Source: Ruminococcus sp. | GTDB taxonomy: Bacteria > Bacillota > Clostridia > Oscillospirales > Ruminococcaceae | Length of the DNA: 64,000 nt | NCBI GenBank assembly: GCA_017519145.1 | Contig: JAFWTA010000038.1 | Coordinates: 48,981 to 112,980 of the forward strand | Direction: 5' to 3' | Shown here: positions 1-64,000 of the stretch, in pieces | How positions within the stretch are numbered: the first letter of the stretch is position 1 | Layout of the letters: each line of letters begins with the position of its first letter | Notes under the pieces: model-generated | The model's database searches: none | Told to the model about the DNA's origin: nothing | What the model saw: the letters and a program-made list of their open reading frames with translations, nothing else | Program-made: the position numbers and the translations under genes

Positions 1-213
1 GAGACCTTCGGCATAAGCATATCAAAGGATATAATCACCAGCCGTCTGGACAAGGCGACTGAGCTCCTGAAAAAGTCGGAATACTCCATCAACAAGGTAG
101 CGGAGCTGGTAGGCTATCCCAACGCCTCCTACTTCAACAGACAGTTCAAGAACGGACTGGGCATGACTCCCACCGAATTTCGCAGGGAATATCAGGAACA
201 GGAAGCAATATAA
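1..213 (+). CDS. AraC-family transcriptional regulator, C-terminal fragment
   Basis: The reading frame is open from base 1 and stops at TAA 211-213, so only the last 70 codons lie in the window. They contain the second half of an AraC/XylS DNA-binding domain: a helix, then INKVAELVGYPNASYFNRQF and KNGLGMTPTEFRREY, which is the classic second helix-turn-helix with its conserved phenylalanine and the proline-containing end. Family members are transcription activators, often of sugar or polysaccharide genes. The effector domain is outside the window, so the signal and target are unknown. It is followed directly by a hairpin terminator. Confidence 0.9.
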   Translation, partial: ETFGISISKDIITSRLDKATELLKKSEYSINKVAELVGYPNASYFNRQFKNGLGMTPTEFRREYQEQEAI

Positions 214-219
214 GCAAAA

Positions 220-247
220 GCTCCGATAAATTCCGATTTATCGGAGC
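220..247 (+). terminator. Hairpin terminator after the AraC-type gene
   Basis: A perfect 11-bp stem (220-230 with 237-247) closes a 6-base loop, starting 7 bases after the stop codon of the regulator. No long T run follows, so it may be a weak terminator or an mRNA-end stabiliser. Confidence 0.55.
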
Positions 248-264
248 AGCCGTATAAAATACAA

Positions 265-296
265 TGCCCCTAAACGCTTTGAAGCGCTTAGGGGCA
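265..296 (-). terminator. Terminator of the sigma/anti-sigma operon
   Basis: A 9-bp stem (265-273 with 288-296) carries a further inner stem CGCTT/AAGCG. Read on the minus strand it lies just after the anti-sigma stop codon and is followed by a T-rich tail. The core resembles hairpins at 3661-3687 and 42084-42116. Confidence 0.65.
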
Positions 297-336
297 AAAC
301 TTATATATGGGGATTTGTCTGATGCGGAGCTTTTTA

Positions 337-1932
337 TTATTCACAGAACCATGGCTTTTTTGAGTTAAGTGTCATTTCCAGATCAAACTGTGTAGCAGTT
401 CCGCTGCCGTCGTAAGGCAGGGGATTGAGCATTTCAGTGGTTTTTGAAACATCGGCATTATGCAGCATTGCCAGTAAAACAGATCTGCCGCTGCCAAGAA
501 CCAGTGTGAGGTATACCTCCTCGTTTTTAGGGAGCTTCCAGTTTGCGCCGTCTGTTACTCTGTACTTTAAGATATGGCTGCCGTTGAAAGAAAAACCTTC
601 ATAGGTATAAGGAGCAAAGTCCTCGGGAGACAGATCCGGTCCCTTTTCATTGTGGAGCTGTATTACATCGTCCATGTTCAGCGTACCTGCTGCAATAGAA
701 GAAGTTATGGCTTCGTTGAAGGTCCATTTGTTTACCTCGTCACGAACTGTCTCATACGGAGTTCTTATTATATCTATGCTGTTGCCGCCGATATGATCTG
801 ACAGTGTGCAGACGGCAAGTGCATCAGAGTTTTCGGACTTCTTGACGGTCAGATACCAGTTGCTCTTGTCCATTACGATAAACTTCATGTTCAGTGTGGG
901 ATCGAAATAATTGTAATAGTTGCTGTATTCACGGAAGTCATCTATCCTCAGATCCGAGCCTTTTTTAGCGAGCTTCAGAACATCTTTAAGGTAAATGATA
1001 CCCTCGTATTCTCTCTCGGGCTGTGACTCATTGATAAAGCTCTGAACATCGTCATATCTGATGTCTATGAAGTTCTTGGTATCTATGCCCTCCGTGGCAG
1101 GATACTCCTTTTTATTGATGCCGCGAAGAAGCCTGATATAGTTTGGTTTCTCGTTGAGCACTCCGCCTACCAGAACAGTATATCCGCTGCCCTCATTGAT
1201 CCTGAACTCCCAGATATAAAGACCTGAGCCGATATCCTGATAGATATATTCAGTAAAATCGGACCATGTGAGGGCGTCTTTCTTCTTGGAAAGCTCAATG
1301 ACGTCATTAAGTGTAAGATTTTTTGACATTGGCTTGACCTGAGTCGTGGTTACAGCCGCAGTTGTAGTTGCAGTATCGGTTTTAGCGGTCGATTTTGCTG
1401 TGGTTGTTGTAGCCGTTCTGCGTTCTTCAGTGCGGGGGGCACGGGTAGTCGTGGTTATGTCGATATCGTTCCTGTCTGTGACCACCGCGGCTATACTGCT
1501 TGATGAGGGCTGCTGTGAAGATCTCTCTGTGGTATCGCTGATGTTGTCGTCAGTGACCACGGCGACAGTATTTGTAGTCTCGGCGGTGCTTTTTTCGATG
1601 ATGTCAGAGGTAACGGTCGTACCTGTTGCGACGATGATAGGAGAATCGTCAACAGGCTTGCGGTCGGGAGCTTTCATTTTCATGATGCCTATGACCGCAC
1701 CGCAGACTACAAGCAGGCAGGCAGCCGCAAGGAAAACTCTCTGAATGGCGGGGGAGCGGCGTACTACGTCGATACCTGAGACCGTTTCATTATCAGCCAT
1801 ATCCATTTTTGAAAGGGCCTTCTGATATATCCGCTCGGAGGTCTTTTTATCGGCAGCCCTATAGCTCTCAGCGATGCGGCGGACAGTGTCATCATCTGCG
1901 TTGTGCAGTATATCGCTTATGTTCCTTTTCAT
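337..1932 (-). CDS. Membrane anti-sigma-like protein with triplicated extracellular domain
   Basis: 531 residues encoded just downstream of an ECF sigma gene (12-base gap), so probably its membrane-bound partner. Seen: a charged cytoplasmic N-terminus (1-62), one transmembrane segment (about 66-85), a Thr/Ser-rich linker of about 110 residues (95-205), then three divergent repeats starting near 206, 313 and 417. Each repeat opens with a pattern like LTLNDVIELSKKK / IYLKDVLKLAKKG / LNMDDVIQLHNEK and continues into DF-x-x-Y and a beta-rich stretch. The layout resembles sigma-linked surface sensors of cellulolytic clostridia, in which an outer domain senses a ligand, but I recognise no carbohydrate-binding family. 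The anti-sigma role is inferred from position and topology; the N-terminus has no clear zinc-binding anti-sigma motif. Start ATG at 1932 has a GGAGGGAT-type ribosome site. Confidence 0.7.
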   Translation of the reverse strand: MKRNISDILHNADDDTVRRIAESYRAADKKTSERIYQKALSKMDMADNETVSGIDVVRRSPAIQRVFLAAACLLVVCGAVIGIMKMKAPDRKPVDDSPIIVATGTTVTSDIIEKSTAETTNTVAVVTDDNISDTTERSSQQPSSSSIAAVVTDRNDIDITTTTRAPRTEERRTATTTTAKSTAKTDTATTTAAVTTTQVKPMSKNLTLNDVIELSKKKDALTWSDFTEYIYQDIGSGLYIWEFRINEGSGYTVLVGGVLNEKPNYIRLLRGINKKEYPATEGIDTKNFIDIRYDDVQSFINESQPEREYEGIIYLKDVLKLAKKGSDLRIDDFREYSNYYNYFDPTLNMKFIVMDKSNWYLTVKKSENSDALAVCTLSDHIGGNSIDIIRTPYETVRDEVNKWTFNEAITSSIAAGTLNMDDVIQLHNEKGPDLSPEDFAPYTYEGFSFNGSHILKYRVTDGANWKLPKNEEVYLTLVLGSGRSVLLAMLHNADVSKTTEMLNPLPYDGSGTATQFDLEMTLNSKKPWFCE

Positions 1933-1944
1933 ATTATCCCTCCT

Positions 1945-2505
1945 TTATAAAGTGATATCCAAATCGGTAAGGGCGGTTTTCAGCTTTTTCAGTGCTCTTC
2001 GGAGCCTGCTTCTTACCGTTATGGGGTTCATGCCGAGAATACGCGCAGTCTCGGTGGAGTTTCGGTCGTAGAAGTACTTCTGTATTATTATGGAGGAATC
2101 GGGTTCACCCAGTTCCTCGATCTTATCAAGCAGTATCGCTGAGATCTGGACTCTTTCAGTGTCTGCTTCGACATCGTCTGCCGAGGGAAGTGAAAATTCC
2201 GTTTCGGGATCAAGTGGGATATTCAGCGAACTATGGATGTTTATGGAGCGTTTAAAGTCTATGGCTCGTCTTTTTGCCGAGGTGCCGATATAGGCTTTCA
2301 GCGAGGTATCGCGCAAAGTATCGTACTTCATCATTACGTCACTGAGCACCTCTGCCGTGCAGTCCTCAACGTCATTCCGGCTTGCGGAGTCTCTGAGCAC
2401 ATTGTAGATTATGGTGTAAGCGTAGCTCCAGTACTCGTCAAACAGTGCTCTGAAGCCTTCATCAGGAGCTTCTCTGAGCTTTTGCTTTATGTCTTTCTCT
2501 GTCAT
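1945..2505 (-). CDS. ECF-type RNA polymerase sigma factor
   Basis: 186 residues. Region 2 lies at about 18-85 (FDEYWSYAYTIIYNVLRDSA followed by VEDCTAEVLSDVMMKY). Region 4 forms the C-terminal helix-turn-helix (STETARILGMNPITVRSRLR). This is the small two-domain build of extracytoplasmic-function sigma factors, which recruit RNA polymerase to a small regulon after release from an anti-sigma protein. It starts at ATG 2505 behind a GGAGGTGGG ribosome site and is transcribed together with the membrane protein downstream. An upstream sigma-A type promoter is visible on the minus strand. The regulon cannot be told from this window. Confidence 0.9.
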   Translation of the reverse strand: MTEKDIKQKLREAPDEGFRALFDEYWSYAYTIIYNVLRDSASRNDVEDCTAEVLSDVMMKYDTLRDTSLKAYIGTSAKRRAIDFKRSINIHSSLNIPLDPETEFSLPSADDVEADTERVQISAILLDKIEELGEPDSSIIIQKYFYDRNSTETARILGMNPITVRSRLRRALKKLKTALTDLDITL

Positions 2506-2550
2506 TATCCCACCTCCTCGTCTGAAAGATCAGCGAATTCGTCTTCTTTC

Positions 2551-2579
2551 ATTATACACATACGGTAAAAAGATGTAAA
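2551..2579 (-). promoter_or_regulatory. Sigma-A type promoter of the ECF sigma gene
   Basis: On the minus strand TTTACA (2574-2579) and TATAAT (2551-2556) are separated by 17 bases, 46 bases upstream of the start codon of the sigma factor. Confidence 0.65.
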
Positions 2580-2635
2580 GTGTTGCAGTGTTATAACTTT
2601 TTTATGCCTTTTTTCTGACTTGTTTTGAAATGGCT

Positions 2636-2778
2636 CAGTTTTTCTCCGTGTCCTTTGCTATTATCAAACTTTTATGTTATAAGCGGGGAGCCCCCCCGCA
2701 GGCTGTTTCGCGGCAAAGTATCATAAAACGGCAGTTTTTCTCCGCGCATCTTGCTATTTTCGTACTAATATGTTATAA
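2636..2778 (+). repeat. Direct repeat carrying duplicated promoters
   Basis: A 47-base segment (2636-2682) recurs at 2732-2778. Both start with CAGTTTTTCTCCG and end with a TTGCTA / TATAA promoter pair at identical 17-base spacing. The copies are imperfect. They are 96 bases apart, separated by a G/C-run-rich stretch. Confidence 0.7.
2655..2683 (+). promoter_or_regulatory. Upstream copy of the duplicated promoter
   Basis: TTGCTA (2655-2660), 17-base spacer, TATAAG (2678-2683). It is the weaker copy because the -10 box deviates in its last base. Confidence 0.5.
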
Positions 2779-2779
2779 T
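2751..2779 (+). promoter_or_regulatory. Promoter of the DUF3737 gene
   Basis: TTGCTA (2751-2756), 17-base spacer, perfect TATAAT (2774-2779). It lies 30 bases before the chosen start codon at 2810. Confidence 0.75.
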
Positions 2780-2809
2780 AGTAGATATTCTACTATGAGG
2801 AGTGAGATT

Positions 2810-3652
2810 ATGAAGGAAATACACAACGAGCACTTTACGGGGGAAAGGGCTCTGTTTCAGTGCAACGAACACAGAATAAGCGGTTCGGTCTTCGATGACG
2901 GAGAGTCACCGCTAAAACACAGCAGATTTATCGATCTTTCCGACTGTACCTTCGGGTGGAAATATCCCATATGGTACAGTGAAAACATCAGGATGAAGAA
3001 CTGCAGGATAGGCGAGCACGGCCGCGCGGGAATATGGTACGTTTCCGATATAAAGGTAGATGATACTGTTATCGAGGCGCCCAAGTGTTTCCGCCATTCA
3101 AACAGTATAAGTCTCAATAATGTAAGTTTTCCAAGCGGTCCCGAGACTCTGTGGAAGTGTGCAAATATCCGCATAAACAATGTGACCGCCGAAGGTGATT
3201 ATTTTGCTATGGACTGCGACGGCATGGACATCAACGGCCTGAAGCTAACAGGAGGCTACTCCTTTGACGGCGTTAAGAACGTGACCGTGAGAAATTCTGT
3301 TATCACGGGCAGAGATGCATTCTGGAACAGTGAAAACGTCATCATATATGATTCTGTCATAACAGGCAAGTACTTCTGCTGGAATTCCCGCAATATCACT
3401 CTTGTGAACTGCACTGTGGAGAGCCTTCAGGGAATGTGTTATACGGAGAACCTTATACTCAGGAACTGCAAGCTTCCGAATACTACCCTTGCCTTTGAGT
3501 ATTCTACGGTAAATGCCGATATAAAGGGCGGCATCGACAGTATCATGAATCCGTCGGGCGGTATTATCAGAGCCGAGTCCATAGGAGAGATCATCATGGA
3601 CGAGAAGCAGGTAGATGTATCAAGGACAAAGATAATACTCGGCGCTCAGTAA
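2810..3652 (+). CDS. DUF3737 family right-handed beta-helix protein
   Basis: 280 residues. The frame is open further upstream, but the start at ATG 2810 is chosen because AGGAG lies just before it and the promoter at 2751-2779 would lie inside a longer version. The body consists of short repeats ending in N-x-x or C-x-x turns (for example WNSENVIIYDSVITGKYFCW and WNSRNITLVNCTVESLQG), the mark of a parallel beta-helix. The sequence matches the DUF3737 family of small cytosolic proteins common in gut Firmicutes and Bacteroidetes. There is no signal peptide. The function of the family is not known to me. It is a single-gene unit with its own promoter and terminator. Confidence 0.85.
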   Translation: MKEIHNEHFTGERALFQCNEHRISGSVFDDGESPLKHSRFIDLSDCTFGWKYPIWYSENIRMKNCRIGEHGRAGIWYVSDIKVDDTVIEAPKCFRHSNSISLNNVSFPSGPETLWKCANIRINNVTAEGDYFAMDCDGMDINGLKLTGGYSFDGVKNVTVRNSVITGRDAFWNSENVIIYDSVITGKYFCWNSRNITLVNCTVESLQGMCYTENLILRNCKLPNTTLAFEYSTVNADIKGGIDSIMNPSGGIIRAESIGEIIMDEKQVDVSRTKIILGAQ

Positions 3653-3660
3653 AAAATATA

Positions 3661-3687
3661 GCCCCGAAGCGTTTGACGCTTCGGGGC
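3661..3687. terminator. Bidirectional terminator between DUF3737 gene and ackA
   Basis: A perfect 11-bp stem (3661-3671 with 3677-3687) with a 5-base loop sits between two convergent genes. There are T-rich tails on both sides: TGTTTAT on the plus strand and TATATTTTTTAC on the minus strand. Confidence 0.85.
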
Positions 3688-3743
3688 TGTTTATACTTAT
3701 TTCGCCGCAAAAGAGTTGCTTTATTGCGTGATCTATGCTATAA

Positions 3744-4943
3744 TTACTTGGAAATAAGAGCGAGAGTATCTCTTGCGATGAGGAGCTCCTCATTTGTGGG
3801 AACGATCCATACCTCGATCTTTGAGTCAGGTGTGGAGATCTTTGTGAGCTTGCCTCTGATAGAGCGGTTGAGCTCCTTGTCGATCTTGATTCCGAAGTAA
3901 TCCATATCCTCGCAAACCTGCTCTCTTACTTCCCATGAGTTCTCGCCGATACCGCCTGTGAAGAGGACAGCGTCGAGACCGTTCATAGCAGCTGCGTAAG
4001 AGCCGATGTACTTCTTGATCTCGTAAGCCAGCATATCCGAAACCAGCTGAGCCTTCTTGTTGCCGTTGTTTGCAGCTTCCTGAATGTCACGATTATCCGA
4101 GCCAACGCCTGATACACCGAGGAAGCCTGACTTCTTGTTCATATATTCGCTCATCTGTGAAGGTGTGAAGCCGTGCTTGTCAGCTACGAATGTTACAGCA
4201 GAGGGATCTACTGAACCTGTTCTTGTACCCATTACAACGCCGTCAAGAGGAGTGAAGCCCATTGAAGTATCTACGGACTTGCCTGCGTCAACAGCTGTGA
4301 TGGAAGAACCGTTTCCGAGGTGACATGAAACGATCTTGAGATCCTTGATGTCCTTGCCCATAGCCTCTGCGAGAGCAGCGGATACGAAACGGTGTGATGT
4401 GCCGTGGAAGCCGTACTTTCTTACATGGAGCTTCTCATAATCATCATAGGGAAGACCGAACATGAATGCCTTGGGGGGCATTGTCTGGTGGAAGGCTGTA
4501 TCAAAAACAACTACCTGAGGTACGTTTGCGGGGATAACGCTCTTGCAGGCTCTCAGTGCCAGTGCGTGTGCGTGGTTGTGTACGGGAGCAAGCTCGCGGA
4601 GCTCGTCGATCTTGTCGATTACCTCGTCAGTAACGAGAACGGACTTGTCGAATACATCAGCACCCTGTACTATTCTGTGACCAACAGCGGAGATAGCGTC
4701 CATGCTGTCGATGACCTTTGCATCACCTGATGTAAGGCACTCTACCAGCTTCATGAAAGCCTCTGTATGTGTGGGGAATGAGCAGTCCTCGTCAAGAACT
4801 CTGCCGTCAGCAGTCTTGTGATTGATATGGCCGTCGATACCGATACGGTCGCAGTTGCCCTTAGCGATAACGCTCTCATCGCTCATGTCGATGAGCTGAT
4901 ACTTCAGTGAGGAGCTTCCTGCATTTACAACTAAGATGATCAT
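3744..4943 (-). CDS. ackA: Acetate kinase
   Basis: 399 residues, full family length. It interconverts acetyl phosphate plus ADP with acetate plus ATP, the ATP-yielding last step of acetate fermentation in the cytosol. Visible motifs: VNAGSSSLKYQL at the N-terminus, VGHRIVQGAD, FDTAFHQTMP, SCHLGNGSSI and FTGGIGENS, all of the acetokinase family. The start at ATG 4943 has an AAAGGA ribosome site. The usual partner gene pta is not beside it. Instead the divergent neighbour is tmcAL, whose product consumes acetate. A minus-strand promoter lies upstream. Confidence 0.98.
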   Translation of the reverse strand: MIILVVNAGSSSLKYQLIDMSDESVIAKGNCDRIGIDGHINHKTADGRVLDEDCSFPTHTEAFMKLVECLTSGDAKVIDSMDAISAVGHRIVQGADVFDKSVLVTDEVIDKIDELRELAPVHNHAHALALRACKSVIPANVPQVVVFDTAFHQTMPPKAFMFGLPYDDYEKLHVRKYGFHGTSHRFVSAALAEAMGKDIKDLKIVSCHLGNGSSITAVDAGKSVDTSMGFTPLDGVVMGTRTGSVDPSAVTFVADKHGFTPSQMSEYMNKKSGFLGVSGVGSDNRDIQEAANNGNKKAQLVSDMLAYEIKKYIGSYAAAMNGLDAVLFTGGIGENSWEVREQVCEDMDYFGIKIDKELNRSIRGKLTKISTPDSKIEVWIVPTNEELLIARDTLALISK

Positions 4944-4981
4944 ATATGTAATTTCCTTTCAAAAAATATTTTGCATATATT

Positions 4982-5009
4982 ATTATATACTATTTTTGAA
5001 AAATTGCAA
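4982..5009 (-). promoter_or_regulatory. Candidate promoter of ackA
   Basis: On the minus strand TTGCAA (5004-5009) and TATAAT (4982-4987) are 16 bases apart within an A/T-rich stretch, 38 bases before the start codon of ackA. Confidence 0.5.
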
Positions 5010-5182
5010 GTCCTTTTTTGAAATTTACGGGGCGCAAGAGGCATTTTTATGCGTGAAAGGGGCGTAAAAGCAGCGGTTTAGTGTTGCAAATCGCCTAAAA
5101 CCGCATCAAAAACCTGCAATAATATGTAAAGTTGAGAAAAATTTACAGAAAATCATTGAAATAAAAGAAAAGAGGTAGTAAA

Positions 5183-6376
5183 ATGAAAGTCAGCGGTATT
5201 ATCTGTGAGTATAATCCCTTTCATAACGGACATCTTTACCATATCAGAAAGACCCGCGAGAATGGTGCTACGCATATTGCGGCGGTAATGAGCGGCAACT
5301 TCGTGCAGCGCGGCGATACAGCCATAATGGACAAGCTTGAAAGAGCGCGTCTGGCAGTACGCTCGGGAGCCGATCTTGTAATCGAGCTGCCTGTGCAGTA
5401 CAGCCTTGCCTCGGCGGAGAATTTCGCGTCGGGAGCTGTTCATCTTCTGGACAGTCTCGGTGCTGTGGACGAGCTTTCATTCGGCAGCGAATGCGGCGAT
5501 ACCCGGAAGCTTCTGAAGGCTATGGAAACAGTTGATCTGGCGGCACTCACACACGCCGACGAGATAAAAAGCATTATGGAAAAGGGATATACTTATCCGA
5601 GAGCGCTCAATTCAGTGGTAAACGGCTATGATCCCGAGGCTGCTGCAATTATTGCAGAGCCCAACAACACCCTTGCAGTGGAGTACCTGAGGGCACTGAA
5701 AAGGAGCGGCTCTGCCATGGAGCCCTTCACGGTCATGCGCGAAAAGGCTGCACACGACGGAACGGAAGCCTCTGACGGCTTTGCCAGCGCATCAATGCTC
5801 CGCGAGATGATAGAGAACGGCGAGAGCATAGACAGTTTCACCACAGAGGAGTGGGCTGCGGCTGTAAGGAGTGCTGTGAAAAACGGCGAGACAGCGTCCA
5901 TGAGCAGGCTCGAAAGAGTCATACTCTACAAGCTGCGCACCTGCTCTGTTGAGGAGATAGCGCAGATATGCGACGTGGGACAGGGACTTGAACACAGGAT
6001 ATACGGAGCGAGGATGGCAGGCTCACTTGACGAGCTGCTGTTCACGGTAAAGACAAAAAGATACACTATGGCAAGGATAAGGCGTATAATGCTTGCCCTG
6101 CTCATAGGCATAACAAAGACAGATATGGAGCAGCTGCCGCCATACGGAAGGATACTCGCCTTCAATGAGCGGGGCAGGGAGATACTTGCGAGAGCCAAGG
6201 GCTCTGCGATGATCCCATTCGGCTCCTCTATCGCAAAGCTGTCACAGCTGGGGGATACTGCTGAGCGCTTTGCAGAGCTTGAGATAAGAGCATCGGATAT
6301 ATATGGGCTGGCACTTGACACGGTAACGTCCGCCCAGAAGGATTATAGGGCAAAAATAATGATAGATATGGAGTAG
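5183..6376 (+). CDS. tmcAL: tRNA(Met) cytidine acetate ligase (TmcAL, YlbM family)
   Basis: 397 residues. The family forms N4-acetylcytidine at the wobble base C34 of elongator tRNA-Met using acetate and ATP. The N-terminal nucleotidyltransferase-like fold shows GIICEYNPFHNGH (6-18), with the HxGH-type signature, and SGNFVQRGD (37-45), both diagnostic. The C-terminal half is helical, as in B. subtilis YlbM. The start at ATG 5183 follows AGAGGTAG. It is divergent from the acetate kinase gene, a setting that fits acetate use. The name rests on family knowledge; the residues that bind substrate are conserved. Confidence 0.93.
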   Translation: MKVSGIICEYNPFHNGHLYHIRKTRENGATHIAAVMSGNFVQRGDTAIMDKLERARLAVRSGADLVIELPVQYSLASAENFASGAVHLLDSLGAVDELSFGSECGDTRKLLKAMETVDLAALTHADEIKSIMEKGYTYPRALNSVVNGYDPEAAAIIAEPNNTLAVEYLRALKRSGSAMEPFTVMREKAAHDGTEASDGFASASMLREMIENGESIDSFTTEEWAAAVRSAVKNGETASMSRLERVILYKLRTCSVEEIAQICDVGQGLEHRIYGARMAGSLDELLFTVKTKRYTMARIRRIMLALLIGITKTDMEQLPPYGRILAFNERGREILARAKGSAMIPFGSSIAKLSQLGDTAERFAELEIRASDIYGLALDTVTSAQKDYRAKIMIDME

Positions 6377-6381
6377 TGTAA

Positions 6382-7503
6382 ATGATAGCGGACTTTCTTC
6401 GTAAAGCAGCCGCAGCGGCTGCTGCGATGATATCACTGACGTCATGCGGAAAAATGGTAGTGCTCATGGACTCTGATGTAAACGAGCCACACGCTTCAGC
6501 AAATGCCTATTCAAAGGTGGAGGTCACTGAGGCGGCTGAGCCTGCTTCCGAGCCTGTTACGGAACAGTTTACTCTTGACATAAAAATGCCCGAGGGATAT
6601 GAGATCCCCAAAAGCTATGCAATAGCTGATTTCAACGCCGTGCTCCAGAAGCCCGAGCTTCCTACGGGCTGTGAGGTGACGGCACTGTGCGAGGTGCTTC
6701 AGTATCTCGGCTTTGATATCGACAAGGTGACGCTTGCCGACGAGTTCATGCCCATGGACAACAACGGTATCACCACCATGAAGACCGCCTATATAGGCGA
6801 TCCTAAGTCAGATGAGGGCTTCGGCTGCTTTGCTCCGGTCATAGTGCAGACTGCCGACGATTACTTTGAATCAGTGAACTCTCCCTGCTATGCCGTGGAC
6901 ATCACGGGAAGCTCAATGCAGGAGATATACTATCAGGTGAGTCAGGGCAGACCCGTAGTTATATGGAGCACCATCAACCAGATAATAACCACTCCCAACC
7001 TGCGCTGGGTGACCAATGAGGGAGAGGAGATGTGGTTCAATGATTTCCAGCACTGCGTTGCCATTTACGGCTACGATCTCGAAGAAAAGGCGGTCCATAT
7101 CGCGGATCCTCTGGTCGGCAATGTAAAGTACGGTATAGAACAGTTTGAAAAGACCTATGAGGTCATGGGCAAGCAGGCTGTGGTCATCTGCGGAGACGCA
7201 AAAACTCAGGGAGACTACAAGGCTCCTGCCGATAAGCCTCAGTCGCCGATACTTAGCCGCAACAAGGCTGAGCGTAAGAAAGCGGAGGAGGAAGAAGCCC
7301 GCCGCAAGGCTGAAGAAGAGGAGCGCAAAAAGGCGGAGGAAGAGCGCAAGAAGGCTGAAGAGGAAGAACGCAAAAGAGCTGAGGAAGAAGAAAAACGCAG
7401 AGCAGAGGAGGAAGCAGCCGGGGCTCAGGAGGAGAATGAGGCTGTTGAAGAGCCTGCCCCTGCAGAGGAACAACATGATGAAGGCGAAGAGGAGCAGGGA
7501 TAA
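6382..7503 (+). CDS. C39-like cysteine peptidase lipoprotein with charged tail
   Basis: 373 residues. A short hydrophobic N-terminus ends in a lipobox LTSC (Cys21), so it is probably anchored on the outer face of the membrane. Residues 75-270 match the peptidase C39-like (BtrH/papain-like) domain: PELPTGCEVTAL with catalytic Cys96, FQHCVAIYGYD with His223, and IADPL with Asp241. From about 292 the protein changes into an extreme E/K/R/A tail of repeated KAEEE and KKAEEER units, expected to form a single long helix or coiled coil, and it ends in an E/P-rich stretch. Target unknown. It begins 5 bases after tmcAL and overlaps the next gene, suggesting co-transcription. Confidence 0.85.
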   Translation: MIADFLRKAAAAAAAMISLTSCGKMVVLMDSDVNEPHASANAYSKVEVTEAAEPASEPVTEQFTLDIKMPEGYEIPKSYAIADFNAVLQKPELPTGCEVTALCEVLQYLGFDIDKVTLADEFMPMDNNGITTMKTAYIGDPKSDEGFGCFAPVIVQTADDYFESVNSPCYAVDITGSSMQEIYYQVSQGRPVVIWSTINQIITTPNLRWVTNEGEEMWFNDFQHCVAIYGYDLEEKAVHIADPLVGNVKYGIEQFEKTYEVMGKQAVVICGDAKTQGDYKAPADKPQSPILSRNKAERKKAEEEEARRKAEEEERKKAEEERKKAEEEERKRAEEEEKRRAEEEAAGAQEENEAVEEPAPAEEQHDEGEEEQG

Positions 7504-8152
7504 TTTGATAAAGGGCGTGATTTTTGACCTTGACGGTACGCTGCTGGACTCAATGACAGTGTGGAGCAGCATTGACCGTGAATTTTTAATAGAGAACGGC
7601 ATCTCCGATCCGCCTCCCGAGGTCTCGGACGTTGTCAAAAAGATGACTGTGGACGAGTCTTCACAGTACTTCATTGACCGATTCGGACTTCACTGCACCA
7701 AGGAGTATGTTATCAAGCGTATCGAGGACATGGTTCGTCAGCGCTATGAGGAGCAGATACCCCTGAAGCCCCATGCGGAGGAGGTGCTGGACTTCCTCGA
7801 CAGCAGGAACGTGCCTTACGGCATTGCCACTGCCACCTACAAGGGACTGGCTGAGGCGGCACTGAAGCGCTGCGGAGTCTACGACAGGTTCCGCTTTCTG
7901 CTGACTGACAGGGAATACCCCGCAGGCAAGAATTTCCCCGATATCTTCCTCGGAGGAGCAGAGCGTCTCGGCGCGCATCCTGACGAGACCCTTGTCATAG
8001 AGGACTCTCTCCACTGCATAGAGACTGCCAAGTCCGCGGGCTTTACGGTCTGCGGAGTTTATGACTCCGTTGCAGAGGCTGACAGCGGCAGGATAATGGA
8101 GCTTTCCGACTTCTATGTGAAGTCTCTTGATGGGATAATACAAATAATTTAG
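7478..8152 (+). CDS. HAD-superfamily phosphatase (beta-phosphoglucomutase-like)
   Basis: 224 residues if it starts at ATG 7478, which follows AGAGGAA and overlaps the previous gene by 26 bases; a TTG at 7505 behind GGAGCAGGG is an alternative. HAD motif I is VIFDLDGTLLDS (Asp17, Asp19), motif II lies in GIATATYKG, motif III is the Lys of AGKNFPDIF, and motif IV is VIEDSLHCIETAKSAG. A helical cap lies between motifs I and II (subclass I). Family members hydrolyse or transfer phosphate on small metabolites; the substrate is not predictable here. The longer upstream reading frame runs through the coding sequence of the C39 gene and is not used. Confidence 0.85.
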   Translation: MKAKRSRDNLIKGVIFDLDGTLLDSMTVWSSIDREFLIENGISDPPPEVSDVVKKMTVDESSQYFIDRFGLHCTKEYVIKRIEDMVRQRYEEQIPLKPHAEEVLDFLDSRNVPYGIATATYKGLAEAALKRCGVYDRFRFLLTDREYPAGKNFPDIFLGGAERLGAHPDETLVIEDSLHCIETAKSAGFTVCGVYDSVAEADSGRIMELSDFYVKSLDGIIQII

Positions 8153-8180
8153 GGCGAACGATGTTCGCCCGTGCTGTTTT
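8152..8180 (+). terminator. Hairpin between HAD gene and mnmA
   Basis: An 8-bp stem (8152-8159 with 8163-8170) starts at the last base of the stop codon and is followed by GTGCTGTTTT, a short T-rich tail. It may terminate or attenuate before mnmA. Confidence 0.55.
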
Positions 8181-8195
8181 CAAAGGAGCATACAG

Positions 8196-9272
8196 ATGAA
8201 AAAGGTAATGGTTGGAATGAGCGGCGGAGTTGACAGCTCCGTAGCGGCAATGCTGCTCCGTGACAGAGGTTATGAAGTCATGGGCGTAACGCTGAAACTC
8301 TTTTCCGATGAGGATATATCCGAGGCACAGAAGGAGGGCAAGACCTGCTGTGCGCTGTCGGACGTGGAGGACGCAAGGAGCGTTGCATACAGGCTCGGCT
8401 TCGAGCACCTTGTGTTCAACTTTAAGGACAATTTCCGCGAGCACGTTATGAAGCAGTTCGCGGAAAGCTATATAAGCGGCAGAACACCCAATCCATGCAT
8501 AGAGTGCAACCGCCATGTGAAGTTCGACAAAATGCTCAGGAGAGCGCAGGAGCTGGGCTATGACTATATAGCTACGGGACACTATGCCGTGAACGAGTAC
8601 GATGAGGAGAGGGGGCGCTTTTTGCTGAAACGTCCCAAGGATCGCAGCAAGGATCAGACCTATGTGCTGTATTCTCTCACACAGGAGCAGCTTTCCCACA
8701 CACTTTTTCCACTTGGTGAGCTGGAAAAGTCTCAGGTCAGGGAACTTGCGGAGGCGGCAGGTCTGGTGAACTCCAACAAGCCCGACAGTCAGGATATATG
8801 CTTTGTACCCGACGGTGACTACGCAGGCTTCATACGACGATTTACAGGCTGTGAAACGCCCTGCGGAAGTTTCGTGGATATGGAGGGCAATGTTCTCGGC
8901 GAGCACAAGGGCATCATAAAATATACCATAGGTCAGCGCAAGGGACTGGGCATAGCTCTGGGACACCCTGCTTATGTGGTGAAGAAGGATATAGCTGCAA
9001 ATACAGTCACTCTCGGACTTGAGTCCGACCTGTACACAAAGAGCCTTATCGCCGACGATTTCAATCTTATATCCGTTGAGAAGCTGGAGGCTCCCATGCG
9101 TGTGACTGCAAAGACACGTTACAGCCAGAAGGAACAGCCTGCGGTGGTGTCATATCTCGGGAATGGCGAGTACATGGTGGAGTTCGACGAGCCGCAAAGA
9201 GCCGTTACCAGCGGTCAGGCGGTAGTCCTCTACGACGGAGATATCGTCGTGGGAGGAGGCACCATAAAATGA
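8196..9272 (+). CDS. mnmA: tRNA-specific 2-thiouridylase MnmA
   Basis: 358 residues, normal length. It thiolates U34 in tRNA-Lys, -Glu and -Gln with ATP and a persulfide donor. Seen: the PP-loop GMSGGVDSSVA (7-17), the first catalytic cysteine in TPNPCIECN (Cys101), the second in DSQDICFVPDGDY (Cys202), the TGHYA motif and the C-terminal beta-barrel with GQRKGLGIALG. Both redox-active cysteines are present, so it should be active. The ribosome site AAAGGAG lies before ATG 8196. The next gene overlaps by 4 bases. Confidence 0.97.
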   Translation: MKKVMVGMSGGVDSSVAAMLLRDRGYEVMGVTLKLFSDEDISEAQKEGKTCCALSDVEDARSVAYRLGFEHLVFNFKDNFREHVMKQFAESYISGRTPNPCIECNRHVKFDKMLRRAQELGYDYIATGHYAVNEYDEERGRFLLKRPKDRSKDQTYVLYSLTQEQLSHTLFPLGELEKSQVRELAEAAGLVNSNKPDSQDICFVPDGDYAGFIRRFTGCETPCGSFVDMEGNVLGEHKGIIKYTIGQRKGLGIALGHPAYVVKKDIAANTVTLGLESDLYTKSLIADDFNLISVEKLEAPMRVTAKTRYSQKEQPAVVSYLGNGEYMVEFDEPQRAVTSGQAVVLYDGDIVVGGGTIK

Positions 9273-10282
9273 GCGAAACCGTTCTGCTTGTGGTAGATGT
9301 GCAGAAGCTTATAACCAACGACAGACTCTGTTTTTTTGACAGGTTCAGGGAGAACCTGCGCAGTCTCATAGCCGAGGCGAGAAAATGGGGCACGGAGATA
9401 GTTTTTATCCGCCACGATGACGGCGAGGGGCAGCCTCTGTCAAAGAGGAATGATGGCTACGATATACATGAGGATTTCGCGCCCGAAGCAGGGGAGAGAG
9501 TCTTTGACAAGTCTGTGAACAGCCCATTCCGCGATACGGGAATGACAGAATACCTGCGCTCAAAGGGCGTAAAAAGGCTCATAGTCACAGGCTTGCAGAC
9601 CGAATACTGCATAGACGCAACGGTGAAGTGCGGCTTCGAGCACGGCTTTGAGATGATAGTTCCCGAATACTGCAATACTACCACCGATAATGAATACATG
9701 ACCGCGGAGCAGACCTACCGATACTATAACGAGTTTATGTGGAAAAACAGGTACGCGCATTGCATTGGTATGGCGAAAGCACTTGATATGATACGGCATA
9801 ACAACTATGAGCCGGAAAAAATCAAGACTGAAAAGGCACATATCATCAGAAGAGCGACAGAAGAAGATGTTTCGAGGATTGCGGAGATACTTGTATTTGC
9901 CAAACGAATGAAGTATCGCTCTATTTTTAATGATGACGCATATTCATTTTGCGAATTGCAAGTATTATCTGTCGCTGAAAAGTACATTGAAAACGGCTTT
10001 CTTAACAATATGTTCCTGTATGATGACGGAATTATAAAAGGGCTTATCCGCATTGAGAAAGATGAGATCGTTGAATTATATGTGGATCATTTCTTCCAAG
10101 GGCAGGGAGTCGGCGCAGAGCTGATAGAATATGCCAAAGAGAATTATCCTGTCAGTTTTCTATGGACGATTGAAAAGAACACTGATGCAATACGCTTTTA
10201 TGAAGCACATGGTTTTCATCTTACGGACATTAAGAAGTTTGAAGAAGGGACCACGGAATATATTGTAAAAATGAAAAGATAA
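9269..10282 (+). CDS. Isochorismatase-like hydrolase fused to a GNAT acetyltransferase
   Basis: 337 residues with two domains. Residues 1-178 form a cysteine hydrolase of the isochorismatase family, with the triad Asp10 (VVDVQ), Lys81 (FDKSVNSPF) and Cys114 (GLQTEYCID). Such enzymes cleave amides or isochorismate-like substrates. Residues 190-337 form a GNAT N-acetyltransferase: IIRRATEEDVSRI at its start, the acetyl-CoA loop FFQGQGVGAEL, and NTDAIRFYEAHGF near the end. Base use changes at the junction: from about 9690 onward codons become clearly A/T-rich (TTT, AAT, ATA) while the first half is G/C-rich like the neighbours. This suggests that the GNAT half was acquired by fusion. It overlaps mnmA by 4 bases (ATGA). 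Confidence 0.85.
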   Translation: MSETVLLVVDVQKLITNDRLCFFDRFRENLRSLIAEARKWGTEIVFIRHDDGEGQPLSKRNDGYDIHEDFAPEAGERVFDKSVNSPFRDTGMTEYLRSKGVKRLIVTGLQTEYCIDATVKCGFEHGFEMIVPEYCNTTTDNEYMTAEQTYRYYNEFMWKNRYAHCIGMAKALDMIRHNNYEPEKIKTEKAHIIRRATEEDVSRIAEILVFAKRMKYRSIFNDDAYSFCELQVLSVAEKYIENGFLNNMFLYDDGIIKGLIRIEKDEIVELYVDHFFQGQGVGAELIEYAKENYPVSFLWTIEKNTDAIRFYEAHGFHLTDIKKFEEGTTEYIVKMKR

Positions 10283-10304
10283 TATTTACCGAAAAAGGAA
10301 CATT

Positions 10305-11027
10305 ATGGAATACAAATACGAAAAGCTAACCGATAAAATATACGTCTGCGCCAGCAGCGACCATCGCTTCGGCACAGACGCTTTTCTGCTGGCGGACTTT
10401 TCACAGTACCGCGCCAAGGACAAGGTCTGCGACCTTGGTACGGGCTGCGGCATAATACCGCTGATAATGCAGAAGAAGCTGCCTCCTAAGGTCACCTATG
10501 CCGTGGATATACAGGAAGGGGCCATAGAGCAGCTTCGGCTGGGACTTGAAAAGAGTGAGACAACGGGGATAGTTCCTGTCTGTGCAGACCTGAAAGAGCT
10601 GTGGGAGGGCGCTCCGCTGGGACAGCTTGACCTTGTGACCTGCAATCCGCCGTATAAGGTGAACAATGCAGGCTTCCAGAGCGTTATCACTGCCCAGAAA
10701 ATAGCCAGACATGAGATATTATGCACCATTGATGACGTCTGTGCGGCTGCACAGAAGCTGCTGAAATTCGGGGGAAGACTTTGTGTCTGCAACCGTCCCG
10801 AAAGGCTCAGCGACGTTATATTTGCCATGAAGAGCCACGACATCGAGCCTAAGAGACTTCGCTTCGTATCGAAAAACGCTGAGGAAGCTCCGTGGCTGTT
10901 CCTCATCGAAGGCAAAAAGGGCTCAAAGCCTTTCATGAAAGTGGAGCCGCAGTTGTACATACGCAGCGAGAACGGCTTCTCGGAGGAGCTTCAGAAGATA
11001 TACGACACAGGAAAGGAGCAGGTATGA
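10305..11027 (+). CDS. trmN6: tRNA1(Val) adenine-N6 methyltransferase (TrmN6/YfiC family)
   Basis: 240 residues. A class I SAM-dependent methyltransferase with DLGTGCGIIPL (motif I, from 43) and TCNPPYKV (NPPY 114-117), the signature of N6-adenine methylation. The N-terminal F-G-T-D-A-F-L-L-A block is typical of the YfiC group that modifies A37 of tRNA1-Val. The symbol follows family resemblance; in clostridia the exact tRNA target is not proven. Its stop overlaps the start of rsmI (ATGA), a pairing seen in many Firmicutes. Confidence 0.85.
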   Translation: MEYKYEKLTDKIYVCASSDHRFGTDAFLLADFSQYRAKDKVCDLGTGCGIIPLIMQKKLPPKVTYAVDIQEGAIEQLRLGLEKSETTGIVPVCADLKELWEGAPLGQLDLVTCNPPYKVNNAGFQSVITAQKIARHEILCTIDDVCAAAQKLLKFGGRLCVCNRPERLSDVIFAMKSHDIEPKRLRFVSKNAEEAPWLFLIEGKKGSKPFMKVEPQLYIRSENGFSEELQKIYDTGKEQV

Positions 11028-11848
11028 GCGGAACATTTTACGTTATAGGCACTCCCATCGGGAACCTTGAGGATATAACTCTACGTCAGCTCGATACACT
11101 GGCAGCAGTGGACTTCATCTGTGCGGAGGATACCCGTGTTACACTGAAGCTGCTGAACCGCTTCGACATAAAAAAGCAGCTCATAAGCTTTCATGAGCAC
11201 AGCTCAAAAGCAGACGCACAGCGCATAATCGACAGACTTCTTGCAGGGGAGAGCTGCGGTATCGTTACCGACGCGGGAATGCCCTGTATATCCGACCCGG
11301 GAGAGGTGCTTGTGAAGATGTGTGCCGAGCAGGGCATAGACATAAAGGTGGTCCCCGGTCCAAGCGCCGTAGTTTCGGCTGTTGCGGTGTCGGGGCTGAG
11401 CACTCGCAGGTTCACATTCGAGGGCTTCCTGCCCGTTCCGAAAAAGGAGAGAGCCGAGCGCCTTGAAAAGCTCCGCGGCGAGACCGCAGTCATGGTGTTC
11501 TACGAAGCTCCCCATAAACTGAAGACCACTCTTGCGGACCTTTGCGGTTTCTTCGGCGGTGACCGCAGGATAGCACTCTGCCGCGAGCTTACCAAGATAC
11601 ATGAGGAGGTCATAAGACTTACTCTGTCGGAGGCAGTCGAGTACTACAGCATCAATGAACCAAAGGGTGAGTTCGTCCTCGTGCTTGAGGGAGCTTCTGA
11701 GGATGCAGAGGACGGTATCACCATCGAACAGGCTATGGAGCAGGTGATGAAGCTCATAGATATGGGCGAAAAGCCCACAGAAGCCTGCAAGGCTGTGGCA
11801 AAGGAAACAGGCTTCCGTAAGAGTGAGCTTTATGCGAAGCTTCAGTAA
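11024..11848 (+). CDS. rsmI: 16S rRNA 2'-O-ribose C1402 methyltransferase RsmI
   Basis: 274 residues from ATG 11024, chosen because AGGAGCAGG lies just upstream and the start overlaps the previous stop codon; the frame is open further upstream but inside trmN6. It methylates the ribose of C1402 in 16S rRNA. Seen: FYVIGTPIGNLEDIT, EDTRVT, TDAGMPCISDPG, VPGPSAVVSA and FEGFLP, all typical of the tetrapyrrole-methylase fold family RsmI/YraL. Confidence 0.96.
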   Translation: MSGTFYVIGTPIGNLEDITLRQLDTLAAVDFICAEDTRVTLKLLNRFDIKKQLISFHEHSSKADAQRIIDRLLAGESCGIVTDAGMPCISDPGEVLVKMCAEQGIDIKVVPGPSAVVSAVAVSGLSTRRFTFEGFLPVPKKERAERLEKLRGETAVMVFYEAPHKLKTTLADLCGFFGGDRRIALCRELTKIHEEVIRLTLSEAVEYYSINEPKGEFVLVLEGASEDAEDGITIEQAMEQVMKLIDMGEKPTEACKAVAKETGFRKSELYAKLQ

Positions 11849-11929
11849 AAAAGCCGCGTATGACCGCCGAAGAAGTTTCCTACATTATAATAATATAATG
11901 ATAGAAAAATGAAAATTAGTGTAAAAAGC

Positions 11930-11958
11930 TTGAAATTGTAAAGAATTTGTGATATAAT
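11930..11958 (+). promoter_or_regulatory. Sigma-A promoter of the PHP gene
   Basis: TTGAAA (11930-11935), 17-base spacer, perfect TATAAT (11953-11958), followed by a leader of about 115 bases. The leader contains a hairpin (GCCGCAG/CTGCGGC at about 12044-12066) just before the ribosome site. Confidence 0.75.
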
Positions 11959-12080
11959 TATTAGCGTTATTATTACTGTTTCAGTAATATGTGTAACCAT
12001 GTTCCCAATAAAGCGCTATATCAATACAATTATAAATATTCTGCCGCAGATACAAGACCTGCGGCGAAAGAAGGTTCTTT

Positions 12081-12917
12081 ATGATTTGCGATCTGCACTG
12101 TCACACCACGCTTTCCGACGGCTCTCTGGGCATCGAAGACGTTATTGCTCAGGCGAAGCGCATGAATATCGACTGGCTCTCCATTACAGACCATGATACC
12201 ATGGCTTCATTTTCAAGAGCTGACGTTCTGGGCGACCGCGCAGGAGTAAAGATACTCCACGGCGTAGAGCTTTCAGCGTGGGATAAGGAAAGAAACAGCA
12301 AGGTACACATACTTTGCTACGCTCCGTCAAAGCCCAACAGACTTGAGGGGCTTTGCCTCAAATCCTGCGAGATAAGAAAGGAATGCTCCAGAGAAATGAT
12401 CGAAAAGGTCATGGAGAAGTTCCCGATCACACAGGAAAGCATACTGAAACGCACAACGGCTTCAAAGAGCATATTCAAGCAGCATATCATGCGCGCCCTT
12501 ATAGACTACGGCTATGCGCTGGAGTTCTACGGCGACCTTGACCGAGAGCTTTTCAATCCGGAAAACGGCTCCTGCTACGTTGAGCGTGAATATCCTGACG
12601 TAAATTTTGTTATTGACCTGATACACACTGCAAAGGGCGTTGCTGTCATGGCTCACCCTGCGCAATACAATAATATCGAGCTTCTTGAGGAGCTTGCCAA
12701 GAAAGGAAAGATCGACGGCGTTGAGGTGGGACACTTCTCAGCCGACGAAAACTGCCGCAGGGAGCTTTCAGCCATTGCACAGAAGTACGGGCTCATTGAG
12801 ACCGGCGGTTCGGATTTCCACGGACTCTATAACAAGGTGCCCACACATCTTGGCAGCGAGACTACCACAAAGGAAAACCTCGACAGGATCCTCAAGCTGG
12901 CTGCAAGCATGAAATAA
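12081..12917 (+). CDS. PHP-domain phosphoesterase (YciV/RNase AM-like)
   Basis: 278 residues. The N-terminal PHP metal-binding motifs are intact: DLHCHTTLSDGS (His6, His8), SITDHDT, and later MAHPAQ and ETGGSDFHG. The overall order matches the YciV group, which removes phosphate from 3',5'-bisphosphonucleotides and trims short RNA ends. The ribosome site AGAAGG lies 5 bases before the ATG. Ten bases separate it from the YdcF-type gene, so the two are likely co-transcribed. The exact substrate is inferred. Confidence 0.85.
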   Translation: MICDLHCHTTLSDGSLGIEDVIAQAKRMNIDWLSITDHDTMASFSRADVLGDRAGVKILHGVELSAWDKERNSKVHILCYAPSKPNRLEGLCLKSCEIRKECSREMIEKVMEKFPITQESILKRTTASKSIFKQHIMRALIDYGYALEFYGDLDRELFNPENGSCYVEREYPDVNFVIDLIHTAKGVAVMAHPAQYNNIELLEELAKKGKIDGVEVGHFSADENCRRELSAIAQKYGLIETGGSDFHGLYNKVPTHLGSETTTKENLDRILKLAASMK

Positions 12918-12926
12918 GAGGTAAAA

Positions 12927-13688
12927 ATGAGCTTAAAGATCATACCGTTCATACTGTTTCTGGGACTGTTCCTGCTTTTTGCAGCGCCTGTCGCCATGGG
13001 GATAATCAACCTCGGCAACGGCGTCGGGATGGCGTTATCCGCTGTGATGATTCTGATAGTGCTGTTCTGGGGAAAGTTCACTGGAGCTGTGGGAAAATGC
13101 TGGGATAAGCCGCTGGGAAAGATAGTTCTTTCCCTTCTTGGACTTGCTGCGGCAGCAGCTATAGTTCTGGCTGTGGTCATCAGCGTTTTCATGATACGGG
13201 AAGCAAATGATCCGCCCAAGGACGAGAACACCACGGTCGTGGTGCTTGGCTGCAAGGTAAAGAACGGTGCTCCCAGCCTTATGCTGAAGAGAAGGCTTGA
13301 TGCCGCTTACGGCTATCTTTCCGAGCATGAAAGTGTCTGCGCCGTCGTTTCCGGCGGACAGGGAAGTGATGAAGCTGTCAGCGAGGCACAGTGCATGAGA
13401 GATTATCTTGTGTCAAGGGGAATATCTCCCGACAGGATATTCATGGAGGATAAGTCCGTGAACACTGAGGAAAATCTCCGCTTTTCAAAGGCTGTTATCA
13501 GCGAGAACGGACTTCCCGGGAGGATCACTCTTGTTACCGATAATTTCCATCAGTACCGCGCAGAGCTCATAGCCAATTCAAACGGTATAGAGGCATATAA
13601 CATATCGGGCAAGACCTCGTGGTATCTGCTTCCTACTTACGGAGTCAGAGAATGGTTCGGTATCGTCTACTATAAGCTTTTCGGTTAG
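12927..13688 (+). CDS. YdcF/SanA-family (DUF218) membrane protein
   Basis: 253 residues. Three hydrophobic segments at about 5-25, 28-48 and 65-90 are followed by a DUF218 domain (105-253): NTTVVVLGCKV, VVSGGQGSDEAVSEA, EDKSVNTEENLRFSK and TLVTDNFHQYRA. Relatives (SanA, ElyC, YdcF) act in envelope integrity or peptidoglycan precursor control, but their chemistry is poorly known. The ribosome site AGAGG is before the ATG. Co-transcribed with the PHP gene. Confidence 0.85.
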   Translation: MSLKIIPFILFLGLFLLFAAPVAMGIINLGNGVGMALSAVMILIVLFWGKFTGAVGKCWDKPLGKIVLSLLGLAAAAAIVLAVVISVFMIREANDPPKDENTTVVVLGCKVKNGAPSLMLKRRLDAAYGYLSEHESVCAVVSGGQGSDEAVSEAQCMRDYLVSRGISPDRIFMEDKSVNTEENLRFSKAVISENGLPGRITLVTDNFHQYRAELIANSNGIEAYNISGKTSWYLLPTYGVREWFGIVYYKLFG

Positions 13689-13699
13689 GAGCTATTGGC

Positions 13700-13879
13700 G
13701 TGAAATGGGTCATAATGCGGATATCCGATGGTATGTATGCGGTATCATCGCGGTTTTTTGTATTCAATAAGCTGTATGCAAGGCGCTTCAACACAAGGAA
13801 GCAGGCAGAGGCTTATATGATATCATCAGGTTTTGACAAAAGGGCGTACACCGCCTGTGAGCTTGAAGTTGAGACATAA
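13700..13879 (+). CDS. Small basic hypothetical protein
   Basis: 59 codons from GTG 13700 to TAA 13877-13879. AGGAG at 13687-13691 lies 8 bases before the GTG; an ATG at 13715 is an alternative start. The product begins VKWVIMRISDGMYAVSSR and contains FNTRKQAEAYMISSGFD, a plausible compact alpha/beta fold with a K/R-rich centre. It has no signal peptide and no family I recognise. It starts 11 bases after the YdcF-type gene, probably in the same operon. Confidence 0.55.
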   Translation: MKWVIMRISDGMYAVSSRFFVFNKLYARRFNTRKQAEAYMISSGFDKRAYTACELEVET

Positions 13880-13880
13880 T

Positions 13881-13899
13881 CGGCTGAATGCATCAGCCG
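13881..13899 (+). terminator. Hairpin after the small ORF
   Basis: A perfect 7-bp stem (13881-13887 with 13893-13899) with a 5-base loop, directly after the stop codon. The tail is only moderately T-rich, so termination may be partial. Confidence 0.4.
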
Positions 13900-13944
13900 G
13901 ACTGCTATTTAATAGTATAAGTTATTTGTAAAGGAATGGTTATT

Positions 13945-16473
13945 TTGAAGATCGGTTTTTCAACACTTGCTTGTCCTGAATGGTCGTGGACTGATATCTA
14001 CTCTATGGCTAAGGACTTCAGATTTGACGGAATTGAGATAAGAGGTCTCGGCAATGAGATATTTTCCGTTAAGGCACAGCCCTTTACAGAGTCTCAGCTA
14101 CCCAATACAGTTGCAAAGCTCCGCTCACTCGGACTGGAGATCCCCTGTCTTTCTTCGGGTGCCTGCCTGAAGTTCAAGGACAAGTATCAGGAGGCTGAGG
14201 ACGAGATCAGGGCTTATGCTCAGCTGGCTCAGAAGCTCGGTGCTTCTTATATAAGAATACTCGGTGATCTTGAGCCTGCACCCGGAGGCGATGTTGATGA
14301 TGAGTATATCGTAGAGACACTGAAGAAACTTGTTCCAATTGCTGAGGAGTACAATGTTACACTGCTGGTGGAGACCAACGGCGTATACTCCGATACTGCC
14401 CGTCTTGCAAAGATCCTCGACAGCGTAAAGAGCAGAAAGGTAGCTGCCCTTTGGGATATGCACCACCCCTACCGCTATAACAACGAGTCTCCCGAGACAA
14501 CTGTTGCAAACCTTGGCGAGTATATAAAGTACATTCAGGTCAAGGACAGCGTTATGCGCGAGGACGGCACTGTTGAGTACCGCATAATGGGCACAGGTGA
14601 CATTCCCGTAAAGCAGATGATAGAGGCTCTCGATACCATCAACTACAACGGCTATATTTCGCTGGAATGGGTAAAGCGCTGGGCAAGAGATCTCAGCGAC
14701 GCAGGTATAGTTATACCTCAGTTCGCAGAGTATATGGCTCCCTACAAGAAGTCACACAAGCATCCTCTCCAGACAAATATGAGAGGGGATGGTCAGTATC
14801 CATGGCCCAAGGAGAGGATACTCAACTACACATTCCCCGACATACTTGACCGTATCTGTGAGCAGTTCCCCAATCAGTATGCGTTCCGCTATACTGAGCT
14901 GGACTACACGAGAACATATCCCGAGTTCCGCGACGACGTAGACAACTTCGCACGTTCACTCCTTGCAATGGGCGTAAAGAAGGGAGACCACGTTGCTATC
15001 TGGGCTACAAATGTACCCCAGTGGTATATCACATTCTGGGCTACTACCAAGATAGGTGCCGTACTCGTAACAATGAATACCGAATACCGCATCCACGAGG
15101 CTGAGTATCTGCTGAGACAGTCCGATACCATGACCCTCGTTATGATCGACGGTATCAAGAACATAAACTACGTTGATATCATCAAGGAGCTCTGCCCCGA
15201 GCTTGACACCTGCGAGCCCGGCAAGCTCAACTCCGCAAAACTTCCTTATCTCAAGAATGTCATCACCGTTGATTCAAAGAACAACGGCTGCTACACATGG
15301 GAGGAAGCAGTTGCTCTCTCCAAGAATGTTCCATACAGCGAGGTCGAGCGCGTAAGAAAGACCATCGATATCCACGATGTTGCAAATATGCAGTACACCT
15401 CGGGAACCACAGGCTTCCCGAAGGGCGTTATGCTCACTCACTATAACGTAGTCAACAACGGTAAGGCTATCGGCGACTGCATGGATCTCTCCACAGCAGA
15501 CCGCATGATGATACAGGTGCCTATGTTCCACTGCTTCGGAATGGTCCTCGCTATGACTGCTTCCATGACACACGGTACTACAATGTCTCCTATAACAAGA
15601 TTCTCTCCCAGAAAGGGACTGGCTTGTATCAACAAGGAGAAGATAACCTGCTTCCACGGCGTTCCTACTATGTTCATTGCTATGCTTGGACATGAGGACT
15701 TTGAAAAGACTGATTTCTCACACATGAGAACAGGTATCATGGCAGGTTCTCCCTGTCCTATAAAGACCATGGAGGAAGTTATCGAGAAGATGCATATGAG
15801 CGAGATCTGTATCACCTACGGTCAGACCGAGGCATCTCCCGCTACTACCATGAGTAAGACCACAGACTCCATCGAGCAGCGTGTAAACACTGTCGGCGGA
15901 CCTATCTTCGGAGTTGAGTGCCGTATAGTTGATCCCGAGACTAATCAGGAAGTTCCTGACGACGTTGACGGCGAGTTCGTTGCAAGGGGATACAATATAA
16001 TGAAGGGCTACTACAAGATGCCCGAGGCTACTGCCGCAGCTATCGACTCCGAGGGCTGGCTCCATACAGGTGACCTTGCAAGACGCCGTTCAGAGGACGG
16101 TTACTTCAAGATCACAGGCCGTATCAAGGATATGATAATCCGCGGCGGTGAGAATATCTACCCCAAAGAGATAGAGGACTTCCTCTATACATATCCCAAG
16201 GTAAAGGACGTTCAGGTAATAGGCGTTCCCGACGAGGACTACGGTGAGGAAATAATGGCTTGTATCGTTCTTCAGGACGGAGAAACAGCTACGGAACAGG
16301 AGATCAAGGACTTCTGTCTTGCAAGAATGGCAAAGCACAAGTGCCCCAGATATGTGGATTTCGTTGAGGGCTTCCCCATGAATGCCGCAGGAAAGATACT
16401 CAAGTACAAGATGAGAGAGCAGGCAGTTGAAAAGCTCAAGCTCCATAAGGCTGACAGTATCGTTACCGCATAA
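13945..16473 (+). CDS. Fusion of a xylose-isomerase-like TIM barrel and an acyl-CoA synthetase
   Basis: 842 residues. TTG 13945 is preferred over ATG 13936 because the ribosome site AAGGA (13931-13935) touches that ATG but is 9 bases from the TTG. Residues 1-270 form an AP-endonuclease-2/xylose-isomerase-like TIM barrel (sugar phosphate isomerase/epimerase): LVETN (Glu143), LWDMHH (Asp171) and SLEW (Glu241) occupy metal-ligand positions, but the usual His of the third site is Gln198 (YIQVKD). Residues 290-842 form a complete AMP-forming ligase: TSGTTGFPKGV (A3), YGQTEASP, GWLHTGDLARR, GRIKDMIIRGGENIYPKEIE and the C-terminal lysine in NAAGKILK. It most resembles fatty-acyl-CoA ligases. How a sugar-type barrel serves an acyl ligase is unknown. 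Followed by a strong terminator, so it is probably monocistronic. Confidence 0.9.
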   Translation: MKIGFSTLACPEWSWTDIYSMAKDFRFDGIEIRGLGNEIFSVKAQPFTESQLPNTVAKLRSLGLEIPCLSSGACLKFKDKYQEAEDEIRAYAQLAQKLGASYIRILGDLEPAPGGDVDDEYIVETLKKLVPIAEEYNVTLLVETNGVYSDTARLAKILDSVKSRKVAALWDMHHPYRYNNESPETTVANLGEYIKYIQVKDSVMREDGTVEYRIMGTGDIPVKQMIEALDTINYNGYISLEWVKRWARDLSDAGIVIPQFAEYMAPYKKSHKHPLQTNMRGDGQYPWPKERILNYTFPDILDRICEQFPNQYAFRYTELDYTRTYPEFRDDVDNFARSLLAMGVKKGDHVAIWATNVPQWYITFWATTKIGAVLVTMNTEYRIHEAEYLLRQSDTMTLVMIDGIKNINYVDIIKELCPELDTCEPGKLNSAKLPYLKNVITVDSKNNGCYTWEEAVALSKNVPYSEVERVRKTIDIHDVANMQYTSGTTGFPKGVMLTHYNVVNNGKAIGDCMDLSTADRMMIQVPMFHCFGMVLAMTASMTHGTTMSPITRFSPRKGLACINKEKITCFHGVPTMFIAMLGHEDFEKTDFSHMRTGIMAGSPCPIKTMEEVIEKMHMSEICITYGQTEASPATTMSKTTDSIEQRVNTVGGPIFGVECRIVDPETNQEVPDDVDGEFVARGYNIMKGYYKMPEATAAAIDSEGWLHTGDLARRRSEDGYFKITGRIKDMIIRGGENIYPKEIEDFLYTYPKVKDVQVIGVPDEDYGEEIMACIVLQDGETATEQEIKDFCLARMAKHKCPRYVDFVEGFPMNAAGKILKYKMREQAVEKLKLHKADSIVTA

Positions 16474-16485
16474 TTAAAAAATATA

Positions 16486-16530
16486 AAGCCGCTTATCTTC
16501 GGCATAACAGTCGGAGATAAGCGGCTTTTT
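16486..16530 (+). terminator. Strong intrinsic terminator
   Basis: A 13-bp stem (16486-16498 with 16515-16527) containing CCGCTTATCT is followed by a T run, 12 bases after the stop codon of the fusion gene. Confidence 0.9.
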
Positions 16531-16569
16531 GCATAAATCTTACAAAACGGAACACTTTTGCGGATATCC

Positions 16570-16598
16570 TTGATTTCTTATACATTATGTGTTATAAT
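16570..16598 (+). promoter_or_regulatory. Promoter of the dockerin protease
   Basis: TTGATT (16570-16575), 17-base spacer, TATAAT (16593-16598), 30 bases before the start at 16628. The whole element is nearly the same as the promoter at 55453-55481. Confidence 0.75.
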
Positions 16599-16627
16599 AG
16601 TCACATATGACAGAAAGGAGAAGGGAT

Positions 16628-19600
16628 ATGAGAAAAATTTCAAGCAGATTGCTTGCTGCGGTCTCAGCAGCGGTGATCTCCTGCACTGCAGTTCCTTCAG
16701 CAGTTTATGCGGAAACTTCTATACAAGACCTGTTTGATGTCAAGCAGGGGACGGCTGTTTCTTCTCAGGGATGCAGTCTTTCTATGCCTGTTCTGCGGAG
16801 AAACACAGGCGGCGACGGCATGAGTCTCACGCCGACTGCGGATTACACTCCCGTGAGCAGGAATACATGGGCAGGGGAGGAAAACTTCCCGTCAGCTTTT
16901 GATATGAGGGGCGTATTCAGTACCACAGAGGTAAAGGATCAGGATGCCTTCGGCACCTGCTGGGCTCATGCTGCAATAGAGAGTGCGCAGTCAAGTCTTA
17001 TCGGTTCTGAGCCTGATATCGACCTTTCAGAGCTCCATACGGCTTATTACACCTATTACGGCGATGATGAGCTCCAGCTTTTCAATAAGACCACCGAGGA
17101 GATACTCAATGAAGGCGGAACGTCGAGAATGGTATCAAATCTCTGGTCGCAGTGGATCGGTCCTGTCAAAGAGGATAAGCTTCCGTATAACAATGTGGAC
17201 TTTTTCAGGGAAAATACTGACGTCGGTTATTTTCGCTATCAGGCAGATTATCATCTCAGAAATGCATATAGCTTTGATTTCTCGCGCAGCAGGGATAACT
17301 TCGATGAGATCAATTCTATCGTAAAGGACTTTGTATATAAGGGCAGAGCTGTTGATGTATCCTATATGTCCAACAAATCATTGAACTGGTCTGCCGCATA
17401 CAACAGCTCCTATACAACCAGATCAAAGCGCTTTGCAAATCATGCTGTTACTATAGTGGGCTGGGACGATAACTTCTCCTCTGACAACTTCAGGAACCCA
17501 CCCGAAGGGGACGGTGCTTGGCTGTGCAAGAACAGCTGGGGAACCGATGACGGCGATAACGGCTATCTCTGGATATCCTATTACGATCATTCACTGTCGG
17601 ATTTCTCTGTGTTTGAACTGGACAACATTGACGAGCATGATATTATATATCAGCATGACAGCTTCATACCGATACAGACTCTGTCTGCATATGATACCGC
17701 TGAGGAGAACGGTCCGTCATATATGGCAAACGTGTTTGAAGGTCAGCCCAACACTCAGATAAGCTCCATAGGTACATATTTTTATAATGCCGGCACCGAG
17801 TACGAGATAACTATATACACCGATATACAGGATATCTTGGATCCTTCATCGGGAACTCCCTCCGAGGTGACAAAGGGAGTGTGTGATCTTACGGGATTTT
17901 ACACTATCGATCTTGACACCCCTGTTATACTTCCCGAAAATGAATGGTTCAGTGTTGTGGTAAAGCTTTACTGCCCCGATTCGCCATTCGTTATACCTGT
18001 CGAGAGCAGTATGTATGTTGAGGACGGTGCGAGAAGAAGGACCGATCTTACTTCCTATAGTAAGGACGAGCAGATAAGGACTTATACCAGATGGGGAGAG
18101 AGCTTCACAAGCGCTGACGGCAAGAACTGGACGGATGTAGTGGATGACTCCATCGTATATACGGACGAGGAGAAACAGGCTCTGCTGGACTCCTTTATTT
18201 TCCAGCTTTATGACGGACTCGAGCCCGGGGATACAGAGCTCCTTGAGGATGCTGCAAGGGACGAGGGATACTATACCCGACTCTTTGACAAGGGCGATGT
18301 AATGTGTACTATCGGCAACGTTACATTGAAGGCGTACGGAGACCCTGTGGGAAAGGTGCATTTTTCTCACCCTGAGGGTATGGTCAATGCCGACGAAAAG
18401 ATATCGCTCTCTACCGGAATGGACGAGGGCACCATTTATTACCGTACAAGTGAGAAAGAGGAGTACATCCCCTATACCGAGCCCTTTGCGGTCACAAAGG
18501 ACATGAAGGTGTCCGCGTACAACGATCTTATCCCGCTCCTTGGAGGAGAGATCAGCGAGAATATGCTCAACACTGTGTCCACAAGAAACTTCTTGCAGCA
18601 CAGACCTGTCATGAACTGGATAGGCTATAAGTTCAACGAGGATGTTTATACAGAGAAGATGAAGTATCTTCATAAGGATAACGATAACGAGTACTCTATA
18701 GAGATCCCCAGCAATATCGAGAAGCTGTCCATATACTGCGGAACGGAATATGCTGTCAACTATGACGGAGAATACCACGGCGGCTTTGAGTGGATAAAGA
18801 ACATCCCTATCGAATACGGCGCAAATGATATAAAGCTCACACTTACAGGAGCAGGTCTGCCCGATGAGGTCGTTACCATCCATGCCAACAGAGTCATGAT
18901 AGGCTTTGACATGGAGAAAGAAGTCGTCGACTTCAGTTTCGTTGACAAGATAGTTGCTCCTGACGGCAGAGAGCTTGCTGTCGGAAGCTCCATAAGTGAT
19001 TACGCAGGACAGTACCTGACTGTTATCAAGAACGACATCGAAAAACAGGTATTCGTCAATCCCAGACCAGTCATCAACGGCCTTGAGATAGACTACCGCA
19101 ATGAGATCCTCGGACCTATAAGCAAAAAGATAGCTGATAAGCTCATGGTGCGTACAGGCGACGATGAAGAGCATCCCTATATACCGGCAGTACCGCGGAT
19201 AGCATCGGGAGATGAATTCTATAATACCGATATACTCCAGTATTACATTAGGATACTCCCGGGAGAGACGATCACTTTAAAAGTCGATTCCGACAGCGAG
19301 ACCATGGCGAGCGTTCCTGTTACATACAAGATCCCGGAGGCTCCTAAGGAAGCTCCGGATCCGAGGGATTTTTATGAGAATTCACAGGGACTCATAGTTT
19401 CAGATGACAATTCAAAGTATGAAGCGGGATTTACGGATTATATGCCTTCTGACCTCTTAGACATTGTAGGTATGGACTACGGCTATAATGATCCCGCTGA
19501 ATTCCGTGTCATTCTCAGAAACCGCTACGGAGCAGAGGGAGCGGATATAGAAGAGGTATTCGCTTCAGATTATCTGGACTTTGATCACCTTGAAGAAAAG

Positions 19601-19879
19601 TGCATGTATGTGGTGAGATATGCGGCGACTTCCGACAGCTTTGCTTCCGCAGGCGTTGTTTTCATGCCTCGCAGGCGCGGAGATGTAAACGCGGATATGC
19701 GTATTGACGCCAATGATGCTTCGGAAGTCCTTCAGCACTATGCGATGGTGTCGGGCAATACGCAGGGAACTCTTGATGCATATGGAGAGTACATAGCTGA
19801 TATGAACAGCGACGGAATGGTCGATGCCGTTGATGCGTCTCAGATACTCCGTATATATGCAGATCTGTCTGTGTCATAA
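16628..19879 (+). CDS. Secreted papain-like (C1A) protease with dockerin
   Basis: 1083 residues from ATG 16628, chosen because AGAAAGGAG lies just before it and an Arg/Lys-rich signal peptide (cleavage after AVYA, about residue 28) begins there. The peptidase C1 domain (about 88-330) has the complete catalytic set: Gln105 and Cys111 in KDQDAFGTCWAHA, His272 in FANHAVTIVGWD, and Asn302 in CKNSWGT. A long central region follows with beta-rich modules, including a chitobiase-like stretch near 580-640 (EGTIYYRTSEKEEYIPYTEP). The end is a type I dockerin with two calcium loops (RGDVNADMRIDANDAS and DMNSDGMVDAVDAS). It should be secreted and docked to a cohesin-bearing scaffold. Substrate unknown. 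It has its own promoter. Confidence 0.93.
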   Translation: MRKISSRLLAAVSAAVISCTAVPSAVYAETSIQDLFDVKQGTAVSSQGCSLSMPVLRRNTGGDGMSLTPTADYTPVSRNTWAGEENFPSAFDMRGVFSTTEVKDQDAFGTCWAHAAIESAQSSLIGSEPDIDLSELHTAYYTYYGDDELQLFNKTTEEILNEGGTSRMVSNLWSQWIGPVKEDKLPYNNVDFFRENTDVGYFRYQADYHLRNAYSFDFSRSRDNFDEINSIVKDFVYKGRAVDVSYMSNKSLNWSAAYNSSYTTRSKRFANHAVTIVGWDDNFSSDNFRNPPEGDGAWLCKNSWGTDDGDNGYLWISYYDHSLSDFSVFELDNIDEHDIIYQHDSFIPIQTLSAYDTAEENGPSYMANVFEGQPNTQISSIGTYFYNAGTEYEITIYTDIQDILDPSSGTPSEVTKGVCDLTGFYTIDLDTPVILPENEWFSVVVKLYCPDSPFVIPVESSMYVEDGARRRTDLTSYSKDEQIRTYTRWGESFTSADGKNWTDVVDDSIVYTDEEKQALLDSFIFQLYDGLEPGDTELLEDAARDEGYYTRLFDKGDVMCTIGNVTLKAYGDPVGKVHFSHPEGMVNADEKISLSTGMDEGTIYYRTSEKEEYIPYTEPFAVTKDMKVSAYNDLIPLLGGEISENMLNTVSTRNFLQHRPVMNWIGYKFNEDVYTEKMKYLHKDNDNEYSIEIPSNIEKLSIYCGTEYAVNYDGEYHGGFEWIKNIPIEYGANDIKLTLTGAGLPDEVVTIHANRVMIGFDMEKEVVDFSFVDKIVAPDGRELAVGSSISDYAGQYLTVIKNDIEKQVFVNPRPVINGLEIDYRNEILGPISKKIADKLMVRTGDDEEHPYIPAVPRIASGDEFYNTDILQYYIRILPGETITLKVDSDSETMASVPVTYKIPEAPKEAPDPRDFYENSQGLIVSDDNSKYEAGFTDYMPSDLLDIVGMDYGYNDPAEFRVILRNRYGAEGADIEEVFASDYLDFDHLEEKCMYVVRYAATSDSFASAGVVFMPRRRGDVNADMRIDANDASEVLQHYAMVSGNTQGTLDAYGEYIADMNSDGMVDAVDASQILRIYADLSVS

Positions 19880-20118
19880 GAATGGCGAACAGGTTTGAAG
19901 AAGCATACAAAAAGTTGCACAGAAGACGGCTCGGATTTTGTATTCGTTAGGCAATAGGCATAAAAGAATGCTTCGGTATTTGTGTAATAAACGTCAAAAC
20001 GCTTTTACCGATTTGTAACTTTTATTTTTTATCGTTGCGATTTGTGTTATTATTGCCAAAAAATAAGTGTTGAAAATGTACATCACGCCCAAAAAAGATT
20101 AAAGAACGATACAAAGCA

Positions 20119-20147
20119 TTGACTTTGACCGCAAAATACGGTATATT
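20119..20147 (+). promoter_or_regulatory. Promoter upstream of the structured leader RNA
   Basis: TTGACT (20119-20124), 17-base spacer, TATATT (20142-20147). It lies 400 bases before the sugar-binding protein gene. The preceding stretch 19880-20118 shows no gene and no clear terminator. Confidence 0.6.
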
Positions 20148-20153
20148 TGTAAA

Positions 20154-20340
20154 TGCAAAAGCAATTGTTGCACAGTTCTGTGTGTGCGGTGCAGATGGCA
20201 TGACGGTCTGATGTACAGGCAGCATTGAACGTGATACGGTTACATTCGGAAATGTAAGGGCTCTTATGACGAAGCCTGCGGAGTACATTCGCAGACCGAG
20301 CCGCCCGGACATGAAAAAATGCAAATGTATAAAAGACATT
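20154..20340 (+). ncRNA. Candidate structured leader RNA or small RNA
   Basis: The transcript from the promoter at 20119-20147 would contain a three-part long-range helix: 20204-20210 with 20292-20298 (CGGTCTG/CAGACCG), 20211-20216 with 20283-20288 (ATGTAC/GTACAT) and 20217-20220 with 20274-20277 (AGGC/GCCT), in correct nested order. It encloses a perfect 7-bp hairpin TTACATT/AATGTAA (20240-20257). A competing local hairpin CTGCG (20276-20280)/CGCAG (20290-20294) would break the long helix, so two states are possible. The region has no convincing ORF. No known riboswitch class was recognised. It lies upstream of a sugar ABC operon. The transcript ends are guesses. Confidence 0.45.
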
Positions 20341-20496
20341 GCCGAGCATATTAAAAGAAAACTAATGACAAAAAGTCATGGTTATGGCTTCATAGAACAG
20401 AAGCAGGGAAGACATACGGTTGCAGGACGTCAGCGGTGAGCACAATCATCAGACAGAGAAAAATCGCGATGTTGCCCGCAAAACATTAATTACCGA

Positions 20497-20522
20497 ATAT
20501 TATACACGGAGATGTATAATAT
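20497..20522 (+). promoter_or_regulatory. Inverted repeat before the sugar-binding protein gene
   Basis: A perfect 10-bp inverted repeat (20497-20506 with 20513-20522) with a 6-base centre CGGAGA sits about 10 bases before the AAGGAGG ribosome site. It could be a repressor operator or an mRNA hairpin controlling translation. The half-site ATTATACA also resembles promoter sequence. Confidence 0.45.
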
Positions 20523-20546
20523 ACATATTTAAGGAGGAAAAATCTC

Positions 20547-22013
20547 ATGAACACACTTAAGAGAACTTTAGCTTTAGTAGCTACACTCGCAATGGCAGCT
20601 ACAGCATTCGCAAGCTGTGGAGATGACAAGAAGGAGTCAACTTCAAAGGCTGACGAAACAACAACAGCTGCTCCTCAGGAAGATACAACAGCTGCTGAGG
20701 AAACAACAGCAGAGCCTGAGGGCGACGGCACAATTGATCCCTCAGTTGGCGTAGGCGGCGACACATTCACAGTTGCAGCTTGGAACCACGATGACGTTCC
20801 TGCTCTTATCGCTCAGTGGAAGGGCCTTGACTACGATACAGTAGTTGCAGACCTCGCTGACAACAAGGTTGATGGCATCAAGTTCATCGACTTCGGTGTA
20901 GGCGGCGGCCAGGCTTCCGAGAACTATGACCAGCTCTTCAATGACGGCAGCGACCTCGACGTTTACTTCTGCGAGGCTGACTGGGCACTCAAGTACATCA
21001 ACGATGATGAGAAGACACTTCCTCTCAGCAAGCTCGGTCTCGGCGATTCTGACTTCGCTAACATCTACAGCTACACAGACGAAATCGGTAAGGATTCTAA
21101 CGGCGTTCGTAAGGGTATCTCATGGCAGGCTGCAGCAGGCGGCTTCGCATACAGAGCTGATCTCGCTGAGGAATACCTCGGTGCTAAGAGCCCCGCAGAG
21201 ATGCAGGAGCAGATCGGTACTTGGGAAGATTTCGTAACAGCTGCTAAGACAATCTCTGACAAGACAAGCGGCGGTGTTGCACTTGCTGATACACTTGGCG
21301 GTCTCTGGCAGGCATTCGCTTGCGGACGTACACAGCCTTGGGTTGTTGACAACAAGCTCGTTGTTGATGACTTCTGCAAGAACTTCGCTGACACAGCTAA
21401 GGAGCTCTGGGATTGCGGCGGTATCACAAAGAACAGCCAGTGGACAGATGAGTGGACAGCTGCTGGTGTATCCGGTAACTGCATGGGCTACTTCGTATCA
21501 ACTTGGGGCTTCGGCGGATTCTTCCTCGATGCTGCAGGCGGCGAAGGCGGCGAGCAGTATGGTAAGTGGGCAGTATGCCAGGGCCCGACTCCTTTCTACT
21601 GGGGCGGTACTTGGATCGTTGTTAACCCCGCTACAGACAACGGTGAAGAGGCTCGTGAGTTCATCCTCTCAGCTACATCTGATGAGGCTGCAATGTCTGA
21701 GTACGCTACAAAGAAGCCTGAGTATGTAAACAACTCTAAGGTTATGGATGAGCTTATCGCTGGCGACACAGTATTCAACGAGAAGATCTCCGGCAACTTC
21801 AAGGACAAGCAGAACTACTTCGCAGAGCTCGCTGAGAATGCTAAGAGCATCGACTTCAAGGGTCTTATCACTCCTTACGATGCTACAATCAAGGGCAACT
21901 TCGCTGACGCTGTTAAGGAGAACTACCTCGATGGCGGCAAGGACTGGGATGCTACTGTTGAAGCATTCAAGGACAAGGTTGCTGAGTCTGTACCCGATCT
22001 CGACGTTGACTAA
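20547..22013 (+). CDS. CUT1 sugar ABC transporter, substrate-binding lipoprotein
   Basis: 488 residues. The signal peptide ends in a lipobox (TAFASC, Cys about 23), followed by a Thr/Ala/Glu-rich linker to about residue 60, then a family 1 extracellular solute-binding fold. Hydrophobic and aromatic stretches such as GGLWQAFACGRTQPW and PFYWGGTWIVVNPATDNGEEA fit the sugar-binding ABC group. It would deliver an oligosaccharide to the two permeases encoded next. AAGGAGG ribosome site. Codon use is strongly biased, as expected for a highly expressed gene. The substrate cannot be told. Confidence 0.92.
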   Translation: MNTLKRTLALVATLAMAATAFASCGDDKKESTSKADETTTAAPQEDTTAAEETTAEPEGDGTIDPSVGVGGDTFTVAAWNHDDVPALIAQWKGLDYDTVVADLADNKVDGIKFIDFGVGGGQASENYDQLFNDGSDLDVYFCEADWALKYINDDEKTLPLSKLGLGDSDFANIYSYTDEIGKDSNGVRKGISWQAAAGGFAYRADLAEEYLGAKSPAEMQEQIGTWEDFVTAAKTISDKTSGGVALADTLGGLWQAFACGRTQPWVVDNKLVVDDFCKNFADTAKELWDCGGITKNSQWTDEWTAAGVSGNCMGYFVSTWGFGGFFLDAAGGEGGEQYGKWAVCQGPTPFYWGGTWIVVNPATDNGEEAREFILSATSDEAAMSEYATKKPEYVNNSKVMDELIAGDTVFNEKISGNFKDKQNYFAELAENAKSIDFKGLITPYDATIKGNFADAVKENYLDGGKDWDATVEAFKDKVAESVPDLDVD

Positions 22014-22051
22014 TCTATTCTGATTATTTAAACGAAACAAATGAAGATATG

Positions 22052-22079
22052 CCTACGGGGTACTTATGTATCCCGTAGG
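22052..22079 (+). terminator. Intercistronic hairpin after the binding-protein gene
   Basis: A 12-bp stem (22052-22063 with 22068-22079, one G-T pair) with a TTAT loop and no long T run. Such hairpins after solute-binding genes protect the upstream mRNA and let the binding protein be made in excess over the permeases. Confidence 0.7.
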
Positions 22080-22120
22080 TGTATATTTATCTGTACTATT
22101 ATTCCGAGAGGGTGTGTGTT

Positions 22121-23176
22121 ATGGCATCAGGCGCGCAGAGACGTATAAAGTCTATCAGCTACGCTAAGTATGGCTATATTTTTATATTGCCATTTTTTCT
22201 TGTTTATTTCTTTTTCCAGTTATGGCCGCTGATCAACACCTTTATAGTAAGTTTCCACGGCAACGGTAAGTCCGTTGAAGACTGGGTAGGACTCCAGAAC
22301 TATAAAGATGTCCTTTTTGGCGGTGAAGGTCGTAGAGTAAGAGTTATCCATGAGAGCTTCTTCAGATGTCTGAAGAATACAGTTATCCTTTGGGTAGGTA
22401 ACTTTATTCCTCAGCTCGCTCTTTCACTTTCTCTTGCGGTTTGGTTTACAGAAGCACAGTTAAAGATCCCGGGCAAGGGCTTCTTTAAGGTTGTTATGTA
22501 CCTTCCAAACATCATCACAGCTGCTTCAGTAGCTGTACTTTTCCTTCAGCTCATGGGTCAGTCCGAAACTAACCCCGGAGCTATCAATTTCCTTCTTTAT
22601 AAGATGGGAATCGTAAAACGAGATTCCGCTTCGCTGCTCTATCATACTGTTCCATTCATTGAGGGCGTATGGCAGTCAAGAATCGTAATCATGTTCATTC
22701 AGACATGGATGTGGTTTGGTAATACCATGATCATGCTTATGTCTGGTATCCAGGGTATCAATCCCTCACTGTTCGAGGCTGCAAGCATCGACGGTGCAAG
22801 CTCAGGACAGGTGTTCAGAAAGATCACTCTGCCCCTTCTTACTCCTATCATGGCTTATACACTTATCACCTCCATGATCGGTGGTCTCCAGATGTTCGAT
22901 ATTCCTTTCCTGTACACCAAGACAGGTAACGTTAAGGATCATCTCAAGACTGTGGCTGTAATGATCTTCCAGTACTTCCATGCTCAGGCTAACGAAAATA
23001 AGATGGGCTATGCAGGTGCTGTATCGGTACTGCTGTTCTTCATCACTCTTGCACTCGGTCTTATCGCATTCTACATGACTCGTGATAAGGATGAGATCGC
23101 TAAGAAGAAGCAGCGCAAGAAGATCGCTAAGCAGGCTAAGCTTGAAAGTAAGCAGTTTGGAGGTATCAGCCTATGA
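22121..23176 (+). CDS. Sugar ABC transporter permease (MalF type)
   Basis: 351 residues from ATG 22121; an upstream ATG at 22079 lies at the edge of the intercistronic hairpin and lacks a ribosome site, while GAGAGGG precedes 22121. Six or so transmembrane segments, with the EAA loop FEAASIDGASSGQVFRKITL, which contacts the ATPase. A lysine-rich C-terminus follows. It forms the membrane channel with the next permease. No ATPase gene is present in the cluster, so a shared MsmX-like ATPase encoded elsewhere is expected (known for CUT1 systems of Firmicutes). Confidence 0.93.
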   Translation: MASGAQRRIKSISYAKYGYIFILPFFLVYFFFQLWPLINTFIVSFHGNGKSVEDWVGLQNYKDVLFGGEGRRVRVIHESFFRCLKNTVILWVGNFIPQLALSLSLAVWFTEAQLKIPGKGFFKVVMYLPNIITAASVAVLFLQLMGQSETNPGAINFLLYKMGIVKRDSASLLYHTVPFIEGVWQSRIVIMFIQTWMWFGNTMIMLMSGIQGINPSLFEAASIDGASSGQVFRKITLPLLTPIMAYTLITSMIGGLQMFDIPFLYTKTGNVKDHLKTVAVMIFQYFHAQANENKMGYAGAVSVLLFFITLALGLIAFYMTRDKDEIAKKKQRKKIAKQAKLESKQFGGISL

Positions 23177-24072
23177 GTAATGAAATGAAATCTGTTTACG
23201 GAAAAGCAAAGGATAATTACCACTTCAAGATCAGACTGAAGTCAACTATCCTTTTTATATGGTTTTTAATTCTTACCATTATATGTTTGCTCCCTATCTA
23301 TATCCTTGTTATCAATGCAACAAGAACACATACTGATATAGCAAACGGTCTTAGCTTTATTCCCGGAAGCAATCTGAAGAACAACTGGCATAAGGTATTC
23401 AATGAGCCCGGATTCAAGCTCTGTTATAACGCTCTCGCAGGTTATAAGAACAGCTTGTTCATTACTTGCTGCTCAACATTCCTTACAGTATTCTTCTCAG
23501 CACTTACTGCTTATGGTATCCATGTTTACGACTTCAAGCTCAAGGAAGTAGCTTACTCAGTTATCCTCCTTGTAATGATGGTACCTATGCAGGTTACATC
23601 AGCCGGTTTCGTAAGCTTCATGTCAGATCTTAAGCTTACAAATACATACTGGCCCCTTATCATCCCTTCCATTGCGGCTCCCGCAGTCGTATACTTCATG
23701 AGGTCATACATGAAGTCGTCATTCCCGCTGGACATCGTTGAAGCAGCGAGAATCGATGGTTGTGGAGAATTCAGGACTTTCTTATCTATTGCAATTCCTA
23801 TGATGAAGCCCGCTATAGCTGTTCAGGCTATCTTCGCTTTCATCGCAAGCTGGAACAACTTCTATACACCTAACATGATCCTCATCAGTGTTGATCTGAA
23901 GAAGAAGACCCTTCCTATGATGGTTTCCGCTCTCCAGTCATCTGATAAGTTCAATGATTACGGTGCTATCTATCTTGCAATTGCACTTTCTATTATTCCT
24001 ATCATTATCGCTTACGTTCTCCTTTCGAGATTCATCATCGCTGGTGTTGCTCTTGGCGGCGTAAAGGAATGA
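23173..24072 (+). CDS. Sugar ABC transporter permease (MalG type)
   Basis: 299 residues, overlapping the previous gene by 4 bases (ATGA). Six transmembrane segments and the EAA motif VEAARIDGCGEFRTFLSIA of the MalG/CUT1 family. It pairs with the MalF-type permease. The operon ends right after it at two tandem terminators. Confidence 0.94.
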   Translation: MSNEMKSVYGKAKDNYHFKIRLKSTILFIWFLILTIICLLPIYILVINATRTHTDIANGLSFIPGSNLKNNWHKVFNEPGFKLCYNALAGYKNSLFITCCSTFLTVFFSALTAYGIHVYDFKLKEVAYSVILLVMMVPMQVTSAGFVSFMSDLKLTNTYWPLIIPSIAAPAVVYFMRSYMKSSFPLDIVEAARIDGCGEFRTFLSIAIPMMKPAIAVQAIFAFIASWNNFYTPNMILISVDLKKKTLPMMVSALQSSDKFNDYGAIYLAIALSIIPIIIAYVLLSRFIIAGVALGGVKE

Positions 24073-24084
24073 TCAAAAAAACTA

Positions 24085-24111
24085 CAGCACACTTCGGTGT
24101 GCTGTTTTTTT
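24085..24111 (+). terminator. First of two tandem terminators
   Basis: An 8-bp stem (CAGCACAC 24085-24092 with 24097-24104), a TTCG tetraloop and seven T residues, the textbook form. Confidence 0.92.
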
Positions 24112-24113
24112 AT

Positions 24114-24138
24114 GAGCGCAGTGATGCGCTCTTTTTTT
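24114..24138 (+). terminator. Second tandem terminator
   Basis: A 7-bp stem (GAGCGCA 24114-24120 with 24125-24131), a GTGA tetraloop and seven T residues. It gives a firm boundary before the sporulation operon. Confidence 0.88.
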
Positions 24139-24160
24139 GTTCTATCGGATGTGTCGGCTG

Positions 24161-24168
24161 CATACTAT
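24161..24168 (+). promoter_or_regulatory. Candidate sigma-E -10 box before spoIIIAA
   Basis: CATACTAT differs at one position from the -10 consensus of the mother-cell factor sigma-E (CATACAnT). It lies 22 bases before the start codon, so transcription would begin right at the AAGGAG ribosome site. No convincing -35 box is visible. spoIIIA is a sigma-E operon in Bacillus. Confidence 0.4.
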
Positions 24169-24190
24169 TTATTGTAAGGAGCTGATAAAA

Positions 24191-25096
24191 ATGAAAGATA
24201 GTACAAGCTATAAAGTAATAGTCGATCATATGCCCGACAGACTGCGGAAACTTCTTCTGGGATCTGCCGATTATCTCGCTGATGATCTTATGGAGGTCAG
24301 GTTTCATGGAGGGGGAGCAGTCTGTTTTGTATTCCCGAACAGGGTAAGCTTCCTCGGAAAGAATGGTTCAATAGTTGCATCATTTTCATATGATGCCTAC
24401 ATAGTGGATCAGGAGGATATAAGAGAGTGTATTGACAAGCTCTGTCATTATTCGGTACACAGCTGCACAAAGCAGCTCTCGGAAGGCTTTTTTGTTATCG
24501 GTAATGGAGTGAGAGTTGGTGTCTCCGGTATATATTCCTCATCCGAGCCGCCCGTTCTGACGGAGTTTTGTTCTCTTAACTTTCGTATATCACGTCAGGT
24601 CATCAACTGCGCGGACAGACTTTTTTCCGAGACGTTTGATTGGAATGTCATTATCTGCGGCGGTGTCAATTCCGGAAAGACTACACTTCTCAGGGAGCTT
24701 TGCCGTCTTAACGGCAATCTGCGAAAGACTGTACTTATAGATGAACGTAACGAGATCGCTGCTTTCTGCAGCGGCTATCCACGGAATGACGTGGGTGCAA
24801 TGACAGATATTATTGGTAATTGCAGCAGGAGCAAAGGCATTATGTCGGCAATACGCACACTTTCTCCCGAGCTTATAGTTTGTGATGAAATTGCTTCTTC
24901 CTCCGATGCTGAGGCGATAATTAGCGGACTTGCCTGTGGAGTTCGTTTTCTTGTCACGGCTCACGGCGAGAACGAAAAAGAAGTCTCGAAGCGCCCCGAG
25001 CTGAAAACTCTTACTGACAGCGGTTTTTTCCACAAGCTTGTTTTTCTTCGGGGTGCTTCCGCTCCCGGAGAAGTCAGCAGGATCGTGAGGCTTTGA
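24191..25096 (+). CDS. spoIIIAA: Stage III sporulation protein AA
   Basis: 301 residues from ATG 24191 (AAGGAG 9 bases before it). A cytosolic ATPase of the secretion-ATPase type: Walker A GGVNSGKTT (157-165), then VLIDERNEI and a Walker B-like LIVCDEI. In spore formers it powers the SpoIIIA-SpoIIQ feeding channel between mother cell and forespore. First gene of a complete eight-gene spoIIIA operon. Confidence 0.95.
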   Translation: MKDSTSYKVIVDHMPDRLRKLLLGSADYLADDLMEVRFHGGGAVCFVFPNRVSFLGKNGSIVASFSYDAYIVDQEDIRECIDKLCHYSVHSCTKQLSEGFFVIGNGVRVGVSGIYSSSEPPVLTEFCSLNFRISRQVINCADRLFSETFDWNVIICGGVNSGKTTLLRELCRLNGNLRKTVLIDERNEIAAFCSGYPRNDVGAMTDIIGNCSRSKGIMSAIRTLSPELIVCDEIASSSDAEAIISGLACGVRFLVTAHGENEKEVSKRPELKTLTDSGFFHKLVFLRGASAPGEVSRIVRL

Positions 25097-25097
25097 T

Positions 25098-25601
25098 ATG
25101 GAGCTCAGGTTTATTGCTGTTATTTTGATAGTGCTGTGTGGAGCCTTCTGCGGAGCGCTTAATGCCGAAAAGCTGAAACATCGTGTACAGTTATGCTGCG
25201 AGGCTGAAAAACTTATGCGCCTTTCAGAGACTATGATACGGACAGGCGGATCTGACATTTATAGTATAGTAAAGAAGTTGAAGGCTGAAAAAGCAAAGTA
25301 TATTGCTTTTATTTCAAAGCTGCCCGACAGTTTTTCAGCCGACTGCTCTATAAGAGAAAAATGGCGTGAGCTGCTTCTGCGTGATACCTCTGTACCGGAG
25401 GAGGAAAGTGCAGTGCTTCTGGAGTTTGGATCTGTACTCGGTACAACTGATGTACAGGGACAGCTAAGCAGTATAGATGCGCTGCTTGTGAGAATTGAGG
25501 AGCTTCGTGAGCAGAGGCGGCAGGAATATCTTCAGAAGGGGAGACTTTACCGAAGTCTCGGTGTAATGGCAGGAGTTTCGGTGGGAATAATACTGATTTG
25601 A
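25098..25601 (+). CDS. spoIIIAB: Stage III sporulation protein AB
   Basis: 167 residues. A hydrophobic N-terminal segment (5-20), a helical middle rich in charged residues, and a hydrophobic C-terminal end (LGVMAGVSVGIILI). This matches SpoIIIAB, a membrane protein related to the GspF platform proteins of type II secretion. It starts one base after the spoIIIAA stop codon. Confidence 0.93.
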   Translation: MELRFIAVILIVLCGAFCGALNAEKLKHRVQLCCEAEKLMRLSETMIRTGGSDIYSIVKKLKAEKAKYIAFISKLPDSFSADCSIREKWRELLLRDTSVPEEESAVLLEFGSVLGTTDVQGQLSSIDALLVRIEELREQRRQEYLQKGRLYRSLGVMAGVSVGIILI

Positions 25602-25610
25602 GGGATATAA

Positions 25611-25808
25611 ATGGACATTGATCTTATATTCAAGATCGCAGGAACGGGAATTATAGTTGCGGTGCTCAATCTTGTGCTGAAACGGGCAGAGAGGGAGGAA
25701 CAGGCTATGATGACTACTCTGGCGGGGCTGATAGTCGTTCTTGTGGTCATTATTGACGAGATAAGCGACCTTTTTGAAAAGGTCAAATCGGTTTTCGGAC
25801 TATGGTAG
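25611..25808 (+). CDS. spoIIIAC: Stage III sporulation protein AC
   Basis: 65 residues, the usual length. Two transmembrane helices with the family sequence IFKIAGTGIIVAVLNLVLKR and AGLIVVLVVIIDEISDLF. It is an inner part of the channel platform. The ribosome site AGGGA is before ATG 25611, and the end overlaps spoIIIAD. Confidence 0.95.
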   Translation: MDIDLIFKIAGTGIIVAVLNLVLKRAEREEQAMMTTLAGLIVVLVVIIDEISDLFEKVKSVFGLW

Positions 25809-26191
25809 ACAGCTGTTTTTCCGTTGGTATATTCTGTGTATGCGGAGCACTGATCTCTGTGATCCTGCGACAATATTGCGCTGAGCATTCGCTGGTAGTT
25901 TCTGTTGCTGTTTCGGTTTCTGTAATGGCAGGAGCAGTAGTGGTTCTCGCAGAACCGTTTGCACAGCTGCGTACAATGATGATATCGGGAGGCGTTCCCG
26001 AAAGTTATCTGAACATTGTTTTCAAGGCTATGGCTATATGCTGTATTACGCATATTTCGGCTCAGCTCTGCCGTGACAGCGGCGAAGGAGCAATGGGCGC
26101 GGCTGCCGAATTATGGGGAAGAGCATCTCTTGCGGCGATCAGTCTTCCTGTGCTCGGGGAGTTCGTTTCTCTTATGGACAGGCTTATGTAG
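25802..26191 (+). CDS. spoIIIAD: Stage III sporulation protein AD
   Basis: 129 residues with four hydrophobic segments, typical of SpoIIIAD (YAEPFAQL-like core: VLAEPFAQLRTMM). It overlaps spoIIIAC by 7 bases, so the two are translationally coupled. Confidence 0.92.
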   Translation: MVDSCFSVGIFCVCGALISVILRQYCAEHSLVVSVAVSVSVMAGAVVVLAEPFAQLRTMMISGGVPESYLNIVFKAMAICCITHISAQLCRDSGEGAMGAAAELWGRASLAAISLPVLGEFVSLMDRLM

Positions 26192-26198
26192 GTGGAGT

Positions 26199-27293
26199 AT
26201 GTACAAGGTTTTAAGAGTACTGATTATAACTATATTGCTCACTCTGGTTTTGCGTCCTGTGGGAGCTTTTGCAGAGGAAAAAGACGCTGCTGCTGACAGC
26301 TATTACTCTCAGCTTGACGAAATTCTTGCGGATAATGCCATAGATCATGATACTGAAGAGCTGAGCCTTCAGTGCTTTTCTGAGACTGTGGCTGAGATAA
26401 CCGACCTGATAGGCTGGGACAGCTCTGACGTTCTCGGGCTGCTGGGAACTATCCTTGTTATCGTAGTTATTACTGCTGCGCTGAAAAGCGTGGGCGAGAG
26501 CTTTACGGAAAGCACAGCCGACATCTATGGAACTGTCAGCGTTCTTACAGCTGTAACTGCCATAGCGCCAAAGCTTTTCGAGGTCTTCGGACGTGCGTCC
26601 GCTGCGGTGCAGTCAGGCGGCAGCTTTATTGCTGTTTTCATACCTGTTTTCGCGGGGGTCTCTGCAGCCATGGGCAATGTGACGTCAGCAGGTTTCTATG
26701 ATATGGCAGTTCTTGCCGCTTCGGAGCTTTTTGTACAGCTTTCCGCGGCATTTCTCATGCCTGTTGTAACGGCATCGGTCATGCTTGCAGTTTCGGGAAG
26801 CGTTTTCGGCGGGGAAGGTCTGGGGAGTATAGTCCGCCTTGGTAAAAAGCTCATAACATGGGGAGTTACCGTGGCAATGACGTTGTTTACGGGATTTCTC
26901 ACTATGAAGTGTACACTTGCGGGGAAGGCAGACGGAGCAGCAACCAAGACCACGCGGTTCGTCATATCCGGCATGGTACCGGTGGTGGGCGGAGCTGTCT
27001 CGGATGCGTATTCAACAGTGCGCGGAAGCTTTGATCTGATCCGAGGAACAGTTGGGATAACGGGCTGTATCGCAATGATACTTCTTTTTCTGCCACCCGT
27101 TTTACAGATCCTTATATTCAGAGCGGTACTGTGGACAGGAGCATCTGCCGCAGAGCTTTTTTCGGTGGATAGCATGGCAAAGCTGCTGAGAGCACTTGAT
27201 GACGGACTTGCCATCGCGCAGTGCATACTTGTGTGCTTCGGGCTCATGTTCGTGATTTCAACAGCAATACTATTACAGACAGCAGGAGGGTGA
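26199..27293 (+). CDS. spoIIIAE: Stage III sporulation protein AE
   Basis: 364 residues from ATG 26199, where GGTGGAG precedes and a signal-peptide-like N-terminus starts (YKVLRVLIITILLTLVL). The upstream open frame lies inside spoIIIAD and is not used. Multiple membrane segments with the conserved blocks FIPVFAGVSAAMGN and KTTRFVISGMVPVVGGAVSD, which are diagnostic of SpoIIIAE. Confidence 0.95.
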   Translation: MYKVLRVLIITILLTLVLRPVGAFAEEKDAAADSYYSQLDEILADNAIDHDTEELSLQCFSETVAEITDLIGWDSSDVLGLLGTILVIVVITAALKSVGESFTESTADIYGTVSVLTAVTAIAPKLFEVFGRASAAVQSGGSFIAVFIPVFAGVSAAMGNVTSAGFYDMAVLAASELFVQLSAAFLMPVVTASVMLAVSGSVFGGEGLGSIVRLGKKLITWGVTVAMTLFTGFLTMKCTLAGKADGAATKTTRFVISGMVPVVGGAVSDAYSTVRGSFDLIRGTVGITGCIAMILLFLPPVLQILIFRAVLWTGASAAELFSVDSMAKLLRALDDGLAIAQCILVCFGLMFVISTAILLQTAGG

Positions 27294-27294
27294 A

Positions 27295-27756
27295 ATGGAA
27301 GATCTGGTATCTGCCGCAGGCGGTGTCTGTGCAGTTTCGGCGCTTATCTGCGTAATGCGCATGATAGCAGGCGGAACACGGCTCAAAGGGCAGGCTGAGC
27401 TCATCGCAAAGCTTGTGCTGGCGGCGTCTGTTATATCTCTTTTTTCTGAGGGAACGATCAGCTTTGAAGTTCCCGATATAAATTACGGCAGTGTTCAGGA
27501 TTTCAGCGCTTCGGAGCAGCTTTATGACGATGAGCTCATAAGGCAGACAGGCGAGAATATCTCTGAGGTGCTGAGAGGACAGCTGGAAGCAGCAGGGATA
27601 GATGCCGAAAAAATCGAGACTGAGGTTAATATTCTTGCTGACGGCAGCATAATTATTAATAGAGTCATTATCAGTTCTGCGGATAATGAAGCTGCCGCAG
27701 ATGTCATACGCAGCAGTCTCGGACAGGAAACGGAGGTCGTGAATGGAAATAGCTGA
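27295..27756 (+). CDS. spoIIIAF: Stage III sporulation protein AF
   Basis: 153 residues. Two N-terminal membrane helices, then a small soluble alpha/beta domain (about 90-145) resembling the ring-building motif fold. The position between AE and AG supports the name. It starts one base after the spoIIIAE stop and overlaps spoIIIAG by 14 bases. Confidence 0.85.
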   Translation: MEDLVSAAGGVCAVSALICVMRMIAGGTRLKGQAELIAKLVLAASVISLFSEGTISFEVPDINYGSVQDFSASEQLYDDELIRQTGENISEVLRGQLEAAGIDAEKIETEVNILADGSIIINRVIISSADNEAAADVIRSSLGQETEVVNGNS

Positions 27757-28270
27757 AAAAGCCAGGGAGCTCCTAAAACAGAGGAAGTGGGCTGTATTCA
27801 TGACAGTCTGCGGAGCTGCCGGGCTGCTGCTGATAATGATATCCTCACTGCTGCCGGACAAAAAGCAGGAGACCGTTAAGCCTTCCGAAAACGGTATTAG
27901 CTTTGCAGAAACCGACGAGCTTCGCTGTGATACCGAGAAGCGCCTCGGAGAGCTTCTCAGCAGCATCGACGGGGCAGGGAGTGTCAAAGTTTACCTTTCC
28001 TTCGGCAGCTGTCAGCGGTATATTTACGCATCCGAGGGGCGCAGGAGCCGCTCCGGAGACAAAACAGAGGAGGAAGACAAGTATGTTATGGTAGGCAGCG
28101 GAAGTGAAAAATCACCACTTGTAGAAACTGTCGAAAAACCCGAGGTCACGGGAGCGGTTATAGTATGTGACGGCGGCGACAGTCCATCTGTCAGGGAGAA
28201 GATGTATAAAGCCGCATCAGCGGCGCTTGGTATCTCAACTGCAAAGATATATGTTGCAAAACTAAGATAA
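27743..28270 (+). CDS. spoIIIAG: Stage III sporulation protein AG
   Basis: 175 residues. One transmembrane helix (about 18-35), then a ring-building domain with RLGELLSSIDGAGSVKVYLSF and PEVTGAVIVCDGGDSPSVRE, the family pattern (EPKIxGVVVxAxGA-like). SpoIIIAG forms the large ring in the intermembrane space that joins SpoIIQ. Confidence 0.93.
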   Translation: MEIAEKARELLKQRKWAVFMTVCGAAGLLLIMISSLLPDKKQETVKPSENGISFAETDELRCDTEKRLGELLSSIDGAGSVKVYLSFGSCQRYIYASEGRRSRSGDKTEEEDKYVMVGSGSEKSPLVETVEKPEVTGAVIVCDGGDSPSVREKMYKAASAALGISTAKIYVAKLR

Positions 28271-28283
28271 AAGGAGAATAACT

Positions 28284-28835
28284 ATGAAAAAACCATCACT
28301 TATCATTGGAAAAAAGCAGATAATCATGACCTGTCTCACACTTATGCTGGCAGTTGCGGTCTACATAAACTACACAGCCTCGCCAAAGCTGACGGATGAC
28401 AGCGGTTCAGCAGTATTCTCAGAGGAGACAGAAAAGGTGCGTTACGGTGAAACAGAGTTCGTGAATGCCGAAGCAGAACCCATGTCGGGGGACTATTTTG
28501 CTCAGGCGCGCATCGACAAGCTGAGGGATCGCGATGAGGCTGTCCAGACCTTGCAGACCATGATAGGCGGAGGAGATGTTACCGAGGACGAAATGGTAGT
28601 CAATGCGCTGGATGCAGTTCAGGTCTCGAAGCTCATCGAAAGCGAGGGAACCATCGAATCTCTCATAAAAGCGCAGGGATTTCAGGACTGTATAGCTTAT
28701 CTTGACGGTGAAAATGCAAAGGTAGTTGTAAAGACAGAGGGGCTTGAAAAGTCTCAGGCAGCAGCAATTAAGGAGATAATTCTTGGGGAAACAGAAGTTC
28801 CTGCAGAAAATATAAGAATTTTTGAGGTGAAATAG
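28284..28835 (+). CDS. spoIIIAH: Stage III sporulation protein AH
   Basis: 183 residues. A single N-terminal transmembrane helix (about 12-28), a linker, and a ring-building motif domain starting DYFAQARIDKLRDRDEAVQTL, as in B. subtilis SpoIIIAH, the partner of forespore SpoIIQ. Last gene of the operon. spoIIQ itself is not in the window. Confidence 0.94.
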   Translation: MKKPSLIIGKKQIIMTCLTLMLAVAVYINYTASPKLTDDSGSAVFSEETEKVRYGETEFVNAEAEPMSGDYFAQARIDKLRDRDEAVQTLQTMIGGGDVTEDEMVVNALDAVQVSKLIESEGTIESLIKAQGFQDCIAYLDGENAKVVVKTEGLEKSQAAAIKEIILGETEVPAENIRIFEVK

Positions 28836-28864
28836 TTGAACTGAGCGAAATAATTTGGTATAAT
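28836..28864 (+). promoter_or_regulatory. Housekeeping promoter after the spoIIIA operon
   Basis: TTGAAC (28836-28841), 17-base spacer, TATAAT (28859-28864), starting at the base after the spoIIIAH stop codon. It would allow asp23-nusB-xseA and the following genes to be expressed in growing cells. Confidence 0.75.
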
Positions 28865-28935
28865 ATAATAGTAAGGGTGTAAGCACAGCTTTGATTAAAA
28901 AATACACCCAAATATGTACCAACGGAGGTCCCCAT

Positions 28936-29277
28936 ATGGAAGTTGAAGAGATGAAGCCTGAGGTATCAAGCAGACTTAAAATATCAGAGGATGTGCTCAT
29001 AGCTATCGCAAAGCTGGCAGCACAGGACGTCAAGGGCGTTGCAGGGCTTGGCGGAGAAGTTGGAAAAATGAGTAAGCTCAGAAAGAACGGTCCCATCAAG
29101 ATAAGCATGATGGGCGACGTCGCTGCTATCGACATGAAGATAGTCATAAAGAGCGGTGAGAAGGCTTGCAATGTTGCACAGGAGGTACAGACCGTAGTAA
29201 AGGAAAATGTCCAGAATATGACGGGAGTTCCTGTTGCAAGAGTAAACGTAACGGTAAGCGGAGTAGTTTTTGAATGA
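28936..29277 (+). CDS. Asp23/Gls24 family protein (YqhY-like)
   Basis: 113 residues from ATG 28936 behind ACGGAGG. It shows the Asp23 family core ISEDVLIAIAKLAAQDVKGV and VARVNVTVSGVVF. In Bacillus the family member YqhY is encoded at the same position (before nusB) and has been linked to control of fatty-acid synthesis; accB and accC, which lie next to it there, are absent here. Confidence 0.92.
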   Translation: MEVEEMKPEVSSRLKISEDVLIAIAKLAAQDVKGVAGLGGEVGKMSKLRKNGPIKISMMGDVAAIDMKIVIKSGEKACNVAQEVQTVVKENVQNMTGVPVARVNVTVSGVVFE

Positions 29278-29732
29278 TCCGCAGATATAGACAGGATGAC
29301 CTTGACGGAGCAGCCGAGGTCTTCCGCTGTGCTTTTATGGCAGAGCCTTGGAAAGAGGCATGGAGCAGGGAGCTTGCGGCGGAACGTATATCCCAGCTCA
29401 TGTCAGCTCCTCAGTCAGTAGGCTATGTGTCTGAGGCGAACGGCACCATACAGGCGATACTCTGCGGCAGGAAGCTTACCTATCTTCACGGGACGGAGTA
29501 CGTCATAGACGAGTTCTGCGTGTCACCGTCTGTTCAGAGACAGGGTACGGGAACTGCCGTAATGGAATATGCTGCTTATGAGCTGCGCCGCGAGGGAGTA
29601 GTCGCTATTGCACTCATGACCACAAGGGGCTATCCCGGCGAAAGGTTTTACCTGAAAAACGGATTTGAAGGAATAGACGGTATGGTATTCATGTATCGTT
29701 CAATAAAGGAGAATGTAAATGACAAGACGTGA
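29274..29732 (+). CDS. GNAT-family N-acetyltransferase
   Basis: 152 residues. Acetyl-CoA site VSPSVQRQGTGTAVMEY with the R/Q-x-x-G-x-G/A loop, and a C-terminal FYLKNGFEGIDGM block of the GNAT fold. The substrate is unknown. It overlaps asp23 by 4 bases (ATGA) and nusB by 14 bases, so it is part of the operon. Confidence 0.9.
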   Translation: MIRRYRQDDLDGAAEVFRCAFMAEPWKEAWSRELAAERISQLMSAPQSVGYVSEANGTIQAILCGRKLTYLHGTEYVIDEFCVSPSVQRQGTGTAVMEYAAYELRREGVVAIALMTTRGYPGERFYLKNGFEGIDGMVFMYRSIKENVNDKT

Positions 29733-30135
29733 AATAAGAGACAGCGCATTCAAGCTGGTTTTTGAACAGCTTCTGCGCGATGATGATATAAACGAGCTCT
29801 ACGAGATCGCCGAGGAGATCGACGAGATAACCGTTAATGATGATGTAAAGAAGATCGTTGAGGGAACTCTTACCCACGCCGAGGAACTTGACGGTATCAT
29901 CGCAAAATACAGTAAATCCAGAAGTATTTCCCGTATCTCAAAGCTTAATCTGGCTATACTCCGTATTGCTATGTATGAGTCGCTCTACGACGACAATACT
30001 CCCATGAATGCTGCTATCAGCGAGGCTATCAAGCTTTCCATGATGTATACATATCAGGAGGATACAGCTTTCATAAACGGAGTTCTCGGTGCATTTTCAA
30101 GAGATACCCAGAAGGAAGCGAACGCAGATGCCTGA
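29719..30135 (+). CDS. nusB: Transcription antitermination factor NusB
   Basis: 138 residues, helical. It starts MTRREIRDSAFKLVFEQLLR, and the later block SRISKLNLAILRIAMYESLYDD is the NusB signature. It binds boxA RNA with NusE during rRNA transcription. AAAGGAG lies 7 bases before ATG 29719. Confidence 0.97.
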   Translation: MTRREIRDSAFKLVFEQLLRDDDINELYEIAEEIDEITVNDDVKKIVEGTLTHAEELDGIIAKYSKSRSISRISKLNLAILRIAMYESLYDDNTPMNAAISEAIKLSMMYTYQEDTAFINGVLGAFSRDTQKEANADA

Positions 30136-31075
30136 GTTTCTCGGTATTGATACCAGCAATTATACTACCTCTGCGGCAGTGTACGTCAGTGAGGAGAACA
30201 GGATATATCAGACAAAGAAGCTCCTTCCCGTAAAGGAGGGGGAGCTTGGTCTGAGGCAGAGCGATGCGGTATTCCATCACACGAAACAGCTTCCCGATAT
30301 GATAGAGAAACTGTTCTCCGAGTCGGAACTCGGTTCGCCCATGACAGTTACCGCCTCCGCGAGACCTCGCAATACAGAAGGCTCTTATATGCCATGCTTT
30401 CTCTGCGGAGAGGGCTTTGCGCGCTCCTATTCGGCAATTACGGGAGCAACGCTGTTCACCACCTCCCACCAGATAGGACATATCCTTGCGGCACTGTATT
30501 CCGCAGACAGGCTTGAGCTTGTGAAGGAACCGTTCATAGCCTTCCATGTCAGCGGCGGAACTACCGACTGCCTGCTCTGTGAGCCTGATGATGAGAACGT
30601 CCTCGCCATTACCGAGATAGGTACTTCTCTGGACTTGAAGGCAGGACAGGCTGTTGACCGCACGGGCGTCATGCTGGGACTGCGTTTTCCCTGCGGAGCC
30701 GAGCTTGAAAAGCTGGCGGCAGGTGCCGACAAGCGCTATAAAGTTAAACCTGTCCTGAAGGACGGCAGCTGCTGTCTTTCGGGAGTTGAGAATAAGTGCG
30801 GCAGTATGCTGAAAAACGGGGAGTCGCCCGAGAATACAGCGAGATACTGCCTTGATTTTATTGCAGAGACCATTATTGCCATGACAGCTCATGCAGTTGA
30901 AAAGCACGGTGAGCTGCCCCTTGTTTTTGCAGGGGGAGTTATGTCGGATGTTATTATCCGCGACAGGATAATTTCCCGATATCCCTCCGCAAGCTTTGCA
31001 GAGCCGCAGTTTTCCTGCGACAATGCGGCAGGAGTGGCGATATACGGTTATCTTAAAAGTACAGGAGAAAAGTGA
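30128..31075 (+). CDS. TsaD-like (peptidase M22 / Kae1 family) paralogue
   Basis: 315 residues from ATG 30128, overlapping nusB by 8 bases. ASKHA-fold ATPase of the Kae1/TsaD family: LGIDTSNYTTSAAVY at the start, SHQIGHI (metal-ligand-like), FHVSGGTTDCLL (phosphate loop) and FAGGVMSD near the end. It differs from universal TsaD in its N-terminal sequence, so it is probably the clostridial M22 paralogue found beside xseA, with unknown function, not the t6A enzyme itself. Whether a second, canonical tsaD exists lies outside the window. Confidence 0.8.
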   Translation: MPEFLGIDTSNYTTSAAVYVSEENRIYQTKKLLPVKEGELGLRQSDAVFHHTKQLPDMIEKLFSESELGSPMTVTASARPRNTEGSYMPCFLCGEGFARSYSAITGATLFTTSHQIGHILAALYSADRLELVKEPFIAFHVSGGTTDCLLCEPDDENVLAITEIGTSLDLKAGQAVDRTGVMLGLRFPCGAELEKLAAGADKRYKVKPVLKDGSCCLSGVENKCGSMLKNGESPENTARYCLDFIAETIIAMTAHAVEKHGELPLVFAGGVMSDVIIRDRIISRYPSASFAEPQFSCDNAAGVAIYGYLKSTGEK

Positions 31076-32265
31076 TGCCTGTAATCACAGTAACACAGAT
31101 AAACAGATACATCGGCTCAATCCTGAAAAACGACAGGAACATACAGGGAATAATGGTCCGCGGAGAGATCTCAAACTATGTTAAGCATTTCCGCAGCGGA
31201 CATGTTTACTTCACACTGAAGGACAGTGAGAGTGCCATAAAGGCGGTGATGTTCGCAAGTGCTGCGTCACGCCTTAAATTTGCTCCCGAGGACGGTATGG
31301 CTGTTATAGTTTCGGGAAGTATAGGAGTCTACGAGCGCGACGGAGCCTATCAGCTCTATGTGAACGATATTATCCCCGAGGGCGCAGGCGCTCAGGGAGC
31401 GGCTCTTGAGCAGCTGAAGCGCAAGCTTCAGAAAGAGGGCATTTTTGATACCGCACATAAACGCCCCATACCTTCTATGCCGAAGAAAATAGGTGCAGTT
31501 ACCTCTCTCAGCGGTGCAGCGGTAAGGGATATAATAAACGTCCTTTCGAGGAGATACCCCATAGGCGAGGTATATGCCGTAAACGCGCTTGTACAGGGAG
31601 ATGGAGCTCCCGAGTCGGTGTGCAGGGGAATACTCCGCGCGGAAGCCGCAGGCTGCGATGTTATCATCGTAGGAAGAGGCGGAGGCTCCAGCGAGGACCT
31701 GAGTGCATTCAATACGGAAAAGGTGGCATATGCCATATATAACTGCAAGGTTCCTGTTATCTCGGCTGTGGGACATGAGACAGACTTTACCATTGCCGAC
31801 CTTGCGGCTGACCTTAGAGCTCCCACGCCGTCAGCAGCGGCGGAGCTGGCAGCTCCCGATATATCTCTGCTTTATGAGAAGATAGGTATACTGGAGCGCC
31901 GATACGAAAAGGCTGCACTGGCAGTTCTTGACAGGAGCACCGACAGGTTTATCGCGCTTAATGCCCGTCTTGCAGCGCAGTCTCCCGAGAACCGTCTGAA
32001 GCTTACCGGAGAGAAGCTCTCAGTGCTGGACAAGCGCCGTGATGCAGCTTTTCTGCGGTATATGGACAGGCTTGAAAGACAGCTGGGTGAAAAAGCGGCA
32101 AAGCTTGACAGTCTCAGTCCGCTGAAGGTTCTGTCAAGAGGATATTCTCTCGTATATAAGGAAGACAGTCTGCTCAGCAGCTCCGAGAGCCTCAGCAAGG
32201 GCGACAAAGTTAAGATAACCTTCGGAAGCGGCGGTGCAGAGGCGGAAATTACTGATAAATGGTGA
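31075..32265 (+). CDS. xseA: Exodeoxyribonuclease VII large subunit
   Basis: 396 residues from ATG 31075, one base overlapping the previous stop codon. The N-terminal OB fold (1-100, with NIQGIMVRGEISNYVKHFRS) is followed by the catalytic domain with GAVTSLSGAAVRDI, DVIIVGRGGGSSEDLSAFN and VGHETDFTIADLAADLRAPTPS, and the C-terminal coiled coil and SRGYSLVY. It degrades single-stranded DNA with XseB. Confidence 0.97.
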   Translation: MPVITVTQINRYIGSILKNDRNIQGIMVRGEISNYVKHFRSGHVYFTLKDSESAIKAVMFASAASRLKFAPEDGMAVIVSGSIGVYERDGAYQLYVNDIIPEGAGAQGAALEQLKRKLQKEGIFDTAHKRPIPSMPKKIGAVTSLSGAAVRDIINVLSRRYPIGEVYAVNALVQGDGAPESVCRGILRAEAAGCDVIIVGRGGGSSEDLSAFNTEKVAYAIYNCKVPVISAVGHETDFTIADLAADLRAPTPSAAAELAAPDISLLYEKIGILERRYEKAALAVLDRSTDRFIALNARLAAQSPENRLKLTGEKLSVLDKRRDAAFLRYMDRLERQLGEKAAKLDSLSPLKVLSRGYSLVYKEDSLLSSSESLSKGDKVKITFGSGGAEAEITDKW

Positions 32266-32269
32266 TATA

Positions 32270-32473
32270 ATGGCTAAAAAAGTAACTTTTGAGGACAATA
32301 TGACAAGACTTGGACAGATAGTCTCTGAGCTTGAAAAGGGTGATATCCCTCTTGAAAAGGCTGTGGAGCTCTACGGCGAGGGAGTGAAGCTCTCTGCCGA
32401 GTGCAGGAAGCAGCTTGACAGCGCACAGATAAAAATAACGGAGGACGACGGAAAAGCTCCGTCGGAGGAATGA
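32270..32473 (+). CDS. xseB: Exodeoxyribonuclease VII small subunit
   Basis: 67 residues from ATG 32270, 4 bases after xseA. The family core TFEDNMTRLGQIVSELEKGD and LEKAVELYGEGVKLSAECR is complete. It binds the coiled-coil region of XseA. The end overlaps ispA. Confidence 0.96.
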   Translation: MAKKVTFEDNMTRLGQIVSELEKGDIPLEKAVELYGEGVKLSAECRKQLDSAQIKITEDDGKAPSEE

Positions 32474-33366
32474 ATATGACAGATATCAAAGAAAAACTCA
32501 ATGAGTATATCAGGTTCACAGAGGATAACCTGAAAAAATATAACCTTCATTCGGAAGCTATGGCGGCTCAGAAAAATCTTATCGACGCCATGAATTACTC
32601 TCTTGAAGCAGGCGGAAAGCGTATACGTCCCGTGCTGGTCTATGCCTTCTGCAATGCTCTTGGCGGCGATCACAGAAATGCCTGCGCACCTGCTGCGGCT
32701 ATCGAGATGATACACACATTCTCGCTTATCCACGATGATCTTCCTGCAATGGATGATGACGACTACCGCCGCGGAAAGCCCTCCTGTCACAAGGCTTTCG
32801 GCGAAGCTATGGCTATACTGGCAGGCGACGCGCTCTCGGTCCAGCCCTTTGAGATCATTGCAGACGACGATCACCTCAGCAGTGAGCAGAAGGTGAAGAT
32901 CATCTCATGTCTGGCTAAGGCGGTTGGCAGAGCGGGTATGATCGGCGGTCAGGTAATAGATATGGAGAACGAAGAGCGCACTGATGTTAATGAGGCTGAT
33001 CTCCGCAATATGTACCGCCACAAGACAGGTCAGCTAATTGCTGTTTCATGCATGATGGGCTGTATATGTGCAGGTGCAGACGATGATACCATTTCCGCTG
33101 CAGCGGATTACGGCTTCAAGCTTGGACTTGCTTTCCAGATAGTTGACGATATCCTTGACGTTACCAGTACCACAGAAGTGCTTGGCAAGCCTGTGGGCAG
33201 CGATGAGGAGGAGAACAAGACCACTTTCGTCACTCTCTACGGAGTTGAAAAAGCACAGGAAATAGCAAACGCAGTTACGGACGAAGCTCTCGGCTGCCTT
33301 GAAAAATTCGGCAATGACGCATTCCTCACAGCGCTGACGGAAATGCTTCTCAGAAGAAAGAATTAA
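32470..33366 (+). CDS. ispA: Farnesyl diphosphate synthase (geranyltranstransferase)
   Basis: 298 residues; ATG 32470 or ATG 32476 may be the start, both behind GGAGGA. First Asp-rich motif LIHDDLPAMDDDDYRRGKPS, second motif FQIVDDILDVT, and GGKRIRPVL for diphosphate binding. It condenses IPP with DMAPP and GPP to FPP in the cytosol. Encoded next to dxs, the first enzyme of the MEP pathway, as in other Firmicutes. Confidence 0.95.
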   Translation: MNMTDIKEKLNEYIRFTEDNLKKYNLHSEAMAAQKNLIDAMNYSLEAGGKRIRPVLVYAFCNALGGDHRNACAPAAAIEMIHTFSLIHDDLPAMDDDDYRRGKPSCHKAFGEAMAILAGDALSVQPFEIIADDDHLSSEQKVKIISCLAKAVGRAGMIGGQVIDMENEERTDVNEADLRNMYRHKTGQLIAVSCMMGCICAGADDDTISAAADYGFKLGLAFQIVDDILDVTSTTEVLGKPVGSDEEENKTTFVTLYGVEKAQEIANAVTDEALGCLEKFGNDAFLTALTEMLLRRKN

Positions 33367-33369
33367 CGT

Positions 33370-33395
33370 AAAGGAGCTGCGGAGCATTCTCCGCA
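33370..33395 (+). promoter_or_regulatory. Ribosome site and hairpin before dxs
   Basis: AAAGGAG (33370-33376) is 30 bases from the dxs start codon, but a perfect 7-bp hairpin (33378-33384 with 33389-33395, loop CATT) lies between them. Folding would bring the spacing to about 12 bases. No other ribosome site is visible near ATG 33407. Confidence 0.5.
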
Positions 33396-33406
33396 TTTCG
33401 TAGAAA

Positions 33407-35299
33407 ATGAAGGATAATATAAATAATAACGAAAAGGTGACTCTCAGTGAACTGGAGCTGCCTCAGGATCTTAAAAAGCTGTCATTATCACAGTGCGCGG
33501 GACTTTGCAAGGAGATAAGGAACATCCTGATCTCAACTGTTTCCAAAACAGGAGGTCACCTTGCATCAAATCTCGGTGCAGTTGAGCTGACAATGGCACT
33601 GCACCGCAATTTCAATTCTCCCGAGGACAAGATAGTCTGGGACGTAGGTCATCAGGCATATACCCACAAGATACTTACCGGACGTCTGGACCGTTTTTCC
33701 ACACTCCGTCAGGAGGGCGGTATATCAGGATTTCCAAAGCCCAATGAATCTCCGCATGATACGTTCATAAGCGGACACAGCAGTACCTCTGTATCTGTTG
33801 CCTGCGGTATCTCCGAGGCAATGAGGCTTCAGGGCAAGGACAATTATGCTGTTGCTGTAATAGGTGACGGTGCAATGTCGGGCGGTATGTTCTATGAGGC
33901 GATGAATAACTGCGGCAGGGATAAGCACAGAAACCTTATTGTCATTCTCAATGACAACAATATGTCTATTTCCAAGAGCGTGGGTTCACTGTCCAAGTAC
34001 CTGACCTCTCTGCGAAACACAGAGAAATATCTCCACACCAAGAGAGCGGTTGAGCGCGGACTCGAAAAGATACCTCTTGTGGGCACAAGTGTTGCCAAGG
34101 GTATCAAAAACGTAAAGGATTCGGTAAAATCCAATATTCTCGAGCAGAGCACCATGTTTGAGGACATGGGCTTCATATATCTCGGACCCGTCAACGGTCA
34201 CAGCCTTTCCGAGCTGGAGGAGGTCTTCCACATGGCTAAGACCTATCACCAGCCTGTCTTCATCCATGTCAAGACAGTAAAGGGAAAGGGTTATATCCCT
34301 GCGGAACAGAACCCCGGTGAATACCACGGTATCTCGAAATTCGATATAACTACGGGAAATCCCGAGGTGGCTGCTGCCGACAGTTATTCTACCGTTTTCG
34401 GCAAGGAGCTTGTGAAACTTGCGGAAAAGGACAACAAGCTCTGCGCCATCACAGCGGCTATGAAGTACGGAACAGGACTTCAGTTCTTCCATTTCAAGTA
34501 TCCGGAGAGGTTCTTTGATGTAGGTATAGCAGAGCAGCACGCCGTTACTTTTGCAGGCGGACTTGCTTCCATGGGAATGACACCTGTTTTCGCGGTGTAC
34601 TCAACCTTCCTCCAGAGAGCCTACGACCAGCTTGTCCACGATGTAGCTATCGGAAATCTCCATGTGGTGCTGGGAGTTGACCGTGCAGGTATTGTCGGTG
34701 AGGACGGCGAGACCCATCAGGGACTTCTTGATGTTCCTATGCTCACCTCCATACCGAATACAGTTATTTTCTCTCCCTCATGCTACTCAGAGATGAAGAT
34801 GTGCATGAAGAAGGCTATATACGAGGAGAAGGGACTTGCTGCTGTAAGATATCCCAGAGGAGCGGAGAAGGTGGAGTTCAGCGAGTTCCACCTTACTACA
34901 GAGCATCTTTTCATACGCGAGGAAAAGAGCAATACCCTCATCATAACCTACGGAAGGCTATACAACGAAGCTTATAAGGCTCAGCAGAAGCTGAAAGCTG
35001 AGGGCATAAACTGCGATATCCTGAAGCTGACAAAGATATTCCCGCTGGAGAACGATCTTGGTGATGAGATAAAGGGATATAAGCGCATAGTATTCTTTGA
35101 GGAGTCTGTGGGCGAGGGCGGTATTTCCGAAAAGGTCGGAGATATACTGTCCGAGCTGGGCTATTGCGGTGATTACAGCAGAGTTACAGCACACGGCTTT
35201 GTCAAGCAGGCTTCTGTAAGGTCATGTCTTGAAAAGCTGGGACTCACGGACAATAAGATGGCTGAGTACATCAGGAGCAAGAGCAATGGCAAGGCTTGA
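33407..35299 (+). CDS. dxs: 1-deoxy-D-xylulose-5-phosphate synthase
   Basis: 630 residues, full length. Thiamine diphosphate enzyme joining pyruvate and glyceraldehyde 3-phosphate, the first step of MEP isoprenoid synthesis. Seen: DVGHQAYTHKILTGR, the TPP motif VIGDGAMSGGM to ILNDNNMSIS (152-188), GIAEQHAVTFAGG and VDRAGIVGEDGETHQG. It starts at ATG 33407 after an unusual leader hairpin. Its end overlaps tlyA. Confidence 0.97.
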   Translation: MKDNINNNEKVTLSELELPQDLKKLSLSQCAGLCKEIRNILISTVSKTGGHLASNLGAVELTMALHRNFNSPEDKIVWDVGHQAYTHKILTGRLDRFSTLRQEGGISGFPKPNESPHDTFISGHSSTSVSVACGISEAMRLQGKDNYAVAVIGDGAMSGGMFYEAMNNCGRDKHRNLIVILNDNNMSISKSVGSLSKYLTSLRNTEKYLHTKRAVERGLEKIPLVGTSVAKGIKNVKDSVKSNILEQSTMFEDMGFIYLGPVNGHSLSELEEVFHMAKTYHQPVFIHVKTVKGKGYIPAEQNPGEYHGISKFDITTGNPEVAAADSYSTVFGKELVKLAEKDNKLCAITAAMKYGTGLQFFHFKYPERFFDVGIAEQHAVTFAGGLASMGMTPVFAVYSTFLQRAYDQLVHDVAIGNLHVVLGVDRAGIVGEDGETHQGLLDVPMLTSIPNTVIFSPSCYSEMKMCMKKAIYEEKGLAAVRYPRGAEKVEFSEFHLTTEHLFIREEKSNTLIITYGRLYNEAYKAQQKLKAEGINCDILKLTKIFPLENDLGDEIKGYKRIVFFEESVGEGGISEKVGDILSELGYCGDYSRVTAHGFVKQASVRSCLEKLGLTDNKMAEYIRSKSNGKA

Positions 35300-36071
35300 C
35301 AGTGAGATGGTGTCACGGGGACTTGCAAGGAGCCGTGAACGTGCCAAGGAGATGATACGCTCGGGAAGCGTCACTGTCAACGGAAAGAATGCGAAAAAGC
35401 CATCGGATGAGGTACTCGCTGAGGATATGATAGAGACTGCCGAGTCGGATGTTTACGTCGGACGCGGAGCGCTGAAGCTTGAAAAGGCATATGAGGAATT
35501 CGGACTCGACCTTAAAGGAAAGGTCTGTCTGGATATCGGAGCTTCAACAGGAGGATTTACCGATTTTATGCTTCAGCAGGGCGCCGAAAAGGTCTTTGCG
35601 GTAGATGTTGGACACGGTCAGCTGGCGCAGTCTCTTATAGCAGACCCGAGAGTCGTTAACATGGAGGGCACCGATATCAGGGAGGTCACTGCTGATGTCC
35701 TCGGCGGACAGGCAGACTTCATATCCGTTGATGTTTCCTTTATATCCCTTACGAAGATACTTCCCAAGGTCTATGAGCTGCTGAAAGAGGGCGCCGTGGC
35801 AGCGGTGCTCATTAAACCCCAGTTTGAGGCAGGCAGGAGCGATATCGGCAAGCGCGGAATCGTAAAGGACAGAAAGGTGCATATCCGTGTGCTTTCTGAG
35901 ATAGACAGCTTTGCATCGACTATAGGTTTTATAACGGAAAAATATACCTTTTCTCCCGTCAGGGGAGGAAGCGGCAATATAGAGTATCTGGTGAAGCTGC
36001 GCAAGTGTGCGGGTGAGCCTGTGATACATGATTTCAGGGAGCTGGCAGACAGCTCATTCAGTAAACTGTAA
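35286..36071 (+). CDS. tlyA: TlyA/YqxC-family rRNA 2'-O-methyltransferase
   Basis: 261 residues from ATG 35286, inside the end of dxs (14-base overlap). N-terminal S4 RNA-binding domain (SRGLARSRERAKEMIRSGSV), then an FtsJ-like methyltransferase with CLDIGASTGGFTDF (motif I) and ISVDVSFISLTKILP. Family members methylate 16S and 23S rRNA ribose; in clostridia the target is inferred. Same place as yqxC in B. subtilis. Confidence 0.92.
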   Translation: MARLDSEMVSRGLARSRERAKEMIRSGSVTVNGKNAKKPSDEVLAEDMIETAESDVYVGRGALKLEKAYEEFGLDLKGKVCLDIGASTGGFTDFMLQQGAEKVFAVDVGHGQLAQSLIADPRVVNMEGTDIREVTADVLGGQADFISVDVSFISLTKILPKVYELLKEGAVAAVLIKPQFEAGRSDIGKRGIVKDRKVHIRVLSEIDSFASTIGFITEKYTFSPVRGGSGNIEYLVKLRKCAGEPVIHDFRELADSSFSKL

Positions 36072-36082
36072 GGAGTGCGACT

Positions 36083-36937
36083 ATGAAGGCAGCATTGTAC
36101 CCTAATTTTCAGAAGCCCAATGCGCTCACCTGCGCCCGTGAGGCCTGTGATGTTCTTGCGGACTGCGGCATAGATGTTTCGGTAAGCGAGATATTCAGAA
36201 AGGACTTTTCGGACAAGCCGCATATTATATTCGAGGACATAAACGAATCCGCAAAGACTGCGGATATAGTTCTGGCTATCGGCGGCGACGGAACTATCCT
36301 GCGCTGTGCAAAGCTCCTTATCGGAACTGATACGAAGCTTCTCGGCATAAACACGGGAACTCTCGGCTTTATGGCAGGTCTTGAAGCAGACCAGCTGGAC
36401 AAGCTCAGTCTGCTTACTACCGGAGAATACGAGATATCCCACCGCATGACACTTGACGTTGTATACCACGGCAAGGACGGGGATATAACAGCTGCTGTGC
36501 TCAATGAGGTCTCGGCGAGATCGGGCAGCTTCCACATATGTGATTTTGACGTTTTTGCCGACGATTACCTGATCGGAAGATATCGTGCCGACGGCGTGCT
36601 TTTCAGCACTCCCTCAGGCTCTACAGCCTATGCACTTTCCGCCGGCGGTCCCGTTATTGAGCCTGATCTTGAATGTATCGAGATGACTCTCATCTGCCCA
36701 CATTCTCTTTTTTCAAGAGCTACAATGTTCAGTCCTTCACGAAAGCTGAGAATGATGGATACCACCACCCGTGTGGACTCCATGGTGATAAGCGTTGACG
36801 GCGAGCATTTCGCGAGCATAGGAGTCGGCGAATCCATTGATATATGCCGCGGAAAGAATGATATCAATTTCGTAAACCTCATAGGAAATTCCTTCCACGA
36901 GTCACTCTGCAAGAAAATGTGCAAGCCCATCAAGTAA
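36083..36937 (+). CDS. nadK: NAD kinase
   Basis: 284 residues. GGDGT motif at 67-71 (AIGGDGTILR), NTGTLGF, and the C-terminal block DGVLFSTPSGSTAYALSAGGP of the ATP-NAD kinase family. It makes NADP from NAD. AAGGAG ribosome site. Part of the dxs-tlyA-nadK-argR-recN run. Confidence 0.96.
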   Translation: MKAALYPNFQKPNALTCAREACDVLADCGIDVSVSEIFRKDFSDKPHIIFEDINESAKTADIVLAIGGDGTILRCAKLLIGTDTKLLGINTGTLGFMAGLEADQLDKLSLLTTGEYEISHRMTLDVVYHGKDGDITAAVLNEVSARSGSFHICDFDVFADDYLIGRYRADGVLFSTPSGSTAYALSAGGPVIEPDLECIEMTLICPHSLFSRATMFSPSRKLRMMDTTTRVDSMVISVDGEHFASIGVGESIDICRGKNDINFVNLIGNSFHESLCKKMCKPIK

Positions 36938-36953
36938 GGAGCAGCTTTTTATT

Positions 36954-37397
36954 ATGAAAAATCGCAGACACGAAGCAATTCTTGAAATAATAACCGAACA
37001 GCCTGTTGCCACTCAGGAGCTTCTTATAGAGCTGCTTGCAGAGCGCGGTATAAAGACCACACAGGCTACCCTGTCAAGGGATATACAGCAGCTCTCACTC
37101 GTGAAGCAGCGCGATGAGAACGGAGTCTATCGCTATTCGATGCCTGCTGCGGCGGCAGCGGAGAAGTCTCTGTTTGAAGAAGCTGTTATCTCGGTGGACT
37201 ATGCCATGAATACCATAGTTCTGAAGTGCCGCGCAGGCATGGCGCAGGGGACCTGCGCTGCGATAGACTCCGTGGAGCATCAGGGCATCGTGGGAACTAT
37301 CGCAGGTGATGATACTATCTTTATTCTCGTGCGCAGCGAGGCAGACGCGAAAAAGCTCTCAAAGAAGTTCCGCAGCGAGCTTTTTCCGAGGAGGTAA
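36954..37397 (+). CDS. argR: Arginine repressor ArgR/AhrC
   Basis: 147 residues. N-terminal winged helix (RRHEAILEIITEQPVATQELL, TQATLSRDIQQL) and C-terminal arginine-binding oligomerisation domain (GTCAAIDS, GTIAGDDTIFILVRS). It controls arginine metabolism. It lies before recN, as in Bacillus. Confidence 0.95.
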   Translation: MKNRRHEAILEIITEQPVATQELLIELLAERGIKTTQATLSRDIQQLSLVKQRDENGVYRYSMPAAAAAEKSLFEEAVISVDYAMNTIVLKCRAGMAQGTCAAIDSVEHQGIVGTIAGDDTIFILVRSEADAKKLSKKFRSELFPRR

Positions 37398-37406
37398 GCT
37401 CTCAGA

Positions 37407-39068
37407 ATGTTAAAGGAAATCTATATACAGAATCTGGCAGTTATAAAGGAAGCAGTAATACCGCTGGACAGGCATCTCAATATATTTACGGGAGAAACAG
37501 GAGCAGGAAAGTCCATACTTATAAACGGTATCAACGCGGTTCTCGGACAGCGCTGTACCAAGGACATAGTCCGTACAGGCTGCGACAAGGCAGTCATAAC
37601 AGCGCTTTTTACCGAGCTTTCCGCTGAGGTCTGCGCTAAGCTTGACGAGCTTGGCATATCTCACGATGACGGAGAGATAACTGTTACCCGTGAGATAAGT
37701 GCAGACGGCGGAAGCGTTTCCCGTATCAATCACAGGACAGCTTCTGCGGCGCTGCTGAAAGAGATAGGCGCTATGTTAATAAATATCCACGGACAGCATG
37801 ATAACCAGATACTTCTGGACAGCGAGAGGCATTTGCAGATACTTGACGACTTCGGAGGTGACGACAGCCTCCTGAGCGAATACAGAGTTACCTTCCGAGA
37901 GCTCCAGCACACTGCGCGGAGACTGGGAGAGCTGAAAAAGCAGGAGCAGTCCCGTATCGAGCGCAGCCGTACTCTCAACGAGATTATAGACGATATAGGC
38001 GAGCTTGAACTGCGTGAGGGCGAAGATGATGAGCTTGAAAAGGAGTATGAGACTGCAAAGAACTCCGAGAAAACGCTCATTGCCATAAAAAATGCGGTGA
38101 GCCTTATAACAGGAGATGAGGCTGCCAATGATATGATAGTCTCGGCAGAAACTGAAATAGCTGCCTATACAGATAACAGCACTCAGCTCAACAGCCTCTA
38201 CGAAAGGCTTTCTGCCGCCGAGATAGAGCTTGCGGACATTGCCTCCGAGCTTGAGAGCTTTGCGGACAAGGTGGAGCTTGACGGTCAGCGTCTTGAATAC
38301 CTCGGCACAAGGCTCAACAACATAAACAAGATGAAGCGTAAGTACGCCACTGACTGTGAGGGGCTCATAAAGCTCTATGACGATGCCTGCCGAGAGATAA
38401 TGCAGCTTGAAAGCTCGGGCAGCGAGATTAAGGAGCTTGCGGAGAAGCGAGAGGCTCTGCTTCACAAGGTCACGGAGCAGGCAAAGGCACTCTATGACTA
38501 CCGCGAGACTGTTGCGGAGCGCTTTACACGCAGAGTTACCGAGGAGCTTGAATTTCTCAATATGGCAGGAGTCATAATTGCCGTAAAACATGAGAAGGGC
38601 AAGCTCACAGTCAATGGCATGGATACGGTGGAGTTCCTTATCTCTGCCAACAAGGGCGAGGAACCCAAGCCCATCTCCAAGATAGCATCCGGCGGTGAGC
38701 TTTCGCGAATAATGCTTGCTCTCAAAAGCGTTATTGCGGATAAGGACTCTATCCCGACTATGATCTTTGATGAGATAGATACAGGCGTAAGCGGTAAGGC
38801 TGCCCAGAAGATAGGCATAAAGCTTCGCGAGATAGGACAGGTGCGTCAGGTCATCTGCGTTACTCATCTCTCTCAGATAGCGGTAATGGCTGACAACCAC
38901 CTGCTTATCGAGAAGCAGATAGTGGGCGACCGCACGGAGACTCACGTTATGCAGCTCGATATGGACGGCAGAGTTGCCGAGATAGCAAGAATTATGGGCG
39001 GAGATGATCCCAGCGACCTTATGCTGGACAACGCCCGTGCAGAGATAAAAAAAGCCTGCGGGCTTTAA
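37407..39068 (+). CDS. recN: DNA repair protein RecN
   Basis: 553 residues. SMC-like ATPase: Walker A FTGETGAGKSILI (from 27), long coiled-coil middle (about 150-370), ABC signature KIASGGELSRIMLALK and Walker B PTMIFDEIDTGVSG. It acts at double-strand breaks. In spore formers spoIVB usually follows; here other genes follow. Confidence 0.97.
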   Translation: MLKEIYIQNLAVIKEAVIPLDRHLNIFTGETGAGKSILINGINAVLGQRCTKDIVRTGCDKAVITALFTELSAEVCAKLDELGISHDDGEITVTREISADGGSVSRINHRTASAALLKEIGAMLINIHGQHDNQILLDSERHLQILDDFGGDDSLLSEYRVTFRELQHTARRLGELKKQEQSRIERSRTLNEIIDDIGELELREGEDDELEKEYETAKNSEKTLIAIKNAVSLITGDEAANDMIVSAETEIAAYTDNSTQLNSLYERLSAAEIELADIASELESFADKVELDGQRLEYLGTRLNNINKMKRKYATDCEGLIKLYDDACREIMQLESSGSEIKELAEKREALLHKVTEQAKALYDYRETVAERFTRRVTEELEFLNMAGVIIAVKHEKGKLTVNGMDTVEFLISANKGEEPKPISKIASGGELSRIMLALKSVIADKDSIPTMIFDEIDTGVSGKAAQKIGIKLREIGQVRQVICVTHLSQIAVMADNHLLIEKQIVGDRTETHVMQLDMDGRVAEIARIMGGDDPSDLMLDNARAEIKKACGL

Positions 39069-39081
39069 TGGAGGAAGAATA

Positions 39082-39618
39082 TTGAAGATATATTCCACAA
39101 GACACGGACAGACCTCATACAACATACAGGAGATAATTCTCGGAACTACCGATATCGGGCTTGACGAAACAGGGGAGCAGCAGGCGCAGGCTCTTGCGGA
39201 GCGGATCGCAGAGCTCGGAACTGTCGATATCATCATTGCTTCTCCCATGAAAAGGGCTCAGAGGACAGCCCGTGCAGTTGCGGAGCGCTGCGGACTTGAT
39301 ATAGTTACCGAGGAAAGATTTCGTGAGTGGGATTATGGTGCCTACGAGGGCAAGAGCCGCTTTACCGAGGGCTTTGCGGAGAACAAGGTGAATTTTGCGG
39401 TCCGTATGGGCGACAGCGGTGAGTCGCTGCTTCAGCTGACCCACAGAGTATATTCCGCTCTTGATGATATCATCGCGGAATACGGCGGCAGGACCGTTCT
39501 TCTTGTGACTCACGGCGGAGTGTGCCGCGTGATCGAGACATACTTCAATGATATGACAAATGAGCAGTTCTCAAACTGGTTCATGGACAACTGCGGACTG
39601 CTTGAATATAATATCTGA
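39082..39618 (+). CDS. Histidine phosphatase (phosphoglycerate mutase-like)
   Basis: 178 residues from TTG 39082, chosen because GGAGGAAG lies 7 bases before it. RHG motif STRHGQTSYN (His8), phospho-acceptor environment EWDYGAYEGKSRF, and second catalytic histidine in VTHGGVCR. The family includes phosphoglycerate mutases and small-metabolite phosphatases; the substrate is not predictable. Confidence 0.9.
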   Translation: MKIYSTRHGQTSYNIQEIILGTTDIGLDETGEQQAQALAERIAELGTVDIIIASPMKRAQRTARAVAERCGLDIVTEERFREWDYGAYEGKSRFTEGFAENKVNFAVRMGDSGESLLQLTHRVYSALDDIIAEYGGRTVLLVTHGGVCRVIETYFNDMTNEQFSNWFMDNCGLLEYNI

Positions 39619-39633
39619 TGACGGAGGGATATA

Positions 39634-41604
39634 ATGAAAATAGGCGTTGATTACTATCCCGAGCAATGGGACAGAGCTTTATGGAATGCAGATGCAGACC
39701 TTATGGCAAGAACGGGGGTAAAGCTTGTAAGACTGGGAGAGTTTGCATGGTCGAGACTTGAACCTAAGGATGGGGAGTTTGATTTTACATGGCTGGACGA
39801 GGCGATAATCAACTTTTCACGCCGCGCAATGGGAATAGTTCTGTGTACACCCACAAGCTGTCCGCCTATGTGGATGTATGAGACCTATCCCGATATAGTA
39901 CAGGTCGGCACAGACGGAAACAGGCTCCAGACCGGCATAAGAGCTCACAGGTGTCTTAATGCTCCCATGTTCCTTTACTATGCAAAGCGTATCACGGAGC
40001 AGCTTGCAAAGAGATATGCCAACAATCCTGCTATCGCTGCATGGCAGATAGACAACGAGCTTGAAGCCTATCCCTGCACCTGCGAGGTCTGCCGCGGACT
40101 TTTCCGTGACTGGCTCATTGATAAATATGATGACCTTGCAAATATAAATGCCGCATTCGGAAATATCGTCTGGAGCGGCGAATACAGTGATATCTCGCAG
40201 ATACAGCCGCCCAATGCCTATCCCAAGGCATGGCAGAACCCTGCGCTCTGTCTGGAGTACAGCAGGTTTTCGGCGGATATGACCGCGAAGTTTGCCCATG
40301 ATATGGCTATGATAATCAAGCGTGAAAATCCAAGGGCAAAGGTCACCACCAACACATTTTTCAGCGAGAATACTCCTGATTTCTATAAGCTTTTCAGCAA
40401 TCTCGATTTTGTCTCCTATGACAATTATCCTCCCGTTAAGCTTACAGATGACTCCGGTATGAGCAGCTCCCACGCATTCAGACTGGATATGATGAGAGGT
40501 GTGAAGCAGAAGAATTTCTGGGTCATGGAGCAGCTCAGCGGTCCAACAGGAAGCTGGATGCCAATGGGACCAACGCCCCGTCCGGGACAGATAAAGGGCT
40601 ACGCAATGCAGGCTATGGCTCACGGAGCTGATACCGTTATGCATTTCCGCTGGCGCACAGCCAACAAGGGCGCAGAGATGTACTGGCACGGTCTCATTGA
40701 CCACAGCAACGTGCCGGGACGCAGATTCAATGAATTTGCAGAGCTTTGCAGACTTGCTCCCAAGCTCAGTGTCATAGAGACTACGGAGCTTGTTTCCGAT
40801 GTGGCTATACTTTATTCCTATGACAACGATGCCGCCTTCAGGATACAGCCGCAGACAGAGGGATTCAGCTACTTTGAGCAGCTCAGGTACTTCCATGCGG
40901 CATTCTCAAAATACGGAGTAAACGTGGATATAGTGCCTCCCACCACTGACCTGTCCAAGTACAAGGCGGTAATTGCACCCTCTATGTATGTTTATGACAA
41001 GAGCTCCGCGGAGAACATCTACCGCTACGTCATCAAGGGCGGAACGGTTGTGATGACTGCAAGGAGCGGTGTCAAGGATCCCTGCAACAACTGCATCATG
41101 GAGCCTCTTCCCACTGTATACAGGGAGATGATAGGAGCTGAGGTCAGTGAGTACGACCCTATAGGCAAGGAAGAGCAGACTATTGTTGATTTTGCGGGAA
41201 ATACATTCAAATGCAGACAGTGGTGTGATATCCTTGAGCTGGGAACAGCCCGTGCATACGCGGAGTATAAGGACAGCTTCTACAGCGGCAAGCCTGCTGT
41301 CACCATGAACCGTTACTGCAGCGGTGTGGCATACTATATCGGAACAGTCTGCCATATGGATTTCTATGAGAAGTTCGCAGGCAATATCATGAAACAGACA
41401 GGCATACCGAGACTCAAGGACCTGCCAAAGGGAGTTGAGGTCACCACAAGGACAAACGGCCTTGACGATTATATCTTCTTCTTCAACAATTCGGAACAGG
41501 AAGCGGATATAACTCTCCCAAAGGCTATGTTCAGTATCATTGACGATACCGAGAAGGACAAGCTGAAGCTGAAGCCCTTCGATATGGATATTGTCAGAAA
41601 GTAG
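39634..41604 (+). CDS. GH42 beta-galactosidase
   Basis: 656 residues. TIM-barrel catalytic domain starting GVDYYPEQWDRALWNADADL; acid/base Glu142 in WQIDNELEAY, nucleophile Glu299 in FWVMEQLSGPTGSW. The four zinc cysteines of the family are present (Cys107, Cys148, Cys150, Cys153). There is no signal peptide, so it works in the cytosol on imported galactosides. The ribosome site GGAGGG precedes the ATG. The C-terminal trimerisation and beta domains are present. Confidence 0.95.
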   Translation: MKIGVDYYPEQWDRALWNADADLMARTGVKLVRLGEFAWSRLEPKDGEFDFTWLDEAIINFSRRAMGIVLCTPTSCPPMWMYETYPDIVQVGTDGNRLQTGIRAHRCLNAPMFLYYAKRITEQLAKRYANNPAIAAWQIDNELEAYPCTCEVCRGLFRDWLIDKYDDLANINAAFGNIVWSGEYSDISQIQPPNAYPKAWQNPALCLEYSRFSADMTAKFAHDMAMIIKRENPRAKVTTNTFFSENTPDFYKLFSNLDFVSYDNYPPVKLTDDSGMSSSHAFRLDMMRGVKQKNFWVMEQLSGPTGSWMPMGPTPRPGQIKGYAMQAMAHGADTVMHFRWRTANKGAEMYWHGLIDHSNVPGRRFNEFAELCRLAPKLSVIETTELVSDVAILYSYDNDAAFRIQPQTEGFSYFEQLRYFHAAFSKYGVNVDIVPPTTDLSKYKAVIAPSMYVYDKSSAENIYRYVIKGGTVVMTARSGVKDPCNNCIMEPLPTVYREMIGAEVSEYDPIGKEEQTIVDFAGNTFKCRQWCDILELGTARAYAEYKDSFYSGKPAVTMNRYCSGVAYYIGTVCHMDFYEKFAGNIMKQTGIPRLKDLPKGVEVTTRTNGLDDYIFFFNNSEQEADITLPKAMFSIIDDTEKDKLKLKPFDMDIVRK

Positions 41605-41610
41605 GCAATA

Positions 41611-42045
41611 ATGAGGATAGTTTTACAGCGAGTTACCTCCGCAAGCGTTAAAGTTGACGGAGAGGTGATCGGAAGGATCGGAACGGGATTTCTTCTGCTC
41701 TTCGGAGTAGGTCACGAGGATACCGAGGAGGACTGCCGCAGGCTTGCCGACAAGATCTCGGGACTGCGAATATTCTCAGATGAAAACGATAAGATAAATC
41801 TTGACCTTGACAGTGTAGGCGGAGAGCTTCTTGTGGTTCCGCAGTTTACTCTTTATGCGGACTGCCGCAAGGGAAACCGTCCGAACTTCATACAGGCAGC
41901 CAAGCCCGAAAAGGCAAATGCGCTGTATGAGTACTTTGTGGAGTATCTCAGAAGCAAGGGAAAGCACGTTGAAACGGGCTCATTCGGCGCCGATATGAAG
42001 GTGGAGCTCCTCAATGACGGACCTTTTACAGTAATACTTGAATAA
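41611..42045 (+). CDS. dtd: D-aminoacyl-tRNA deacylase
   Basis: 144 residues. [18 protein letters not shown] at the start, catalytic region [18 protein letters not shown] and the Gly-cisPro-type motif NDGPFTV near the C-terminus, all diagnostic. It removes D-amino acids from tRNA. It starts 6 bases after the galactosidase gene. Confidence 0.97.
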
Positions 42046-42083
42046 AAAAGTCCCGACACATGAGTAATAAGTCGGTAATACAA

Positions 42084-42116
42084 TGCCCCGAAACGCTTTT
42101 GTAACGTCTCGGGGCA
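42084..42116 (+). terminator. Terminator after dtd
   Basis: An 8-bp stem TGCCCCGA/TCGGGGCA (42084-42091 with 42109-42116) with an inner ACG/CGT pair set, followed by TATTTTAC. Its core resembles the hairpins at 265-296 and 3661-3687. Confidence 0.8.
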
Positions 42117-42190
42117 TATTTTACTATTGGCAGCTAATCAAAGCTGAATAAAGCGAGCTCAACCGGCAAGACTTACCATGAGGTGATAAA

Positions 42191-43795
42191 ATGGTAAGGA
42201 AAAGAGGAGAGCATGGTGTCATACTGCTGACTGCCGTATTCTTCATTGTTTTTACGGTACTTGCCTGCAATTTCTATCGTATTTCGTACGAGGGGACGAG
42301 TCTGCCTGTCTTCAGTTCAGACCATACCATTACCATAGAGGCAGGAAGCTGTCAGGGGACTATCTACGACAGAAAGATGCGTCCCATTGTCAATGCGGAT
42401 ATGCAGGACATAGCGGTTGCAGTTCCGTCGGCACTGGACAGGGAAACTGCTGCCGCATATGCAATTGACAGAGAGAGCTTTCTTGAGGACTTTGACAAGG
42501 GGGAGCCTTTTGTTTTTGAGTGCGGCGAAAGAACTATCGAGGGCGACGGAATAACTGTATTCAGTGTTCCTGTAAGATATTCGGAACACCAGACGGCAAG
42601 GCATATAGTCGGGTATCTTTCCGAGGACGCTGGAGCTGACGGTATTGAATACGCCTATGATTCGATCCTGCGGTCGGAGCTTCCGCAAAACAGTGTTACC
42701 TATTCGACCGACGGCTTTGGCAATATACTCATCGGTGACGGAAAGAAAATATTCCGTTCCGAGTCCTACAAAAGCGGAGTTGTCCTTACCATAGACAGGG
42801 ATATACAGAAGATATGCGAGGAGTGCGGCAAGGGCATAGAAACAGGAGCCATAGTCTGCGCGGATATAAAAACAGGCGATATTCTTGCTATGGCGAGCTT
42901 TCCCGATTATGACCCGTCGGAAATGGAAAAGGCAATGAACGACAGCAGATGTCCGCTTATTGACCGCGCTCTTTATTCCTACAGCGTGGGCTCGGTTTTC
43001 AAGCTTGTGACTGCCGCATCTGCCCTTGAACAGGGATTTGGCGGCAATATGTACAGCTGCAGCGGCAGTATAGACATAGGCGGAAAGCGGTTCAACTGTC
43101 ATAAGCTTGACGGTCACGGGCTTCAGGATATGTCTGAGGCTATGAAGAATTCCTGCAACACTTACTTCATCGATCTTGCACAGAGTCTTGATATCGAGAA
43201 GTTCAGGCGGAAGGCGACTTATCTGGGCTTCGGCAGGGAGAACTATCTCTGTGCAGGCATCACAGGCTCGGGAGGAGTGCTCCCAACCTGTGAGGAGCTG
43301 ACCGTGCCGGCGGAGCTTGCCAATTTTGCTTTCGGACAGGGCAAGCTTTCTGCAACGCCGCTTCAGATAACTCAGCTGACCTGCGCAATAGCAGGCGGCG
43401 GACGTATGCCTGTACTCAGGCTCATAAAGGGACTCACCGCTGACGGCAGCGCTGTAAGCAGTGAAAAGTCTCCGCAGATATCGGAAGTGATGAGCAGCGA
43501 GGATGCTGAAGCACTGCGGAAGATGATGGTGCTTGCGGTCCGCGGGAACGATAACTCAAAGGCGAGAACAAAAAAGATCAGCGTCGGAGCCAAGACATCT
43601 ACCGCTCAGACAGGGCGATACAACGAAAAAGGGGAGGAACTCTGTCATGCATGGATAACGGGTTTCTTTCCTGCAAGAAAGCCGAAATATGCAGTCACGG
43701 TCCTCATTGAGAACGGAGGTTACGGCAATGAAGCTGCCGCACCTGTGTTCAGAAGGATTGCTGAGAAAATTGCAGACCTTGAAAAAGAGAAATAA
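42191..43795 (+). CDS. Class B penicillin-binding protein (transpeptidase)
   Basis: 534 residues. N-terminal membrane anchor (about 10-28), a dimerisation-type segment with CQGTIYDRKMRPIVN, then the transpeptidase domain: S-x-x-K in SVGSVFKLVTAASA, S-x-N in MKNSCNTYF, and KTSTAQTG where most relatives have KTGTAQ. It cross-links peptidoglycan outside the membrane; a role in division or spore cortex is possible but not shown. The ribosome site GAGGTG is 8 bases before the ATG. Confidence 0.92.
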   Translation: MVRKRGEHGVILLTAVFFIVFTVLACNFYRISYEGTSLPVFSSDHTITIEAGSCQGTIYDRKMRPIVNADMQDIAVAVPSALDRETAAAYAIDRESFLEDFDKGEPFVFECGERTIEGDGITVFSVPVRYSEHQTARHIVGYLSEDAGADGIEYAYDSILRSELPQNSVTYSTDGFGNILIGDGKKIFRSESYKSGVVLTIDRDIQKICEECGKGIETGAIVCADIKTGDILAMASFPDYDPSEMEKAMNDSRCPLIDRALYSYSVGSVFKLVTAASALEQGFGGNMYSCSGSIDIGGKRFNCHKLDGHGLQDMSEAMKNSCNTYFIDLAQSLDIEKFRRKATYLGFGRENYLCAGITGSGGVLPTCEELTVPAELANFAFGQGKLSATPLQITQLTCAIAGGGRMPVLRLIKGLTADGSAVSSEKSPQISEVMSSEDAEALRKMMVLAVRGNDNSKARTKKISVGAKTSTAQTGRYNEKGEELCHAWITGFFPARKPKYAVTVLIENGGYGNEAAAPVFRRIAEKIADLEKEK

Positions 43796-43819
43796 TACAG
43801 TAATTTTTTTGTGAAATAG

Positions 43820-43848
43820 TTGACATTTCCGAAAAACAGCGTTATAAT
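43820..43848 (+). promoter_or_regulatory. Promoter of the alaS T-box transcript
   Basis: Perfect TTGACA (43820-43825), 17-base spacer and perfect TATAAT (43843-43848): a full-consensus sigma-A promoter. Confidence 0.9.
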
Positions 43849-43855
43849 ATATGTG

Positions 43856-44076
43856 TATTGCAATGACGGGATTGACTGTCTGTAAGCGGAGTTCAGAGAG
43901 AAGGCGGCAGGTGTGAGCCTTTATCCGCGGGACGGGTGCTGCCCCCGAGCTACTCTGAGAAATCAGAGCGTAATTCTGCGTTAAGGATAACGAGGAAAGG
44001 ACATCGTTCCTTTTGAATTTGGGTGGTACCACGAGAGCCTTCGTCCCATTTATGGCGGCGGAGGTGTTTTTTATTT
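43856..44076 (+). promoter_or_regulatory. Alanine T-box leader with terminator
   Basis: Stem I is closed by TCAGAG (about 43893-43898) with CTCTGA (43953-43958). The expected specifier position reads GCT (43949-43951), an alanine codon, in GAGCTACTCTGA. The T-box itself is GGGTGGTACCACG (44021-44033). A terminator stem (44038-44049 with 44052-44064, one bulge) ends in a T run at 44067-44072. Uncharged tRNA-Ala should pair with the specifier and the T-box and allow read-through into alaS. The specifier choice agrees with the downstream gene. Confidence 0.92.
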
Positions 44077-44096
44077 TATGGGTATCTCACCAATAT

Positions 44097-44193
44097 GTGC
44101 CGTTAGCTCAGTGGTAGAGCACGTCTTATAAAGTCTTGTATAAGACTCTTACCGCAATTATCGGTGTCGCGGGTTCGACTCCCGCACGGCGTA
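44097..44193 (+). tRNA. tRNA-like element with oversized anticodon region, isotype undetermined
   Basis: A cloverleaf frame is clear: acceptor GTGCCGT (44097-44103) with ACGGCGT (44186-44192, first two pairs G-T and T-G), D arm GCTC/GAGC (44106-44120), T arm GCGGG-TTCGACT-CCCGC (44169-44185) and discriminator A 44193; no encoded CCA. Between D and T arms lie 48 bases, not the usual 23-35: an 8-bp stem (44123-44130 with 44139-44146) with an 8-base loop AAGTCTTG in place of a 5-bp/7-base anticodon arm, then a 5-bp arm TACCG/CGGTG (44150-44166). No standard anticodon can be assigned. It lies between the T-box terminator and alaS, so it would be on the alaS transcript. Confidence 0.55.
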
Positions 44194-44225
44194 CCGTAAT
44201 AATTATTTTAAAGGAGATCATTTTT

Positions 44226-46856
44226 ATGCAGTGGACAGGTCTTAACGATCTACGTGAAAAGTATCTTTCGTTCTTTGAAAGCAAGAACCATACCAGAATG
44301 GCAAGCGCTTCTCTTGTACCTCAGGGTGATAAGAGCCTGCTTCTCATCAATTCGGGTATGGCACCTCTGAAGAAGTTCTTCCTCGGACAGGCTACTCCTC
44401 CCAACAAGAGAGTAACTACCTGCCAGAAGTGTATCAGAACTCCCGATATCGAAAGCGTCGGCAAGACAGCTCGTCACGGTACATACTTCGAGATGCTTGG
44501 CAACTTCTCATTCGGCGATTACTTCAAGACAGAGGCTATCGAGTGGGCGTGGGAGTTCCTTACAAAGACTCTTGAGATCCCTGCTGAAAAACTCTGGATC
44601 ACCATTTTCGAGAGCGATGACGAGGCTGAGCAGATCTGGGAGAACCATATCGGTATCCCTCACGACAGGATAATCCGTCTCGGAAAGAAGGACAACTTCT
44701 GGGAGCACGGCTCAGGTCCCTGCGGTCCATGTTCTGAGATCCACTTTGACCGCGGTGAGGCTTACGGTCCCTTTGAGAGCTTTGAGCAGGCAAGCGACTG
44801 CGACAGAGTTATCGAGATCTGGAACCTTGTATTCAGCCAGTTCGACAGCGACGGTGAAGGTCACTATGCTGAGATGAAGAACAAGAACATCGATACAGGT
44901 ATGGGTCTTGAGAGACTTGCCTGTGTAATGCAGGGCGTTGACAACATCTTTGAGGTTGACACAGTCCAGAACATAATGAAGCACATCTCAAAGATCGCAG
45001 GTGTTGAGTACAAGAAGGACGCCAAGACTGACGTTTCCCTCCGTGTTATCACTGACCACATCAGAAGCACTACATTCATGGTAGGTGACGGTATACTTCC
45101 TTCAAATGAGGGCAGAGGCTATGTTCTCCGCCGTCTCCTGAGAAGAGCAGCTCGTCACGGCAGACTCTTAGGCATCACAAAGCCTTTCCTATGCGATGTA
45201 TGCGATACTGTTATCAACGAGAATGCAAACGCTTATCCCGAGCTTGCTGAGAAGCGCGACTACATAAAGAAGATCATCGGCGTTGAGGAAGAAGCTTTCG
45301 CCAAGACTATCGACAAGGGCACAGAGCTCCTCAACCAGTTCACAGACAAGCTGGCAGCTGAGGGTGGCAAGGTGCTGTCAGGCGACGACGCATTCAAGCT
45401 CTCCGATACATACGGATTCCCCATTGACCTTACAGAGGAGATCTGCGAGGAAAAGGGCTACACTGTGGACCGTGACCGCTTCACAGAGCTGGCTAAGGAG
45501 CAGAGAGCAAGAGCAAAGGCTGATCACGCTGCAAAGGCAGGTTCATCATGGGCTGACAACAGCATAAAGGTAGACGCTCCCGCAACTATATTCACAGGCT
45601 ATACAGACTTTGAAGCCGACAGTGCTGAGATACTTGCTATTTACAGGGACGGCGTTGAGGTGGAGACTGCTGTTGAGGGCAACAATGTAGTTATCGTTCT
45701 TGATGTAACTCCTTTCTACGCTGAGAGCGGCGGACAGGTAGGCGATACAGGTATGCTCCTCAATGGCGCAAATATCGCTGCTGTTGACGATACCATCAAG
45801 TCAGAGGGACATTTCCTCCACATCGCTACTATCGAGCAGGGAAGCCTTTCCAAGGGCGACAATGTTATCGCTCAGATCGAAAAGGAACGCAGAATGGCTA
45901 TCATGCGCAATCATACAACAGCACATCTTCTCCAGCACGCACTCAGACAGGTGCTTGGCGATCACGTTCATCAGGCAGGACAGCTTGTTAACGAGAAGGC
46001 TTGCCGTTTCGACTTCAACCACTTCAGCGCTATGACAGATGAGGAGATAGCTAAGGTCGAGGATATCGTAAATGCCGAGATAATGTCAGCATTCCCCGTA
46101 ACCATGGAGGAAATGCCTATCGAGGAAGCAAGAAAGCTTGGAGCTATGGCTCTCTTCGGTGAGAAGTACGGCAATACAGTAAGAGTTGTAACTGCACACA
46201 ACTCCATCGAGTTCTGCGGAGGTACTCATGTATCCAATACATCACAGATCGGACTTTTCAAGATAGTTTCCGAGAGCTCAGTAGCAGCAGGCGTAAGACG
46301 TATAGAGGCTGTAACAGGTCTTAATGTTATTGCTCTCCTCAATGAGTTCAAGAGCACTATCGCAAGGTCTGCAAAGGCTTTGAAGCTTGCAAACGTAACT
46401 GAGCTTCCCGAGAAGTGCGCAGCAATGGCTGCCGAGTCCAAGGAGAAAGACAAGAAGCTTGAAAGTCTTACACAGCAGATCGCTAATTCCAAGACAGCTG
46501 CTCTCTTTGACAATGCCAAGGAAGTAGGCGGCGTGAAGATAGTTTCCGCAAGAATGGACGGCTCTGCACCCGATGCTCTCAGAAAGCTCGGCGACAGCGT
46601 CAAGGACAAGAATGAGGCTATTATCGCACTCTTTGCAGGAACGATCGGCGAAAAGGGCACATTTTACTGTGTATGCACCAAGGATGCAGTTGCAAAGGGC
46701 GCTAATGCAGGCAAGATAGTCCGCGAGATAGCAGCTGTTACAGGCGGCAAGGGCGGCGGAAAGCCCGACGGTGCTATGGCAGGTGCAGGAGATATAAGCA
46801 AGATAGATGAGGCAATGGCAAAGCTTTCAGATGTTGTTGCCGATACACTGAAGTAA
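44226..46856 (+). CDS. alaS: Alanyl-tRNA synthetase
   Basis: 876 residues from ATG 44226 (AAAGGAGATC before it); the frame is open upstream but runs through the tRNA-like element. Class II catalytic core (TWTGLNDLREKYLSFFESK-like start, INSGMAPLKKFFLG, GSGPCGPCSEIHFDRG), editing domain with HTTAHLLQHAL and FCGGTHVSNT, and the C-Ala domain ending GGKGGGKPDGAMAGAGD. It charges tRNA-Ala and clears Ser/Gly mischarging. Regulated by the T-box upstream. Confidence 0.98.
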   Translation: MQWTGLNDLREKYLSFFESKNHTRMASASLVPQGDKSLLLINSGMAPLKKFFLGQATPPNKRVTTCQKCIRTPDIESVGKTARHGTYFEMLGNFSFGDYFKTEAIEWAWEFLTKTLEIPAEKLWITIFESDDEAEQIWENHIGIPHDRIIRLGKKDNFWEHGSGPCGPCSEIHFDRGEAYGPFESFEQASDCDRVIEIWNLVFSQFDSDGEGHYAEMKNKNIDTGMGLERLACVMQGVDNIFEVDTVQNIMKHISKIAGVEYKKDAKTDVSLRVITDHIRSTTFMVGDGILPSNEGRGYVLRRLLRRAARHGRLLGITKPFLCDVCDTVINENANAYPELAEKRDYIKKIIGVEEEAFAKTIDKGTELLNQFTDKLAAEGGKVLSGDDAFKLSDTYGFPIDLTEEICEEKGYTVDRDRFTELAKEQRARAKADHAAKAGSSWADNSIKVDAPATIFTGYTDFEADSAEILAIYRDGVEVETAVEGNNVVIVLDVTPFYAESGGQVGDTGMLLNGANIAAVDDTIKSEGHFLHIATIEQGSLSKGDNVIAQIEKERRMAIMRNHTTAHLLQHALRQVLGDHVHQAGQLVNEKACRFDFNHFSAMTDEEIAKVEDIVNAEIMSAFPVTMEEMPIEEARKLGAMALFGEKYGNTVRVVTAHNSIEFCGGTHVSNTSQIGLFKIVSESSVAAGVRRIEAVTGLNVIALLNEFKSTIARSAKALKLANVTELPEKCAAMAAESKEKDKKLESLTQQIANSKTAALFDNAKEVGGVKIVSARMDGSAPDALRKLGDSVKDKNEAIIALFAGTIGEKGTFYCVCTKDAVAKGANAGKIVREIAAVTGGKGGGKPDGAMAGAGDISKIDEAMAKLSDVVADTLK

Positions 46857-46902
46857 TATAACAGGTCGGTACACAGACCTGAATTAAAAGAGGAGGATCA
46901 AT

Positions 46903-47256
46903 ATGGACTGTTTATTCTGTAAGATAATCGACGGAGAGATACCCAGCACAAAGGTATATGAGGACGAATTCGTGTATGCCTTCAAGGACATTGCTCCTAT
47001 CGCTCCAATGCATATACTCATAATCCCTAAGGTTCATATAACAAGTGCCAACGACATAACCGAGGATAACTCCTCCGTAGTTGCCAAGGTATTTGAAGCA
47101 GCAGGAAAGATCGCTAAGGAGCAGGGCTATGAGAGCTACCGCATAATCAATAACTGCGGTGATGATGCAGGTCAGACAGTGAAGCACCTTCACTTCCACC
47201 TTCTCGGCGGCGTAAAAATGGGCTGGGGTCCCGAATCCCTCGGAAAAACTGAATAA
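46903..47256 (+). CDS. HIT family nucleotide-binding protein
   Basis: 117 residues. CLFCKIIDGEIPSTKVYEDE at the start and the histidine triad VKHLHFHLLGG near the end, typical of HinT-like purine nucleoside phosphoramidases. AGGAGG precedes the ATG. A small hairpin (CAGGTC/GACCTG, about 46862-46881) lies between it and alaS. Confidence 0.95.
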   Translation: MDCLFCKIIDGEIPSTKVYEDEFVYAFKDIAPIAPMHILIIPKVHITSANDITEDNSSVVAKVFEAAGKIAKEQGYESYRIINNCGDDAGQTVKHLHFHLLGGVKMGWGPESLGKTE

Positions 47257-47267
47257 GGAGCATTATA

Positions 47268-47807
47268 ATGGCAGGTTCATATAAAATGACTATCGCAGGA
47301 CTGGAGAGGGAGCTCCCTCTCTGTCCTCTCAATGACAAGATAGATATTGCGGCTTTCGTTATGTTTTCTGATGTAGAGCTTACAGTTGCTGCTGCTGAGC
47401 AGCTTCTGGACAAGTCTCCATACTTTGACGTTATTCTCACAGCAGAATCAAAGGGTATCCCCCTTGCGTACGAGATGTCAAGACAGAGCGGAAAGCCCTA
47501 TGTTGTTGCAAGAAAGTCCGTAAAGCTCTATATGACGGATCCCATCGCGGTAACAGTAAAGTCCATAACCACAGCAGCAGAGCAGACTCTTTACCTCTCG
47601 CAGGAAAAGGCTGCAATGCTGAAGGGCAAGAAGGTTCTTCTTGTTGATGATGTTATCAGCACAGGCGAGTCTCTCATTGCTCTTGAAAAGCTCACAGCAG
47701 CTGCCGGCGGCGAGATCTCAGGCAGATCCGCAGTTCTTGCAGAGGGCGATGCAGCGGACAGGAAGGACATTGCTTTCCTCGAGAAATTACCGCTCTTCTT
47801 TAAATAA
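47268..47807 (+). CDS. Phosphoribosyltransferase (adenine-PRTase-like)
   Basis: 179 residues. The PRPP-binding motif is VLLVDDVISTGESLIALE, with upstream LTAESKGIPLAYEMSRQSG resembling apt/xpt family enzymes. It salvages a purine base or acts as a regulator; the base is not certain, and the N-terminus differs from typical Apt. Close spacing to the HIT gene and comEC suggests one operon. Confidence 0.85.
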   Translation: MAGSYKMTIAGLERELPLCPLNDKIDIAAFVMFSDVELTVAAAEQLLDKSPYFDVILTAESKGIPLAYEMSRQSGKPYVVARKSVKLYMTDPIAVTVKSITTAAEQTLYLSQEKAAMLKGKKVLLVDDVISTGESLIALEKLTAAAGGEISGRSAVLAEGDAADRKDIAFLEKLPLFFK

Positions 47808-47818
47808 GGAATAGAATT

Positions 47819-49864
47819 ATGAAGCGAAAAATGATTGGAGCTGCGGCAGCGTATATGGCGGGATTGTTTTTCGCTTCGTTTTTTTCAAATATCCCGTTTC
47901 TCGTAATACTTTCATTGATTCTGGCAGCAGCTCTTTTGATCGGCAGAAAATACGGCTTCAAGGCAGGGGACTATCTTATGCTTGCGGTATTTTTCACATC
48001 TGCCGCAGCTGTTTTCAGTGTCTATACCGCAGTACGTTACCTACCTGCGGTTGAAATGGACGGAAAAGAAGGCAGCTTCCGCGGAGAGGTCATCGAGGCA
48101 TATCGTTACAGCGGCAGCGACTCATCATATATCCTCAGAGGCAGGATAAACGATGAGATATCCGCAAAAATAAGCTTTTACGGCGGAGAGCTTCAGGCTG
48201 ACAGGGGAGATATGATCACCATTGGCAGCTGCACCTTCTCCAAGCCTTCAAAGGACTATCTTTTCGACGGCGAAAGCTATTACAGGACTGACGGTATATT
48301 CTTAACTGCCGTAAATGCCAAGGATGTGTCTGCCGAGCCGTTTCACACTCACAGACTTCGTGAGCTTATCAGCAGTTACCGTGAGAAGATGATCTTTGAT
48401 TTCCGCACAGCAGTCGGCAGTGACAGCGGTGACCTGCTGGCAGGAATGGTGTTCGGCGAAAAGCGTGGCATGGACGAAAATGTGAGAACTGCGGTGTATC
48501 GCTGCGGAATAGGACATATTCTTGCAGTATCGGGACTTCATGTTTCTGTTGCGGTGCTTGTTCTCATGTTCGTATTGAAGCGCTGCCGTGTGAATAAATA
48601 TATCTCTTTCGCTGTTATGGAGGTACTTCTGCTTTTTCTGACTGCTATGGCGAACTATCCCGTTTCCGCAATAAGAGCGGCAGTGATGATGAATTTCCTG
48701 TACGGAGCTAAGCTGTTCAGGCGTCAGAACGACACCTTCAATTCTCTTGCAGGTGCAGTCCTGCTGATATGCCTTTTCTCGCCATATGCAGTTTACGATG
48801 AGGGCTTTCTCATGTCGGTGGCAGGAACATTCGGTATCGGTGTTGCTGCTCCGTATATGACCAAGGATATGCCTCGCGACAGCTTCATGCAGAGAACAGC
48901 CGTCAGCTTTGTGACCATGCTTTGCACCACTATCTGCGTATTTCCGCTGTCACTTCTGTTTTTTGACGAGACCTCGCTGATATCACCTCTCAGCAACATG
49001 GTTCTTGTGCCGCTGTGTTCGATTTCAATGGTAGTCGGACTCATTTATGCCCTCACAGGCGGAGTGGTCGATCTGCTATTTTTGTCAAAGCTCATAAACT
49101 ATGTGATACTGCGCCTTTCGGATACCTTTGCAAGATTTAGAGCAACTCACTTTACAGCAGGAAGCAGAACGGTTGTATTCGGACTCATTATCTGTTCGGC
49201 GGTCGTGGTTTTCACCTTTGCAGTATTCCGAAGCAGAAAATTTACAGTAGCCGCGGTGACAGCTACTGTTGTATTCATGTTCACGGGTGCAGCTTTTTAT
49301 CGCATGGAGCGTGATGATCATGTTATAGTTGCTGTTCTGGGCAAGGGTAATAATGCTGCTGTGGTAGTAAATGACAAGGGAAATGTTACTGTTGCAGACC
49401 TGAGCGGGCATTACCGTTCCTCCGCCTATGTGCGGAAGTATCTTACCCGAAACAGTATAGACAGGGTCAATACGGTAATGCTGTCTGATAAAGCAGAGTC
49501 GGCATTTGCTTCATATGTCAGTGCTCTTGAATATACCGACACAGGCAGATGGTATGCCGAGGGCGAAGAGATAAAGGTAAAGACTGTTCCGGAACTGCGC
49601 TATATGGGCGCGGACGGCTTTACGGCGGAAAGCGGCAGCTGTGATATCACTCTTTTCGGCGGCACACTGACTGTCAGAAACGGTGACAGTGCTGTCGTGA
49701 TCGAAAAAAGCGGCGCAGCTGTTACAGGTGCTCTGACGGTGATCTACGGCAAGCCACCGCAAGACGCGGATGAGGCTCCCGATAATGTGATCTATACAGA
49801 TAACGGCAATAATTTCGAGATATGGTTTTCCGCAGAGGGAAGCTTTGAGATAAGGAGGCTGTAA
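47819..49864 (+). CDS. comEC: ComEC/Rec2-like competence membrane protein
   Basis: 681 residues. The N-terminal OB-like domain between membrane helices and the competence core FGEKRGMDENVRTAVYRCGIGHILAVSGLHVSV are clear, with about ten transmembrane segments, so it should form the DNA-uptake pore. The C-terminal part (about 500-681) sits where ComEC normally carries a metallo-beta-lactamase-like nuclease domain, but the metal motif H-x-H-x-D-H is absent; the matching spot reads VMLSDKAESAFASYV. The domain is thus degenerate or has lost hydrolase activity. Other com genes are not in the window. Confidence 0.88.
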   Translation: MKRKMIGAAAAYMAGLFFASFFSNIPFLVILSLILAAALLIGRKYGFKAGDYLMLAVFFTSAAAVFSVYTAVRYLPAVEMDGKEGSFRGEVIEAYRYSGSDSSYILRGRINDEISAKISFYGGELQADRGDMITIGSCTFSKPSKDYLFDGESYYRTDGIFLTAVNAKDVSAEPFHTHRLRELISSYREKMIFDFRTAVGSDSGDLLAGMVFGEKRGMDENVRTAVYRCGIGHILAVSGLHVSVAVLVLMFVLKRCRVNKYISFAVMEVLLLFLTAMANYPVSAIRAAVMMNFLYGAKLFRRQNDTFNSLAGAVLLICLFSPYAVYDEGFLMSVAGTFGIGVAAPYMTKDMPRDSFMQRTAVSFVTMLCTTICVFPLSLLFFDETSLISPLSNMVLVPLCSISMVVGLIYALTGGVVDLLFLSKLINYVILRLSDTFARFRATHFTAGSRTVVFGLIICSAVVVFTFAVFRSRKFTVAAVTATVVFMFTGAAFYRMERDDHVIVAVLGKGNNAAVVVNDKGNVTVADLSGHYRSSAYVRKYLTRNSIDRVNTVMLSDKAESAFASYVSALEYTDTGRWYAEGEEIKVKTVPELRYMGADGFTAESGSCDITLFGGTLTVRNGDSAVVIEKSGAAVTGALTVIYGKPPQDADEAPDNVIYTDNGNNFEIWFSAEGSFEIRRL

Positions 49865-50946
49865 TGCCACAGACAGACCCAAAGGCCATAAGGGCTCAGC
49901 TGAAAAAGGGCGAGCTGAAAAATCTTTATTATATCTTCGGTAAGAACGTTCCCGAGGTCGAAAAGCTCACCAGACATATTATAAAAGCGGCTGTCGGCGA
50001 TAACGAGGACTTTGCCCTCAACAAGCTTGAGGGGCGTTATCTCGACATTTCAGAACTCTATGATATGATACAGATGATGCCGATGATGTCAGACTATAAC
50101 TGTATACTGATAAACGACTATAACTGCGAGAGACCCAGAGAGGTCATGGCAGGAATCAAGGCAGAGGATGTCAATAAGAAGCTCCTTGATGCACTGAAGG
50201 ATATTCCGCCTCAGACCGTTGTTATATTCAATGTCACCGGCTTTGAGGTGCCTGTGAAGAATGATTTCAAAACAGGCAGATCGGTCATCAAGGACAAGAA
50301 CAAAAAACTTTTTGACTATGCTGCCAAGGTGGGCGAGGCAGTTGAGTGTCCCATAAAGTCGGAAAATGAGCTTGCCAAGGATATTGCCGCCAGCGTTTCT
50401 GCGAGGGGAAGCCTCATATCGCTGGACAATGCCCGCGAGCTTGCAGATATGTGTCAGTCCGACACGCTCACGATCCGCAATGAGATAGACAAGCTGTGTT
50501 CGTATGCCGGAAAGAACGAGATAACCTCAGATATTCTGCATAATCTTGTCCACAGGCAGAGCGATGCTACGTTTTACAAGCTTGCAGACGCTGTGGCAGC
50601 CTTCAACAAGCGCGCTGCCTTTGACGCTCTTGATGAGCTCATGCAGGACAGGGAAAACCGCGGAGCTGTTCTCGGCAATATAACAGCTTCATTTATAGAT
50701 ATGTACCGTGCTGCCTGTGCACGGCAGAAGGGCAGGCAGATAGCCGATGTCAAAGCAGATTTCGGCTATGTCTGGGAGTTCAAGGTGAAGAACGCATTCC
50801 GTGACAGCTCCAGAATGAGCATCAGAAGGCTGCGTCAGTGCATAGCCATACTTCGTGACACCAATATTATGCTGAATTCGGGAAGCTGTGACGAGAAGAC
50901 AGTACTTGAACAGACCGTCACTAAAATGCTCATGACAAAGAATTAG
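49864..50946 (+). CDS. holA: DNA polymerase III delta subunit
   Basis: 360 residues, the family length. LKNLYYIFGKNVPEVEKLTRHI near the start, then the clamp-loader fold; SLISLDNARELADMCQSDTLTIRNEIDKLCSYA fits HolA domain II. It opens the sliding clamp. It shares a base with the comEC stop codon, and the comEC-holA order is common in Firmicutes. Confidence 0.9.
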   Translation: MPQTDPKAIRAQLKKGELKNLYYIFGKNVPEVEKLTRHIIKAAVGDNEDFALNKLEGRYLDISELYDMIQMMPMMSDYNCILINDYNCERPREVMAGIKAEDVNKKLLDALKDIPPQTVVIFNVTGFEVPVKNDFKTGRSVIKDKNKKLFDYAAKVGEAVECPIKSENELAKDIAASVSARGSLISLDNARELADMCQSDTLTIRNEIDKLCSYAGKNEITSDILHNLVHRQSDATFYKLADAVAAFNKRAAFDALDELMQDRENRGAVLGNITASFIDMYRAACARQKGRQIADVKADFGYVWEFKVKNAFRDSSRMSIRRLRQCIAILRDTNIMLNSGSCDEKTVLEQTVTKMLMTKN

Positions 50947-50957
50947 CGGAGGAGAAC

Positions 50958-51560
50958 ATGATAAAGATAGATGAAGCCATAATCGTGGAGGGAAAGTACG
51001 ACAAGATAAAGCTCTCCTCCATTGTTGACGCAGTCATCATAATAACCAACGGCTTCGGTATTTTCAAGGATATTGAGAGGCTGGAGCTTATCCGCTATTA
51101 TGCAAAGAAAACGGGAATAATCATACTTACTGACTCCGATGCCGCAGGTCGTAAGATACGCGGCTATATCAAGGGAGCTGTCGGAGACGGCAGGATCGTG
51201 AACGTGTATATCCCGGATATTTTCGGCAAGGAAAGGCGCAAGGTAAAGCCATCTGCCGAGGGTAAGCTCGGAGTTGAGGGAATGGATCCCAAGGTGCTCC
51301 TTGAAGCTTTTGAAAGATCAGGCATAACCGCTTCTGAGGGCGTAAAGCGCTCGGATATAACAAAGCTTACCCTTTATGAGCTGGGACTGAGCGGCGGTGA
51401 AAACAGCCGTGAACTGAGGGAAAAGCTTCAGCACCGTCTCGGACTTCCCCGACAACTTTCCGCAGGAGCACTTATTGAAGTGCTTTCCACAATGATGGAT
51501 AGTACAGAGCTTGCCCGTATCACAGCAGAGATAAAGGAGGAGAGCGATGGAAGTATATAG
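50958..51560 (+). CDS. Toprim-domain protein, ribonuclease M5-like
   Basis: 200 residues. The Toprim core has the catalytic Glu in EAIIVEGKYD and the D-x-D motif in ILTDSDAAGRKIRGYIKG. The C-terminal part (GKLGVEGMDPKVLLEAFE) matches RNase M5-like/DUF4093 proteins that mature 5S rRNA. The symbol rnmV is not given because this group is longer and more diverged than classic RNase M5. It overlaps the MBOAT gene by 14 bases. Confidence 0.85.
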   Translation: MIKIDEAIIVEGKYDKIKLSSIVDAVIIITNGFGIFKDIERLELIRYYAKKTGIIILTDSDAAGRKIRGYIKGAVGDGRIVNVYIPDIFGKERRKVKPSAEGKLGVEGMDPKVLLEAFERSGITASEGVKRSDITKLTLYELGLSGGENSRELREKLQHRLGLPRQLSAGALIEVLSTMMDSTELARITAEIKEESDGSI

Positions 51561-52929
51561 CAGCCTGCTGTTTATATACGGGTTCCTGCCCGTTTCGTTA
51601 CTGCTGTTCTATATAACACCCAAAAAGCTTCGTGAGATGATGCTGCTTTTTCTCAGCGCCGCATTCTGCTGCCTTTTAAGTCTATATTTCCTTATATTCA
51701 TTGTAGCTTTTGCAGCTGTTAACTATATTTTCATGCATCTTATAAGCAGGTCGCGCAGAAGCGAAAAGCTTGCAGCAGTACCTCTCACAGTCGGGATAAT
51801 ACTTGATCTTGTGGCGATACTTGCCTTCAGAACACAGTTCTTCACATGGCTCCACCGAATGATAAGAGCTCCCGAGAGCTTTTATCCTGTGGGTATATCC
51901 TTCTTTGCACTGGGAGCCATAGGTACTCTTATAGATGTGTACAAGGGCAGGATAAAAGCTGACAGGAACATGGTGCGTTTTGCACTGTACATCATGTTTT
52001 TCCCGCGGCTTCTTATGGGACCGCTTCTCAGGTACAAGGTTTTCACCAATATTCTTGACAACCGAAGCGAAAACCTTTCCGGAATGGGAGTTGGCATGAC
52101 CATATTTGTCAAAGGTCTTGCCAAGAAGGTGATTGCTGCCGATAATCTCTATATGCTTTATGCAGCCGCAGGAAGCAGTGATGTCGGGGAGATATCTGCG
52201 GTTACTGCGTGGCTGGGTGCAGTGGCATATATTCTTTGTCTCTATTTTGAGCTTTCCGGATTTGCTGATATGGGAACGGGAACAGCATATCTTTTCGGAC
52301 TGAAGTTCCCTCAGAGCTTCAATTATCCGCTTTTCAGCATCAGATTAAAGTACTTTGCAGCCCGCTGGCAGTCTCAGGTTACCCAGTGGCTAAGGAGATA
52401 TGTGACCAAACCCATATACGGAGTTTGCAGAAAAAGATGGCTCCGTGAAGCAGTCTTTATCATTGGCTGGGGACTTTTCGGTTTCTGGTATACAGTTGAC
52501 CTCGGCGGTGTGGTCTGGGGCATTCTGATAGGGGCGGCTGTTATAATCGAGAGCAGGCTCCTCAGAAAGAAGATAATGAACTTCACAGGTATGATATATA
52601 CCTTTTTCACAGTGGTCATCTGCGGAGTATTTCTCTCGGGAGACAGCTTGGGCTCATCGGTAAGGTATCTCTTTGCCATGGTGGGCGGCAATGGCGTATT
52701 GGCAGATTCTGACAGCTTTTACCTTATAAAGTCGTATATAGTTCTTCTGCTGGTAACTATGTATGCATCAACCGATCTTTTCAGGAACCTTATGACACGT
52801 TCGGGAAAGAACAGGATAAAGGCAGCTATAATGGCAGTTTCGCCGGTGCTGGTGCTTGCAGTGCTTGTACTTTGTACAGCATTCATATCCTATGGCGGAA
52901 GCTCTCATATGATTCTCATGAAGCTGTAA
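51547..52929 (+). CDS. MBOAT-family membrane protein lacking the usual catalytic histidines
   Basis: 460 residues, about eleven transmembrane segments. The AlgI/DltB pattern is plain: PVGISFFALGAIGTLID, FFPRLLMGPLLRY, and LYFELSGFADMGTGTAYLFG with FPQSFNYP. At the two places where O-acyltransferases carry a histidine, this protein does not: RWH is RWQ (Gln275) and WHG is WYT (Tyr315). It may therefore be a transporter-like or inactive relative, not an acetyltransferase. It pairs with the DHHW-like gene 15 bases downstream, the usual partner for cell-surface polysaccharide O-acetylation. Confidence 0.85.
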   Translation: MEVYSSLLFIYGFLPVSLLLFYITPKKLREMMLLFLSAAFCCLLSLYFLIFIVAFAAVNYIFMHLISRSRRSEKLAAVPLTVGIILDLVAILAFRTQFFTWLHRMIRAPESFYPVGISFFALGAIGTLIDVYKGRIKADRNMVRFALYIMFFPRLLMGPLLRYKVFTNILDNRSENLSGMGVGMTIFVKGLAKKVIAADNLYMLYAAAGSSDVGEISAVTAWLGAVAYILCLYFELSGFADMGTGTAYLFGLKFPQSFNYPLFSIRLKYFAARWQSQVTQWLRRYVTKPIYGVCRKRWLREAVFIIGWGLFGFWYTVDLGGVVWGILIGAAVIIESRLLRKKIMNFTGMIYTFFTVVICGVFLSGDSLGSSVRYLFAMVGGNGVLADSDSFYLIKSYIVLLLVTMYASTDLFRNLMTRSGKNRIKAAIMAVSPVLVLAVLVLCTAFISYGGSSHMILMKL

Positions 52930-52944
52930 GGAGGTGGAGATATT

Positions 52945-54069
52945 ATGAAGCTTACAAGCAGGATAACTGCTGTTCTGACTCTTGCATTTATTGCAGTTTT
53001 CTCGGCTCTTACCTTTTTCGGCGAAAAGCGTGATATCTCCGCTGAGGAGAACCGCGTTCTCGCAGAAGCTCCCGAGATCAGCATGAATGAGCTTTATGAC
53101 GGAAGCACAGGTGATAAGCTGGACAGATATGTTACCGACCATTTTGCAGGCAGAAGCAAGTGGCTGGTGGGAAATACCGTTATCCGCACTGAGCTTTCCG
53201 AGAGCATCGTCAACGGTGTATATGTCAGCGATGAAAGGCTGATAAGTACAGATAAATGCGGTATATCCGATACAACTGCCATTGCGGAGATATTTGACGG
53301 CTTTGCAAGAAATTATGACGGAATGGTTTATTTAGCCGTTATCCCCACTTCCGCAGGAGTATACGGAGATGTTCTTCCGAGTCATATCGTCGGACGCACG
53401 GAGAGCCAGCAGATAAATGAGCTCTATGACGCTATAGACAGTGATATACGAAAGATCGATGCATATAATATCCTGAAAATGCTCAAGGATAATTATATTT
53501 ATTACAGGAATGATACTAAATGGACAAGTTACGGGGCATACTGTGTATACAAGACTGTCATACAGAAGCTTGGTTTTCAGCCGAATTCATACGACAAATA
53601 CAGCATTGAGCACGTTACCGACAGCTTCCGAGGAGATCTGTATAACAGGACGCTTTCACGCAGACCCAAGGCAGATATAATTGATATCTATGAATATCAT
53701 AATGGTGCCGAGGTCACATCATGTATAGTTACCCGCAGGGACGGCATCAACGCCGAGGGACAGATCTTTGACAGAGAAAGACTTGAAACAGGGGATATGT
53801 ACTCCATGTATCTGGGAGACTCTGTTCCCGTAATGAGAATATCCACCTCAGCCAGCACCGATAAGAAGCTCCTTGTGGTAAAGGACTCTTTCGGCGACTG
53901 CTTTATTCCGTTTCTTCTCCAGCATTACAGCGAGATAACGGTAGTGGATCCTTCTGTGATGAACGGAAAACTGTCAGACTATGTAAATGCTGACGATTAC
54001 GGACAGACATTGTTTCTGTTCGGGACAGATTCGCTGAGTGACAGGGAAATAATAGCGAAAATAGCCTAA
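52945..54069 (+). CDS. DHHW/AlgX-like surface protein with altered catalytic motif
   Basis: 374 residues. N-terminal membrane anchor or signal (about 6-25), then the SGNH-like fold of the DHHW/AlgJ/AlgX family (FFGEKRDISAEENRVLAEAP and DHFAGRSKW near the start). The motif that names the family, D-H-H-W (DTHW in AlgX), reads NDTKWTSYGAY (Asp190, Thr191, Lys192, Trp193), so the catalytic histidine is replaced by lysine. The nucleophile motif KDSFGDCF (Ser315) is kept. It is co-transcribed with the MBOAT gene. The expected role is transfer of acyl groups to an envelope glycan, but activity is doubtful. Confidence 0.82.
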   Translation: MKLTSRITAVLTLAFIAVFSALTFFGEKRDISAEENRVLAEAPEISMNELYDGSTGDKLDRYVTDHFAGRSKWLVGNTVIRTELSESIVNGVYVSDERLISTDKCGISDTTAIAEIFDGFARNYDGMVYLAVIPTSAGVYGDVLPSHIVGRTESQQINELYDAIDSDIRKIDAYNILKMLKDNYIYYRNDTKWTSYGAYCVYKTVIQKLGFQPNSYDKYSIEHVTDSFRGDLYNRTLSRRPKADIIDIYEYHNGAEVTSCIVTRRDGINAEGQIFDRERLETGDMYSMYLGDSVPVMRISTSASTDKKLLVVKDSFGDCFIPFLLQHYSEITVVDPSVMNGKLSDYVNADDYGQTLFLFGTDSLSDREIIAKIA

Positions 54070-54087
54070 ACGAAAGGAATGATATGA

Positions 54088-54870
54088 ATGAAAGCATTAG
54101 TTACGGGTGCAACATCGGGCATAGGACAGAGCATTGCAAGAAAGCTTGCAAAAAGAGGCTGGGAGCTCATACTCACAGGCAGAAATGAGGACGCTCTGAA
54201 GGAGATGCAGAAAACACTTGGCAGCGGTACCGAGATAATCGCAGCGGATCTTGCCAGAAAGGAAGAGGTATTCAGAGTATACAAGTTCTGTCAGGGAAAA
54301 GAAGTAGATATGCTGGTCAACAATGCAGGCTACGGACTTTTCGGAAAGTTTGACGAGACCGATCTTGAGGACGAGCTGAATATGATCAACGTGAATATCA
54401 CCGCGCTTCATATACTTACAAAGCTTTTCCTGCGTGATTTCAAGAAGCAGGATCACGGCACCATACTGAACGTAGCCTCTGCTGCAGGTTTCATGTCGGG
54501 ACCTCTCATGGCGGCATACTACGCTTCAAAGAACTATGTTCTCCGACTTTCTCTTGCGATATATGAGGAGCTTCGCCGTGACAAGTCAAATGTGACCATA
54601 ACGGTTCTGTGTCCCGGACCTGTTGCGACCAACTTCAATAACCGCGCCGGAGTAAGCTTTTCCGTAAAGCCTATAACTGCTGATTATGCTGCTGAGTACG
54701 CAATTCACAAGGCAATGACGGGCAAGTTTTTTGCTGTACCGGGGCTGACAGTAAGACTTGGCACATGGGGAGCACGTTTCCTCCCGCACAAGATGCTTTC
54801 GGCTATCGTATACAATATACAGCAGGCAAAGAAAACTGCCGATGGAAAGGATAAGGCACTTAATAAATGA
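54088..54870 (+). CDS. Short-chain dehydrogenase/reductase
   Basis: 260 residues. NADP-binding VTGATSGIGQSIARKLAKRG, NNAGYG, catalytic serine in VASAAGF and Y-x-x-x-K in YYASKNYV. Classical SDR, related to the DltE/YqjQ group; the substrate is unknown. The C-terminus has a hydrophobic or basic extension. It overlaps the next gene by 4 bases. Confidence 0.9.
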   Translation: MKALVTGATSGIGQSIARKLAKRGWELILTGRNEDALKEMQKTLGSGTEIIAADLARKEEVFRVYKFCQGKEVDMLVNNAGYGLFGKFDETDLEDELNMINVNITALHILTKLFLRDFKKQDHGTILNVASAAGFMSGPLMAAYYASKNYVLRLSLAIYEELRRDKSNVTITVLCPGPVATNFNNRAGVSFSVKPITADYAAEYAIHKAMTGKFFAVPGLTVRLGTWGARFLPHKMLSAIVYNIQQAKKTADGKDKALNK

Positions 54871-55406
54871 GAGACATAAGCTACAGAGTAGCGCTGGGAG
54901 GTATCGTTTCCGCACTTTGTCTGGTGACGATGTTTCTTGCGGGAGTTATCCCGGCGCTGTATCTGCTGCTTCCCGGGATCGCAGGCATACTGCTTATGAT
55001 AATTGCCGTTGAGGTCAATATACCATGGGCTTTTCTGACATATCTTTCGGTAAGCCTGCTTTCCCTGTTCATTACATTTGACAAGGAAGCTGCACTGATA
55101 TTCATAATGTTCTTCGGACATTATCCCATAATCAGGTTTTATATACAGAAGATACCGCTGAAGCTTCTGAGACTTGTTGTCAAGCTGATACTGTTCAATG
55201 TATGTATCATCGGATACTTCTATGTTACGGTATACATTTTCGGACTTGACGAGATGCTTGATGAATTCAGCGACTTCGGAAGATACGGCGCATACATAAT
55301 GCTTGGCGTCTGTAACCTGATCTTCCTTGTGTATGATCTCGACCTTGACTTTATGTACAGGATCTACCAGAAGAGGATAATGCCGAAATTCAAACAGAAA
55401 AGATAG
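54867..55406 (+). CDS. Hypothetical multi-spanning membrane protein
   Basis: 179 residues with about five hydrophobic helices and a basic C-terminus (KRIMPKFKQKR). The N-terminal stretch RVALGGIVSALCLVTMFLAG resembles the first helix of ECF-transporter substrate components or YybS-like proteins, but the match is not firm. Co-transcribed with the SDR gene. Function unknown. Confidence 0.7.
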   Translation: MRDISYRVALGGIVSALCLVTMFLAGVIPALYLLLPGIAGILLMIIAVEVNIPWAFLTYLSVSLLSLFITFDKEAALIFIMFFGHYPIIRFYIQKIPLKLLRLVVKLILFNVCIIGYFYVTVYIFGLDEMLDEFSDFGRYGAYIMLGVCNLIFLVYDLDLDFMYRIYQKRIMPKFKQKR

Positions 55407-55445
55407 ACCGTTCCGTTTTGAAATGCAATTCGGGACGGTCTTTTT
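55405..55445 (+). terminator. Intrinsic terminator after the SDR operon
   Basis: An 11-bp stem (55405-55415 with 55431-55441, one G-T pair) starts inside the stop codon and is followed by five or more T residues. Confidence 0.88.
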
Positions 55446-55452
55446 ATATGAC

Positions 55453-55481
55453 TTGATTTCTTAATAATTATGTGCTATAAT
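55453..55481 (+). promoter_or_regulatory. Promoter of mtnN
   Basis: TTGATT (55453-55458), 17-base spacer, TATAAT (55476-55481). Most bases, including the spacer, match the promoter at 16570-16598. Confidence 0.78.
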
Positions 55482-55513
55482 AAAAGCGTAATTTTTATTC
55501 TGGAGTGATAACA

Positions 55514-56191
55514 ATGAAGACTATAGCTATAATCGGAGCAATGCCGTCAGAACTTGCTGACATACGAGAGATACTCGGTAAAGCCGAGATAAAGCGCATC
55601 TCGGGCTTCGATTTTTATGTCAATGAGAGAAACGGCAAAACTGTGATCAATGCCTGCTGCGGAATAGCAAAGGTAAATGCAGCGCTTTGTACACAGGTTA
55701 TGATAGATAATTTCCACCCTGACTGTGTGATCAATACCGGTATTGCAGGCGGAATGAACAGTGCAGTAAAGGTATGCGATATCGTGATCTCTACAGAGGT
55801 ACTGCCTCATGATCTTGATCTCCATTTCCTCAAGGATTACCCTCCCTATTGTGCAATATTCAAAGCTGATGACGTGCTTATGGATACTGCCGAAAAGGTG
55901 TGCGGAGAATTCGGGGTCAATTCGTTCAGAGGCAGGATCGTTTCGGGAGAAGCCTTCATTTCAAGCAATGAGGTGAAGAATTCAATTCAGGAAAGATTCG
56001 ATCCCTATGCCGTTGATATGGAGAGTGCCGCAGTGGGACACTGCTGCTATCTCAATGAGCTTCCCTATGTAAGTGTACGCTGTATATCAGACAATGCGGA
56101 CGATGAGGGAGCTATGTCATTTGACGAATTTGAAAAGATTGCGGCAAAGCGTGTTGCGGAGATCGTTCTCCGGATGGCTGAGCTGCTCTGA
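55514..56191 (+). CDS. mtnN: 5'-methylthioadenosine/S-adenosylhomocysteine nucleosidase
   Basis: 225 residues from ATG 55514; GTG 55505 overlaps the ribosome site TGGAGTG and is less likely. AIIGAMPSELADI, VINTGIAGGM, VSGEAFISS and VDMESAAVGH with the catalytic Asp in RCISDNADDE. It splits adenine from MTA and SAH in the methyl cycle. AGGAG-linked to the dockerin gene 15 bases downstream. Confidence 0.95.
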   Translation: MKTIAIIGAMPSELADIREILGKAEIKRISGFDFYVNERNGKTVINACCGIAKVNAALCTQVMIDNFHPDCVINTGIAGGMNSAVKVCDIVISTEVLPHDLDLHFLKDYPPYCAIFKADDVLMDTAEKVCGEFGVNSFRGRIVSGEAFISSNEVKNSIQERFDPYAVDMESAAVGHCCYLNELPYVSVRCISDNADDEGAMSFDEFEKIAAKRVAEIVLRMAELL

Positions 56192-56206
56192 AAGGAGTAA
56201 CCTAAA

Positions 56207-57103
56207 ATGAAAAAAATTATTTCACTCATTTCATCTATCGTGCTTGCAGCAGGTATGACAACTGCTATGGCAGCAAATGCAGTTAATGTTGAGGACTATA
56301 AGCCCAGTTTCTTCTTTAAGGCTGAGGAGAGTACAGGTGTAGAGGTGCTCAAGTACGGTTCTGTATTCGTAAACAGAAGTACAGCTCCCGAGGGAACAAA
56401 GATACCCGCTGCTGTATATTTTAGTGATGACTATCATTATGCAGGTCAGATCTTTGTTAAGTGGAACTGCGAGAAAACTGATCTTCAGCTTACAGATCTT
56501 ACAGGACCTTTTGCAAAGGCAGGCGGCTGTCCTTATAAGATCACAGGCATCAATTCCGATGCTGATCTGGTAAATCTTCTCAATACATTCCCTGAACTCA
56601 ATATGATGGCAGTTAATTACACTGAGACAAATGTAAACAAGCCTCTCCAGCTGACAGGCACAGAATCCTATGATTATCCTCTGGCTTGCTTCAATGCTGT
56701 ATTCAAGAGCGGTGCAGCTGGCGGAAGCTATGATATCGAATTCTATGATCAGGGCAATTACTTCACAGCAGTTGTACCGAGATTCCCTGACGATCCCAAG
56801 CTTTCCATAGAAGTACATCCTGCTGAGTACAGTGAAGGTCTTCGCATAAACTGTTCCGACAGAATGCTCGGCGATATCAATGATGATAAAATGATCGACG
56901 CAGTTGACGCTTCATCTATTCTTGCAGCTTATGCTAAGATATCATCTAGTATGGAGTCTGGTCTCAGCGATGATCAGCTTGCCGCAGCAGATGTTGACGG
57001 AAACAAGAAGGTCGACGCAGTTGACGCCAGCAATGTTCTGGGATACTATGCATTTATTTCAGGAACAGGAACAGGCACACTCAATGAGTTTGTAAAGAGA
57101 TAA
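56207..57103 (+). CDS. Secreted dockerin protein with an unknown beta domain
   Basis: 298 residues. Signal peptide (cleavage near MAANA, about 25). Residues 30-218 form a beta-rich domain (FVNRSTAPEGTKIPAAVYFS; CFNAVFKSGAAGGSYDIEF) whose rhythm recalls cohesin-like sandwiches, but no firm match. The end is a type I dockerin with two loops, LGDINDDKMIDAVDASSIL and ADVDGNKKVDAVDASNVL, nearly the same type as in the protease at 16628-19879. If the beta domain is a cohesin, the protein would be an adaptor scaffoldin. It lies behind mtnN with a strong ribosome site. Confidence 0.85.
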   Translation: MKKIISLISSIVLAAGMTTAMAANAVNVEDYKPSFFFKAEESTGVEVLKYGSVFVNRSTAPEGTKIPAAVYFSDDYHYAGQIFVKWNCEKTDLQLTDLTGPFAKAGGCPYKITGINSDADLVNLLNTFPELNMMAVNYTETNVNKPLQLTGTESYDYPLACFNAVFKSGAAGGSYDIEFYDQGNYFTAVVPRFPDDPKLSIEVHPAEYSEGLRINCSDRMLGDINDDKMIDAVDASSILAAYAKISSSMESGLSDDQLAAADVDGNKKVDAVDASNVLGYYAFISGTGTGTLNEFVKR

Positions 57104-57113
57104 GATCATACAC

Positions 57114-57144
57114 AAAAAAGCAGCTGTTTTTCAGCTGCTTTTTT
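57114..57144 (+). terminator. Terminator after the small dockerin gene
   Basis: A GCAGCTG/CAGCTGC stem extended by A/T pairs, loop TTTTT, and a run of six T residues. Confidence 0.9.
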
Positions 57145-57172
57145 CTTATTGAGGGACTTAATATTGAAAAGA

Positions 57173-57206
57173 AATTACCGGGCCTCATAAAAGAGACCCG
57201 GTAATT
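57173..57206 (-). terminator. Terminator of the sodium symporter gene
   Basis: A perfect 10-bp stem (57173-57182 with 57197-57206). Read on the minus strand it follows the symporter stop codon and ends in TTTCTTTTC. Confidence 0.8.
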
Positions 57207-57245
57207 ATTCGTTATCCATAAACAGGACACCGGCTGTGTGACCGC

Positions 57246-58835
57246 TTATTTTGCAGCAAGACTGCTGAATGCGTTGTCAACGACCTTCTTTTCGGGAGCC
57301 TTTGTAAAGCTGCTCACGATAGGCACTATAATGAGGGAAACGATCATTGCGAAAGCTCCTGCATTGATAGGCGAGAGGAGGTTGAGGGGGCAGTTCAGAT
57401 CGATAACAGCCTGTCTGATACCGCTGAAAGCTTCGATATTAAGGCTGAAGAGGAGCATATGTGCAACGCTGATACCAACGCCTGTGATGAAGCTTGTCCA
57501 GCAGGCAGCCTTGGAAGCCTTCTTCATGAAAAGACCGAAGAGGAAAGGTCCGAGGAATGCGCCTGAGAGAGCTCCCCATGAGTAGGACATGAGAGTGGAG
57601 ATGGAGGCGTTTTTGTTGCAGGCGATAATTACAGAAATAACAAGGAACACAGCAATGAATGCTCGCATGAATGTTACCTGCTTCTTATCATCGAAATTCT
57701 TCACACGGGGCTTGATAAGGTCATTGGTAAGAGTTGAGCTGGATGTAAGAACCAGTGAAGAAAGGGTTGAGAGTGAAGCCGAGAGAACCAGTACAACTAC
57801 CAGTCCGATAAGGATATTGGGAAGTGCCTGATGGATAAGGGCAGGCACCATTGTATCGTATACGGGCTTGCCATTTACAGTTTCGATGAAAGTCCTGCCT
57901 GAACCGTCAGCACTGTCCAGTGTACAGTAAAGTCTTACGAAGCCGCCCATGAAGTAAGAGCCGCCTGCTACAACGATAGCAAAGAAAGTTGAGATGATCG
58001 CGCCCTTCTTGATGGCCTGCTCGTCTTTGATAGCGTAGAACTTCTGGACCATCTGAGGAAGTCCCCATGTACCGAGAGAGGTAAGGAGTACAACTCCGAG
58101 GAGGTTTATGGGATCAGGTCCGAAGAGGGAACCGAGAGTTCCTGTTTCTGTTTTGCTGTCGGAAATATTGTTGAGGGCGTCAAGAGCTGCTGACAGACCG
58201 TCCTTTTTCTGGACAGTAAGGGCAACGACTGTACCGATACCGATGAGCATGATTATACCCTGGAAGAAGTCGTTGAGAGCAGTAGCCTTGTAGCCGCCAA
58301 GCATAACGTAGATAGCTGAGAGAACAGCCATAGCGATTATGATGTATGTACCGCCGTTTTCACCGAGGTCGAATACCATTCCGAAAAGTCTCGAAAGACC
58401 GTTGTAAACGGAAGCGGTATAGGGGATAAGGAAGATAAAAACAATGAGAGCAGAAGCCGTTTTCAGCTTGGTGGAGTCAAATCTGTGCTCGAAGTACTCG
58501 GGCATTGTTTTAGCGCCGAGGTGATTTGTCATAAGACGGGTACGCTTACCTATGAGGAAGAAGGGGATAAGGCTTCCGATTATGGCGTTGCCGATACCAA
58601 CCCATGTAGCTGAAGCACCGTACATCCAGCCGAACTGACCGGCATATCCGATGAAAACAACAGCAGAGAAATAAGTCGTGCCGTAGGAGAAGGCGGTGAG
58701 CCATGAACCTACGCTTCTGCCGCCCAGCATGAAGTCCTCGGTGGACTTTGTCCTGCGTGACATATAGAGTCCGATCCCGACCATTATGGCGACATAGATT
58801 GCGAGAATGACGAATGTTGCGGCTTGTGAGCCCAT
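57246..58835 (-). CDS. Sodium:solute symporter (SSS family, PutP-like)
   Basis: 529 residues from ATG 58835; a TTG at 58844 is only 2 bases from the AAAGG ribosome site, so the ATG is preferred. About 13 transmembrane segments. The SSS motifs GRSVGSWLTAFSYGTTYFSAVVFIGYAG and the SLSTLSSLVLTSSSTLTNDL sodium-site stretch are present. It imports an amino acid, vitamin or sugar acid with Na+; PutP likeness suggests proline but does not prove it. Monocistronic, with a full-consensus promoter. Confidence 0.92.
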   Translation of the reverse strand: MGSQAATFVILAIYVAIMVGIGLYMSRRTKSTEDFMLGGRSVGSWLTAFSYGTTYFSAVVFIGYAGQFGWMYGASATWVGIGNAIIGSLIPFFLIGKRTRLMTNHLGAKTMPEYFEHRFDSTKLKTASALIVFIFLIPYTASVYNGLSRLFGMVFDLGENGGTYIIIAMAVLSAIYVMLGGYKATALNDFFQGIIMLIGIGTVVALTVQKKDGLSAALDALNNISDSKTETGTLGSLFGPDPINLLGVVLLTSLGTWGLPQMVQKFYAIKDEQAIKKGAIISTFFAIVVAGGSYFMGGFVRLYCTLDSADGSGRTFIETVNGKPVYDTMVPALIHQALPNILIGLVVVLVLSASLSTLSSLVLTSSSTLTNDLIKPRVKNFDDKKQVTFMRAFIAVFLVISVIIACNKNASISTLMSYSWGALSGAFLGPFLFGLFMKKASKAACWTSFITGVGISVAHMLLFSLNIEAFSGIRQAVIDLNCPLNLLSPINAGAFAMIVSLIIVPIVSSFTKAPEKKVVDNAFSSLAAK

Positions 58836-58921
58836 TGATATCAAGACCTTTCTTTTTGATTTACAGTGTTGAATGATAAACCTGTAAAGCTTTAAATGAA
58901 TAAAGTAGTTAACCGAGACTA

Positions 58922-58950
58922 ATTATACTATATTATTGTAATAATGTCAA
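58922..58950 (-). promoter_or_regulatory. Consensus promoter of the symporter gene
   Basis: On the minus strand, perfect TTGACA (58945-58950), 17-base spacer and perfect TATAAT (58922-58927), 87 bases before the start codon. Confidence 0.9.
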
Positions 58951-59123
58951 TAGGATTTCCGAAAAATCGATGTAAAAAAGATATAAAATCCGTTAAGCGG
59001 CTATAACATTTTTTATAAAGATAAAAAGAGCAATTATCGACCATAATTGCGGGGGAGACATGAAAAAAACGCAATTTTTGGTTAGAAAAAGGCAAAATGA
59101 GATGCTTTTGCACAATAATTTAC

Positions 59124-59152
59124 TTGAATTATTTCAAATATGGTGGTATTAT
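59124..59152 (+). promoter_or_regulatory. Promoter of the pseudo-GH11 dockerin gene
   Basis: TTGAAT (59124-59129), 17-base spacer, TATTAT (59147-59152). The rest of the divergent region 58951-59123 shows no further gene. Confidence 0.6.
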
Positions 59153-59204
59153 TTGTTTATAAAGCCGAAAAGCGGCTTTGAATAACATGATAGGAGGAAT
59201 TATA

Positions 59205-60968
59205 ATGAACAAGCTATTCAAAAAAATCGTATCCATTGTTATGTCAGCCTCCATGTGTATGTCAGGCGGGATCGTTGCTGCCCATGCAGAAGACGAGCCG
59301 GATTGGTCTTTCTTGCCATATACTGAGATCAATACTGACCAGACAAATGTAGAGGGCGCCAGCGGACTCTATGATTACGTTGCATGGAGAGGCAATGAAG
59401 CTGACGAGACCAAATTCAGTATCGGCAGCTTTGGTGTGTACAACTGCGAATGGGATCTTAACGACAGTGCCCTGTTCATGACAGGACATAAAGTTGATAA
59501 ACGCGGCACCAGCTATATCGAAGGCTCAGATATCTATATCTCATACCGTGCAAATATAGACTGTGACGGTTACTATACCTTCGGCGCATATGGCTGGATG
59601 AACGATTGTTCAACAGAGTACTTTATCATCGACGACTGGGGCGACTACAAGCCTTGTCAGGATAAGGAGCCTGTTGGTTCAGTAGAGACCGAGGGCGGAG
59701 TATACGACATTTACAAAGTCAGAACTGTTTCATCTCTTTGCACGTTAAACTCATCGATCGGCCCATATCAGTACTGGAGCGTTCGCCGTGAAAAGCTTTC
59801 GGAGGATTACAATACATTCTCAAATACAATAGCTGTTTCCGAGCACTTTGCGGCATGGGAAGAGGTCGGAATGCCTGTAAACGATCTGTATGAGGTCATG
59901 CTGTGTGTTGACCCGTTCAACTCTAAGGGAAGTGCGAAGGTTCTTAATAACAGTATTTACTATGTTGTTCCCGACCCTGAGGCAGAGATCCCCGACCCCG
60001 ATGAAGAGCCATATGTTCCCGAGAACATAGATCAGGTAACATTCACCGAAGCTGCTGGTGATGAGCGCGGAGGATACTTCTATAGCCTTTACGATGATAC
60101 TATCTTCGGTCAGGGCGGCACTATGAAGATGGATGTTCTTGACGGCGGAAACTTCAACTGTGAATGGAATAACAATTATCGTGTTTCTTTCTGCAGAGGT
60201 CTTGCTTATCTTGACAAGAACAACACAAGGTCTATTGTAAGAGAGTATGCAGGTGAGGATATCTCCATAGATTATAAGGCTGATATTGAATCAGATGGTA
60301 CAGTTTTTGCAGGTGCATACGGCTGTCTCAATAATAGCAGAGTTGATTGTTACATAGTTGACGGCTGGAAGGACTGGCAGATAAGTGATAAAGCAGAGTA
60401 TCTCGGTACAGTAAGTATCGACGATGGCGTTTACGACCTTTACAGGACTCCGTTCAACGGTTTCTTTGAGGAATACTGGAGCGTCCGCAAGGACAACAAG
60501 CTTTCGGAAGACGGAACTATGGAAGGCACTATCCCTGTTTCAAAGCATCTTGATGCATTCGTAAAGTACGGTCTTGGTATTGCCGATCCCAATAGAGTAT
60601 TGTTTACCGTAGAGGGAAGAGACGGTTCAAGCGGTTCTGCTGAGATCACAAAGAACATTGTCAAGATAGACGGCGTTGATATTGCAGTATCTGCCGGATT
60701 TGAGTCGCTGGAGAATAACGAGGCTCCTGCTGAGGAGGAAGATGTTTACATTCCCGGCGATCTTAACAACGATCAGACAGTTGACTCATTTGATCTTGTT
60801 GTTGCCCGCAGAGAGCTTATAAAGGCTATCGACGGCAATGACACCATTGTTGAAGCTGATATCGATTGCAGTGGTGCTACACAGATCAATGATCTGGTGC
60901 TTATCACAAGAATAGTTCTCGGAGACGAGGTATCTGTTCCCAAGACAAGACCACAGCGCTTAAAGTAA
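59205..60968 (+). CDS. Secreted dockerin protein with two GH11-like domains missing catalytic residues
   Basis: 587 residues from ATG 59205 (TAGGAGG before it); signal peptide to about 28. Two tandem domains (about 55-255 and 285-485) each follow the GH11 xylanase plan: FGAYGWMNDCSTEYFIIDDW and QYWSVRR, VSEHFAAW, NSKGSA in copy 1; AGAYGCLNNSRVDCYIVDGW, EYWSVRK, VSKHLDAF, SSGSAE in copy 2. In active GH11 enzymes the nucleophile is Glu in YYIVE; here it is Asp143 and Asp386. The acid/base Glu is Asp236 in copy 1 but Glu470 in copy 2. Residues 513-573 form a dockerin (PGDLNNDQTVDSFDLVVAR). It should be exported and docked, perhaps binding xylan without cutting it. Flanked by its own promoter and terminator. 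Confidence 0.9.
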   Translation: MNKLFKKIVSIVMSASMCMSGGIVAAHAEDEPDWSFLPYTEINTDQTNVEGASGLYDYVAWRGNEADETKFSIGSFGVYNCEWDLNDSALFMTGHKVDKRGTSYIEGSDIYISYRANIDCDGYYTFGAYGWMNDCSTEYFIIDDWGDYKPCQDKEPVGSVETEGGVYDIYKVRTVSSLCTLNSSIGPYQYWSVRREKLSEDYNTFSNTIAVSEHFAAWEEVGMPVNDLYEVMLCVDPFNSKGSAKVLNNSIYYVVPDPEAEIPDPDEEPYVPENIDQVTFTEAAGDERGGYFYSLYDDTIFGQGGTMKMDVLDGGNFNCEWNNNYRVSFCRGLAYLDKNNTRSIVREYAGEDISIDYKADIESDGTVFAGAYGCLNNSRVDCYIVDGWKDWQISDKAEYLGTVSIDDGVYDLYRTPFNGFFEEYWSVRKDNKLSEDGTMEGTIPVSKHLDAFVKYGLGIADPNRVLFTVEGRDGSSGSAEITKNIVKIDGVDIAVSAGFESLENNEAPAEEEDVYIPGDLNNDQTVDSFDLVVARRELIKAIDGNDTIVEADIDCSGATQINDLVLITRIVLGDEVSVPKTRPQRLK

Positions 60969-60972
60969 AGTT

Positions 60973-61002
60973 AAAAGCTCCCCTGATAGGGGAGCTTTTT
61001 TT
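60973..61002 (+). terminator. Terminator after the pseudo-GH11 gene
   Basis: An 11-bp stem AAAAGCTCCCC (60973-60983) with a TGATA loop and its complement, running into seven T residues. Confidence 0.93.
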
Positions 61003-61016
61003 CGCGGATAAAAACA

Positions 61017-61045
61017 AAAGGACTGTACACTGTACAGTCCTTTTT
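61017..61045. terminator. Former terminator of the interrupted tRNA-Leu gene
   Basis: A 12-bp stem (61017-61028 with 61032-61043), A-rich on one side and T-rich on the other. It lies just beyond the 3' end of the tRNA-Leu fragment, where the tRNA terminator is expected. Confidence 0.75.
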
Positions 61046-61048
61046 CAG

Positions 61049-61101
61049 TGCCGCTGACCGGACTTGAACCGGTACGATATTGCTACCGAGGGATTTTAAG
61101 T
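61049..61101 (-). pseudogene. 3' half of tRNA-Leu(TAA), attachment-site scar
   Basis: On the minus strand these 53 bases match the tRNA-Leu part from anticodon loop to discriminator: loop CTTAAAA with anticodon TAA (61098-61096), the 3' anticodon stem TCCCT, variable arm, T arm CCGG-TTCAAGT-CCGG and acceptor strand CAGCGGCA. The 5' half (acceptor, D arm, 5' anticodon stem) is absent; the sequence changes at 61102. Such scars arise when a tyrosine-integrase element enters a tRNA gene and restores it at the other end. The intact gene should lie beyond the right edge. Confidence 0.85.
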
Positions 61102-61114
61102 TTTTCCGTAAGCT

Positions 61115-61154
61115 CGGCAATTCACGGCAGTTCACGGCAATTCACGGCAGTTTA
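61115..61154 (+). repeat. Four tandem 10-bp repeats next to the attachment site
   Basis: CGGCAATTCA, CGGCAGTTCA, CGGCAATTCA, CGGCAGTTTA in direct tandem (61115-61154), alternating A and G at one position. They lie 14 bases inside the element. Another direct repeat, CCGTAAGCTCG, occurs at 61106-61116 and 61210-61220. Confidence 0.85.
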
Positions 61155-61254
61155 TGCCCTCAAAAAGCTCGCATTTTCGGGAGTTTTAAGACCTTCAATC
61201 TCCTTCTGACCGTAAGCTCGTAAAAAACGAAGAAATCAGAAAAACGGTCGATTT

Positions 61255-61344
61255 GGTAGAAATGTGGTAGAAAGAATTGCGCTTCGACTTGTTTTCGGCA
61301 GAAAAGGTGGTAGAAAGTTGGTAGAAACGAAATCTTGGTAGAAT
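61255..61344 (+). repeat. Five GGTAGAAA repeats, candidate integrase arm sites
   Basis: GGTAGAAA at 61255, 61266, 61309 and 61320, and GGTAGAAT at 61337. The first four form two pairs, each with 11-base spacing (one helical turn). Similar short arm-type sites flank the core sites of Tn916/lambda-type integrases. Confidence 0.7.
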
Positions 61345-61382
61345 GGCGTTGTTGCGAAGAAAAACCGAATAATTAGTAGCTT

Positions 61383-61429
61383 ATAGCGTGTAGCGTAAAG
61401 TGATAGTATCACGGAGCGCTATACGCTAT
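61383..61429 (+). repeat. Large palindrome
   Basis: A 13-bp stem (61383-61395 with 61417-61429, one G-T pair) encloses a second stem GTGAT/ATCAC (61400-61412). TTTTTA follows, so it could also terminate transcription. The inner motif GTATCAC recurs in the inverted repeat at 61569. Confidence 0.7.
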
Positions 61430-61458
61430 TTTTATGCCTGAAAACTGAATATACCGAT

Positions 61459-61489
61459 AACGCTCCTCAGCAATGAGGGGCGTTTTTTT
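61459..61489 (+). terminator. Terminator within the element's left end
   Basis: An 11-bp stem AACGCTCCTCA (61459-61469) with a GCAA loop, one G-T pair, and a run of seven T residues. It would block host transcription from entering the element genes. Confidence 0.85.
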
Positions 61490-61568
61490 ATTGTCAAAAC
61501 TTATAAATCCCAGCGATTCACCATCAACATCAGACATGATAGCCATAGCCACACGCTATTTCGCTGAT

Positions 61569-61597
61569 GTATCACTATTGCCTGAATATAGTGATAC
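61569..61597 (+). promoter_or_regulatory. 10-bp inverted repeat, candidate operator
   Basis: GTATCACTAT (61569-61578) and ATAGTGATAC (61588-61597) are perfect complements, 9 bases apart, about 90 bases before the first gene of the element. The half-site is shared with the palindrome at 61383-61429. Confidence 0.6.
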
Positions 61598-61683
61598 TTG
61601 TATTCAATTTATTACATTATATCATGTCTGCTGTTTTTAGTCAAGCAAAATGGAAAATATTACCGAAAAATAGGAGGTTTTTT

Positions 61684-61938
61684 ATGTCTGAACGCCAGAT
61701 CATCACGATCAGCGATGATAAGCTGTCCTGCGAAGCAACAGCTATACTGCTGAGAATGCTCAACTTTCCTGATACGGACTATCATACCGCAGAGGAGCTT
61801 TGTCCGTTCTTTGAGAATGATTCGCTGAAAACTATCAGGAACGCTCTGAATGAGCTTTACGATGCAGGCTACCTCCGACGCAGCGGTAAGACCTATATGG
61901 TCAACAAGGTTAGGATCACACAAATGAAGCTCGCCTGA
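61684..61938 (+). CDS. Small winged-helix protein of the element
   Basis: 84 residues from ATG 61684 with TAGGAGG upstream; the frame extends back but without a ribosome site. The body LLRMLNFPDTDYHTAEELCPFF and LKTIRNALNELYDAGYLRRSG has the pattern of a winged-helix DNA-binding fold. It could be a regulator of the replication or transfer genes. No close family is recognised. Confidence 0.75.
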   Translation: MSERQIITISDDKLSCEATAILLRMLNFPDTDYHTAEELCPFFENDSLKTIRNALNELYDAGYLRRSGKTYMVNKVRITQMKLA

Positions 61939-61962
61939 GCTGCAAACAGGAGGAAAATGGAT

Positions 61963-62988
61963 ATGTCTGCTAAAAAATCGAAAAAGAACAAAACAACAGC
62001 TTCATCGGTGTGCCGTGTCAATAAAAACGCCAACTATACCGTAATGAGCAATTATCATCTGCGGTCAACGAACCTCAGCCTGAAAGCAATCGGGCTTCTG
62101 AGTAAGGTTCTTTCTCTGCCGGAGAATTGGGATTACTCTATCTCAGGTCTGACGGCTATCTGCAAAGAGAAAGAAACAGCGATCAAGGCAGCATTAGATG
62201 AGCTGAAGCATTGGGGCTATCTTGTTGTCACGAAGCTGATGCCGAATGAAACAAACAGCGGTCGAATCGAGTATGTCTACGATTTCTATGAGTATTCCGA
62301 AAAGGATACGCCTGATGCTGACCAGAACGATGATGATACATACGATGAGGACGGAGATGTTTCAACAATCTCCGTAAAAAAAGCTCCGCAAGGGGCAGAA
62401 AAACAAGGCATAGAAAATCTACCCCTTGAAATTCTACCCATAGAAATTCAAGCGGTAGAAAATCAAGGGCAAATAAATACTAAGAAGAAAATAAAGAAAA
62501 ATCAAATACTGAGTGATCAAGTATCTATCAATCAATCCCTCTCCGACAGCGAAAAATCCGTTGAAAATGTTGAAAGTCAGACAGATGGACTGATTGACGG
62601 ATATATCAGCGAAAAAGAAGTTTATACCGATGTGGTGAAAACCAACATCGAATTTCCTTACTTTGCAGAATGGCTCGGAGATGAGGAAGAAGCTGAGGAG
62701 ATCGTTCAGATGATCGTTCGGCGGATATGCTCCCGAAAGAAAACAGAGCGTATCTGCGGACAGGACTTCCCCAGGGAGGTTGTCAAGTCCGCTATGCTCA
62801 AGGTTGATATAAACGTTCTTGAAAACGCTATTGAGCAGATGAAGCGAACAGACAACGTTCGGAACTATGAGAGTTATCTTATCAGCACTCTGTTCAACGA
62901 AGCCAACGGCAAGCGTTTCAAGGAAAATGCTGAGGGACGGTGGGCTGAGTATGCTGTCAAGAGAGATTTTGGCGGTTACGATGACTGA
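61963..62988 (+). CDS. Replication-initiator-like helix-turn-helix protein
   Basis: 341 residues from ATG 61963, where AGGAGG is 9 bases upstream (ATG 61957 is too close). The N-terminal winged helix (NLSLKAIGLLSKVLSLPENW, ISGLTAICKEKETAIKAALDEL) is typical of RepA/replisome-organiser proteins of clostridial conjugative elements. An acidic low-complexity middle (about 125-215) follows, with repeated EN and EI patterns, then a DUF6017-like C-terminal helical domain (WLGDEEEAEEIVQMIVRRIC). It probably starts element replication. Confidence 0.75.
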   Translation: MSAKKSKKNKTTASSVCRVNKNANYTVMSNYHLRSTNLSLKAIGLLSKVLSLPENWDYSISGLTAICKEKETAIKAALDELKHWGYLVVTKLMPNETNSGRIEYVYDFYEYSEKDTPDADQNDDDTYDEDGDVSTISVKKAPQGAEKQGIENLPLEILPIEIQAVENQGQINTKKKIKKNQILSDQVSINQSLSDSEKSVENVESQTDGLIDGYISEKEVYTDVVKTNIEFPYFAEWLGDEEEAEEIVQMIVRRICSRKKTERICGQDFPREVVKSAMLKVDINVLENAIEQMKRTDNVRNYESYLISTLFNEANGKRFKENAEGRWAEYAVKRDFGGYDD

Positions 62989-63013
62989 ACGTTCCTGAGA
63001 GGAGGTGGTGGCT

Positions 63014-63049
63014 ATGGGTGCGGTGAAGAAATCGGACGTAGCCGCTTGA
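63014..63049 (+). CDS. 11-codon micro-ORF with a strong ribosome site
   Basis: MGAVKKSDVAA, preceded by GAGGAGGTGG, ends in TGA. A second short frame of 14 codons (63053-63097) overlaps the next gene start. They may be leader peptides that couple translation; function unproven. Confidence 0.3.
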   Translation: MGAVKKSDVAA

Positions 63050-63089
63050 TAGATGGCAAATAAGATTTTGGGAAAGGAAGGTGAAGATC

Positions 63090-63368
63090 ATGGCTAAGAC
63101 TATCGCTACGCAGTATGGTGAGTTCCTGAACTATGATAATCTCGTCAAGATCGGTATTGAAATGAATTGGGACGATGCCGAGCCGGACGAGAACGGCATT
63201 GTCACTCCCGATTATGAGATGATCGGAACGGATACCTGTGGCAATAAGATTCCTATGGGAAACTATAAGACACCCGAAGAAGCTGAAGAAGCACTCAAAG
63301 ACCTTCATGACTGGCTGGGTATGGAAGCCTATGCGGTCTATGAGGTCAAGTTCGGCGGTGATGCCTAA
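63090..63368 (+). CDS. Small acidic element protein, unknown function
   Basis: 92 residues from ATG 63090 behind AAGGAAGGTGA. It begins AKTIATQYGEFLNYDNLVKI and is acidic overall (WDDAEPDENG, EEAEEALKDLHDW). No signal peptide and no recognised family. It overlaps the PcfB-like gene by one base, so it is co-transcribed with transfer genes. Confidence 0.75.
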   Translation: MAKTIATQYGEFLNYDNLVKIGIEMNWDDAEPDENGIVTPDYEMIGTDTCGNKIPMGNYKTPEEAEEALKDLHDWLGMEAYAVYEVKFGGDA

Positions 63369-63844
63369 TGCCGTCGGACTATGAGAACGGTGCGAAGAAA
63401 ACTATCGACATTTCGATCAAGGCGGAGAAAATGACCGCTGATGTGCTGAAATCGGCATTGCAGGAGTTTATGTCGGGCAAGGCAGAGAAAAAAGGGCGAA
63501 TGACCTACAAGCAGTTGCAGGCTAAATCGCCGTCCAAGCTCGACAGCATTGAGGTTTCGGACAGGAATATCGGAGATTTTCTGAAAACCGCAAGGAAGTA
63601 TGATGTGGATTTTGCCCTGAAAAGAGATAAAAGCACCACTCCGCCTACCTATCATGTTTTCTTTTCCGCTGCTAAGACAGAGGATTTCAAGAGAGCATTT
63701 TCAGAGTATGTCGGAAAGGGACAGGGCAAGACACAAAAGCGTGGAGAGTTCACCCGTGAGCAGATGCAGCAGCAGGCTCAGAAGCTCAGGAGCAAACCTC
63801 GCAAACAGAAACAGAGAGAGAAAACAAGGGAGAACAGACGATGA
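63368..63844 (+). CDS. PcfB-like (DUF3801) conjugation protein
   Basis: 158 residues. MTADVLKSALQEFMSGKAEKKG, KLDSIEVSDRNIGDFLKTARKYDVDFALKR and FFSAAKTEDFKRAFSEYV match the DUF3801/PcfB family, whose E. faecalis member (pCF10) helps the relaxosome meet the coupling protein PcfC. The C-terminus is very basic (KPRKQKQREKTRENRR), suiting nucleic-acid binding. Confidence 0.85.
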   Translation: MPSDYENGAKKTIDISIKAEKMTADVLKSALQEFMSGKAEKKGRMTYKQLQAKSPSKLDSIEVSDRNIGDFLKTARKYDVDFALKRDKSTTPPTYHVFFSAAKTEDFKRAFSEYVGKGQGKTQKRGEFTREQMQQQAQKLRSKPRKQKQREKTRENRR

Positions 63845-63947
63845 TCTACGGCTATTTCATGCCTGCACCCGTTCCACGGGCAAGGGGCGATGATGTTTTT
63901 ACGGCGGTTTTTGATGCCGATACCAACAGAAAGGAAAGGTCTGCACA

Positions 63948-64000
63948 TTGCAGATCGACACGAGAAAACTCAAAAAGCTGATCATCAAGGCTATCCCCTA
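63948..64000 (+). CDS. VirD4/PcfC-type coupling protein, N-terminal fragment
   Basis: Only 17 full codons before the window end: start TTG 63948 (AGAAAGGAAAGG lies 8 bases before it), then QIDTRKLKKLIIKAIP. This is how many clostridial T4SS coupling proteins begin, just before the first membrane helix. It directly follows the PcfB-like gene, as pcfB-pcfC do. The call rests on order and a short sequence. Confidence 0.55.
   Translation, partial: MQIDTRKLKKLIIKAIP

Follow-up and report, generated by a model that had tools for sequence, protein, structure and literature searches.

GH11 endo-1,4-beta-xylanases (PF00457; solved structures include 1igo and 4ixl) are jelly-roll enzymes that carry two catalytic Glu residues, a nucleophile and an acid/base, together with a thumb that ends in a P-S-I type tip (passages of PMC9165906 served as a check on the thumb and the Glu pair). 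According to sections of PMC7519127, deletion of P-S-I from the thumb turns a GH11 inactive, and 4HK8 is a GH11 whose acid/base Glu was changed to Gln for ligand-binding studies. Proteins with two GH11 domains and a dockerin (GH11-GH11-Doc) are listed for Ruminococcus flavefaciens strains 17 (WP_019679180) and 007c (EWM54934) in Table 4 of PMC4081043, where they are counted among multifunctional proteins; other GH11 architectures, in strain FD-1, can be found in parts of PMC2721979 and PMC2930009. The words "inactive" and "truncated" are absent from the main text of PMC4081043, and no comment on the catalytic residues of the GH11-GH11-Doc protein was found in its relevant passages. A literature search with the string GH11-GH11-Doc or either accession led to PMC4081043 only, and one for inactive or pseudo GH11 proteins in this setting, covering mostly listings and the starts of abstracts, found no description. 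The architecture is already known; eroded catalytic sites were not found in print.

PsXLP1, a GH12 protein that is not known to have a dockerin or a tandem repeat, offers a further point of comparison. Like the protein described here, it is a glycosidase paralogue without known activity that stands beside an active enzyme; unlike it, PsXLP1 comes from an oomycete and is truncated (sections of PMC5814044).

The protein analyzed here, P0001, is encoded within a 64,000-nucleotide stretch of Ruminococcus DNA (the window). Its architecture and species group are those given in Table 4 for WP_019679180 and EWM54934, and a full-length orthologue, putatively EWM54934 itself, is present at the 007c locus (L042). 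Both copies within P0001 match GH11 xylanases over the whole domain (1igo, 4ixl; PF00457). Unlike those enzymes, neither copy has a complete Glu pair or the thumb-tip motif, and the thumb of copy 2 is shortened. Copy 1, like copy 2 of five orthologues, resembles the 4HK8 mutant, as described in those sections, in that the nucleophile Glu is kept and the acid/base residue is changed; unlike the engineered 4HK8, the tandem series is natural, uses Asp, Ser or Thr besides Gln, and has a changed thumb as well. Copy 2 of P0001 is the reverse of the 4HK8 case, with the nucleophile changed. The window protein is one of a wider set of such proteins, whose role may be to grip plant fibre rather than to cut it.

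The gene, its product and its catalytic positions

The open reading frame is real; it starts with ATG at position 59205 and encodes 587 residues. Its features, in window coordinates, are:

59192..59197, plus strand: AGGAGG ribosome-binding site 5' of the ATG (read directly)
59205..60968, plus strand: whole gene, encoding a probable signal peptide, GH11-fold copy 1, GH11-fold copy 2 and a dockerin (587 aa)
59205..59288, plus strand: probable signal peptide, residues 1-28, ending ...AHA/ED (by eye)
59370..59942, plus strand: GH11-fold copy 1, residues 56-246 (best PF00457 stretch; 1igo, 6.7e-34)
59616..59618, plus strand: Glu138 (GAG), nucleophile position of copy 1, intact (alignments)
59910..59912, plus strand: Asp236 (GAC), acid/base position of copy 1, Glu replaced (alignments)
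60066..60680, plus strand: GH11-fold copy 2, residues 288-492, thumb about 8 residues short (4ixl, 5.6e-24; thumb lengths)
60345..60347, plus strand: Asp381 (GAT), nucleophile position of copy 2, Glu replaced (alignments)
60612..60614, plus strand: Glu470 (GAG), acid/base position of copy 2, intact (alignments)
60753..60917, plus strand: dockerin, residues 517-571, two calcium-loop repeats (Pfam; 2ccl)
60973..60999, no strand assigned: hairpin with a T run, likely transcription end of the gene

The hairpin was reported on the minus strand only; it is near-palindromic, and by eye it is followed by a T run on the plus strand too.

PF00457 matches P0001 with an E value of 1.7e-51 over two stretches, and both copies match solved structures with the GH11 jelly roll (1igo; 4ixl), copy 2 still doing so when taken alone (with the 4ixl value given above). 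The dockerin scores 18.8 bits in one Pfam scan, below the cut-off of 22.9, and 23.9 bits, above it, in another. It also matches 2ccl, the dockerin of a C. thermocellum xylanase (E 2.7e-6); by that match and the 23.9-bit score P0001 has the two-repeat dockerin of a cellulosome subunit. The start of the protein, read by eye, resembles a signal peptide, and P0001 is probably exported. A reading made earlier from the sequence only, which had described a duplicated, exported-looking, dockerin-bearing protein with two GH11 domains, is borne out in these respects. NCBIfam gave no family for P0001 and nothing above cut-off for six relatives, and one viral scan, aimed at a viral origin, found no relative.

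The catalytic positions follow from alignment. In copy 1, TEYFIIDDWG falls on TEYYIVDNWG of 1igo, which places the nucleophile position at Glu138; in copy 2, VDCYIVDGW falls on VEFYIVDSW of 4ixl, which places it at Asp381. This register is unchanged in an alignment of 24 domains (nine of copy 1, nine of copy 2 and six outside GH11s). Thus, copy 1 is Glu/Asp (E138/D236) and copy 2 is Asp/Glu (D381/E470), and the two catalytic Glu residues of a GH11 xylanase are together in neither module. The sequence-only reading had taken Asp143 and Asp386 for the nucleophiles, Asp in both copies. Alignment to solved and canonical GH11s rejects that assignment as five residues off: Asp143 and Asp386 correspond to the conserved Asp that closes the YYIVD motif, on the same strand and five residues past the nucleophile position. 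Its acid/base residues, Asp236 in copy 1 and Glu470 in copy 2, agree with the alignment. The role it proposed, binding or altered chemistry, remains a fair reading given that there is no complete Glu pair, but its premise that both nucleophiles are Asp does not hold, since Glu138 is kept. For the sensing role that it also named, the analysis turned up no pertinent observation.

Orthologues, selection and locus

Some part of P0001 is matched (E 0.001) in at least 121 of 125 genomes of the genus, and its whole length in at least nine of the 125, the window's own genome included, at 40-90% identity. The other eight orthologues come from R. flavefaciens SAb67, ND2009, 007c and XPD3002 and from four Ruminococcus metagenome-assembled genomes (MAGs). 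In a sample of 396 genomes of the family, the full-length tandem was seen in only two genomes among the matches listed, both of the genus, with at most three candidates scored per genome and absences correspondingly weak. The residues at the four catalytic positions (window numbering; nucleophile and acid/base of copy 1, then of copy 2) are:

Window protein: 138 E, 236 D, 381 D, 470 E
SAb67: 138 E, 236 D, 381 D, 470 E
ND2009: 138 E, 236 D, 381 E, 470 E
L039: 138 E, 236 E, 381 E, 470 S
007c: 138 Q, 236 Q, 381 E, 470 E
RUI288: 138 E, 236 E, 381 E, 470 S
RGIG8024: 138 E, 236 E, 381 E, 470 T
L041: 138 E, 236 E, 381 E, 470 T
XPD3002: 138 E, 236 E, 381 E, 470 T

Among the nine, the pair in copy 1 is E/E in five, E/D in three and Q/Q in one, and that in copy 2 is E/E in two, D/E in two, E/S in two and E/T in three. 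No protein has two E/E modules. Seven of the nine have exactly one (copy 1 in five, copy 2 in two), and the window protein and SAb67 have none; because an E/E module is present in those seven, the tandem family cannot be described simply as a dead enzyme. The two copies were also checked for mutual exclusion of E/E, but the nine orthologues offer too few independent rows: with five and two E/E modules among nine, zero overlap is expected by chance about once in six, and the rows are related. Across the 18 domains the nucleophile Glu is retained in 15 and the acid/base Glu in nine. By a hand count on the nine-row tree, the four positions have undergone at least seven substitutions (1+2+1+3). 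A search of the homologues for the same Asp substitutions finds D236 in three of the nine and D381 in two; the rest differ. The protein had been called conserved beforehand; that is right insofar as it is under purifying selection, but not for the catalytic residues, given these substitutions.

By the Nei-Gojobori method, comparison with SAb67 yields dN/dS values of 0.057 (copy 1), 0.134 (copy 2) and 0.050 (dockerin), and comparison with ND2009 yields 0.118, 0.113 and 0.068. A conventional single-GH11 protein gives 0.004/0.214 (0.019) against SAb67, 0.004/0.425 (0.009) against ND2009 and 0.067/0.674 against a more distant strain. As in a pseudoenzyme, selection persists although the catalytic residues have changed. 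A sequencing error or a pseudogene is rejected, since the frame is open in nine genomes and dN/dS is low; the SAb67 protein, with 90% identity and the same two Asp, also speaks against an error.

The surroundings of the gene are partly shared. The upstream gene order is common to six of the nine loci, and a second dockerin protein, of 298 aa and with no other Pfam domain, is encoded two genes upstream (window 56207-57103) and lies at the same place in six of the nine loci. On the 3' side of the gene there is a partial tRNA-Leu(TAA) (54 of 85 bases, 61048-61101) that is identical to that of locus L037, and an intact tRNA-Leu(TAA) occupies that spot in L037, L038, L039 and L042; ARAGORN found zero tRNAs in the window. 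From 61048 to 64000 the window holds ORFs without a counterpart in the relatives (DUF6017, DUF3801 and a weak HTH). Since the tRNA-Leu is broken in the window and intact in the relatives, the tRNA gene seems to have been the insertion point of an integrative element. In the MAG RUI288, an unrelated run of genes lies downstream of the orthologue (L040:12180-21619), with no tRNA-Leu. The site may therefore have received insertions more than once.

Comparison with conventional and more divergent GH11 modules

PF00457 lists 82 places in the nine tandem-carrying genomes. A control set of 38 regions, seven other loci and the nine orthologues, without two short fragments of genome G088 (C81, C90), was searched with a profile built from six outside GH11s and yielded 88 domains: nine of copy 1, nine of copy 2, 43 conventional and 27 other divergent ones. 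This split is not blind, because the sorting followed sight of the residue table, but it agrees with the Pfam score (at least 153 bits for the 43 conventional domains, at most 116 for everything else) and with a tree in which the 42 distinct conventional rows fall on one side of a branch. This tree is a quick one that covers 82 of the 88 domains (rows with fewer than 150 positions and duplicates were dropped, and long branches are present); in it, copy 1, copy 2 and the conventional domains each lie on one side of a branch, with SH-aLRT values of 85, 98 and 98. The tandem therefore looks old, and its copies seem to have descended in place.

Every conventional domain that could be scored at both positions is E/E (41 of 41; two more end at contig ends before the acid/base residue). 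The other divergent domains are scorable at both positions in 19 of 27 cases, and five of these are E/E. A thumb-tip pattern, composed after the conventional segments had been viewed, occurs in 43 of 43 conventional domains, one of nine copy-1 domains, none of nine copy-2 domains and one of 27 other divergent domains; the copy-1 match, in ND2009, is probably due to chance. The strict form PS[IL] is present in 25 of the 43 conventional domains and in none of the others. The thumb segment spans 20-22 residues in the conventional set, 18-23 in copy-1 domains and 12-13 in copy-2 domains, and both copies of the window protein are without the P-S-I type tip.

Other positions are altered as well. That of Trp9 (B. 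circulans numbering) holds Tyr, Phe or Leu in each of the nine copy-2 domains, and those of Tyr80, Arg112 and Gln127 are changed in many domains, so that classical xylan binding is not guaranteed. Overall, columns that are invariant in conventional GH11 are retained to 58% in copy 1 and 54% in copy 2. Seven cleft columns, picked by hand from GH11 residue numbering and a list in PMC7519127, compare with the other 32 as 0.62 versus 0.58 in copy 1 and 0.46 versus 0.55 in copy 2. Selective erosion of the active site is thus not supported: cleft columns are retained about as often as other conserved columns, and because they are not clearly more eroded, the divergence is general rather than aimed at the active site.

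A wider class emerges with a profile, A4, that was built from 31 modules (22 from other divergent proteins, nine from the tandems) and searched in the same nine genomes. Among the retrieved ORFs, 26 have at least two modules: the nine tandems, L114, which is a conventional modular xylanase, and 16 others. Each of these 16 combines two to four GH11-like modules of greater divergence with a dockerin hit, although the A4 hits arise partly by construction because the profile includes modules from 11 of the 16. PF00457 is above cut-off in 12 of them and below it or absent in four (L158-L161); every one of the 16 has a Dockerin_1 hit, which passes the cut-off in 13 and falls short of it in L101, L109 and L121. 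One four-module array, L157:1951-5136 (G000:C36), comes from the same genome as the window. The nucleophile Glu is present in five of 16 scorable modules of the most divergent arrays, L157-L161, on an uncertain alignment. A profile search against solved structures returned only chains named as xylanases or CDBFV among the best 60 of 124 matches.

The arrays vary in build. L157, L134, L158, L159, L160 and L161 join three or four very divergent GH11-like modules to a dockerin, and L101, L121, L117, L119, L122, L107, L138, L116, L108 and L109 are multi-module GH11-like Ruminococcus proteins with a dockerin hit. In L107, L116 and L138 the first GH11-like module is followed by a stretch that Pfam does not match, then by a dockerin and then by the second module; the catalytic positions of the first module are Ser/Asp in L107 and L138. 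In another genus of the family, an 897-aa ORF (L162, G362:C47) has three GH11 modules that are E/Q, E/Q and E/E in order, the first two alike in having a Glu nucleophile and a Gln acid/base. The search that gave L162 scored at most seven candidates per genome, and its absences are weak. Restriction of multi-domain GH11-like proteins to the genus is rejected on the strength of L162. In a further ORF, of 519 aa (L164, G041:C13), Lys takes the place of the nucleophile in a GH11 domain (PLVKYYIIE).

Somewhat short of an even chance, we think, is the broad reading of this set: that in Ruminococcus cellulosomes the GH11 fold has been recast as a class of repeat-built modules that bind glycans or serve in some other non-hydrolytic way. 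Such a class would comprise dockerin proteins in which two to four GH11-like modules follow one another, and would run from the window tandem, in which the nucleophile is mostly kept and the acid/base residue and thumb are lost, to nucleophile-poor arrays beyond the reach of Pfam GH11.

Binding, slow catalysis and other possible roles

For P0001 itself, the leading reading, to which we give about an even chance, is a secreted cellulosome subunit, evolved from GH11 xylanases, whose main task is binding. Its two jelly-roll modules, their clefts open and the thumb missing or altered, would hold xylan chains, or alternatively a side-chain-rich xylan; pairing of the modules would give two-site avidity; and the C-terminal dockerin would plug the protein into a cohesin of the host scaffold. 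Little or no hydrolysis is predicted because the Glu pair is lost; with both Glu residues in neither module of this strain, hydrolysis should be absent or very slow. We infer export, the xylan ligand, binding as the main role, low activity, the open clefts and the choice of cohesin. The host genome, for its part, has 11 cohesin matches (10 over cut-off), so that cohesins are present in the same genome as expected for a cellulosome subunit, and at least 84 dockerin matches (150 of 192 candidates scored); a scaffold is therefore available for P0001 to join. The solved relatives closest to its dockerin are type I dockerins of C. thermocellum, and in parts of PMC5301203 the ScaC-binding groups 3 and 6 are said to resemble type I dockerins; ScaC as the cohesin partner of P0001 is a guess. 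In favour of the binding reading stand the broken Glu pair of both modules beside uniformly E/E conventional domains, the changed thumb (loss of P-S-I inactivates a GH11 according to PMC7519127), a natural series that often resembles the 4HK8 change, purifying selection, the separate branches of the tree, the shared upstream gene order and the cellulosome context.

Several observations count against this reading. One E/E module is present in seven of the nine orthologues; the change from Glu to Asp is conservative and may leave slow turnover; the divergence is not concentrated in the cleft; and in L157-L161 the nucleophile Glu, too, appears mostly lost. P0001 could instead be a true but slow or re-targeted glycosidase, in which one module does the chemistry and the other binds or regulates; we regard this as unlikely, but as a serious contender. 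In this strain, Glu138/Asp236 or Asp381/Glu470 would still support hydrolysis at a slow rate, or else transglycosylation, and the substrate might be one whose leaving group is good. Such an enzyme would account for a single E/E module that alternates between the copies in seven of nine orthologues and for the retention of the nucleophile Glu in 15 of 18 domains, which exceeds the mean for invariant columns (58% and 54%), and both replacements in this strain are Asp, which is still a carboxylate. However, neither the window protein nor SAb67 has any E/E module, all seven E/E modules elsewhere lack the thumb motif, one of them lying in the shortened-thumb copy 2, and the pattern of one E/E module per protein is not statistically established, given the chance expectation and related rows noted above. 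The better retention of the nucleophile than of the acid/base residue (15 versus nine of 18) is compatible with a binding cleft as well as with a residual enzyme.

Alternatively, the modules may be spacers or scaffold pieces, or may drift under weak constraint, with the GH11 fold as a stable body on which the catalytic sites float. The seven or more substitution events at four catalytic positions, the lack of preferential retention of cleft columns, module dN/dS values against SAb67 and ND2009 that exceed those of the conventional single-GH11 protein (0.019 and 0.009), and the loss of most nucleophile Glu residues in the most divergent arrays all point this way. We nevertheless consider it improbable, since selection at dN/dS 0.06-0.13 and persistence across nine lineages with 40-90% identity are not what loss of function looks like, and the nucleophile of the tandem family is retained above average. 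Least probable of all, and by a wide gap from an even chance, is a bodyguard role in which dead xylanase modules absorb plant xylanase inhibitors and so shield the active GH11s of the cellulosome. A precedent exists in PsXLP1, which shields PsXEG1 from the plant inhibitor GmGIP1 (sections of PMC5814044), and conventional GH11 domains are present in the same genome, one of them in a 421-aa frame (G000:C52). However, XIP-type inhibitors recognize a face that includes the thumb, which has lost length in copy 2 and is altered in copy 1, and a series of ever less similar modules would mimic an active xylanase poorly.

Because the GH11 profile catches most of these proteins, annotation and enzyme inventories would count them as xylanases. 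If they bind rather than cut, the number of xylanases ascribed to rumen cellulosomes would be inflated, and the tandem family would display a route from enzyme to binding module with its intermediates still visible (E/E, E/D, Q/Q, E/S and E/T). The orthologue series makes the question of binding versus cutting directly testable on small, expressible domains.
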